Below, piece after piece: positions 1 through 34,656 of a stretch of 34,656 bases of DNA. Under the pieces are notes generated by a model. The model saw nothing but the letters and a program-made list of their open reading frames with translations. It was not told the origin of the DNA and searched no databases. Within the stretch, counting starts at the first letter, position 1; every line of letters starts with the position of its first letter. Location: positions 1 to 34,656 of the forward strand of contig WHSO01000032.1 of the NCBI GenBank assembly GCA_009380075.1. The letters run 5' to 3'. Origin of the DNA: Alphaproteobacteria bacterium (lineage in GTDB: Bacteria; Pseudomonadota; Alphaproteobacteria; SMXQ01). Made by a program: the position numbers and the translations under genes.

Positions 1-253
1 ACGGCGGCGCGCCGCCGCCGAGCCAGCCGAAGGCGAATTCGGTGCCCGCCGCGGTCACCTTCGACAGGGCGGTGACCACCGTGTTCAGCGCCAGGAATCC
101 CTCGCGCACCGCGGGCAGCGCCAGCAGCAGGACGGCGAGGGCAACCTGCAGGCCGATTCCCGCCGCGACGGTCCGCGCCGAGACGGCGCGGCGGTTCTCG
201 CTCAACGCCCAAGCCAACGCAAGAAGGCCCGCGTAGCCGACGATCGCCTGCAT
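1..253 (-). CDS. Nucleoside transporter, CNT/NupC-like, amino-terminal part (cut by left edge)
   Basis: The 84 visible residues look like the amino-terminal end of a concentrative nucleoside transporter, an inner-membrane symporter that imports nucleosides with a cation gradient. Seen: two hydrophobic segments (about residues 4-17 and 30-48), then a stretch ending FAFGWLGGGAPP at the window edge, which resembles the first glycine-rich re-entrant region of the CNT family. The ATG at 253 follows AAGGGG with a 6-nt gap, a good ribosome binding site. The gene lies downstream of the terminator of the aromatic operon and reads in the same direction, so it is probably a separate unit. Most of the protein lies outside the window, so the family call rests on this short stretch and substrate cannot be judged. 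Confidence 0.6.
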   Translation of the reverse strand, partial: MQAIVGYAGLLALAWALSENRRAVSARTVAAGIGLQVALAVLLLALPAVREGFLALNTVVTALSKVTAAGTEFAFGWLGGGAPP

Positions 254-307
254 GGAATGCCCCTTCGTTTTCCCCGGGGCGATCCTTGCCGCTCCGGCCG
301 GCAGATG

Positions 308-338
308 CAAACGAAAAGGCCCCCGGCCTGCGCCGGGG
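308..338 (-). terminator. Rho-independent terminator of the aromatic operon
   Basis: On the minus strand a perfect 7-bp stem (CCCCGGC/GCCGGGG, plus-strand arms 332-338 and 321-327) with a 4-nt loop is followed by GCCTTTTCGTTT. It lies about 70 nt past the stop of the dioxygenase beta gene, so it is well placed to end the six-gene transcript before the nucleoside transporter gene. Confidence 0.65.
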
Positions 339-406
339 CGTGACGTCTCAAAATAGAGGTGACACGATTTAGCCGCTTGTTGGTCGCTGTGGCGAAGGGA
401 CGCGGA

Positions 407-1066
407 TCAGACCGGGTGGATGATGCTCGCCGGCACAAGGACGGTATCGAAGATACAGATTTTCTCGCGGAACCTGAGGCGCCTGCCGTCGCGCACGATC
501 GTGTCGAGGTAGCGCCCGGCGTTGAGGATCTGGGTGTACTGGTTGGGCAGGGTCTCGAGCACGACGTAATTGGCGCAGGCCTCGATAACGCCGCCCTTCT
601 CCGACAGCAGCCGGGTGTTGGAGATCAGGTGGGTCAGATAGCGTTCATGATAGACCGTCGTCTTCTTGACCGAGGCGACGCGGTCGAGCAGCCCGCCGCG
701 CTTCTCCGCGAACATGGTGCCGAGCGGCAGGCCGAGGTCGTAGTTCTCCCGGCTGATGAGCTTGTAGATGCAGTCGTCGGTGAAGAAGTCCGGCCAATCC
801 TCGATGCGGCCGTGGTCGAGGCAATAGGCGTAGGCCGCGTGCAGTTCCTCGATCTCGAGGCGGAGCATGAACGTGTCGCTGAGGCCCGCGCCGGCGGCGC
901 GGAAGGCACGTGCGGGTGACGCCGCCTTGCGCGCGGCGGTCTTGCGCTTCGCTGTTTTCTTTGCCGGGGCCTTCCTAGCGGCGGCTTTTTTCCTCGCAGG
1001 CGCCTTGCGGGCGCGCACCTTGGCCTTGGCGCCCTTGCGGGAAGTCTTTCTTGCCGGTCGTGCCAT
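407..1066 (-). CDS. Ring-hydroxylating dioxygenase beta subunit with histone-H1-like N-terminal tail
   Basis: From about residue 67 to the end (219) this is the small, non-catalytic beta subunit of a Rieske ring-hydroxylating dioxygenase, a cystatin/SnoaL-like alpha+beta fold that holds the alpha subunits in the oligomer. Supporting features are the DHGRIEDWPDFFTDDCIYK segment near the start of the domain and the C-terminal LRFREKICIFDT strand. It most resembles the terephthalate/anthranilate type. The first 60 residues are unusual: 22 of the first 50 are Lys or Arg, 17 are Ala and none is acidic, with RKAPARKK and APAKKTAKRK blocks as in bacterial histone-H1-like proteins. The ATG lies 3 nt after the alpha stop with GGGA 9 nt upstream, pointing to translational coupling. 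An internal ATG at 868 (Met67) would give a tail-less form, but no ribosome binding site precedes it. Confidence 0.87.
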   Translation of the reverse strand: MARPARKTSRKGAKAKVRARKAPARKKAAARKAPAKKTAKRKTAARKAASPARAFRAAGAGLSDTFMLRLEIEELHAAYAYCLDHGRIEDWPDFFTDDCIYKLISRENYDLGLPLGTMFAEKRGGLLDRVASVKKTTVYHERYLTHLISNTRLLSEKGGVIEACANYVVLETLPNQYTQILNAGRYLDTIVRDGRRLRFREKICIFDTVLVPASIIHPV

Positions 1067-1069
1067 TGC

Positions 1070-2323
1070 CTAGAGTCCCATGATCTCGCGGTAGGCCTTG
1101 TAGAAGGCCCGGATAGAGCTTTCCGTCACCATGTGGGGCGTGTTCTCGGTGCCCTTGCCGCCCATCTCCACCACCGCGGCCGCGTCGGGATAGCGCGAGA
1201 TGCCCGATTGGCACGATTCCATGACTTCCGAGTCGTCCACCGAGACGTAGCCCGCAGGCCCCATAAGATTGGCCTGGCGCAGCCGGCGCCGCGTCATCTC
1301 CTCGTCGTCGTCCTCATAGCCGAAGAAGGTCCAGTGCAGTTCCATTTCCTCAGGCTTGAAGCAGCGGATCTGGCGCATGGCGATGGTGTTGGACTGCTGC
1401 TGGATGATGAGGTTGGGGAAGAACGTGTGCATTACCACCGTTTCCGTTCCCTTGGACGCCCACTCGGGATAGGGCTGAAGCATTTCGGGGTTTTGCAGTT
1501 TGAGGTCGGGGTCGAGCTGACGGATATCGAGGTTTTCCTCCGTCACCTTCTGCTCGCCGCGGGTCGCCGCCTGGATGGCGTGCAGGCCGGTTTCGTCGTT
1601 CTCGACCTTCGACGGCGTGTCGGCACGGAACAGGCCGAAGGACACCAGGAACACATGCAGCAGGCTGGCGTGATAAGGGTCCTTGATGTTCTCGAACTTG
1701 ATCTTCCAGTTGGCGCGGATGCGCTGGCGTGAATAACCGAGCACCTTGAGCTTGCGTCCATCGAACACGCGGTCGAAGTAGCGGATCATCAGCGCGCCGA
1801 AATACTCCTCGAGCGGCGGCATGGTGGGGTCGAAGGAGGCGAAGATCACGCCGTTGCGCACCTGGACCTTGAGGGTTTGCAGGCCGTGGTCCTCCATGCG
1901 GAAGTCGTCCGGCATGCCGCCCTGCTTCTTGACACCGCGGCGGAAGGGAACGCCGATCAGCGTGCCGTCCAGCTTGTAGGTCCATTGGTGATAGGGGCAG
2001 ATGAATTCCTTGTTGTTGCCGCGCTCATGGTAGCAGAACTTGACGCCGCGATGGGCGCAGCGGTTGGCGACGACGCGAACCTCCCCGTCGAGGTCGCGGG
2101 CGAAGACCACGGGCTTGTCGCCGATGAAGGTGCGCCGGAAGTCGCCGGGATCGGGGATCTCGCACTCGAGGCCGACGTAGCTGTAGGTGCGCCCGCCGAA
2201 TATCACCTCCATCTCGCGCTGGAAAATCCTGGGGTCGGTGTAGACCCAGTAAGGGACGCGGGTGAAACCTTCCTCGGGCCAGGTGTGGACGACGGGATCG
2301 AAATTGGAGAGCGCGGTTGCCAT
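1070..2323 (-). CDS. Rieske ring-hydroxylating dioxygenase alpha subunit, terephthalate-dioxygenase-like
   Basis: This is the catalytic subunit of an aromatic-ring dioxygenase (417 residues), which adds both atoms of O2 to an arene to give a cis-diol. The Rieske [2Fe-2S] ligands are visible as Cys89-x-His91 and Cys109-x2-His112. The mononuclear iron site is Asp215-x2-His218-x4-His223 within NIKDPYHASLLH. The C-terminal part (QANLMGPAGYVSVDD, then AVVEMGGKG) recalls the terephthalate 1,2-dioxygenase large subunit TphA2 from memory; the true substrate is unknown. I chose ATG at 2323 because CAGGAG lies 7 nt before it; an upstream in-frame extension to 2401 lacks such a site and is low-complexity. 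The beta gene follows after 3 nt. No reductase or ferredoxin gene is nearby, so electrons must come from a partner encoded elsewhere. Confidence 0.93.
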   Translation of the reverse strand: MATALSNFDPVVHTWPEEGFTRVPYWVYTDPRIFQREMEVIFGGRTYSYVGLECEIPDPGDFRRTFIGDKPVVFARDLDGEVRVVANRCAHRGVKFCYHERGNNKEFICPYHQWTYKLDGTLIGVPFRRGVKKQGGMPDDFRMEDHGLQTLKVQVRNGVIFASFDPTMPPLEEYFGALMIRYFDRVFDGRKLKVLGYSRQRIRANWKIKFENIKDPYHASLLHVFLVSFGLFRADTPSKVENDETGLHAIQAATRGEQKVTEENLDIRQLDPDLKLQNPEMLQPYPEWASKGTETVVMHTFFPNLIIQQQSNTIAMRQIRCFKPEEMELHWTFFGYEDDDEEMTRRRLRQANLMGPAGYVSVDDSEVMESCQSGISRYPDAAAVVEMGGKGTENTPHMVTESSIRAFYKAYREIMGL

Positions 2324-2445
2324 GGAACGGCTCCTGCGTGGCTGATGCTGGCGGGTGGGCGGCCGGAACGATGCCGGCCGGCCGGGACGCTTCAGGTACA
2401 TAGATATTGAAGTATCGCCCCGGGTTCAAGGCCGGGACCGGGCCG

Positions 2446-3366
2446 TCAGCCTTCCGCCTTCCCGTGGCAACGCCGGTACAGGAGACCGCTGCCGCAGTGA
2501 CAGAGGCCCCCTTGCTTCGGTTCCTTCGTGCGCGAGAGATGGTCCACAAGGGCCCAGGAAAACAGCCTCTGGTACCGCTCCGGCAGGGCGAAGACCTGTT
2601 CCGGGGTGACGTCGGTCGGCGGCTGCTTGGCATAGTTCACCGGGTCCCGGAACCAGGGCCGCGCGTAGATATTGTAGATCAGGGGGCGGGGGATATCGGA
2701 TTTGTTCCCGATACCGCAGTGCAGGACGCGGTAGTCGAACAGATAGCACGTCCCCAGATCGGCGACGAAATCGACGCCGGGGCCGAGGTTCGGATCGTTC
2801 CTCGCCGCCCGCCGCAGGTGCGTTCCCGGCCAGAATCGCGTGCAGCCGGTCAGTTCCGTGATCGGCACCAGGGGCAACCCCAGCGTGATGGCATAGGGCG
2901 GCGCCTTGGCGATCAGGGTCTCCACCCCCGGGTAGCTGAACCCGGGATCGTAGATATTGTCATAGTCCCGGTGCCGCCCCTGGTCCCTCGATCCCGGCAG
3001 CGAGATGACGCAGCCCATCGAGGCGAGGATAAGCTTCCGCGTCAGCAGGAACTCCAGCAGCGGAAAGATCTTCGGCGGGGCAAAGAAGTCGACGGCGTTG
3101 AAGGCGCCTTCCAGCTTGAGCGTCACCATCGTCCGCCGCTCGGACAGGTCGAGGGCGTCGTCGTACGTCCGCGCGTCGAAGTATTGTCCGTAGCCGGCCT
3201 TGAATTCGTCATGCAGCTTCTGCACGTAGGCGGGATCGAAAGCATTCCGGATCAGGAGGAACCCGTGCGCCAGGAACAGTTCGATCGCTTCCTGGAGGAT
3301 CAGCGACGTCTTGATCGAGGCGGGCAGCTCTATCGCTTTCGCGTCGAGGATCGGCGCGGTTGGCAT
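2446..3366 (-). CDS. Phytanoyl-CoA dioxygenase family protein with C-terminal SEC-C zinc motif
   Basis: This 306-residue protein belongs to the PhyH family of Fe(II)/2-oxoglutarate-dependent oxygenases, which hydroxylate acyl or small-molecule substrates. The iron triad is probably His132-x-Asp134 (RHRDYDN) and His216 (LHCGIGNK); Arg227 fits the 2-oxoglutarate-binding position. The last 20 residues carry a SEC-C type zinc motif, Cys289-x-Cys291 and Cys300-His301 in LCHCGSGLLYRRCHG, normally found at the end of SecA and of assorted enzymes. That tail on a PhyH protein is uncommon in my experience. The ATG at 3366 has GAGG 8 nt upstream, inside the end of the TRAP permease gene, which stops only 9 nt before. 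It is therefore very likely co-transcribed and perhaps coupled to the transporter. Its substrate may be an aliphatic or ring-cleaved intermediate, but that is inference. Confidence 0.85.
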   Translation of the reverse strand: MPTAPILDAKAIELPASIKTSLILQEAIELFLAHGFLLIRNAFDPAYVQKLHDEFKAGYGQYFDARTYDDALDLSERRTMVTLKLEGAFNAVDFFAPPKIFPLLEFLLTRKLILASMGCVISLPGSRDQGRHRDYDNIYDPGFSYPGVETLIAKAPPYAITLGLPLVPITELTGCTRFWPGTHLRRAARNDPNLGPGVDFVADLGTCYLFDYRVLHCGIGNKSDIPRPLIYNIYARPWFRDPVNYAKQPPTDVTPEQVFALPERYQRLFSWALVDHLSRTKEPKQGGLCHCGSGLLYRRCHGKAEG

Positions 3367-3375
3367 GGGTGCACC

Positions 3376-5445
3376 TCACCCGGTCGCCGTTTTGGCGGTC
3401 AGCCGATTGATCGCGAAGGTGACGACGGCGAGCACGATGCCGGCGATCGTCGCGGTCAGGAACGGCGTGATCATGACCAGGCCCGCCACCGCCATCACCA
3501 CGCGGGCCGCCGGCGTGGCGCAGATCGGCTTGTAGCTTTCGAGCGCAGCGGCGACGAAGACGATGCCGAGCGCGGCCGTGACGAAGGTGACCAGCGTCTG
3601 CCACAGCGGCCCGATCCACAGCAGCTCCGGCCCGTAGACGAAGATGAAGGGCACCAGGAACGCCGCCAGGGCGAATCGGGTGGCATGGGCGGCGATGGCG
3701 AGCGGGTTGTCCTCGGCTATGGACGCGGCGGCATAGGCGGCCACCGCCACCGGCGGCGTCAGCGCGCTCAGAACCGCGAAATAGAGCAGGAACAGGTGCC
3801 CCGGCAGCGCCGGGACGTTGATCTGGGTGAACAGCGGCCCCATCAGCACCGCCGCCAGGATATAGGCGGACGGCGTCGGCATGCCCATGCCGAGAAGGAT
3901 GGTCAGCACCGCCGCCACGACCAGAGTCAGGAACATCTGCGCGTCGGTCAGGGCGTAGACGAGATGCGCGAACTTGGCGGCGAGCCCGGTCATGGTGATG
4001 CCGGCGATCACCAGCCCGGCGGCGGCGCAGGCGCCGGCCACCGGGACCGAACGCACCGCCGCTTCCGCCATCGCCCGGTAGATGACAGCGAGCCCGATCC
4101 GGGTCTCGGGATAGAGCGTGGCGACGAAGAGCGCCGATCCGATGACGAGGGCAAGCTCCCGCTGCGGGCCCAGGTCGGCGATATGGGCGTAAATCTGCAC
4201 GAGGCCGGGCAGCAGCGCGAACCACGCCGTGCGCGGGTGCGCCCGCAGGAACGGCACCGCGCGGTAAATCGCGGCGACGTAGATCACGGCGACGGTGCCG
4301 TAGACCGCGACCATCGTCGGCGTGTAGCCGGCCAGCAGGGTCAGCACCAGCACGACAAGGGGAACGACGAAAAGCCCGCCCTTGCGCAGGGTACGCGCCA
4401 GCGTCGGAAGCGTCGCCGGGTCGAGCCCGCCGAAGCCGTGCCGCACGGAGCGGAAATGCACCTGCGAATAGACCCCGACGTAATAGAGGATGGCGGGAAG
4501 CAGCGCCGCCGCGGCGATATCGGCGTAATCGATACCGGTGTATTCGGCCATGATGAAGGCCGCTGATCCCATCACCGGTGGCATCAGGCTGCCGCCGGTC
4601 GAGGCGGCGACCTCGATGGCGCCGGCGACCCGACCGGGGTAACCGAGCTTGCGCATGATCGGGATGGTGATCGACCCGGTGGTCACCACGTCCGCGGTGG
4701 GGCTTCCGGAAATCATGCCGTAGAGCCCCGACGACACCACCGCCACCTTGGCCGGCCCGCCCGCCGCGCGGCCCGAGATGGCGGCGGCGAAGTCGTAGAA
4801 GAAATCGCCGCCCTTGGCGTGGTAGAGCACGGTTCCGAACAGCACGAACATGAAGGCATAGGTCGCCGCCACCCGCACCGGGAGGCCCATGACGCCGTCG
4901 GTGGTGTAGACCATGATGTCGAGGAAGTGGTTGTAGTCGATGTAGCCGTGGTGGAGCACGCCCGGCAACAGGTGGCCGAAGAAGTTGTAGGCGATGAACA
5001 CCAGCACCACGAAGGTCAGGCCGAGGCCGGTGGTGCGGCGCGTGATCTCGATGGTGAGCAGGAAGGTGATGGTGCCGAACAGGAGCTGCAGGTCGTCGAG
5101 CGGCGTCAGCAGCGAGATCCGCGTCTCCAGCACGTCCGACGTGATCGAGTAATACACGCCGCACGCCAGGCTCGCCGCTGCCAGCACCCAGTCCACCAGC
5201 GAAGGGCGCGTCTCGTCCGAATCGGGCCGGGCGCCGACCGAGAGGAAGGCAAGCGTCATCATGGCGCTGAGGAAGATCGCCGCCAGCTCCCACGGGTCGA
5301 TGATGATCCAGACCGCGGCGAAGACGACGTAAAGCGCGACGGCGAAGGCGAACACCCCCATGCCGATGCCGAGCCTGCCGTGCGCCGCGCGGCGGCAGCC
5401 GACCTCGAACCAGGTGGCGGGCCTCAGGTATCTGTTGGCGGCCAT
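3376..5445 (-). CDS. TRAP transporter permease, fused 4TM/12TM (DctQM) of the TAXI type
   Basis: This 689-residue integral membrane protein joins the small (DctQ) and large (DctM) permease subunits of a tripartite ATP-independent periplasmic transporter, which imports organic acids using an ion gradient. The N-terminal third holds the four-helix Q part. The M part shows the family signatures ISGSPTADVVTTGSITIPIM and ASTGGSLMPPVMGSAAFIMAE, and a second half-repeat with MGMPTPSAYILAAVLMGP. Such fused permeases pair with TAXI solute-binding proteins, and one is encoded 74 nt upstream. The ATG at 5443-5445 follows GGAGA with a 7-nt gap. The length is normal for the fused class. The neighbouring oxygenases and decarboxylase suggest an aromatic or dicarboxylic acid as cargo. 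Confidence 0.93.
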   Translation of the reverse strand: MAANRYLRPATWFEVGCRRAAHGRLGIGMGVFAFAVALYVVFAAVWIIIDPWELAAIFLSAMMTLAFLSVGARPDSDETRPSLVDWVLAAASLACGVYYSITSDVLETRISLLTPLDDLQLLFGTITFLLTIEITRRTTGLGLTFVVLVFIAYNFFGHLLPGVLHHGYIDYNHFLDIMVYTTDGVMGLPVRVAATYAFMFVLFGTVLYHAKGGDFFYDFAAAISGRAAGGPAKVAVVSSGLYGMISGSPTADVVTTGSITIPIMRKLGYPGRVAGAIEVAASTGGSLMPPVMGSAAFIMAEYTGIDYADIAAAALLPAILYYVGVYSQVHFRSVRHGFGGLDPATLPTLARTLRKGGLFVVPLVVLVLTLLAGYTPTMVAVYGTVAVIYVAAIYRAVPFLRAHPRTAWFALLPGLVQIYAHIADLGPQRELALVIGSALFVATLYPETRIGLAVIYRAMAEAAVRSVPVAGACAAAGLVIAGITMTGLAAKFAHLVYALTDAQMFLTLVVAAVLTILLGMGMPTPSAYILAAVLMGPLFTQINVPALPGHLFLLYFAVLSALTPPVAVAAYAAASIAEDNPLAIAAHATRFALAAFLVPFIFVYGPELLWIGPLWQTLVTFVTAALGIVFVAAALESYKPICATPAARVVMAVAGLVMITPFLTATIAGIVLAVVTFAINRLTAKTATG

Positions 5446-5519
5446 GTGGGGGTCTCCGTGGGGAACGGGGCGACGGCCGGGACAAACCTCCGCCGCCGCC
5501 CGATCCGGATCGCACGGGA

Positions 5520-6509
5520 CTAGAGCAGGCCGGCTTCCTTGAACGCCTTCTCCGCGCCCGGGTGATGCGGGGCGACGGCCGGCTCCGCGATCGACTGCGG
5601 CGTCGTCGCCGCCTTGAGCGCGCGGTGGGCGCCCTTGAAGGTCTCGATCTCCTTCAACACGCCCTTGACCAGGTCATAGGCCTGTTTCTCGGGCATGTCC
5701 TTGTGCACGGCGATGACGCCGCCGACGCAGACGGAAATCTTGTCCTCGTTGATGAACTTGTGCTCGTTCGCCTTGATCGTGCAAGGCTGGCCGCCGAACT
5801 TCGTGGCGACGTCCGCCGACGGGGCCGCGCCGACGCTGAGCTGCACCAGTGGGATGCCCTTTTCCATCTCGCGGATGCGGGCGTGGTTGTAGGAAATGCC
5901 GAAGGATACCGCGTCGACCCGGCGGTCGAGCATCAGCGACGTCATTTCCGACGACGCGGCGCGGACCACCTGCTTGAAGCTCTTGGCGGGGATATCGTTG
6001 GCCTCGATCACGGCGATGCCGATGTCGCCGTCCATGTTGCCCGGGCGGTTGAAGGCGATGCGCACCTGCCGCGCGTTCTTCTTCAGGCCGGCCATGTCGG
6101 TGATGCCGTACTTCTTGGCGACGTCGCCGTTCAGCAGCACATAGGTGTACTGGAAGCGGCTGGACGGCGCATAGACCCGGAACAGGGTGCGGAGACTGGA
6201 CTGCGGCTTGCCCCGGAACGCGCCTTCGCCGCGGTAGGCGGCGGCGAGCTCCATGTCCGCGGTGATGCCGAAGGGCACCTTCTTGTCGTTGATCAGCTTG
6301 GCGTTGGCGAGACCGCCGGAGCCCGTCTGGTAGGTGACCGTCGAGCCGGGATAGGCCTTGCTGTAGACCTTGTCGAGGCCGGCCCCGATGGTGGACCACA
6401 GACCCCCCGGGCTCGCCCCGGCGAGGGTGAGGCTGTACTTGTCCTGGGCGCCCGCCGGCGCCGCGGCGATGGCGGCAGTGGCGAGTGCGCCGATCAACAG
6501 TTTACGCAT
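5520..6509 (-). CDS. TAXI family TRAP transporter solute-binding protein
   Basis: This periplasmic binding protein (329 residues) captures the substrate and delivers it to the fused TRAP permease encoded next. It has a clear signal peptide: MRKLL, a hydrophobic alanine-rich core, and a likely cleavage site after AGA at residue 21. The mature part begins with the TAXI pattern ASPGGLWSTIGAGL and has the GSGGLANAKLINDKKVPFGI segment, equivalent to the ligand-binding glycine loop followed by a xxGI strand. The reading frame stays open far upstream, but ATG 6507-6509 is favoured because GGGAG lies 7 nt before it and the signal peptide starts there. It sits between the decarboxylase-like gene (50 nt upstream) and the permease gene (74 nt downstream). 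The TAXI designation comes from fold and context; the ligand is unknown. Confidence 0.92.
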   Translation of the reverse strand: MRKLLIGALATAAIAAAPAGAQDKYSLTLAGASPGGLWSTIGAGLDKVYSKAYPGSTVTYQTGSGGLANAKLINDKKVPFGITADMELAAAYRGEGAFRGKPQSSLRTLFRVYAPSSRFQYTYVLLNGDVAKKYGITDMAGLKKNARQVRIAFNRPGNMDGDIGIAVIEANDIPAKSFKQVVRAASSEMTSLMLDRRVDAVSFGISYNHARIREMEKGIPLVQLSVGAAPSADVATKFGGQPCTIKANEHKFINEDKISVCVGGVIAVHKDMPEKQAYDLVKGVLKEIETFKGAHRALKAATTPQSIAEPAVAPHHPGAEKAFKEAGLL

Positions 6510-6559
6510 TGCAATCTCCCTGATCTGGTTCGTGTTGGATCGTGTGAAGACTGTTGCCG

Positions 6560-7549
6560 TCAAATCCTGCTGCGCTCGAGTGTGGATGGAACGAAGATTT
6601 CCTCGGCCGTCAGCCGCCGCGAGGCGAGGCCCTGGTCGAAATGATAACGCAGGAAGGCGTCGACCGTCTTGCGGTTTTCGTCGAGACCGTAGGGCCAGAA
6701 GTCTTCGCCCATCAAAGCCTTGGCCTGCGCGGTATAGGCCTCCATCCAGGGGTTGGTGGCGCGCGGGCTGTTGTCGTAGGACACTTCCTGGTAGGCGATG
6801 GCCTTGGCCTGTTCGAAGGCCTTGAACACGCTGTCGGGAAGCCACGGATTTTCCGCGATCGTGCGCTTGTGGACGCCGACCAGGTGCATGATGGGAAAAA
6901 TCCCCGTGCGCTTGAAGTAGTCCTGCTCGGTCTTGATGAACTCGGGCCACAGGCGGGTGACGTCGGGGTGTCCCTTGACGTAGCAGGTGGGCGAGCGCGG
7001 CGCGATGATCGCGTCGATGTCGTTGTCGGCGAGCATCTGCTGCAGTGTCTTGCCCTTCGGGATCGGCTTGAGGCTCAGCCCCCTGGGTGGCGTGAAGTGG
7101 GTCTTCTGGGTGCGTCCCGCCTGCTCAATCCCGCCCCAGCGCCAGTCGATGTCGGCGGGTGTGATGCCGTATTCGTCCTCCAGCACGCCGCGCACCCAGG
7201 TCACCGCGGTCACCTGGTATTCCGGCGTGCCCACCACCTTGCCCTTCAGGTCCGTGGGCTTCTTGATGCCCGAACGCTTGTTGATGAACACGCCCGAGTG
7301 GCGGAACTTGCGTGCCGGAAAGGCGGGGATGGCGATGTAGGGGCAGTCGCCGTCGGCGGTCATGGTCAGGTAGTTGGAGAACGACAGCTCGGTGACGTGG
7401 AATTCCTCGTAATGGAGCGCGCGGTGGAACATCTCCTCGGGCTCGACCTCGATGACCGTGGCGTCGCAGCCCTCGATCCGGACCCGTCCGTCGAGCAGCG
7501 GGCGGGTGCGGTCGTAGAGCGTGACCGCGACGGTGAGTTTGAGCGTCAT
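6560..7549 (-). CDS. 4,5-dihydroxyphthalate decarboxylase-like protein
   Basis: This 329-residue protein resembles the family that includes 4,5-dihydroxyphthalate decarboxylase (Pht5), which has a type-II periplasmic-binding-protein fold. Seen: the N-terminal LKLTVAVTLYDRTRPLLDGRV strand pair typical of that family, the KPTDLKGKVVGTPEYQVTAV hinge region, and the WRWGGIEQAGRT and NPWMEAYTAQAKALMGEDFW blocks. No signal peptide is present, so a cytoplasmic enzyme fits better than a binding protein, although members are often misannotated either way. It is the first gene of the operon, with AGGGGG about 12 nt before the ATG and a possible promoter just beyond. In context it could decarboxylate a dihydroxylated aromatic diacid formed by the dioxygenase. 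The exact reaction cannot be read from sequence. Confidence 0.8.
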   Translation of the reverse strand: MTLKLTVAVTLYDRTRPLLDGRVRIEGCDATVIEVEPEEMFHRALHYEEFHVTELSFSNYLTMTADGDCPYIAIPAFPARKFRHSGVFINKRSGIKKPTDLKGKVVGTPEYQVTAVTWVRGVLEDEYGITPADIDWRWGGIEQAGRTQKTHFTPPRGLSLKPIPKGKTLQQMLADNDIDAIIAPRSPTCYVKGHPDVTRLWPEFIKTEQDYFKRTGIFPIMHLVGVHKRTIAENPWLPDSVFKAFEQAKAIAYQEVSYDNSPRATNPWMEAYTAQAKALMGEDFWPYGLDENRKTVDAFLRYHFDQGLASRRLTAEEIFVPSTLERSRI

Positions 7550-7602
7550 GGGAAACTAACCCCCTGAATTATTTTGATTTTACTGAAGCCCCCGCGGGCC
7601 CG

Positions 7603-7631
7603 AGTATCCCTTGGCGCACCGGCGGGGTCAA
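7603..7631 (-). promoter_or_regulatory. Candidate sigma-70 promoter of the aromatic operon
   Basis: On the minus strand TTGACC (7626-7631) is followed after exactly 17 nt by GATACT (7603-7608), matching the -35 and -10 boxes at five and four of six positions. Initiation near 7596 would give a leader of about 47 nt before the decarboxylase-like gene. It lies just past the ctaA stop, so the operon could also receive read-through from ctaA, since I see no strong terminator between them. Confidence 0.45.
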
Positions 7632-7653
7632 GCTGTGGTGCGACGTGGCGGCG

Positions 7654-8733
7654 TCAGGCCGTCGCTTGCGACGAGCGGCGGCATTCGAACAGCGTCCAGG
7701 TCAGGAGCGCGATGAGCACCATGGCGCCGGCCTGATGGGCAGCGCCGAGGGAGACCGGCACGACAAGGACGAGGGTGGTGATGCCGAGCGCCCCCTGGAG
7801 CAGCACCATCGCCGCCGAAGCCAGGGCAGCGGTTCGAGGTCGCCCTGCCGCCATTGAACGCGCCGCGCGCAGCCCGAGCCAGAGCACCGCAAACACGCTG
7901 GTGACGGCGAGGACGCGATGGTCGAACTGGACCATGGCGACGTTCTCGAACGGGTTGCGCCACACGGGGTCGAGCATGAGGAGGCCGTCGGGCACCAGTT
8001 GACCGTCCATCAGCGGGAAGGTGTTGTAGGTCATGCCGGCGTCGAGTCCGGCGACGAACCCGCCCGATGCCACGGTGACGAGGGCCAGCGTGAGCGCGAT
8101 CAGCGCCGGGCGCCGCAGGCCCGTCGCGCCGGAGGGTGTGAGCATCCGCCCCAGCACCATCCACAGCAGGATGAGGTAGATGGCCACGGCGATCATCAGA
8201 TGCGCGGTGAGTCGATAGGCGCTGACACTCGGGTTGTCGATCAGCCCCGACTGCACCATGATCCATCCCATGAGGCCTTGGGCGCCGCCGAGCAGCAGCA
8301 CGCCGCCGAGCTTCCAGGCCAGCGCGCCGCGCACCCGGCCGCGTACGACGAACCACGCGAGCGGCAGCGCGAAGGCGAGGCCGATCAGCCGTCCCCACAG
8401 GCGATGGAAATATTCGATCAGGAAGATCGCCTTGAACTCGGCCAGCGTCATGCCGTAGTTGATGCGCTGGTACTCGGGAAACTGCTTGTAGGCGTTGAAG
8501 GCGTCCATCCACGCCGCGTCCGACAGCGGCGGTATGGCGCCCATGATCGGGTTCCAGTCGACGATGGACAGGCCCGACTGGGTAAGGCGCGTCACGCCCC
8601 CGACGACGACCATGGCGAAGACCATGACGATGACCACGATCAGCCACACCGTCACCGCGTCGCACGCGGCAGCGCCTTCCGGGAGAGCGCGCCGGGGCGG
8701 TGCAGCGGACGTTTCGGCGATGGGGTCGGTCAT
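7654..8733 (-). CDS. ctaA: Heme A synthase (CtaA/Cox15)
   Basis: Heme A synthase oxidises the C8 methyl of heme O to a formyl group to make heme A for aa3-type cytochrome oxidases; it is an inner-membrane protein. The 359 residues contain about eight hydrophobic segments. Family signatures are GGVTRLTQSGLSIVDWNPI near residues 45-62, EYFHRLWGR with His110, TAHLM with His178, QFDHRVLA with His272 and GAAHQAGA with His333, the four histidines expected to bind heme. The ATG at 8731-8733 has AAGG about 9 nt upstream; an upstream extension to 8874 is not hydrophobic and has no such site. It is divergent from the siroheme reductase operon across 277 bp. Its presence implies an aerobic respiratory chain with heme A. 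Confidence 0.95.
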   Translation of the reverse strand: MTDPIAETSAAPPRRALPEGAAACDAVTVWLIVVIVMVFAMVVVGGVTRLTQSGLSIVDWNPIMGAIPPLSDAAWMDAFNAYKQFPEYQRINYGMTLAEFKAIFLIEYFHRLWGRLIGLAFALPLAWFVVRGRVRGALAWKLGGVLLLGGAQGLMGWIMVQSGLIDNPSVSAYRLTAHLMIAVAIYLILLWMVLGRMLTPSGATGLRRPALIALTLALVTVASGGFVAGLDAGMTYNTFPLMDGQLVPDGLLMLDPVWRNPFENVAMVQFDHRVLAVTSVFAVLWLGLRAARSMAAGRPRTAALASAAMVLLQGALGITTLVLVVPVSLGAAHQAGAMVLIALLTWTLFECRRSSQATA

Positions 8734-8907
8734 GGCGAGAGCCTTGCGATAATGGGGCCGCGGCAGGGCGGCGGGCATGGAAATCGCTGCGCTACGGGTG
8801 GTGACCCGTGTCATAAAGGAGGGCAGGGCGCCTTGCCAGCCCGAAAAGACGCCGTAGGCTTGGCGAATCGCCACCAGGGGAATCCCAGTCCAGACCCCGA
8901 AACCTCC

Positions 8908-8970
8908 TTGACAGAAGATGCTTTTACACTTACTTTTTGTGATACGAAATAAACAACTAATAAGAGTTGT
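8908..8970 (+). promoter_or_regulatory. Promoter and dyad operator upstream of the siroheme reductase operon
   Basis: In an AT-rich island, TTGACA at 8908-8913 is followed after 17 nt by TACTTT at 8931-8936, a perfect -35 with a weak -10. Downstream is an inverted repeat, ACAACT (8953-8958) and AGTTGT (8965-8970), separated by 6 nt. Its place just after the likely start site suits a repressor operator or a leader hairpin. The regulator is not encoded in the window. Confidence 0.4.
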
Positions 8971-9010
8971 AAATTAAACGGAGGACCGGCCCACGAGGTC
9001 GGCGATTGCC

Positions 9011-11191
9011 ATGTCCGAACTTCTGGAATCCACAGCCGGCGACAAGACACGTCGCAAGGAAGGCATCGGCGCCTTTTCCGGCGTGTCCGACGATGCCGAA
9101 CCGCTGGCGCGGCTGAGCGACGTTGCCGAGTTCCGCGCCGGCTACGCCAAGCTGAAGGCAGGCGAATGGGATGCCGGCAAATGGCAAGGCTACCGCCTGC
9201 GCTTCGGGGTCTACGGCCAGCTGCAGCCGGGCGTGCACATGATCCGCATCAAGATCCCGGGCGGCATCCTGCCCTTCGCGTGGGCGCGCCGGGTGGCCGA
9301 GGCCAACCGACGCTGGGCGGGCCAGCACATCCACATCTCGACCCGGCAGGACCTGCAGATCTATTTCGTCAAGCCCGACGACGTGGCCGACTGCCTCGAG
9401 TTCCTGGCGGAGGCCGGCATCACCACGCGCGAGGCCTGCGGCAATACACTCCGCAACATGACCTCGTGCCATCTCGCCGGCACCTGCCCGCGCGAACACG
9501 TCGATGCGGGCAAGGTCGCGGATCAACTGGCACGCGCCTGGATTCGCCATCCCCTGGCCCAGCACATGCCGCGCAAGTTCAAGGCCACCGTTTCGGGCTG
9601 CGAAACCGATTGCGCCTCGTCGCACATCCACGACCTGGGGCTGATCGCGACCCACAAGGACGGCCGGCCGGGCTTCAAGGTCTACGCCGGCGGTGGCACA
9701 GGCGGCCAGCCGGTGGCGGCGGCGCTGGTCGCCGATTTCGTCATCGAGGAGGACCTTCCCGCGGTGATCGAGGCGCTCCTGCGCGTCCACCAGCGCTATT
9801 CCAACCGGCGCAACCGCAACAAGGCGCGCATCAAGTTCGTCAACAAGCGCTTCGGCGCCGAGAAATTCCGCGCCCTGTTCGAGGAAGCTTTCGCCGAAGC
9901 CCGCAAGCTGCCGCAGCGGCCGTGGCACAAGCTCGACTGGCGCCACGGCGACGCCGACGCGCCCGAACCGGTGTCGCCGGGAGGCGTCGTCGCGTCCCAC
10001 GACGGGACGCAGTCGGTGGTACTGAACGAAGGCCTTGGCCTGTTTACGTCGGAGCAGTTCGAGGCGCTGGTCGACCTCGCCGAATCCGCGGACGCGCGCG
10101 AACTGCGCGTCACCCGCGACCAGAACCTCGCCATCGTCGGCCTCGAACCCGGTGTCGTCGCGGATGTCGTCGCGCGCGTGCGCGAGATGGGCTACGGCGT
10201 CGAAGACCATCCCGGCGACGTGCCGAACGTGGTGTCCTGCCCGGGCACCTCGACCTGCGGCATCGGTATCACCAATTCCCAGAGCTTCGGCGCCACCATC
10301 CAGGGCTTGGTCAAGGACTACGCCGCCAAGCCCAACGTGACGGTGAAGATTTCCGGCTGCCAGAATGGCTGCGGCCTGCATCACGTGTCGGATTTCGGCT
10401 TCCAGGGCATGGGTAAGAAGATCCAGGGACGCAACGCGCCCCATTACCAGATCTATATCGGCGGCGACGAGCGGCTCAACGGCCACACCGGGCTCACCGG
10501 TCCGGTGGTGCCCGCGCGGCTGGCCGAGGACGCGCTCAAGCTCATGCTCGACGGCTATGCGTTGGGCCGCGGGCCGGGCGAAAGCGTCCGCGACTGGGCG
10601 CTCCGTCTCGGCAAGAACGGCATCCGCGACCTGATCGCGCCGATCGCGGAACGCATCAACGCCGCCGATGAAGGCCTGTTCTACGACTTCGGCGAGGACT
10701 GGGAATTTTCCCCGCCGACGGGCCGCAGCCCCGAATGCGCCGCCGGCACGCTCGACGACGACCTGCAGAAAGACCTCGCCGACGACGCCCTGATCAACGT
10801 CGACCGCGCGCTCGGCACCGGCGCGCTCGATCTCGCCCGCCGGTTCGCCCGCACCGGCTTCCGCGCCGCGGCGCAACGGCTCCGCATCCATGCCGGCCTG
10901 CCGGGGGAAGAAGGCGACAGCGACGAACAGGTGACCTCAACCCTCCGTGCCGCCTTCGGCACCGATGCCGATATCATCGCCGGCCTCGAACGCATGGGTG
11001 CCGCTACCGGCGGCGAGGCGACGGTGGCGACCCTGCGCGAGGCGCTCGCCTACTGGATCGACCTCGCCGAAGAAGTCGTCGGCCGCCCGGTCGCCTTCGG
11101 CGGCTTCGACATGGGTGCGCTCGGCGATTCGCTGTCCGATTCGGGTGGCGTCGTCTCCAATCTCCTCAAGGGCGGGCCCGGCGGCAACTAG
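9011..11191 (+). CDS. Siroheme-[4Fe-4S] nitrite/sulfite reductase hemoprotein, 726 residues
   Basis: This cytoplasmic enzyme should carry out a six-electron reduction of sulfite or nitrite at a siroheme bridged to a [4Fe-4S] cluster. It has the usual two-fold layout: ferredoxin-like half-domain (about 58-125), siroheme domain (about 140-295), a second half-domain (about 330-400) and a second siroheme domain (about 405-545). The second domain has the expected Cys410-x5-Cys416 and Cys450-x3-Cys454 (CPGTSTC, CQNGC). The first domain also has a full quartet, Cys153-x5-Cys159 and Cys197-x3-Cys201, where assimilatory reductases of this architecture have usually lost it. A C-terminal extension of about 180 residues is not recognised. 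Sulfite versus nitrite cannot be decided. The ATG at 9011 has only a distant GAGG (14 nt). The siroheme synthase gene begins 4 nt after the stop. Confidence 0.9.
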   Translation: MSELLESTAGDKTRRKEGIGAFSGVSDDAEPLARLSDVAEFRAGYAKLKAGEWDAGKWQGYRLRFGVYGQLQPGVHMIRIKIPGGILPFAWARRVAEANRRWAGQHIHISTRQDLQIYFVKPDDVADCLEFLAEAGITTREACGNTLRNMTSCHLAGTCPREHVDAGKVADQLARAWIRHPLAQHMPRKFKATVSGCETDCASSHIHDLGLIATHKDGRPGFKVYAGGGTGGQPVAAALVADFVIEEDLPAVIEALLRVHQRYSNRRNRNKARIKFVNKRFGAEKFRALFEEAFAEARKLPQRPWHKLDWRHGDADAPEPVSPGGVVASHDGTQSVVLNEGLGLFTSEQFEALVDLAESADARELRVTRDQNLAIVGLEPGVVADVVARVREMGYGVEDHPGDVPNVVSCPGTSTCGIGITNSQSFGATIQGLVKDYAAKPNVTVKISGCQNGCGLHHVSDFGFQGMGKKIQGRNAPHYQIYIGGDERLNGHTGLTGPVVPARLAEDALKLMLDGYALGRGPGESVRDWALRLGKNGIRDLIAPIAERINAADEGLFYDFGEDWEFSPPTGRSPECAAGTLDDDLQKDLADDALINVDRALGTGALDLARRFARTGFRAAAQRLRIHAGLPGEEGDSDEQVTSTLRAAFGTDADIIAGLERMGAATGGEATVATLREALAYWIDLAEEVVGRPVAFGGFDMGALGDSLSDSGGVVSNLLKGGPGGN

Positions 11192-11195
11192 CTCC

Positions 11196-11753
11196 ATGTA
11201 TCCGGTCGTCTTCCCGCCTGCGGGGCTCGACGTCTTGCTCGCGGGGGCGGGGGAGGCGGCGGCGCGCCGCCTCGACGGGCTCGATGCCGCGGGCGCGACC
11301 GTCCGTGTCTTCTGCCCTCAGGGCGACGACGCACTTGCCCGCGCGGCCGGCGCCCGCCTTACGGCGCGGTTGCCGGAGGCGGCCGACCTTGCCGGCGCAA
11401 GGCTGATGCTGGTGGCCGGGCTCGACGACGAAGTTTCCGCCCATCTTGCCGCGCTGGCACGGGGCGCGGGCATCCCGGTCAATGTCGAGGACCGGCTGGC
11501 GCTCTGCGATTTCCACGTGCCCGCGGTGGTACGCCGGGGCGACCTCTTGCTCACGGTCTCGACCGGGGGCACGGCACCGGGCCTCGCCGCGCGCCTGCGT
11601 CAGCGGCTCGAACGCCTGTTCGGGCCCGAATGGGGCGAGCGCCTGGCGGCGCTGGCCCGCGCACGTGCGGCGTGGAAGGCCGATGGCGCCGACATGGCCG
11701 CCCTCCGCCGGCGCACGCGGGAATGGTTGGACCGGCAGGGTTGGTTCGATTAA
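11196..11753 (+). CDS. Precorrin-2 dehydrogenase/sirohydrochlorin ferrochelatase (Met8/CysG N-domain type)
   Basis: This 185-residue protein performs the last steps of siroheme synthesis: NAD-dependent oxidation of precorrin-2 and usually iron insertion. Evidence is the dinucleotide-binding start DVLLAGAGEAAARRLDGL, the NVEDRLALCDFHVPAVVRRG block with the conserved catalytic Asp of the NVxD motif, and LLLTVSTGGTAPGLAARLRQRL near residues 110-130. It corresponds to the amino-terminal third of E. coli CysG; the uroporphyrinogen methyltransferase part is absent and must come from elsewhere. Its start is 4 nt after the siroheme reductase stop, so the two are almost certainly co-translated. It supplies the cofactor for its neighbour. 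I leave the symbol blank because such stand-alone proteins are variously named. Confidence 0.9.
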   Translation: MYPVVFPPAGLDVLLAGAGEAAARRLDGLDAAGATVRVFCPQGDDALARAAGARLTARLPEAADLAGARLMLVAGLDDEVSAHLAALARGAGIPVNVEDRLALCDFHVPAVVRRGDLLLTVSTGGTAPGLAARLRQRLERLFGPEWGERLAALARARAAWKADGADMAALRRRTREWLDRQGWFD

Positions 11754-11855
11754 AACACCCGCACCCGGCGCCCCTGCGGACAGACCCATCGAAATTGCGC
11801 CCCTTTTCCCGGGTTTGCGCCCGGCCCGTGAGTAGCCTGAACAGCGGACCCTTTG

Positions 11856-14800
11856 ATGACGGAACTCGATCTCGGCTTCGGCCTCGCCCTTGAAGACCTT
11901 TACGCCGACGCCGGGCTTGCACGCCTCGACGGCGCCTTCGCCGACGACCTCAAATCCGCCGATACCGAGCTCTATAACCGCCTGATGGCCGGGCGCGCCG
12001 CCGCCGCGCTCGGCGCGGCTAACTCGGAGAAAGGCGGCTCCGCCGCCGCGACCGGGGTCGATGGCGCCAAGGCGCTTACCGACCTCGAGGAATCGCAGCT
12101 TCTCATCGACCTCGGTCCCCAGGTCGAGGACTTCATCGGCCGGTTGTTCGGCATCACCGCGGATATCGCCGCCCTGCATGACCGCCACACGGAACTGGCG
12201 CCGCTCTACCGGGTCAAGCGCCTGTTCGTGCAGCGCCGCGCCGTCCGCAAGCACAAGCCCGAGGCGGCGGAGACCCTCGACGGACCGACCATGGAAGTGC
12301 GCCTGACCAAGATGATCGGCCCGTTCTCGGAACTCGCCTTCGCCCGCGCGGTGGAAGGCTGGCTCGCCGACGAAGAAACGAACAAGGACGCGCTGGCCCT
12401 GGCCGAGGACTTCGCCGCCTGGGCGACGCTGTCGTCCATGGGCCGCGCGCGCTTCGGTGCCGGCGTGCTGTTCCAGGTGCCGCGCAAGCTCGATCCGCTT
12501 CACCTCGTGCCGGTCGAAACCGAGGTGCGCGACGGCGTGCGCATGCTCCGCCTCGAATCGCATCACGCGTTGCGCCGCCGCGAGGGCTTCGCGCTCACCG
12601 ACCCGGGCATGGACCTCACCCACGCGCTCGACGCCGCCAGCTACTGCATCTTCTGCCACAACCAGGGCAAGGACAGCTGCGCCAAGGGGCTGGTGGACCG
12701 CAAGGCGGGCGGCTTCGCCAAATCGCCTTTCGGCGTGGCGCTCGCCGGTTGCCCGCTGGAAGAGAAGATCTCCGAGCTCAATACGCTGAAGTCCGACGGC
12801 CTCACGGTGGCGGCGCTCGCCGTCGTCGTCGTCGACAACCCCATGGTCGCGGCGACGGGACACCGCATCTGCAATGACTGCATGAAGTCGTGCATCTACC
12901 AGAAGCAGGAGCCAGTCAACATCCCCCAGGTCGAGACCCGGGCCCTCAAGGACGTGCTCGATCTGCCCTGGGGGTTCGAGATCTACGGCCTGCTCACGCG
13001 CTGGAACCCGATGAACCTCGTCCGCCCGGTGCCGAAACCCGCCTCGGGCTACAAGGTGCTGGTGGTCGGCCTCGGCCCCGCCGGGTTCACGCTCGCCCAC
13101 CACCTGATGAACGACGGCCACGCGGTGGTGGCGGTGGACGGCCTCAAGATCGAGCCGCTGCCCGCCGACATCGCCGGCGTCGCGCTCGACGGCACGCGGG
13201 AGCCGTTCGTGCCGGTGCGTGACGTGGCGACGCTGTACGAGGTCCTCGACGACCGCGTCATGGCCGGCTTCGGCGGCGTCGCCGAATACGGTATCACCGT
13301 GCGCTGGAACAAGAACTTCCTCAAGCTCATCCGCCTGCTGCTGGAACGGCGCGACCGCTTCGCCATGTTCGGCGGCGTGCGCTTCGGCGGCACACTGACG
13401 CCGGAAGGCGCCTTCGCCGCCGGCTTCGACCACATCGCGCTGGCGGCGGGGGCGGGCAGGCCGACCATCCTCGGCATGAAGAACGGGCTCGCCCGCGGCG
13501 TGCGCGCGGCATCGGATTTCCTGATGGCCCTACAGTTGACGGGTGCCGCCAAGGAAACCTCCATCGCTAACCTGCAGGTACGCCTGCCGGTGGTGGTGGT
13601 CGGCGGCGGGCTGACCGCCATCGATACCGCGACCGAGGCCCTCGCCTATTACCCGGTGCAGGTGGAGAAGTTCCTCGCCCGCTACGAGGCGCTCGCGGCG
13701 GAAAAGGGCGATGTTGCCGTGCGCCGACCGTGGAGCAAGGAAGAGGCGCAGATCGCCGACGAATTCATCGCCCACGCCCGCGCCATCCGGGCCGAGCGCG
13801 CGAAAGCCGCCAGGGAAGGCTGCGCGCCCGACATCGTCAAGCTGCTCAAGAGCTGGGGCGGCTCGACCATCGCCTACCGCCGTTTCATGGCCGAAAGCCC
13901 GTCCTACACCCTCAACCACGAGGAGGTGGAAAAGGCGCTGGAGGAGGGCATCTCCTTTGCCGAGGGCCTGTCGCCGGTGGATGTCGATCTCGATTCCTTC
14001 GGCCACGCGCGGGCGCTCACCCTCGCCGTCATGGGCCAGGACGACGGCGGGCGGCTGGTCGACACCGGCGAGGTGGTGAGCCTGCCGGCGCGCACCGTGC
14101 TGGTGGCGGCGGGCACCCAGCCCAACACCGTGCTGGCGCGCGAAACCGAGGGCCTGTTCCAGCTCCACGGCAAGTGGTTCACCACCCTGGACGAGCACGG
14201 CAACCCCGCCGAGCCCGAGTTTTCGGCCAAGCCCAAGGCCGTCAACATCCTTGCCGCGGTCGAGGCGGACGGCCGCGCCATCTCTTTCTTCGGCGACCTG
14301 CATCCGTCGTTCGCCGGCAACGTGGTCAAGGCCATGGGCTCGGCCAAGCAGGGCTATCCCGTGGTGTCCCGGGTGCTTGCGCGGCAGCCGCCGACCGGCG
14401 TTTCGGCCGCGGACCTGTTCGAAACGATGCGCCGCGACCTGATCGCCACGGTGGTCGAGGTCAACCGCCTGACCCCCACCATCGTGGAGGTGGTGGTGCG
14501 CGCGCCCGCCGCCGTCCGCGCCTTCCACCCGGGCCAGTTCTATCGCCTGCAGAACTACGAGGTCCTGGCGCCCCGCACCGACGATACGGTGCTGGCGATG
14601 GAGGGCCTGGCCATGACCGGCGCCTGGGTCGACCGCGAGCAGGGCCTCGTCGCCGTCATCGTGCTCGAGATGGGCGGGTCCAGCGACCTCTGCGCGCTGT
14701 TGCGGCCGGGCGAGCGGGTGGTGCTCATGGGCCCGACCGGCACGCCGACGGAGATCCCGGCGGGGGAGACGGTGCTGCTTGCCGGCGGCGGGCTCGGCAA

Positions 14801-15422
14801 TGCCGTGCTGTTCTCGGTCGGCCAGGCGATGCGCAAGGCGGGATCGAAGGTGCTCTACTTCGCCGGCTACAAGGCGATCCAGGACCGCTACAAGGTTGAG
14901 GAGATCGAGGCCGCCGCCGACGTCATCGTCTGGTGCTGCGACGAAACGCCCGGCTTCACGCCGGCCCGCCCCCAGGACAGGGCCTTCGTCGGCAACATCG
15001 TCGAGGCCATCGCCGCCTACGGCCGCGGCGACCTCGGCGTGCCGGCCATCGCGCTCGATACCATCGACCGCGTCGTCACCATCGGCTCGGATGCGATGAT
15101 GGCGGCCGTCGGCCGTGCCCGCCATACGGTGCTCAAGGACCTGCTGGCCCCCGGCCATACCGCCGTCGCGTCGATCAACTCGCCCATGCAGTGCATGATG
15201 AAGGAAATCTGCGCCCAGTGCCTGCAGCCCCACGTCGATCCCGCGACCGGCGAGGCGACGGTGGTGTTCTCCTGCTTCAACCAGGACCAGCCGCTGGATG
15301 TGGTGGATTTCGACGCGCTGCGCGAACGGCTCGGCCAGAACCGGGTGCAAGAGAAGCTCACCGCCCAGTGGATCGACCACTGCCTCAAGCAACTCAACCT
15401 GCGCGACAAGGCCGCGAGCTAG
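11856..15422 (+). CDS. Giant flavo-iron-sulfur oxidoreductase: helical domain + NfnL/GltD-like + NfnS/PyrK-like fusion
   Basis: The 1188 residues divide into: a helical N-terminal domain of about 255 residues that I do not recognise; a two-cluster Fe-S domain with Cys264-x2-Cys267, Cys275, Cys299 (GCPLEEKISELN) and Cys339-x2-Cys342-x3-Cys346 followed by a PVNIPQVE segment, as in GltD, NfnL and dihydropyrimidine dehydrogenase; an FAD/NAD(P) domain starting VLVVGLGPAGFTLAHHL near 402; and from about 861 a ferredoxin-reductase-like module with HPGQFYRLQNYE, LLAGGGLGNAVLF and a PyrK-type [2Fe-2S] motif Cys1113-x5-Cys1119-x2-Cys1122-x17-Cys1140. The order matches the two subunits of Nfn transhydrogenase joined end to end. 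Position 102 nt after the siroheme synthase suggests it delivers NAD(P)H electrons to the reductase. The start is ATG 11856; TTG just before it is less likely. Function is inferred from context. Confidence 0.85.
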   Translation: MTELDLGFGLALEDLYADAGLARLDGAFADDLKSADTELYNRLMAGRAAAALGAANSEKGGSAAATGVDGAKALTDLEESQLLIDLGPQVEDFIGRLFGITADIAALHDRHTELAPLYRVKRLFVQRRAVRKHKPEAAETLDGPTMEVRLTKMIGPFSELAFARAVEGWLADEETNKDALALAEDFAAWATLSSMGRARFGAGVLFQVPRKLDPLHLVPVETEVRDGVRMLRLESHHALRRREGFALTDPGMDLTHALDAASYCIFCHNQGKDSCAKGLVDRKAGGFAKSPFGVALAGCPLEEKISELNTLKSDGLTVAALAVVVVDNPMVAATGHRICNDCMKSCIYQKQEPVNIPQVETRALKDVLDLPWGFEIYGLLTRWNPMNLVRPVPKPASGYKVLVVGLGPAGFTLAHHLMNDGHAVVAVDGLKIEPLPADIAGVALDGTREPFVPVRDVATLYEVLDDRVMAGFGGVAEYGITVRWNKNFLKLIRLLLERRDRFAMFGGVRFGGTLTPEGAFAAGFDHIALAAGAGRPTILGMKNGLARGVRAASDFLMALQLTGAAKETSIANLQVRLPVVVVGGGLTAIDTATEALAYYPVQVEKFLARYEALAAEKGDVAVRRPWSKEEAQIADEFIAHARAIRAERAKAAREGCAPDIVKLLKSWGGSTIAYRRFMAESPSYTLNHEEVEKALEEGISFAEGLSPVDVDLDSFGHARALTLAVMGQDDGGRLVDTGEVVSLPARTVLVAAGTQPNTVLARETEGLFQLHGKWFTTLDEHGNPAEPEFSAKPKAVNILAAVEADGRAISFFGDLHPSFAGNVVKAMGSAKQGYPVVSRVLARQPPTGVSAADLFETMRRDLIATVVEVNRLTPTIVEVVVRAPAAVRAFHPGQFYRLQNYEVLAPRTDDTVLAMEGLAMTGAWVDREQGLVAVIVLEMGGSSDLCALLRPGERVVLMGPTGTPTEIPAGETVLLAGGGLGNAVLFSVGQAMRKAGSKVLYFAGYKAIQDRYKVEEIEAAADVIVWCCDETPGFTPARPQDRAFVGNIVEAIAAYGRGDLGVPAIALDTIDRVVTIGSDAMMAAVGRARHTVLKDLLAPGHTAVASINSPMQCMMKEICAQCLQPHVDPATGEATVVFSCFNQDQPLDVVDFDALRERLGQNRVQEKLTAQWIDHCLKQLNLRDKAAS

Positions 15423-15457
15423 GGACCCCTCCTGACGGTAGGCCGAGCCTGAATGCT

Positions 15458-15526
15458 GAACCCCGCCGGCACGGTGGCGCGGCGGGGTTCGGGGCATCTG
15501 CCCTTTAGTCCGGTCGGAACCGGACT
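15458..15526 (+). terminator. Tandem hairpins after the siroheme reductase operon
   Basis: Two perfect inverted repeats follow the last gene: an 11-bp stem GAACCCCGCCG/CGGCGGGGTTC (15458-15468 with 15480-15490) and an 8-bp stem AGTCCGGT/ACCGGACT (15507-15514 with 15519-15526, 4-nt loop). Neither is followed by a long T run, so they may act as hairpin stops, processing barriers or weak terminators. Confidence 0.45.
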
Positions 15527-15963
15527 TGAAATCGGGAGGCGGGAAACGCCGTCCCGCTATCAGGTTTGTCATGTGTGGGCGGCAGGGCCACCGCATGGTC
15601 TTCAGGGGCGACCCGGCCGTGATCCCCTGGCATCAGGCGAGAGGATCGCTATGGCTGAATGGGTGGAACGTCGGTGGTCATTGCACCCTCCCTGCTGGTT
15701 GACACGGATGTCGGTCGGCTGCCGATGATGGGCCTGGTCCCGTCGGTGGGCTGTGGCGCGGCCTGTGCTCCAGGGAAGCCGGGCCATGGCGCGTTCCGGC
15801 GTTTCCGCCAGCGGGGGAAGATCCCTTCGCGCCGCCCTTCATCGACCGACATGGAAAGCCTAACGCCGTCGAAAATGCGAATCAAGGGCGTGGCCTGGGA
15901 TTCTTTTCCGATGCGGAAAACGCACGCGAGATCGCGCCTGCGTCGGGTGTGTCGGCGAAGCTG
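15527..15963. other. Gene-free stretch between converging units
   Basis: I see no convincing gene in these 437 bp. Open frames exist on both strands (for example 15649-15885 minus) but none has a ribosome binding site together with a recognisable protein. A perfect inverted repeat TTTTCCG-ATG-CGGAAAA lies at 15904-15920, about 45 nt past the stop of the DUF6524-like gene, and could help end that transcript. GC content is a little lower near the right end. Confidence 0.5.
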
Positions 15964-16383
15964 TCAGTCGTCCACGTCATCGACGTCCGACTGTCCCGAA
16001 ACGCGGCGGCGGATGTGCGACCACGAAATCCCGATCGCCAGCGTCGTCGCCAGCGCAAACAGCAGCAGCCAGGTGAAGATCGTCGGCCGCTGCAGGTTGA
16101 GCACCCCGAAGTCGATCGCCACCCAGATCAGCGCGGCGATCAGCGCCGCCGCCAGCGTCATGCCGATGGGGCCGATGGATCGCCAGGTGGCGCGCAGGTA
16201 GATCACGAACAGGATCAGCAGCAGCACCCCCGCCAGAACCTTGAGCGGGATGTTGATGCCGTCCCAGGCCGCAACCCACTGGTAATAGGAATAGCTGGTC
16301 GGGTTGAAGGTGGCGAAGACGAGGACCATCGCCACCAGCCAGCGGATGAGGAAGGACGCGGCGCTGAAATGCATCTGTGCCAT
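15964..16383 (-). CDS. Four-helix integral membrane protein, DUF6524-like
   Basis: The 139 residues contain four clear hydrophobic helices (FLIRWLVAMVLVFATF, LKVLAGVLLLILFVIYL, IGMTLAAALIAALIWVAI and IFTWLLLFALATTLAIGI) and a short acidic tail (SDVDDVDD). The conserved-looking FNPTSYSYYQW segment after the first helix and WVAIDFGVLNLQRP between helices three and four match my memory of the DUF6524 family, for which no function is known. The ATG at 16381-16383 has AGGGTGA upstream; the frame is open for six more codons. It lies 129 nt past the VOC gene pair on the same strand and could be the end of that transcript. No function is proposed. Confidence 0.75.
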   Translation of the reverse strand: MAQMHFSAASFLIRWLVAMVLVFATFNPTSYSYYQWVAAWDGINIPLKVLAGVLLLILFVIYLRATWRSIGPIGMTLAAALIAALIWVAIDFGVLNLQRPTIFTWLLLFALATTLAIGISWSHIRRRVSGQSDVDDVDD

Positions 16384-16512
16384 GGGGTCACCCTGGAACA
16401 ATCGGCGAAATCTTCGGCCGTCACGGCCTTCAGGCGGGGAGGGCGCGCCGGACGCGGGCAGTATATCCGGGCGCGGGAATTGCGAAAGTCTCCGTTACGC
16501 GGGCGCGCGGCC

Positions 16513-17025
16513 TCACTTCGCCGCCGCGGCCTCCCGCATCCAGGTGGGCAGGCACTTGCCCTCCAGCGCGTCGTCGAGGGATTCGAGCGACCCATAGGGA
16601 TGCTCCATCGCCTGGAACCGTTCGCGCGGGCAGTTGACGTAGGCCTCGATCAGGTTGCGGTCGGGGTCGAGGAAATAGATCGAATTGGTGACGATGTGGT
16701 CAACCGTGTGGTGGATTTCGGCGCCGACCGCTTTCAGGCGGCGGTAAAAGGCGCGCAGGGTCTCGAAATCGTCGGGCGCGATCTCGAAGGCGAAGTGCTC
16801 CATGCCGATGAAGGGGTCGGGCTCGACCCGCGGGCGCGGCGCGTCGGCGTCCCGCGCCAGCTCGAGTGCCAGCATAACCGTTCCACCGGCGCCCAGCAGG
16901 GTGCGGCCGTCCGCATCGGTGCCGAGGTCGGCGAAGCCGAAGACATCGCGGTAGAAGCGGACGGAACGGCCGAGGTCGGCCACCCGCAGCGTCAGGTGGC
17001 TGGTGTGCAGCGCCGGGCCGGTCAT
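16513..17025 (-). CDS. VOC-fold (glyoxalase/bleomycin resistance/dioxygenase) protein
   Basis: This 170-residue protein has the vicinal-oxygen-chelate fold, used by glyoxalases, extradiol dioxygenases and antibiotic-resistance proteins. A metal site is plausible: His10 (SHLTLRV), His77 (GMEHFAFEI) and Glu127 (NLIEAYVN) sit at the usual strand positions, with FYRDVFGF and YFLDPDRNLIE as family landmarks. The ATG at 17025 overlaps the stop of the upstream VOC gene in an ATGA arrangement, so the pair is translationally coupled and may act together, or form a heteromer. The length suits a single two-module VOC unit. The C-terminal tail of about 40 residues (from NCPRERF) is outside the core fold. 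The substrate cannot be inferred. Confidence 0.85.
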   Translation of the reverse strand: MTGPALHTSHLTLRVADLGRSVRFYRDVFGFADLGTDADGRTLLGAGGTVMLALELARDADAPRPRVEPDPFIGMEHFAFEIAPDDFETLRAFYRRLKAVGAEIHHTVDHIVTNSIYFLDPDRNLIEAYVNCPRERFQAMEHPYGSLESLDDALEGKCLPTWMREAAAAK

Positions 17026-17492
17026 GGCGCGCCCCCGGCGCCGGTGCGGCACCAGAATTCGTAAGGCAGCCCGTCGGCGTCGCGGAAGCGGACCGCCTTG
17101 CGGCCGTGGCCGGCGTCGATCTCCGGTCGGATGCCCTTTTCGATGAGCCGCGCCACCACGCGCTCGAAGCCCGTGGGATCGGTGATCTCGAAGCTGACCC
17201 GGGCCATGCCCACGAGGGCGTCGGCGTCCTGCGCGGTGGCGCCGGGCTTGGCCGGGCGGATCAGCAGCATGTGATGGTTGTCGGCGAAGTCGGAGGTCAG
17301 GAAATGCATGCCCCGCTGTACCACGCCCTTGCGGGTGAAGCCGCGGATGTCCCTGACGATGTCTTCGAAGAACCGTGCCGTGCGCTCGGGGTCCTTCACG
17401 CGGACGACGACGTGACCCGCCTTGCGGACGGTGAAACCGGCACCGGTGCCGGAGGACATGCCTGTGTGGGGTTCCGGATGCGTGACGCTCAT
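17022..17492 (-). CDS. VOC-fold protein, coupled to the following VOC gene
   Basis: A second VOC-superfamily protein (156 residues). After an N-terminal lead of about 24 residues the fold begins GHVVVRVKDPERTARFFEDI and ends RFRDADGLPYEFWC. His27 and Glu145 occupy the first and last metal-ligand positions, but the middle histidine is not at its usual place (ARVSFEIT instead of xxHxxF), while NHHMLL near residue 72 offers other histidines. It may therefore bind metal differently from its partner. The ATG at 17490-17492 follows GGGAGG with a 6-nt gap, a strong site; the longer frame to 17531 has none. Its stop overlaps the next start by four bases. Substrate unknown. Confidence 0.85.
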   Translation of the reverse strand: MSVTHPEPHTGMSSGTGAGFTVRKAGHVVVRVKDPERTARFFEDIVRDIRGFTRKGVVQRGMHFLTSDFADNHHMLLIRPAKPGATAQDADALVGMARVSFEITDPTGFERVVARLIEKGIRPEIDAGHGRKAVRFRDADGLPYEFWCRTGAGGAP

Positions 17493-17585
17493 GGGATCCT
17501 CCCGCGGCCGTTCAGTGCCCGAGAATAGCACGTCGGCCGCGGGACGGAAACCGGGCGCGCGGTCAAGCGACCCGGCGCGGTGCGG

Positions 17586-17666
17586 TCAGGAGAGCAGGAT
17601 CCAGAGCTGGAGCGTCGCGGCGATGATGAGCGTCCACAGCACGCTGCACGAAACAATCACGAACAT
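17586..17666 (-). CDS. 26-residue single-span membrane peptide
   Basis: A very short gene coding for MFVIVSC, a hydrophobic core and WILLS: essentially one transmembrane helix with almost no soluble part. The case for it is the Shine-Dalgarno GGAGG with a 6-nt gap before ATG 17664-17666, the best ribosome binding site in this neighbourhood. The frame is open upstream to 17882, which would add 72 residues made largely of hexapeptide repeats; I favour the short form because of the ribosome binding site. Small hydrophobic peptides of this kind include respiratory-complex accessory subunits, efflux regulators and type-I toxins; nothing here discriminates. The VOC gene pair begins 93 nt downstream on the same strand. 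Confidence 0.55.
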   Translation of the reverse strand: MFVIVSCSVLWTLIIAATLQLWILLS

Positions 17667-17714
17667 AAGAAACCTCCGTGCTGACCATTTTATCGGGGTC
17701 GATTCGGTCCTGGC

Positions 17715-17840
17715 CGGTGTCACCGCCCGTCCAATCGCGCCCGGACGGCCGAGAGTCACGGGTCGGGCGAGCGTGCCGTTATGGCCGAGCGTACCGCCGT
17801 GGGCGGTCGTCCCGGGATGAGTGAGCGTGCCCGGATGGCC
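17715..17840. repeat. Seven imperfect 18-bp tandem repeats
   Basis: Read on the minus strand, seven consecutive 18-bp units resemble GGCCATCCCGGCACGCTC and would encode hexapeptides such as GHPGTL, THPGTT, AHGGTL, GHNGTL, ARPVTL, GRPGAI and GRAVTP. The units degrade toward the small membrane gene. They lie in frame with it and upstream of its ribosome binding site, so they could be a leader, a translated N-terminal extension or a non-coding expansion. Confidence 0.75.
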
Positions 17841-17882
17841 GAGCGCGTGTTGCGCACCTGCTTCGCTTCTGGTCACAGACAT

Positions 17883-18511
17883 GTCATCAGGCCCCCCAAC
17901 AGACCCTGTCGATGCACACGCGTATTTGTCAGGCCATCATCACCGTTTTATTTATTCCGCCCGACAATATTCCCTGGTCTCCTATAGATAACGCGCGCGC
18001 CGGCTACCGATTTTCGCCGCAATCTTAACCATAATCGCAGCCCAACTTCTAGAAATGCCTGCGATTTTTCGAGTTTTACTATATGTGGTATTAGGTAGAT
18101 TCCACCACTACAATACATTGGCCTTCAATGTTACACTGCGTCATCTCGCGGGGCCGCAGGGAACCCGTCGCGGCTGCCGGGACGTCATTTCTGCTGTCCG
18201 GTCGAGCGTAAGCCGGCATGCTTTTCGCGCCTCGGATCGCGTCCCGTTACGCGACGGAAGTACCAAGAAACATGTTGCGGAAATGGTGCGACGCATCACT
18301 GCGGCACCTGCGTTGTCGGACCGGATGCGTATCCGGCATGCGATCATCGGCGGCGAAAGATGCGCGCGGTTGCACCGGCGTCGCGAATTGGGGCAGCGCA
18401 TAAGGAAGCTCCGGCGCGGACCGGAGGCTTCCTCCGTAAACGCGGCGACCGTAACGTTACGTCGCCGTGCGCGGCGTGAATGCCTGTCTTGAAGACTTCA
18501 GGGAAGGTTGC
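17883..18511. other. AT-rich gene-free region with structured right end
   Basis: About 630 bp with no gene I can support. Positions roughly 17930-18130 are markedly AT-rich against the surrounding DNA and hold several promoter-like hexamers on both strands. The right third carries a hairpin and a palindrome listed separately. An open frame at 18055-18492 (plus) encodes an arginine-rich low-complexity protein without a ribosome binding site and is probably not real. The region could hold a small RNA or be a worn-down insertion site; sequence alone does not show which. Confidence 0.5.
18403..18467. promoter_or_regulatory. Hairpin followed by operator-like palindrome
   Basis: AGGAAGCTCCGG (18403-18414) can pair with CCGGAGGCTTCCT (18421-18433), leaving one bulged G and a 6-nt loop. 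Immediately after, CGGCGAC-C-GTAAC/GTTAC-GTCGCCG (18443-18467) is a near-perfect palindrome centred on AACGTT, with an exact 12-bp core CGTAACGTTACG at 18450-18461. The core looks like a dimeric repressor site; the hairpin may be a terminator or small-RNA 3 prime end. Which transcript they serve is unclear. Confidence 0.4.
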
Positions 18512-18547
18512 ACAACGGACGCCCCGGTCCGGCGAGCCGGGCGTTGT
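18512..18547 (-). terminator. Hairpin just past the small coiled-coil membrane gene
   Basis: ACAACG (18512-18517) and CGTTGT (18542-18547) form the outer stem and CCCCGG/CCGGG the inner stem of an imperfect hairpin, starting four bases past the stop of the 18551-18781 gene on the minus strand. No T run follows, so termination is only a suggestion. Confidence 0.35.
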
Positions 18548-18550
18548 CCT

Positions 18551-18781
18551 TCAGTCCTTGGTACGCAGCAAGGTCTTGATGTAGGCGACCTGTTCGGTCT
18601 GGCGTTTGAATTCCGCCTCGAGACGGTCGATGCGTGCCAGCACGTCCTTGAATCCCCTGGCGATGATCCAGCCGGTCTCGCACAGGATCCCCAGGGCGAA
18701 CACCCCCCACACACCGATCACGACTTGCCACCAGGCCATTGACGTCCATCCAAGTCTGTTAAGTGCATCGTTCAACGGCAT
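18551..18781 (-). CDS. Small membrane protein with one helix and a coiled-coil tail
   Basis: The protein has a hydrophobic segment (QVVIGVWGVFALGILCETGWII) followed by an amphipathic helix with heptad spacing (DVLARIDRLEAEFKRQTEQVAYIKTLL), so one membrane span with a cytoplasmic coiled coil that may dimerise. The start is uncertain: ATG 18779-18781 gives 76 residues and has GGCGGA with a 5-6-nt gap; ATG 18737-18739 gives 62 residues starting MAWWQVV and has only TGGA. Both keep the same core. The layout is reminiscent of small holin-like or accessory membrane proteins, but no family is recognised. A hairpin follows the stop closely. It is separated from the next minus-strand gene by about 240 bp containing a low-GC patch. 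Confidence 0.6.
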   Translation of the reverse strand: MPLNDALNRLGWTSMAWWQVVIGVWGVFALGILCETGWIIARGFKDVLARIDRLEAEFKRQTEQVAYIKTLLRTKD

Positions 18782-18919
18782 GTTATTCCGCCACATGACG
18801 AATGCACAGCCGTCTGCGAAGGCGTCAACGGCTTCAGGAACGATCACCCCCTATGCATGTAAGGGGAGAATATTAAGAATTTGTTTTTAATTCATTTGGT
18901 TGCGGAAGACCCGGCGCGT

Positions 18920-18944
18920 CCCGGGGGCCGGAAAAAGCCCCGGG
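18920..18944 (-). terminator. Hairpin downstream of the SH3-like gene
   Basis: On the minus strand CCCGGGGC pairs with GCCCCCGGG (one bulge) around an 8-nt loop containing TTTTT, about 75 nt past the stop at 19021. The stem is strong but the U run is in the loop, so it is at best an atypical terminator. Confidence 0.3.
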
Positions 18945-19020
18945 TACCGCCTCCCTCGGCCCCACCCGGACGGCCGCTGGTCCGCCTTCCCAAAACCGGT
19001 GCCTTGTCCGGTAACCGTCG

Positions 19021-19491
19021 TCACTTCGGCGTCTTCTTGCCCGCCGCCGCCAGCACGGAGAGCTGCAGCGCTCCGATGGCGGGTTTTGCGCCCGGCCGGC
19101 TGGAATCGATCCACGCCTTGACCGGAACGTCCGTCGCCGCCGAAACGGCGTTGAGCTTCTGCAGGGAACTGAGGTCCTCCCAGCTCCGGGCGGCAACACC
19201 GGGAACGCGCGTCGCGCCGGCGTGACCCGTCCGGCCCATCGCTATGATGGACGGGTACAGGCGGGCCAGAACGGCGTCGTAGACCGCGTCGTTGCGGTGC
19301 GCCGCGGCATCGGCGTGCACCGTGGTGTCGTGGCGCGCCTGGAACGCGCTTTCCAGCACCAGGGCGGCGGCGGGGAAATTCACCTCGCAGCCGTTGGGCT
19401 GCTCCAGGTAGACGACGTCGCCGTCGGTCTCGGTCACGACGCCGACGACATTGCGGGCGACGTTGCGGACGGTATCTCCAACCTTGAACAT
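19021..19491 (-). CDS. Hypothetical protein with SH3-like N-terminal domain
   Basis: The 156-residue protein opens with a short beta-barrel-like module, MFKVGDTVRNVARNVVGVV then DVVYLEQPNGCEVNFPAAAL, which resembles the KOW/SH3-like modules often found in small nucleic-acid- or protein-binding proteins. The rest (about residues 50-156) is a mixed alpha region ending KPAIGALQLSVLAAAGKKTPK, not recognised. The ATG at 19489-19491 is chosen because the conserved-looking MFKVGDTV starts there; a longer frame to 19548 overlaps the end of the MFS gene. Start and stop lie 23 nt from the MFS gene on the same strand, suggesting co-transcription. A probable degraded relative of its first 20 residues lies at 20842-21027. 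Function unknown. Confidence 0.7.
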   Translation of the reverse strand: MFKVGDTVRNVARNVVGVVTETDGDVVYLEQPNGCEVNFPAAALVLESAFQARHDTTVHADAAAHRNDAVYDAVLARLYPSIIAMGRTGHAGATRVPGVAARSWEDLSSLQKLNAVSAATDVPVKAWIDSSRPGAKPAIGALQLSVLAAAGKKTPK

Positions 19492-19514
19492 GGCGTGCCA
19501 GCCCTTTCTCGGTA

Positions 19515-20723
19515 CTAGGTCGAATGTGGCGGGCGAAACACCGCCCACAGTCCGCAGCTAACCACCAGCAGGATACCACCGACCCAGTAGAAACTGTTTT
19601 CGATCCCGACCACCGCCACTACGCCGCCCATCACCGGCGGTAGGACCGTTTGCATCAGCCGGTTGAGCGAAATGCGCAAGCCGACCACGGCCCCCTGGGA
19701 TTCGCGCGGCACCGACTTCGACGGGATCACGATCATCAGCGGCTGGCTGACTCCCTGCATGAACCCGCGCAGGACCGTGATCGCCAGCAGCGGCAGGAAG
19801 GCCACGAACAGCGGCGTCACCGTGATCAGGGCGATGGCGGCGACGACGGTCGCGTTCAGCAGCCAGACGTCGCCGGTCCGCCGCGCCAGCGGGGTCATGC
19901 CGGCGGTGCCGGCAAGTCCGCTCAGGTTGAGACCGGCGAAGACCACGCCGATCAGCGTTCCGGTGAGGCCGATGTCCTTCATGTAGGCGATGAAGAAGGA
20001 TCCCTGGATCGCGCCGACGCCGATGTTGAGGACCGAGCCGGCGACGGCGATAGCCACCAGCGGTATGCCGAGCAGCGTGAAGGTGCGGGTATAGTCCTCC
20101 AGCCGCGGCAGCAGGTCGAGCGCGCGGAAGGGCCGCGTTTCGGGTGCCTCCGCCTTTCCGCCGGCGTCGCTGCCGCGCGGCAGCATCGCCGCCGATGCCA
20201 TGAACAGCACGGCCGAGGCAAAGATCACGCCGAAGCCGCCCCACGGGCCGAAGGCGTCCCACATGGCTCCCGCCAGGATGGGAAAGACGAAGTGGCCGAA
20301 CCGGTTCCCGAACGACACCTGCCAGGTCAGGGTCGGGTCGCCGCGCATCACCTGCCCGACCAGAGTCTGGGCGCCGACCCAGTTCATGGTCGAGGTCAGG
20401 CCGATGACCAGGTTGAGGATTCCCGCCACCCACACCCACGGCAGCAGGGGGAACAGGAACGGCACGATCAGGCCGATGACGGCGAAGAACAGCATGACCT
20501 GGCGCGCGCCGAGGCGGTCCATCAGCACGCCGCCGTGGATGGAGAACAGGAACGGCAGCAGCGACCGCGCGCCGATCACGATGCCGAAAGCGAAGGGCGA
20601 TGGGTCGAGATAGAGCACCCACAAGGGGATGATGACGTTGCTCGCCCCGTCGGCGAACATGCCTGTGCCGTAGATGCCGAGGCGAACCCGCAACGGTATG
20701 GCCTTGCTGGCTGGCTCTCTCAT
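19515..20723 (-). CDS. Major facilitator superfamily transporter
   Basis: A 402-residue, 12-helix inner-membrane transporter. The loop between helices two and three carries the MFS motif-A variant GGVLMDRLGARQ (residues 64-75). Other landmarks are FFIAYMKDIGLTGTLIGVVF at the start of the second half and GFMQGVSQPLMIVIPSKSVP. The second MFS protein in the window (31335-32624) shares IHGGVLMDRLG, xxYxKDIGxxGTxIG and GFxQGxxQPxxI in the same order, so the two are paralogues or at least close relatives. The ATG at 20721-20723 has only a weak upstream site. It precedes the SH3-like gene by 23 nt. Drug or metabolite export is typical of this type but the cargo cannot be named. Confidence 0.9.
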   Translation of the reverse strand: MREPASKAIPLRVRLGIYGTGMFADGASNVIIPLWVLYLDPSPFAFGIVIGARSLLPFLFSIHGGVLMDRLGARQVMLFFAVIGLIVPFLFPLLPWVWVAGILNLVIGLTSTMNWVGAQTLVGQVMRGDPTLTWQVSFGNRFGHFVFPILAGAMWDAFGPWGGFGVIFASAVLFMASAAMLPRGSDAGGKAEAPETRPFRALDLLPRLEDYTRTFTLLGIPLVAIAVAGSVLNIGVGAIQGSFFIAYMKDIGLTGTLIGVVFAGLNLSGLAGTAGMTPLARRTGDVWLLNATVVAAIALITVTPLFVAFLPLLAITVLRGFMQGVSQPLMIVIPSKSVPRESQGAVVGLRISLNRLMQTVLPPVMGGVVAVVGIENSFYWVGGILLVVSCGLWAVFRPPHST

Positions 20724-20841
20724 TTACGGGAATCGGCCTTCTGCGCTTGGGTGGCCCGCGTGGGTCGGTAATATATCCGTTAACGCCCGGCAGGGAAAAC
20801 GTCGCCATCGGGACACCGGCCGCGTTCGGCCGGGACAGCGT

Positions 20842-21027
20842 TCAGGCTTTGGGATACCGAAGCGGATCGAAATTCCCCGGAGCGCCGCAGGCAGGATCCA
20901 GCGGCGCGCGCCGGCGCAGATCCTTGAGATGAAGAGCGGGTGCGCGTGAAACCGGGCGGCGGATGGCATCGCCGCTGACCCTGCCGATGCGGGTGACACC
21001 GCGGACGGCGTCTCCAACCCGGAGCAT
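20842..21027 (-). pseudogene. Probable remnant related to the SH3-like gene
   Basis: The frame begins MLRVGDAVRGVTRIGRVSGDA, close to the MFKVGDTVRNVARNVVGVV start of the gene at 19021-19491. At DNA level the stretch around 20996-21027 (GCGGACGGCGTCTCCAACC) matches 19465-19491 (GCGGACGGTATCTCCAACC) with few differences. After about 20 residues similarity is lost and the frame ends at 61 residues. No ribosome binding site precedes the ATG. I read it as a truncated duplicate or eroded relative; a short divergent functional protein is the alternative. Confidence 0.4.
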
Positions 21028-21061
21028 GGCGCGCCGGATCAGAGCGGAACGGACAATCGGA

Positions 21062-21090
21062 GGGCCGGATCGCAGGCTGCGATCCGGTCC
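21062..21090 (-). terminator. Strong hairpin after the small charged protein gene
   Basis: CCGGATCGCA (21065-21074) and TGCGATCCGG (21078-21087) form a perfect 10-bp stem with a 3-nt loop, extendable by three more pairs to GGG/TCC. It starts 2 nt past the stop of the 21092-21316 gene. There is no T run, so it may terminate weakly or protect the 3 prime end. Confidence 0.5.
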
Positions 21091-21091
21091 G

Positions 21092-21316
21092 TCAGCCGGG
21101 CGAAGGTTTCGTCTTCTTGGTCGTTTCCTTGGCGGAGACTGTTTCCTTGACGGTTTTCTCGTCGGCCGCCTCGACGGCCAGGCGAAGCGCGCGCAGTCGT
21201 GCCATATGTTTCAATGTCTCCTGGCGCGCCTTCTCTCTCTCGGCGTGGAGTTGCCGGTCCTTGTTCTGGTTCTTGGCGAAGTATTTTTCGGCTCTCGATT
21301 GTACCGGTTTCAACAC
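21092..21316 (-). CDS. Small highly charged helical protein
   Basis: A 74-residue protein, rich in Lys, Arg, Glu and Ala, with AEKYFAKNQNKDRQLHAER followed by a long predicted helix (ETLKHMARLRALRLAVEAA) and a Lys/Thr-rich tail (ETTKKTKPSPG). It has no membrane segment. The start is GTG 21314-21316, supported by AGAGGA with a 7-nt gap; a TTG one codon later is possible. Small proteins with an AKRYF-type start and a charged helix occur in many alphaproteobacteria without known function; I recall the pattern but cannot name a family. A perfect hairpin lies directly after the stop, supporting a monocistronic gene. Confidence 0.65.
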   Translation of the reverse strand: MLKPVQSRAEKYFAKNQNKDRQLHAEREKARQETLKHMARLRALRLAVEAADEKTVKETVSAKETTKKTKPSPG

Positions 21317-21497
21317 TGTCGATCCTCTTGTCGGTTGGAGATGGTTGTTCCGCGACGATCGTGACGTGTCGCGTTGGGTTGCGGCGGCCGTCCCGGCTTC
21401 CGTGCATCGCCGAACGGCGCGCGCGCCGTATCGCTTCCGGAATCCGTCAGGTTCCCGTTGCCGCGTGCGGGACTGCGGGGGACGGTGGCCCCGTGGC

Positions 21498-21905
21498 CTA
21501 GTTCGTCATGGACGCGGTGGGGGACCCGGAGCTCAGCAATTTCTCGGCGCAGCGCTCACCGGCGAGTTGTACCGGCTCGGCCGCACCGACGGGGGTCGCC
21601 CATCCCGCCTTGTCCATGTAGCTGCCGCGCATCCAGGAGTCGGTTTTCTTGAGCGCCGCGAGCCGCGAGCCCGAGTCCGGGCCGTGGCTGAAACGCTCGA
21701 CGCAGGAGGCGACGGCGAGATCCGCGCGCGCTTCGATGGCGTAGGATTCGGCCATCTCCCGGGCGCTGCCGCCGGTGACCCATCCACCCCATTTGAAGCC
21801 GACGAAAATGGTGAGCACCGCGGTGGCGACGCAGGCCCAGAACACGAACGACTTGGTCGGTTCGATGTTCGTCCAACGTGTGGTAATATTAACCTTGTCA
21901 GTCAT
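21498..21905 (-). CDS. Single-span membrane protein of unknown function
   Basis: The 135 residues contain one transmembrane helix near the N-terminus (SFVFWACVATAVLTIFVGF, about 19-37), the conserved-looking KWGGWVTGGSAREMAESYAI, and a C-terminal domain with two cysteines (ASCVERF and ERCAEKLL) and the KAGWATPVG segment. The pattern of a TM helix, GGWVTGG, then a Cys-containing helical domain resembles a common alphaproteobacterial hypothetical protein; the domain is expected outside the cytoplasm, where the cysteines could pair. The ATG at 21903-21905 has AGGA about 10 nt upstream, inside an AT-rich leader. It is divergent from the secreted repeat protein, 282 bp away. No function is proposed. 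Confidence 0.75.
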   Translation of the reverse strand: MTDKVNITTRWTNIEPTKSFVFWACVATAVLTIFVGFKWGGWVTGGSAREMAESYAIEARADLAVASCVERFSHGPDSGSRLAALKKTDSWMRGSYMDKAGWATPVGAAEPVQLAGERCAEKLLSSGSPTASMTN

Positions 21906-22187
21906 TAGTTTTCCATCCTGCTATATGACGAAATATTTTCAGCTTTTGAAAGGTAAGCTAGAATTTCCACCAATTTGTTTTAGTATACGCTAGATAAGTC
22001 AATAAATATACTCTATAGTATTTTTATTGACCCGGCCAAATTACTTCAGCGATTCGATGGTGCTACGGCATCCGGCGGGTCGCAGCGGACGCGGACCGGG
22101 GCGGCGGGAGACGCGAAACCTTCGTCCGCCGATCCCCGATCGGAAACGTGGCGGCGCAGGGCGTACCCAACAAACAAGGAATGATCC
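21906..22187. promoter_or_regulatory. AT-rich divergent intergenic region
   Basis: The left half (to about 22040) is strongly AT-rich, with TATA-like blocks such as TATACTCTATAGTA and a TTGACC at about 22029-22034, in contrast to its GC-rich right half. It separates two divergent genes encoding envelope proteins and probably holds both promoters. Exact boxes cannot be fixed with confidence. Confidence 0.4.
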
Positions 22188-22898
22188 ATGCGTAAGATGC
22201 GATGCATCCGTGACGGTCTTGTGCGCGCCCTGGTCGTGCTGGCGCTTTCGGCGGCGGCCTCCGGCGCTGCGCTTGCACAGGGCGACGTCGTCGGGATGCC
22301 CGAGAATGCGTACTCCGAAAAATATGGAAGCGGGTGGGCGTGCGACCGCGGCTATCACGAGGTCGAGGGGCGCTGTCTGATCGTCAAGGTGCCTGCCAAC
22401 GCCTACCCGACCAATATGTCCTACGGGACGGGTTGGGCGTGCGAGCGCGGCTACCAGGCGGAGGACAACGCCTGTATCGCCATCAAGGTGCCCGCCCATG
22501 GCTACCTGGCGGATTCCACGTACGGTGCCGCGTGGACGTGCGAGCGCGGCTACCGGGCGGAGGGCGAGGCCTGTGTCGCCATCAAGGTGCCCGCCCACGG
22601 ATACCTGGCGGACTCCACCTATGGGGCCGGGTGGGTGTGCAATCGCGGCTACCGTGCCGAGGACGAGGCCTGTATCGCCATCAAGGTGCCCGCAAACGGG
22701 TACCTGGCGGATTCGTCCTCCTCCAGCGGACTTGGCTGGGAGTGCGATCGCGGGTACCGGGCTGACGGCAAGTCTTGTGCCTTTATCAAGGTTCCGGTGA
22801 ACGGATACCTGGCGGATTCGTCCTACGGGGTGGCGTGGGAATGCCATCGCGGGTATCGGGCGGAAGGCGAGGCCTGCGTGGTCGAGAAGACACCGTAA
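22188..22898 (+). CDS. Secreted protein of six cysteine-paired 33-residue repeats
   Basis: A 236-residue exported protein. The signal peptide spans residues 1-30 with likely cleavage after ALA. The mature part is almost wholly six tandem units of the form KVPxxxYLxxSxYGxGWxCxRGYRAExxxC, two cysteines each (twelve in all), with ends of only a few residues. Each unit could be closed by one disulfide, giving an EGF- or sushi-like string of beads; that fold is inference. I recall similar GWECxRGY repeats in other alphaproteobacterial exported proteins. AAGGA lies 7 nt before the ATG. Units three and four are nearly identical in DNA, indicating recent duplication. It is followed by a small membrane protein gene 184 nt downstream. 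Role unknown; surface binding is a reasonable guess. Confidence 0.85.
   Translation: MRKMRCIRDGLVRALVVLALSAAASGAALAQGDVVGMPENAYSEKYGSGWACDRGYHEVEGRCLIVKVPANAYPTNMSYGTGWACERGYQAEDNACIAIKVPAHGYLADSTYGAAWTCERGYRAEGEACVAIKVPAHGYLADSTYGAGWVCNRGYRAEDEACIAIKVPANGYLADSSSSSGLGWECDRGYRADGKSCAFIKVPVNGYLADSSYGVAWECHRGYRAEGEACVVEKTP
22287..22883 (+). repeat. Six tandem 99/105-bp coding repeats
   Basis: Unit boundaries are about 22287-22382, 22383-22481, 22482-22580, 22581-22679, 22680-22784 (105 bp, two extra codons in a serine run) and 22785-22883. The last four start ATCAAGGT and contain TACCTGGCGGA. Similarity is highest between the third and fourth units and lowest for the first, as expected for internal expansion. 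Confidence 0.85.
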
Positions 22899-23082
22899 GG
22901 ATGGGACGCCGCCCTTTGGACAAGCGCACCGCGTGCATCACCCGGCCGGGTCACGCGAACCGGTGCCGGCATGTATTTTCCGGCCCGGTCATTGTGATGG
23001 GCCGCCTCAGTGCCCAAGTACCAAACGCGTAGGCTCCAGGTTCCGGGACACGGAAGATGGGCCTTACCGAAAGGATCAGGAC

Positions 23083-23205
23083 ATGAGCGAACAGCCCACC
23101 CCCGCACGCGTCGTCCCGCAGCCCGCATCGCGGCCCGGGACCATCAGTTACGTCATCATGGGCATCGCCCTGATCGCGTTCGTCTTTTTCGTTTTCAGTC
23201 AGTAG
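23083..23205 (+). CDS. 40-residue single-span membrane protein
   Basis: A short gene coding for a proline-rich N-terminal arm (EQPTPARVVPQPASRPG) and one C-terminal transmembrane helix (YVIMGIALIAFVFFVFSQ) that ends at the last residue, so it is a tail-anchored type. AAAGGA lies 8 nt before the ATG. The frame is open upstream to 22933, but that part has no ribosome binding site and no hydrophobic or conserved look. It is 57 nt upstream of the transglutaminase-like gene on the same strand and may be transcribed with it. No function can be assigned. Confidence 0.6.
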   Translation: MSEQPTPARVVPQPASRPGTISYVIMGIALIAFVFFVFSQ

Positions 23206-23262
23206 GCCGAAGCGGGATAATACCTTCGGCGGATTTGTGGAAGACCCACGCGGGGATCGCTG

Positions 23263-24168
23263 TTGATCACGCTGGCCATTCATCATCAGACGACCTACCG
23301 ATACCGGACACCGCTGCAATTCGGCCCGCATCGGTTGATGCTTCGCCCGCGCGAAAGCCGCAATCTGTGCCTGCTGGCGCATGATGTGGAGCTGAAGCCC
23401 GCGGCGACCGTCACATGGGCGCACGACGTCCTTGGCAATTCGGTGGCGACCGCCACGTTCCGGCAGCCGTCGGACACACTCGTCATCGACAGCCATGCCG
23501 AGCTCAGGCTCGACGTTGAGCAATGGCCCGTATTCGATGTCGCCGCTTCGGCCGTGGACTACCCTTTCCTGCTCTCCGACGATGACATGATCGACCTCGG
23601 GGCGCTGAGGCTCCAGGGCTATCTCGACTCTCACGGAAAGCTCCGGGAATGGGCGCAAGGCTTCGTCGCCGGAAACCCGACCAATACTCTTGCGCTACTC
23701 AAGGATATTTGTGCGGGTGTCGCCGCGAGCCTCGTCTATGAAACGCGCGAGGACGAGGGCGCCCAGACACCGACCCAGACGCTCGCCCGGGGCCGCGGAT
23801 CGTGCCGCGACTTCGCGGTCCTCTTCGTCGATGCGGTGCGCAGTCTCGGCTTCGGCGCGCGCATCGTCTCGGGATATCTTTACGATCCGGACCAGAACGC
23901 CGTGGGATCCGAAGGCGCCGGATCGACCCACGCCTGGGCGGAAGTGTACGTGCCCGGCGCCGGCTGGATCACCTTCGATCCGACCAACCGCAGTGTCGGC
24001 GGGTTCAATCTCATCCCGGTTGCCGTGGCGCGCGACATTCGCCAGACCATCCCCGTCTCCGGCAGCTTCGTCGGTGACCGGGGCGCCTTCGAAGGGATGG
24101 ACGTGCGGGTGCAGGTCGCCCCCGCCGAACCGTCACCGCACGCCCGGACTGCCACGGGTCGATCCTGA
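23263..24168 (+). CDS. Transglutaminase-like cysteine protease-fold protein
   Basis: A 301-residue cytoplasmic protein with the bacterial transglutaminase-like N-terminal region (ITLAIHHQTTYRYRTPLQFG, about 1-90) followed by the transglutaminase core. The catalytic triad is visible: Cys181 in GRGSCRDFA, His223 in GSTHAWAEVYVPG and Asp239 in TFDPTNRS. Family members are proteases or amide-bond-forming enzymes, often encoded beside circularly permuted ATP-grasp and alpha-E proteins; those partners are absent here, so this copy is isolated. The start is TTG 23263, giving the usual beginning of the family; no strong ribosome binding site is seen. The C-terminal 30 residues are low complexity. The desaturase gene follows after about 80 nt. 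Confidence 0.9.
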   Translation: MITLAIHHQTTYRYRTPLQFGPHRLMLRPRESRNLCLLAHDVELKPAATVTWAHDVLGNSVATATFRQPSDTLVIDSHAELRLDVEQWPVFDVAASAVDYPFLLSDDDMIDLGALRLQGYLDSHGKLREWAQGFVAGNPTNTLALLKDICAGVAASLVYETREDEGAQTPTQTLARGRGSCRDFAVLFVDAVRSLGFGARIVSGYLYDPDQNAVGSEGAGSTHAWAEVYVPGAGWITFDPTNRSVGGFNLIPVAVARDIRQTIPVSGSFVGDRGAFEGMDVRVQVAPAEPSPHARTATGRS

Positions 24169-24247
24169 CGGGCCTCGGTGCCCTTTTTCTTGTAAGGCCC
24201 GGATATTGAATTCATCATATGAAGCCATTTCGGGGAGGCAGGCCGGT

Positions 24248-25291
24248 TTGTCGGAATCTCTGTCCACGGTTTCTTTCCAGCCCGCCCACGACGACGACCT
24301 GGACCGCCGCGTCGCGCGTTTCGAGGCGCCGGCCCTCGGCACCAGCCTCGGCCAGATCGTCACCTCGATCGGGGGCTATCTCGCCGTCTGTGCGGCCATG
24401 TATGCGACGGCGGGAATCTCCTACGGCTTCGTCCTCGCCCTTGCGCCGGTTGCCGCCGGCTTTCTCGTCCGGACCTTCATCATCCAGCACGATTGCGGCC
24501 ACGGGGCCTATTTCCGCTCATGGCGCTGGAACCAGACGCTCGGGATCGCCTGCAGCCTGCTGACCCTGGCGCCCTATCTGTCGTGGCGCCGCCAGCATGC
24601 CGGCCATCACCGGGTGTGGAACAACCTGGACAGCCGTGACAGCGGCGCCGATATCTATTCGTACTGCCTGACGGTCGAGGAGTACCGGGCGCTGCCCCGG
24701 TGGCGCCGGCGATGGTACCGGGTCACCCGGAATGCCGTCGTCGCCAACCTGATCCTGCCGCCGCTCGTCTTCCTGGTGCTCTACCGTCTGCCGTTCGACA
24801 TGCCGGCCCGCTGGCGGCAGGAACGGCGCGGCGTCCACCTGACGAATCTGGCGCTGGTCGCGCTATATGGGACGCTCGGGCTCGTGGCCGGCTTCGACCG
24901 GCTCGTCCTGGTTCAACTGCCGGTCACGGTGCTCGCCTCGATCATCGGCGTCTGGCTCTTTACGGTACAGCACCGGTCCGATCGCGCAGTATGGGCGCGC
25001 GACGGCGAATGGAACCGGCAGACCGCTTCCGTCGACGGCACGACCTACCTGCGCCTGCCGCGACTGCTGCAGTGGTTCACCGGCAACATCGGCCTGCACC
25101 ACATTCACCACCTGAACTCGACCATCCCGAACTACCGCCTGCAGCAGGCCCACGACGCCTTGCGCGAGTCCTGCACCATCCCCGCGATGCCGTTCCACAA
25201 GGCGTTCCGGGCGATGTTCTGCGTCCTCTGGGACGAGCGGCGGCGGCGCATGGTCACGTTCCGCGAATCGGCATCCGGCGCCGCCACTTAG
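24248..25291 (+). CDS. Membrane fatty acid desaturase
   Basis: A 347-residue integral membrane di-iron enzyme that introduces a double bond into fatty acyl chains of lipids, using O2 and electrons from a ferredoxin or cytochrome b5. The three histidine boxes are HDCGH (81-85), HAGHH (117-121) and HHIHH (284-288), with hydrophobic helices between and after them. It belongs to the delta-12/omega-3-like FADS family. No ATG is available at the right place; TTG at 24248-24250 follows GGGGAGG with about a 9-nt gap and is my choice. The upstream frame stays open but overlaps the transglutaminase gene in another frame. It may adjust membrane fluidity; no partner reductase is nearby. Confidence 0.92.
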   Translation: MSESLSTVSFQPAHDDDLDRRVARFEAPALGTSLGQIVTSIGGYLAVCAAMYATAGISYGFVLALAPVAAGFLVRTFIIQHDCGHGAYFRSWRWNQTLGIACSLLTLAPYLSWRRQHAGHHRVWNNLDSRDSGADIYSYCLTVEEYRALPRWRRRWYRVTRNAVVANLILPPLVFLVLYRLPFDMPARWRQERRGVHLTNLALVALYGTLGLVAGFDRLVLVQLPVTVLASIIGVWLFTVQHRSDRAVWARDGEWNRQTASVDGTTYLRLPRLLQWFTGNIGLHHIHHLNSTIPNYRLQQAHDALRESCTIPAMPFHKAFRAMFCVLWDERRRRMVTFRESASGAAT

Positions 25292-25373
25292 GGCCTTCGC
25301 CCGGTGCCGGTGCGGGCCTGCGGGAAAATGGGTTAGGATAAAAAACGTCCAACCGAACAGGGAGACATGCGCC

Positions 25374-25733
25374 ATGACCGATACGTCCGCCACCACATCC
25401 GCCACGAAAGCCGGCCTCGGCGAGCGCGAGCCGCAGTATCTCTGCGTCTGCATCTCCAACGAGGTGAAGCCGGCGCCGAAGATCGCGCGCTCGCGCGACG
25501 AGGTCCACGCCGAGCACGTCGCCTTTCTCCAGGACCTGTTCGACCGCGGCATCCTGTTCGGCTCCGGCCCCAAGGTGGAAGCCAGCGGCGAGCGCCACGG
25601 CGGCGCGGTCTATATCATGCAGGGCGTGACGCTCGCGGAAGCAAAAGAGATCGCGGCGAAGGAGCCCAATATCCGCGAGGGCCTGCGCGACGTGACGGTT
25701 CACCCTTGGCGCCGCATGTGGTTCGGCGGCTAG
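25374..25733 (+). CDS. YCII-related domain protein
   Basis: A 119-residue cytoplasmic protein with a YciI-like ferredoxin-type alpha+beta fold from about residue 20. Landmarks are QYLCVCISNEVKPAPKIARS, the VHAEHVAFLQDLFDRGILFG helix-loop with a conserved histidine, GGAVYIMQG and the C-terminal VTVHPWRRMWFGG. Such proteins are small enzymes or binding proteins, some related to muconolactone isomerase; the activity here cannot be stated. GGGAG lies 9 nt before the ATG at 25374. It sits between the desaturase and the FMN reductase, on the same strand as both, with short gaps (82 and 57 nt). An AT-rich patch upstream (GGATAAAAAACG) could hold a promoter. Confidence 0.88.
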   Translation: MTDTSATTSATKAGLGEREPQYLCVCISNEVKPAPKIARSRDEVHAEHVAFLQDLFDRGILFGSGPKVEASGERHGGAVYIMQGVTLAEAKEIAAKEPNIREGLRDVTVHPWRRMWFGG

Positions 25734-25790
25734 GCGCTGACGCCCGCTTCGTGCGTTGCGCGGCGTTATGCAATCGTCCAGGGCAGAACC

Positions 25791-26366
25791 ATGAAACTGA
25801 TTGGCATTTCGGGCAGTCTCCGCCGCGGGTCATTCAATACCGCGCTCTTGCGGGCGGCGAAGCCGTTGGTGCCTGCGGGCGTGGAGTTCCTGGCTGAAAC
25901 GATACACGGTATACCCCTGTACGATGCCGATCTCGAAGCATCGGAGGGCATTCCAGACCGGGTATCCGCGCTGAAAGATGCCGTCGCCGGCGCGCAGGGG
26001 CTGATTCTGGCAACTCCCGAATACAACAACTCGGTCCCCGGCGTGTTCAAGAATGCGATCGACTGGCTGTCTCGGCCACCCGACGACATCAAACGCGTCT
26101 TCGGCGGCAAACCCGTCGCCATCATGGGAGCCTCTCCCGGAGGGTTCGGGACCATTCTCAGCCAGAACGCCTGGCTGCCGGTGCTCCGTACGCTCGGAAC
26201 GAATCCCTGGTTCGGAGGGCGTCTCTACGTCTCGCGCGCCGCCAGCGTTTTCGGCAAGGACGGCCGGATAACCGCCGAAGCCGTGGAGAAACAGCTTCGG
26301 GAATTCCTGGCCGGGTTCGTTGCTTTCGTCCGGAGTGTCGAGCGCTCCAGGGAACGGAACAGTTGA
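25791..26366 (+). CDS. NADPH-dependent FMN reductase family protein
   Basis: A 191-residue flavodoxin-like reductase (NAD(P)H-dependent FMN reductase, related to chromate and azo reductases). The FMN phosphate loop SGSLRRGSFN occupies residues 7-16 and the second signature ATPEYNNSVPGVFKNAIDWL residues about 70-89; GASPGGFG is the third loop. It likely transfers two electrons from NADPH through FMN to quinones, nitro compounds or another flavin-dependent enzyme. The ATG at 25791 has GGGCAG upstream, a modest site. It is the first of four plus-strand genes that may form a catabolic or detoxifying unit with the enolase-like, binding-protein and cupin genes. Confidence 0.9.
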   Translation: MKLIGISGSLRRGSFNTALLRAAKPLVPAGVEFLAETIHGIPLYDADLEASEGIPDRVSALKDAVAGAQGLILATPEYNNSVPGVFKNAIDWLSRPPDDIKRVFGGKPVAIMGASPGGFGTILSQNAWLPVLRTLGTNPWFGGRLYVSRAASVFGKDGRITAEAVEKQLREFLAGFVAFVRSVERSRERNS

Positions 26367-26417
26367 ATCCGCCTGACTCAAATGGCGACGTTCGGTGTAA
26401 GGTCGGCGCATCCAGAA

Positions 26418-26434
26418 AGGCCCGGCAAGGGCCT
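26418..26434 (+). other. Short hairpin between the reductase and enolase-like genes
   Basis: AGGCCC (26418-26423) and GGGCCT (26429-26434) form a 6-bp stem with a 5-nt loop about 20 nt before the enolase-like start. It could modulate translation or attenuate transcription, but no T run follows and such short GC stems are frequent in this DNA. Confidence 0.25.
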
Positions 26435-26454
26435 CGTGGTCAATAGGGGGGCGG

Positions 26455-27591
26455 ATGAAGCATATCATCCAACGGGTTGCGGCGACGCCGCTGCGCATCC
26501 AGAGCGACATGTCTTGGCTCGGCGTCTCGCGCAGCCGCGTGTCGTCCATGTGTATTGTCGAGGTCGAAACCGATACCGGCGTCGTCGGCCATGGGCTCAC
26601 CAATCTGGCCGATGGGTCCGTAGTTGCCCAGGCGGTGAGGAGCGTGGCTGCGCCCGTTCTCATCGGCATGACGGCGCTGGCGACCGAACGGGCGTGGAGC
26701 GCGATGTGGTGGGCGATGACCGCTTCGGCGCAGACCGGCTATGCGGCCAACGCAACCAGCGCCGTCGATCAGGCGCTCTGGGATATCAAGGGCCAGGTGC
26801 TCGGCTTGCCGGTCTGGCAACTTCTCGGCGCCGCCCATGAGCGTGTGCCGGTCTATGCCACGCTGGGCATACCGTCGCTGGAACCCGAACAACTCGTCGA
26901 GATGGCGCGTCGCCTCAAAGAACGCGGCTTCAAGACGATCAAGATACAGGTCGGCCGCCCCGGCCTCGATCAGCGCAGCCGGGACAAATCCCTCGAACGG
27001 ATTATCCAGGAAGATGTAGCGCGGATTGCCGCGCTGCGCGAAGCCCTGGGGTCCGATATCGGTATCGCCATCGACGGCGCCGGCCGTTTCGACCTGCCCC
27101 ACGCGGTGACACTGTCGCGGTGTGCCGAAGCCTATGGCGTCACCTGGTACGAGGAACCTGTGTTGCAGAACGATGTCGGGTTGATGGCGGAACTGCGGCG
27201 TGCGACCTCGATCCCCCTTTCCGTCGGCCAGAATGAGGGGCAGTTGTACCGTTTTCGCGACATGTTGATAAACCGGTCGGTCGATATGATTCAGCCGAAT
27301 GTGGCGATCATCGGCGGCATTACCCAGGGGGTGAAAGCAGCGGCGCTGGCGGCAGCCTTCAACGTGCCGATCGCCAGTGGCGGCGGCAGCTGCCCGTTCC
27401 ATAACGCCCATCTTCAGGCCGGCGTCGCCAACGGCAGCAAGCTCGAATACCAGACCAGCGCGACCGGCGCGTACGAGCCCCTTTTCGACGGCGTGCCGAA
27501 GATCGAAGATGGCTGGCTGACCATGTCGGAGAAGCCCGGGTTCGGTTTTACGCCGAACAGGGCCGCCATGGCGGAATTCGCCGTGACGTAG
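26455..27591 (+). CDS. Mandelate racemase/muconate lactonizing enzyme-like protein, atypical active site
   Basis: A 378-residue enolase-superfamily protein: an N-terminal capping domain (to about 125) and a beta-barrel domain. The barrel landmarks are KTIKIQVG (Lys163-x-Gln165), IAIDGAGRF (Asp207), WYEEPV (Glu233/234), SVGQNEG (Gln259), DMIQPNVAIIGGIT (Asn282) and CPFHNAHLQ. In usual mandelate-racemase-type members these would be K-x-K, D-x-N, the E of EEP, GEN and QPD with a histidine partner, so four catalytic or metal positions look replaced. It may bind metal differently, have a new activity, or have lost activity. GGGGGGCGG lies just upstream of the ATG. It precedes the TctC-type binding protein gene by 85 nt, suggesting a sugar-acid or aromatic-acid pathway. 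Confidence 0.85.
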   Translation: MKHIIQRVAATPLRIQSDMSWLGVSRSRVSSMCIVEVETDTGVVGHGLTNLADGSVVAQAVRSVAAPVLIGMTALATERAWSAMWWAMTASAQTGYAANATSAVDQALWDIKGQVLGLPVWQLLGAAHERVPVYATLGIPSLEPEQLVEMARRLKERGFKTIKIQVGRPGLDQRSRDKSLERIIQEDVARIAALREALGSDIGIAIDGAGRFDLPHAVTLSRCAEAYGVTWYEEPVLQNDVGLMAELRRATSIPLSVGQNEGQLYRFRDMLINRSVDMIQPNVAIIGGITQGVKAAALAAAFNVPIASGGGSCPFHNAHLQAGVANGSKLEYQTSATGAYEPLFDGVPKIEDGWLTMSEKPGFGFTPNRAAMAEFAVT

Positions 27592-27676
27592 AACCGGTCC
27601 GCACCGCGTCGAGTTGATACCGCCGTGTCTTGTTTCAAGAACTGGAAAGAGACGAACAAACCAAGGGAGGCTCCAA

Positions 27677-28756
27677 ATGAAGTCCTTGCAAAAAGCGTTG
27701 GGCGTGGGTGTTTTCTGCGGCGTTTTCTGCGGCGTCGCTGCCGCGGGTTTTTCCGGTATCGCGTCGGCGCAATCCGTCGAGGAATTCTACAAAGGCAAAC
27801 AGGTCAAACTCGTGATCGGCGCCGCGGTCGCCGGGGGCTACGACACCTACGGACGCCTGTTCGCCCGCCTGATGCCCAGGCACATTCCCGGCAATCCGAC
27901 CATGATCGTTCAGATCATGCCGGGTGCCGGCGGCGTGGTCGCCGCCAATTATCTCTACAACATCGCGCCCAAGGACGGTTTGACGCTGGGCACCGTGCAG
28001 CGGCAGATTCCGGAAGGGCCTCTCGTCGGCATGCAGGGGGTGCAGTTCGACGCCACCAAGTTCAACTGGATCGGCAGCCTGAACAACGAGGTCAGCATCT
28101 GCGTCTCGTGGCATACGGCAGCAGTGAAGACCTTCAAGGACGCTTTCGACAAGGAACTCATCGTCGGCGCCCAGAGACAGGCCAATACCGAACAATATCC
28201 GTCGATCTTCAACAATCTGCTCGGTACCAAATTCAAGATCATCGCCGGCTATACCGGGGGCGGCAGCGTGCTGCTCGCCATGGAACGCGGCGAGGTGGAG
28301 GGCCGTTGCAGTTGGTCGTGGTCCTCCATCGTGGTGCAGAAGCCGGACTGGCTCCGGGACAAGAAGATCAATCTGCTGGCGCAGATCTCGCTCGCCGGGC
28401 ACCCGGACCTGCCCGACGTGCCCTTGGTCATGGACTTCGCCAAGAGCGATTCGGACAAGCAGGTTCTCGAATTCCTGTTCGCCCGCAACGTGCTCGGGCG
28501 GCCGTTCCTGGCGCCGCCGGGTGTCCCCGGAGAGCGTGTCGTGGCGCTGCGCGCGGCTTTCGACGCCATGGTGAAGGACAAGGATGTGATTGCCGAATTC
28601 AAGAAGGTCAAGCAGGAGCTGACGCCGGTCGGCGGCGAAACGATCCAGAATCTGATAGGCCGCCTTTATGCCACGCCGAAGGATATTATCGCCAAGGCCA
28701 GGAAGGCGACAACATGGCATGGCACGGTGGTTCGGCCGGCCAAGGGAAAGAAATGA
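27677..28756 (+). CDS. Tripartite tricarboxylate transporter (TctC/Bug) solute-binding protein
   Basis: A 359-residue periplasmic binding protein of the Bug/TctC family, which delivers carboxylic acids to a TctAB permease. It has a signal peptide of about 32 residues (cleavage after ASA), then SVEEFYKGKQVKLVIG, the ligand loop AAVAGGYDTYGRLFAR and IPGNPTMIVQIMPGAGGVVAANYLY typical of this family. AGGGAGG lies 7 nt before ATG 27677. No TctA or TctB gene is in the window, which is common for Bug proteins that share permeases or serve as sensors. The cupin gene follows after 28 nt and the enolase-like gene precedes it, so the three probably belong together. Ligand unknown. Confidence 0.92.
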   Translation: MKSLQKALGVGVFCGVFCGVAAAGFSGIASAQSVEEFYKGKQVKLVIGAAVAGGYDTYGRLFARLMPRHIPGNPTMIVQIMPGAGGVVAANYLYNIAPKDGLTLGTVQRQIPEGPLVGMQGVQFDATKFNWIGSLNNEVSICVSWHTAAVKTFKDAFDKELIVGAQRQANTEQYPSIFNNLLGTKFKIIAGYTGGGSVLLAMERGEVEGRCSWSWSSIVVQKPDWLRDKKINLLAQISLAGHPDLPDVPLVMDFAKSDSDKQVLEFLFARNVLGRPFLAPPGVPGERVVALRAAFDAMVKDKDVIAEFKKVKQELTPVGGETIQNLIGRLYATPKDIIAKARKATTWHGTVVRPAKGKK

Positions 28757-28784
28757 ACGTCAACGCCCGTGGAAGGAGGATGAA

Positions 28785-29279
28785 ATGGTATCTGAATCGG
28801 TAATCGCGGATCGTACGGTCGGGTGGGCCAAACCCGGCAAGGACGAGTCGCCGGAAATCTCCACGTTCAAACTGCGCACGCAGCTTCTCGACCAGGGGCG
28901 CACCGACACGACGGTGGCGAAGACCGGAAACATGGTGGCGCGGTTGAAGGTCTATGCCTCGGGCGGCGAAAACGCGCTGCACATGCACCCCAACGAGGAC
29001 CATATGTTCGTGATCATGCAAGGCAGCGCCCGGTTCTACGATCGGGATGGCGGTCACAAGGATCTTCAGCGCCATGAAGGCATCATGATTCCGGCCGGGG
29101 CTTATTACTGGTTCGAGGCCACCAGCCAGGATCCGCTGGTGTTGATGCGTGTCGGTTCCCGTATCGGGCCGCAAAGTACGGCAGGTCGTCTCAATATCCG
29201 GGGCGAGGACATGGCCGGGGATTCGGAGGAGAACAAGACCGTCCCGGTCGTCTACCGCGAAGGCGCGTTCTTCGAATAG
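28785..29279 (+). CDS. Cupin-fold protein
   Basis: A 164-residue single-domain cupin. The first motif is present as GGENALHMHPNEDHMFV with His66, His68 and Glu71 as metal ligands, ending in Gly80. In the second motif (EGIMIPAGAYYWFEA) the usual histidine is replaced by Tyr108, so the metal site may be three-coordinate from protein or bound differently. Cupins of this type include dioxygenases, isomerases and binding proteins. GGAGG lies 5 nt before ATG 28785, and it is 28 nt after the binding-protein gene, so it is probably translated from the same transcript. It is the last gene before the convergent asparagine synthetase. Activity cannot be inferred. Confidence 0.88.
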   Translation: MVSESVIADRTVGWAKPGKDESPEISTFKLRTQLLDQGRTDTTVAKTGNMVARLKVYASGGENALHMHPNEDHMFVIMQGSARFYDRDGGHKDLQRHEGIMIPAGAYYWFEATSQDPLVLMRVGSRIGPQSTAGRLNIRGEDMAGDSEENKTVPVVYREGAFFE

Positions 29280-29382
29280 CATTCGGCCTGTCTGTCTCCG
29301 GCTATGGCCGCCTCGACCGGTCGTCGATCCGCTCCGCGTGATCGCGATCGGCGCGGCGGTTGCTGGCCAGGAAGGGGTGCGA

Positions 29383-31302
29383 TCAGTCGTAGGGTTGGGC
29401 AGAGAACCCCTCGCCGTCGATGAACTGGCGGAACCAGAGTTCTGTGGCCGCGCATTGCAGGACGAGTTGCGCGCCCAGGCCCCGCGTCTCGAATGCGGTC
29501 AGGAGCCCCGACAGCGCATTCCCGTCGAAAAGGTCGCGTTGCCGAAATCGTGACGAGTTGAACAGCGGCAGGATTTCGCTGCGCCAGACCGGCTTCAGCC
29601 ATTCGGCGAGCGGGTGGGGGAAACCGCCCTTCTGTTTTCGCGCAAGAGTTCCCGCGGCCAGGTCGTGTTTCAAGGATTCGCGCAGGATGACCTTGAACTC
29701 ACGGCCACGGATTTTTTCACGGAACGGCAGCGTGAACGCGAACTCCACGAGGCGATGATCGAGAAAGGGCAGGCGCAATTCCACCGAATGCCCCATGTAG
29801 ATCGCGTCGCCGAAGTGCAGGAGATAGGGCAGCGCCAGCCTGGCGTGGTCCTGCCACAGCCGCCGCGTCAGCGGGTCGCCGAATGCGGGCGCTTCGCCGT
29901 CTGAGGCCACGACGCCATACGGCGGCACGCTGGCGAGCTGGTGGGACAGGAGACGCTTGGGCACGCCGGCCCGGCGTGCCCGGTGCACGGCAACGACCCA
30001 GTCGAGATATACATTTGCCTTGTGCGCGGCGGCGAGCGCGAGCAGCCGGAGCGACGGTGTGCAAGGCGCGCCGCGCCGGAACTGCGCCAGTTCGCTGCGC
30101 AGATACGCGCCTGCGTAGCGAACCTGGTAGCCCCCGAGCAGTTCGTCGGCGCCTTGCCCTTCCAGAAGTATCTTGGCACCGCCGGCCGATGCGACCTTGA
30201 TCAGGGGCCAGCGCGCGAGCATCTGGCCCATGGCGACGGGCGCGTCCATGTGCCATGTGACCGCCGCCACGTCGTCGAGCAGGTTCCGCGGACTGCAATC
30301 GACCGGTGTGAGCGGGATTCCGGCGTGTTGGGCTGCCACGGCGGCATAACCGCTCTCGTCGCTGTGAAAGTCGGGAAAACGGGCGCTGTAGGCCTCGATC
30401 CGCCCCGGCGAGTGGCGCGCCGCCAGGACCGCGATGGCGGACGAATCCAGCCCGCCGCTCAGCAGCAGCCCCACCGGCACGTCGCCCCGCAGCCGGATTT
30501 TCACCGCGTCGGATATGAGCTCCCGAAACGTCTCGCGAGGCGCGCCGTAGTCGTAGCTTTCCGATTGGGTGCCGTAATCCCAGTAGCGCGATTCGACCGA
30601 ATTCGTCTCGGTGACGATCAGGTTGTGGCCGGCCGGAAGCTGCTCGATCCCGGCAAACGGCGTTTGACGGCCCTCAAGCGGCGCGTCGGCGGCGAGCATG
30701 TGCCTGAAATAGCCCAGGTTGGGTTCCCTCGGGATCTCGCCGCTCGCCAGGATGGCCTTCGCTTCGGACGCGAAATAGAACGTGTTCGCCGTTCGCGCGA
30801 TGAACAACGGCTTGATGCCGAACCTGTCCCGGGAACAGACCAGCTTGCGGTGCTGGTGATCCCAGATCGCATAGGCCCACATGCCGTTGAACCGGCTCGC
30901 GCAGGCTTCGCCCCATTCTTCGTAGGCGTGAAGGAGAACTTCCGTGTCGGTGCGGGAGCGGAACCGGTATCCCAGCGCCTTCAGTTCCTCGCGCAACTCG
31001 ACGTAATTATGGATGGCGCCGTTGAAGACGACGAACACGTCGCCGGTGTCGTTCGCGATCGGTTGCCGCCCGGCCTCGCTCGGGTCGGTGATGATTAGGC
31101 GCCGGTTGGCGAGCAGGACGTTGGGCGTGACATCCGTTTCGGCCGCCTGCGTTACCTCCGTGCCGCCGCTCAGGCTGTTCGCATAAAGGTATCCGTAGTC
31201 GTCCGGACCGCGGTGCGTGAGGGTGGCGGCCATGCGCGCGAGGCGCCGGGAATCGCCGGCGACGGCCGTGTTCGGGCGCCAGAATCCGACAATGCCGCAC
31301 AT
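29383..31302 (-). CDS. asnB: Glutamine-dependent asparagine synthetase (AsnB type)
   Basis: A 639-residue cytoplasmic enzyme with an N-terminal class-II glutaminase domain (nucleophile Cys2 in MCGIVGF) and a C-terminal ATP-pyrophosphatase synthetase domain with the P-loop SGGLDSS at 282-288. It converts aspartate, glutamine and ATP to asparagine, or amidates another carboxylate in some secondary pathways. The glutamine-binding segment reads FNGAIHNY (94-96 NGA) where AsnB proteins normally have NGE; Asp119 of the TDTE motif is kept. The ATG at 31300-31302 lacks a clear ribosome binding site. It is 32 nt after the MFS gene on the same strand and convergent with the cupin gene. Single AsnB enzymes of this length also occur in polysaccharide clusters; no such genes are present here. 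Confidence 0.92.
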   Translation of the reverse strand: MCGIVGFWRPNTAVAGDSRRLARMAATLTHRGPDDYGYLYANSLSGGTEVTQAAETDVTPNVLLANRRLIITDPSEAGRQPIANDTGDVFVVFNGAIHNYVELREELKALGYRFRSRTDTEVLLHAYEEWGEACASRFNGMWAYAIWDHQHRKLVCSRDRFGIKPLFIARTANTFYFASEAKAILASGEIPREPNLGYFRHMLAADAPLEGRQTPFAGIEQLPAGHNLIVTETNSVESRYWDYGTQSESYDYGAPRETFRELISDAVKIRLRGDVPVGLLLSGGLDSSAIAVLAARHSPGRIEAYSARFPDFHSDESGYAAVAAQHAGIPLTPVDCSPRNLLDDVAAVTWHMDAPVAMGQMLARWPLIKVASAGGAKILLEGQGADELLGGYQVRYAGAYLRSELAQFRRGAPCTPSLRLLALAAAHKANVYLDWVVAVHRARRAGVPKRLLSHQLASVPPYGVVASDGEAPAFGDPLTRRLWQDHARLALPYLLHFGDAIYMGHSVELRLPFLDHRLVEFAFTLPFREKIRGREFKVILRESLKHDLAAGTLARKQKGGFPHPLAEWLKPVWRSEILPLFNSSRFRQRDLFDGNALSGLLTAFETRGLGAQLVLQCAATELWFRQFIDGEGFSAQPYD

Positions 31303-31334
31303 TACAGGCCGTTGAGTTGCTCAGGGATCATGAC

Positions 31335-32624
31335 TCAACTCCTGAAGTCGGGCAGGCGGCGGACGTAGAGCGCGATGCCCAGCGTGATGGCGATCAGCGC
31401 CCCGCCGCAGACGTAGAAGCTGTTGGTCAGCCCGACGTGTTCGACGACGAAGCCCATGACCAGCGGCACGATGACCGACGCCGCGCGGTTCGACGTGGTG
31501 CGCAGGCCGACGGAGGTGCCCTGCACGCTGGAATCCACGGCGCGCGACAGGATGCCGAAGATCACCGGCTGGGTCAGGCCCTGGGCGAAGCCGCGCCCGA
31601 AGGTGGCGATGGCCAGCAGCACGAAGATGCCGCCCAGCACCGGCGTGATCGAGACGAAGGCGATCGAGGCGATGACGAAGCCGATCAGCACCCAGTGGGG
31701 CTTGAAGTATTTCTCCCACCATCCCGCCATCAGCGCGCCGGCCATGCCGGCGCCCTCGGAGATTCCGACCAGCAGCCCGATCACGGTGCCGAGGTAGCCG
31801 ATGTCCTTCAGGTACACGATGTAGAACGAGGTCTGGATGCCGGTGGAGGAATTGCGCAGCACCGTCATCACCACGATGAAGGTGACGGCCGGGATCGCCA
31901 TCAGGGAAAACGCATGGGCGTAGTCCCGCCAGTTGGGCAGGAGGTCGCGGAGCCGCGTGCGCTCCCGCGGCGTCGCTGGCGCCGCGCCGACCACGGCGGC
32001 TTGCGCGGCCGCTGCCGGGTCGTTCGCTTCGGGGACCTGCCGGAGCGCCAGCAGCACCAGTGCCCCCGCCACGCCGATGGAGCCGAAGGCGATCCACGGG
32101 CCCGTCAGGTCCCAGATCGCGCCGACGAGCACCGGGCCGAGCAGCGTGCCGAGCCGCGCGGCGACGGAGAAACGCGCGATCAGCCGGGTCTGGCCTTTGG
32201 TGAAGCGGACGATCAGCGACTGCGCGCCGATCCAGACCGTCGTCTGGGCCAGCCCGGTGATCAGTTGCAGCACGAGCACGCCGGCGAAGAACGGCAGCGC
32301 CGGATAGAGCGGGCAGGCGATCACCGTGGCCAGCGCATAGGCCATGGTCACGCGCCGCGTGCCGAGGCGGTCCATCAGCACGCCGCCGTGGATCGCGAGC
32401 AGGAACGGCATCAGCCCCGAGATGCCGACGGCGATGCCGATCTCGCTGGCCGAAAGCTGCAGGCTGATCGCCCACAGCGGTAGCGCCACCTTGAGCATCA
32501 TGCCGACGCCGTTGCTGGCGAAGCCGACGGCGTAGGTGGCGTAGAGGGCGGCGGCCGGGACTTCGGATGCCGGCGGCGCCGACGGCGACGCGTCAGCCGC
32601 GCTCGGCGCTTCGGCCACGGGCAT
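31335..32624 (-). CDS. Major facilitator superfamily transporter, relative of the 19.5 kb copy
   Basis: A 429-residue, 12-helix transporter with a Pro/Ala/Ser-rich N-terminal tail of about 22 residues. The motif-A loop is GGVLMDRLGTRR (80-91). The second half begins FYIVYLKDIGYLGTVIGLLVG and includes GFAQGLTQPVIFGILSRAV, both closely paralleling the other MFS protein. The central cytoplasmic loop (around ERTRLRDLLPNWRDYAHAFS) also has a counterpart there (LDLLPRLEDYTRTFT). ATG 32622-32624 has AGGGGG about 3 nt upstream. It lies between the helicase gene (37 nt upstream) and asnB (32 nt downstream), likely one transcript. Cargo unknown. Confidence 0.9.
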   Translation of the reverse strand: MPVAEAPSAADASPSAPPASEVPAAALYATYAVGFASNGVGMMLKVALPLWAISLQLSASEIGIAVGISGLMPFLLAIHGGVLMDRLGTRRVTMAYALATVIACPLYPALPFFAGVLVLQLITGLAQTTVWIGAQSLIVRFTKGQTRLIARFSVAARLGTLLGPVLVGAIWDLTGPWIAFGSIGVAGALVLLALRQVPEANDPAAAAQAAVVGAAPATPRERTRLRDLLPNWRDYAHAFSLMAIPAVTFIVVMTVLRNSSTGIQTSFYIVYLKDIGYLGTVIGLLVGISEGAGMAGALMAGWWEKYFKPHWVLIGFVIASIAFVSITPVLGGIFVLLAIATFGRGFAQGLTQPVIFGILSRAVDSSVQGTSVGLRTTSNRAASVIVPLVMGFVVEHVGLTNSFYVCGGALIAITLGIALYVRRLPDFRS

Positions 32625-32660
32625 GTCCCCCTGTATCGTTCTTATCGTTCTTGTTACGGA

Positions 32661-34656
32661 TCATTCCAGGAATCCCTTCACCCCCTCCACCGCCTCCTTC
32701 AGCCCCACCCTTGCCACCGGCACGCCGTCGGGGAAGGCGCGATGGAAGCGCGAGGGCAGGCCGCGGTCGAGCAGCACGAAGCAGCCGTGGTCGCCGGCGC
32801 GGCGGATGAGGCGCCCGAACGCCTGCTTGAGGCGCAGGCGCGTCAGCATCTCGTCATAGGCGCGGCCGCCGAAATGCGCCTTGCGCGCCCGGTGGATGAT
32901 ATCGGGGCGCGGCCACGGCGTGCGGTCGAAGACGATGAGGCGCAGCGAGCGCCCCGGCACGTCGACGCCGTCGCGCACCGCGTCGGTGCCGAGCAGGCAC
33001 GAATTCTCGTCCTCGCGGAAGATGTCCACCAGGGTCGGCGTGTCCATGGCGTCCACGTGCTGGGCGTAGAGCGCGAGGCCGGAATCGTCGAGGGCCGGGG
33101 CGATCCTCTCGTGGGTCGCGCGCAGCCGGGCGATGGAGGTGAACAGGCCGAGGGCGCCGCCGCCCGCGGCGAGGAACAGGGCGCGATAGGCGCCGGCCAC
33201 GGCGCCGGAATCGTCCTTGTCCACGTCGGTGACGATGAACACCCGCGCCTGGGTGGCGTAATCGAAGGGGGAGGGGTGGCGCGCACGCATCACCGGGCGG
33301 GGCAGGTGGCGGGCGCCGGTGCGCGCCTCGGCCGCGGCCCAGTCGGCCTCGACGTCGCCGGTGGAGTCGGTGAGCGTCGCCGAGGTCACCACCACGCCGT
33401 GGGCCTCGGCATAGACCGTGTCGGCGAGCGGCCGGGTCGGGTCGATCCAGTGGCGGTGCATGCCGACGTCCACCTCGCGCCCGCCAGCGCGCTCGATGCC
33501 GAACCAGTCGACGAAGTCGGCGGGGGTTTCTTCATTCAGCGCCGCCAGCATCGCCCGCCAGGCATTGAGCGGCCCCGCCGCCCGGTGCTCGATGGTGCGC
33601 ACCGCGCCCTCGATGCGCAGGCGCGTGGCGGCGTCGAGGTCGTCGGCGCGGTCGTCCAGCAGGCGCGCGAGGCGCCGGGTGAGCCGGCCCAAAGGTTCCG
33701 TCATCGCGCGCAGGACGTAGTCGAGGTTGGCGGCGGCCTCGGCCACGCCGTCGCCCAGCGGCCGCGCCTCGGCCTCCAGCGTGTAGCCCGCCTCGGCGCC
33801 GCGCGCCCGGGCCAGCACCTGGGCGCGGACGCGGGCGAGGAACGCCTCCGTGCCGCCCTTCGGCGCCCCCTCGGCGATGCGGGTGAGCCAGCCGGCGCCC
33901 GGCAGCTTCTGCGCCGCGGCGACCGCCTCCTTGAGGGCGTCCTCGGCCTCGCCGTCCATCTCGGCGATGTCGCCGATGCGGCGCGCCAGCCCGCGGGCGC
34001 GGGAACGGCCGCGGTCCTCGGCCCCCGCCAGCCAGCGCCTCAGCTCCGACGCCTCCCACCCGGTCAGGTGGGCGGCGAAGGCGGAATCGGCGGCGGCAAA
34101 CAGGTGATGGCCCTCGTCGAAGACGTAGCGCGTCGGCACGAAGGCGTCGTCAAGGCCGGCGAGCGCCGCCTGCGCCATCACCAGCGCGTGGTTGGCGACA
34201 ACGATCTCGGCCCGCCGGGCGCGGCGCACGGTGCGCTCGATGAAGCACTTGTGGTAGTGCGGGCAGGCGGCGTAGATGCATTCGCCGCGGCGGTCCGCGA
34301 GGCCGATAGTGCGCGCCGCGCCGAGAATCTCGATCAGCCAGGCGGGAAAGTCGCCGCCGACCATGTCGCCGTCGCGCGACGCCACCGCCCAGCGCGCCAT
34401 CAGGCCGAGCGCCACGCCCTCGCGCGGGTCGAGCCCGGCGCGGGTCACCGCATCCTCGAAATTCAGCAGGCACAGGTAGTTCTCGCGTCCCTTGCGCACC
34501 ACGGCGAGGCGCGCCTTCATCACCGGGTCGGGGTAGAGGCGGTCGAGCTCCTGGTCGATCTGGCGCTGCAGGTTGCGGGTGAAGGTGGAGATCCACACCG
34601 CGCCCTTGTTCTTCTCGGCCCAGACGCTGGCCGGCGCGATATAGCCCAGCGTCTTG
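32661..34656 (-). CDS. DinG/XPD-like ATP-dependent DNA helicase (cut by right edge)
   Basis: About 665 residues of a superfamily-2 helicase of the DinG/YoaA type, which unwinds DNA 5 prime to 3 prime and usually contains an Fe-S cluster. The open frame continues past the right edge; the last visible codons read KTLGYIAPASVWAEKNKG, so the edge cuts just inside the Walker A motif. Downstream come cysteines of a probable Fe-S site (CIYAACPHYHKC), the DEGH box (VFDEGHHLF), VTSATLTDS, LLGTDAVRDGVDVPG and the helicase motif VI QAFGRLIRRAGDHG. The gene therefore lacks only its N-terminal end here. It is followed 37 nt later by the MFS gene on the same strand. The role would be DNA repair or replication of structured DNA. 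Confidence 0.92.
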   Translation of the reverse strand, partial: KTLGYIAPASVWAEKNKGAVWISTFTRNLQRQIDQELDRLYPDPVMKARLAVVRKGRENYLCLLNFEDAVTRAGLDPREGVALGLMARWAVASRDGDMVGGDFPAWLIEILGAARTIGLADRRGECIYAACPHYHKCFIERTVRRARRAEIVVANHALVMAQAALAGLDDAFVPTRYVFDEGHHLFAAADSAFAAHLTGWEASELRRWLAGAEDRGRSRARGLARRIGDIAEMDGEAEDALKEAVAAAQKLPGAGWLTRIAEGAPKGGTEAFLARVRAQVLARARGAEAGYTLEAEARPLGDGVAEAAANLDYVLRAMTEPLGRLTRRLARLLDDRADDLDAATRLRIEGAVRTIEHRAAGPLNAWRAMLAALNEETPADFVDWFGIERAGGREVDVGMHRHWIDPTRPLADTVYAEAHGVVVTSATLTDSTGDVEADWAAAEARTGARHLPRPVMRARHPSPFDYATQARVFIVTDVDKDDSGAVAGAYRALFLAAGGGALGLFTSIARLRATHERIAPALDDSGLALYAQHVDAMDTPTLVDIFREDENSCLLGTDAVRDGVDVPGRSLRLIVFDRTPWPRPDIIHRARKAHFGGRAYDEMLTRLRLKQAFGRLIRRAGDHGCFVLLDRGLPSRFHRAFPDGVPVARVGLKEAVEGVKGFLE

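Follow-up and report, generated by a model that had tools for sequence, protein, structure and literature searches.

Nucleoid proteins and granule phasins are known to carry polycationic tails that resemble those of histone H1-like proteins. In PhaF and AlgP, tails rich in Lys, Ala and Pro bind DNA and serve to position granules of PHA or polyphosphate (PMC9239181), the disordered Lys-rich N-terminus of YihI binds polyphosphate, K-to-R changes having abolished the polyphosphate shift (PMC12345225), and low-complexity regions rich in Lys occur preferentially in DNA-binding proteins (PMC6821194). Lys-rich tails similar in composition and terminal position also occur on bacterial TopA, bL21, HU-like proteins and penicillin-binding protein 1. 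Those are nucleic-acid or cell-wall proteins, whereas the carriers described here, repeatedly, are soluble catabolic enzymes. The first of them is the beta subunit of a ring-hydroxylating oxygenase in the window, by which we mean the whole 34,656-nucleotide stretch of alphaproteobacterial DNA that was analysed. In its alpha-beta pair and its beta fold this enzyme is like AndAc/AndAd anthranilate 1,2-dioxygenase, salicylate 5-hydroxylase NagGH and terephthalate dioxygenase. H1-like tails are known, as are oxygenase beta subunits as a family; in a limited search of the open-access literature we found no beta subunit with such a tail.

The features of the locus are collected in Table 1. The best NCBIfam match of the beta-subunit body, the AndAd model NF041685 (E 8e-41, 139 bits), begins at residue 66, so that the additional part of the protein is residues 1-66, and Pfam Ring_hydroxyl_B (PF00866) covers residues 80-209 (E 6.6e-12, 46 bits; cut-off 27). 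The beta domain, the adjacent Rieske alpha subunit (PF00355, PF00848) and the fold match to NagH and the terephthalate dioxygenase (TPADO) beta subunit place the protein among beta subunits of the AndAd/NagH type. It falls outside the AndAd equivalog (NF041685), for which the curated cut-off is 230 bits, and the AndAc and AndAd scores of the alpha and beta subunits both lie well under the equivalog cut-offs. Structure matches of the beta subunit are 7c8z_B (NagH; TMt 0.89), 3eby (Novosphingobium; 0.91) and 7q05/7vju (terephthalate dioxygenase; 0.93). Of the small subunits with solved structures, the nearest are about 154-163 aa long and begin near residue 60-70 of the window protein, and thus have no tail.

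Table 1. Features of the oxygenase locus in the window, followed by binding-protein-like proteins with basic ends in related contigs
Feature	Position	Strand	Evidence or remarks
Ring-hydroxylating oxygenase beta subunit, anthranilate/salicylate type	407-1066	-	219 aa
Beta-subunit tail, residues 1-66, basic, acid-free, predicted disordered	869..1066	-	net charge +23; translation, composition, AlphaFold2, G001/G004 counterparts
Beta-subunit body (AndAd/NagH/TPADO-beta type), residues 67-219 with stop	407..868	-	NF041685, PF00866, solved structures
Internal ATG, codon 67, alternative start	866..868	-	no Shine-Dalgarno-like sequence in front
Oxygenase alpha subunit, Rieske and catalytic domain, AndAc type	1070..2323	-	NF041684 E 1.5e-128, PF00355, PF00848
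PhyH-family oxygenase with SEC-C-like end, upstream in the same gene run	2446..3366	-	PF05721 E 1.2e-12
Fused TRAP transporter permease	3376..5445	-	TIGR02123 E 1.8e-168
TAXI-family TRAP solute-binding protein	5520..6515	-	TIGR02122 E 2.2e-35
NMT1/SsuA-like binding protein	6560..7549	-	same order with CtaA, TAXI, TRAP beside alpha-beta in G001, G004
Binding-protein-like, Lys/Arg-run end	L128:16089-17231	-	G000:C14
Binding-protein-like, Lys/Arg-run end	L144:17916-19130	+	G004:C10
Binding-protein-like, Lys/Arg-run end	L191:14629-15813	+	G001:C25

The first 50 residues of the beta subunit contain 13 Lys and 9 Arg (22 basic residues), 17 Ala and no Asp or Glu. In an AlphaFold2 model built with 40 relatives they form coil with no regular structure and block pLDDT values of 57-62, while the body is mostly above 90; a pLDDT of about 60 without regular structure predicts that the tail is intrinsically disordered. 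Lys and Arg make up 36-41% of the four beta tails we identified (window, G001, G004 and G166, see below), acidic residues number 0-1 and lie at the junction, and the tails are H1-like by composition (about 35-45% K/R, Ala-rich, no acidic residues, disordered). Scores against curated families lie far under their cut-offs (HC2, PF07382: E 0.08, 13.4 bits against 40; the Rv3852 family: E 0.018, 15.6 bits against 100), and the likeness to H1-like proteins is therefore one of composition only. An Rfam search gave no match. As a source of the tail, an H1-like protein of the same genome was considered and no donor was found in G000, in a weak test with composition-corrected scores. One protein of about 318 aa in G004 (L149:5344-6297, minus strand, C15) begins with 90 residues of regular, H1-like (AKKP)n repeat and may be a free-standing H1-like protein there.

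PhaF and AlgP resemble the window protein in having a long, disordered, acid-free, K/A/P-rich polycation appended to another domain, which in PhaF is a carbon-metabolism domain. PhaF, however, is a granule-coating protein and the window beta subunit a soluble oxidoreductase, and compared with the tails of PhaF and AlgP the beta tails are N-terminal and shorter (37-94 aa), lack regular KPAA repeats and contain much Arg in two of the four. YihI is similar in that its N-terminus is Lys-rich, disordered and capable of polyanion binding (PMC12345225), but it also has acidic residues of a PASK-like kind, whereas the window tail has none and nearly half of its basic residues are Arg. The PASK-type polyphosphate-binding motif (a 20-residue window with at least 75% D/E/S/K; PMC12345225) is absent from the first 50 tail residues, which lack D/E and have few Ser.

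The junction of the alpha and beta genes reads TAG GCA ATG, with one codon between the alpha stop and the beta ATG and both in the same frame. The ribosome binding site in front of this ATG (GGGACTCTAGGCA-ATG) is weak, which makes translational coupling of beta to alpha likely, and the sequence in front of codon 67 (GACACGTTC-ATG) has no purine-rich site. We infer that in the window's own organism the tail is almost certainly translated from the upstream ATG. The first-pass annotation had described an H1-like tail fused in frame to a dioxygenase beta subunit. Its residue counts are exact and its domain assignment is borne out by the NF041685 and PF00866 matches, which cover the body; the H1-likeness survives as composition and disorder but not as descent, and the tail, which it had placed at 878-1066, extends slightly further, to residue 66. 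It had also correctly set the start beside the alpha stop and noted the bare internal ATG, but the upstream site that it called usable is a weak one.

That annotation had proposed a search for other tailed beta subunits, and three came to light. In a MAG of the same genus (G001, loci L003 and L005) the orthologue is 72% identical and has a 56-residue tail, MARAAKKTRKKTAKKATTRKAAKKKAAAKKAPARKASAKKTKGARSVASARIGNEL, with a net charge of +21. In G004, from another genus of the same family, the tail is about 92-94 aa long (MAIKPKKKPAKKPGKKAVKK..., net +38). Both tails occupy the same position as that of the window, directly after alpha, so the tail is retained in two genera; a general lack of the tail in close orthologues, with a disrupted frame, had been named as the outcome that would speak against it, and these two orthologues keep it. 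Chimeric assembly or a frameshift as the origin of the tail is ruled out by its presence in these two further assemblies, and judging from the sequences compared the tail is not an accident of assembly or of start-codon choice. Read-through of the alpha stop to give an alpha-tail-beta fusion was also rejected: the stop, TAG in the window and TAA in G001, shares the frame of beta in these two but not in G004, so that the arrangement is not conserved. The third case, G166, belongs to a different family; its beta body is 38% identical and its 37-aa tail, MARATKKTKKVGRRKTTKRRAARASKRTAPARAANG, has a net charge of +15. A strong ribosome binding site, GAGAGAGGGTGAA, precedes the tail ATG, which is the only in-frame start codon within the tail and the following 25 residues, a start corresponding to window codon 67 being absent. 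The G166 tail must therefore be translated. The five paralogues in the same genome are all tailless, and the sequences indicate that this tail arose independently of that of the window clade.

The alignment of the window and G001 tails spans 55 residues, of which 24 are changed; six of the changes are K/R exchanges and none is K to E, and no acidic residue enters the tail core, though K to E takes only one transition. Simulated neutral mutation of the window tail at 20-30% of sites brings in about 2-3 acidic residues, and a stop in 50-60% of runs; the simulated P for no acidic residue is 0.06-0.13, so the single comparison alone is not significant, and three lineages agree. At the protein level the tail changes faster than the body. 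Our comparisons thus indicate a tail that keeps its charge while its sequence drifts.

The tail was found in four of 91 distinct beta-subunit reading frames read with their upstream sequence, which agrees with the first-pass view that it is unusual for the family. The frames came from class- and phylum-wide searches, and loci added later yielded no further tail. A candidate tail in L033 and the upstream extensions of L030, L042, L014 and similar loci were discarded, their own start lying at the body despite the open frame. None of 138 places with plasmid-borne beta subunits extends into a tail, in a test weakened by low-complexity masking. In a tree of 43 beta bodies, built with the tails left out, the window, G001, G004 and G010 form one clade (97/91). 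G010 keeps the oxygenase with a tailless beta subunit, starting MATRAKIDVE, and the tree requires at least three changes of the trait: either a gain before the clade, a loss in G010 and a gain in G166, or three gains. Loss of the G010 tail by an insertion would fit. Alpha and beta of G010 are separated by about 450 bp or more (L007:880-1470, C147) with CG-rich palindromes; this insertion resembles a repeat-associated mobile element, and a small ORF in it looks GIY-YIG-like on inspection by eye.

When used as a query, the G004 tail matched other proteins, a wider pattern that the first-pass annotation did not contain. In G001 a HyuB/caprolactamase-beta-like subunit (L175:8593-10431, minus strand, C24), whose start adjoins the stop of the upstream subunit, has a basic N-terminal tail, MARKVKKSAPRKPAKKTVKKSAKKAAKKKPARKLAARR. 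Tails of 17-41 aa (net +4 to +18) are present in all six close family orthologues (relatives L211-L215) and in none of 14 more distant paralogues. A TPP enzyme (PRK08327-like) has a basic N-terminal tail of about 24-33 aa (G001 L191:15893-17746, plus strand, C25; G000 L196, C100; L199), and its close orthologues are tailed in G000, G001, G003, G004, G008, G009 and G010, not in G002. A second TPP paralogue group carries basic tails in G004, G007, G008 and G010, of the MRKPARKPARK type (L203, L206, L208, L209), and none in G005 and G006. Beside the G010 oxygenase, with its tailless beta subunit, a DapA-like enzyme (L114:1561-2568, minus strand, C147) has an H1-like C-terminal tail, KKAPARKPAKRKAAKKAPMRKAA; shorter Lys runs end its counterparts in G004 and G002. 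Some proteins that resemble exported or periplasmic binding proteins finish in runs of Lys/Arg (KGKAKKKAKKKKKEN, GKRRKRGRRGKGKKKK and PKKKSRKKKKKSE, in the order of Table 1), and TopA has a Lys-rich C-terminus in these genomes. Since TPP, HyuB-like and DapA-like enzymes and binding proteins are tailed, the tail probably has no special link to ring hydroxylation. Samples of 0.36-0.57 Mb per genome gave N-terminal candidates in 1 of 411 coding frames in G000, 3 of 278 in G001 and 5 of 273 in G004, and scans of the same kind over stretches of two control genomes gave 0 of 156 and 1 of 142; because the G001 and G004 stretches include loci picked for their tails, and one G001 match looks spurious, these counts are descriptive only and leave enrichment unproven. 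The G000 sample, with four C-terminal tails among the 411 frames, has few such tails, and this speaks against a dominant genome-wide system.

Genes for CtaA, an NMT1-like protein, TAXI and a TRAP permease adjoin alpha-beta in the window, G001 and G004, and in the latter two these are followed, on the opposite strand, by genes for a gentisate/5-aminosalicylate-dioxygenase-like cupin and a DapA-like enzyme. The TRAP/TAXI and cupin neighbourhood points to an oxygenase that would hydroxylate an imported aromatic acid to a gentisate-type compound. Elsewhere in the window (16513-17531, minus strand) two small overlapping glyoxalase-superfamily ORFs lie in tandem; one scores 50 bits with FosA-type models (cut-offs of at least 180) and is by these models not a resistance gene.

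We tentatively favour, as possible rather than probable, the explanation that the tail is a multivalent polycation that tethers the oxygenase to a cellular polyanion, since non-specific polyanion binding is common to the studied tails of this kind. If the enzyme is an alpha3beta3 hexamer, as we assume from its family (PMC12445004), three tails would extend from each molecule, carrying about +69 charges between them, and could bind nucleoid DNA, RNA/ribosomes or polyphosphate loosely and non-specifically. This would hold or concentrate the aromatic-acid oxygenase at a common site, at which further catabolic enzymes that bear tails in these cells might also be gathered; we infer the hexamer, the binding, the co-localisation and the benefit alike. 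Counting against tethering, the closest analogues are much longer (the AlgP repeat region has 154 residues) and G010 has kept its oxygenase without the beta tail. The Lys-rich C-termini of periplasmic binding proteins, where there is no DNA, also mean that nucleic acid cannot be the only partner.

It is rather unlikely, in our view, that the tails are tolerated by-products, formed by extension at start codons and slippage in short repeats in a lineage that accepts basic termini, and do no more than influence solubility in a general way. The range in length from 37 to 94 aa, the 12-bp tandem repeats in the G004 tail, the three or more gains or losses on the beta tree and the fast protein-level change are all as this would predict, but acidic residues and stops stay out at a divergence where drift should bring them, and unrelated catabolic enzymes of the same genomes have gained the same composition. 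If the tail docked the oxygenase on the inner membrane, which is anionic, the enzyme would sit close to the TRAP transporter and could use aromatic acid as soon as it is imported; the adjoining TRAP/TAXI genes and the basic cytoplasmic end of a penicillin-binding protein of the family would suit this. We find it quite doubtful: hydrophobic or amphipathic residues are nearly lacking in the window tail, no helix is modelled in residues 1-50, and the tailed G166 oxygenase, among the few genes checked around it, lies near a CorA gene and not TRAP genes. Some alpha3beta3 oxygenases have their ferredoxin site in a depression between alpha and beta, and electrostatic contacts of beta subunits with redox partners are possible in some systems (PMC12445004), so the tail could concentrate an acidic ferredoxin or reductase at the oxygenase as an aid to electron transfer. 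We recognised no gene for either among those examined in the first 21 kb or so of the window, which makes a borrowed partner plausible. Such an oxygenase-specific role is nevertheless improbable, because the TPP enzyme, the HyuB-like subunit and the DapA-like lyase, none of them expected to take ferredoxin electrons, are tailed alike, and tailless orthologues occur in the same family. That the tail is never made, translation beginning at codon 67, would agree with the AndAd start and the weak upstream site, but it is very improbable given the frame and composition kept in two orthologues, the lack of another start codon in G166 and of a ribosome binding site before codon 67.

Tethering by charge, our preferred explanation for the oxygenase, has a broader and unlikely form, in which exchangeable polycationic tails would be a general address tag in this uncultured alphaproteobacterial family. 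Unrelated catabolic enzymes (the oxygenase, TPP enzyme, HyuB-like subunit and DapA-like lyase) would be drawn by their charge to the nucleoid or to a common compartment built on a polyanion. The tail offers a simple, removable tag with which charge-based tethering may be tested. If true, charge-based tethering or co-condensation of metabolic enzymes would be commoner in bacteria than has been assumed.
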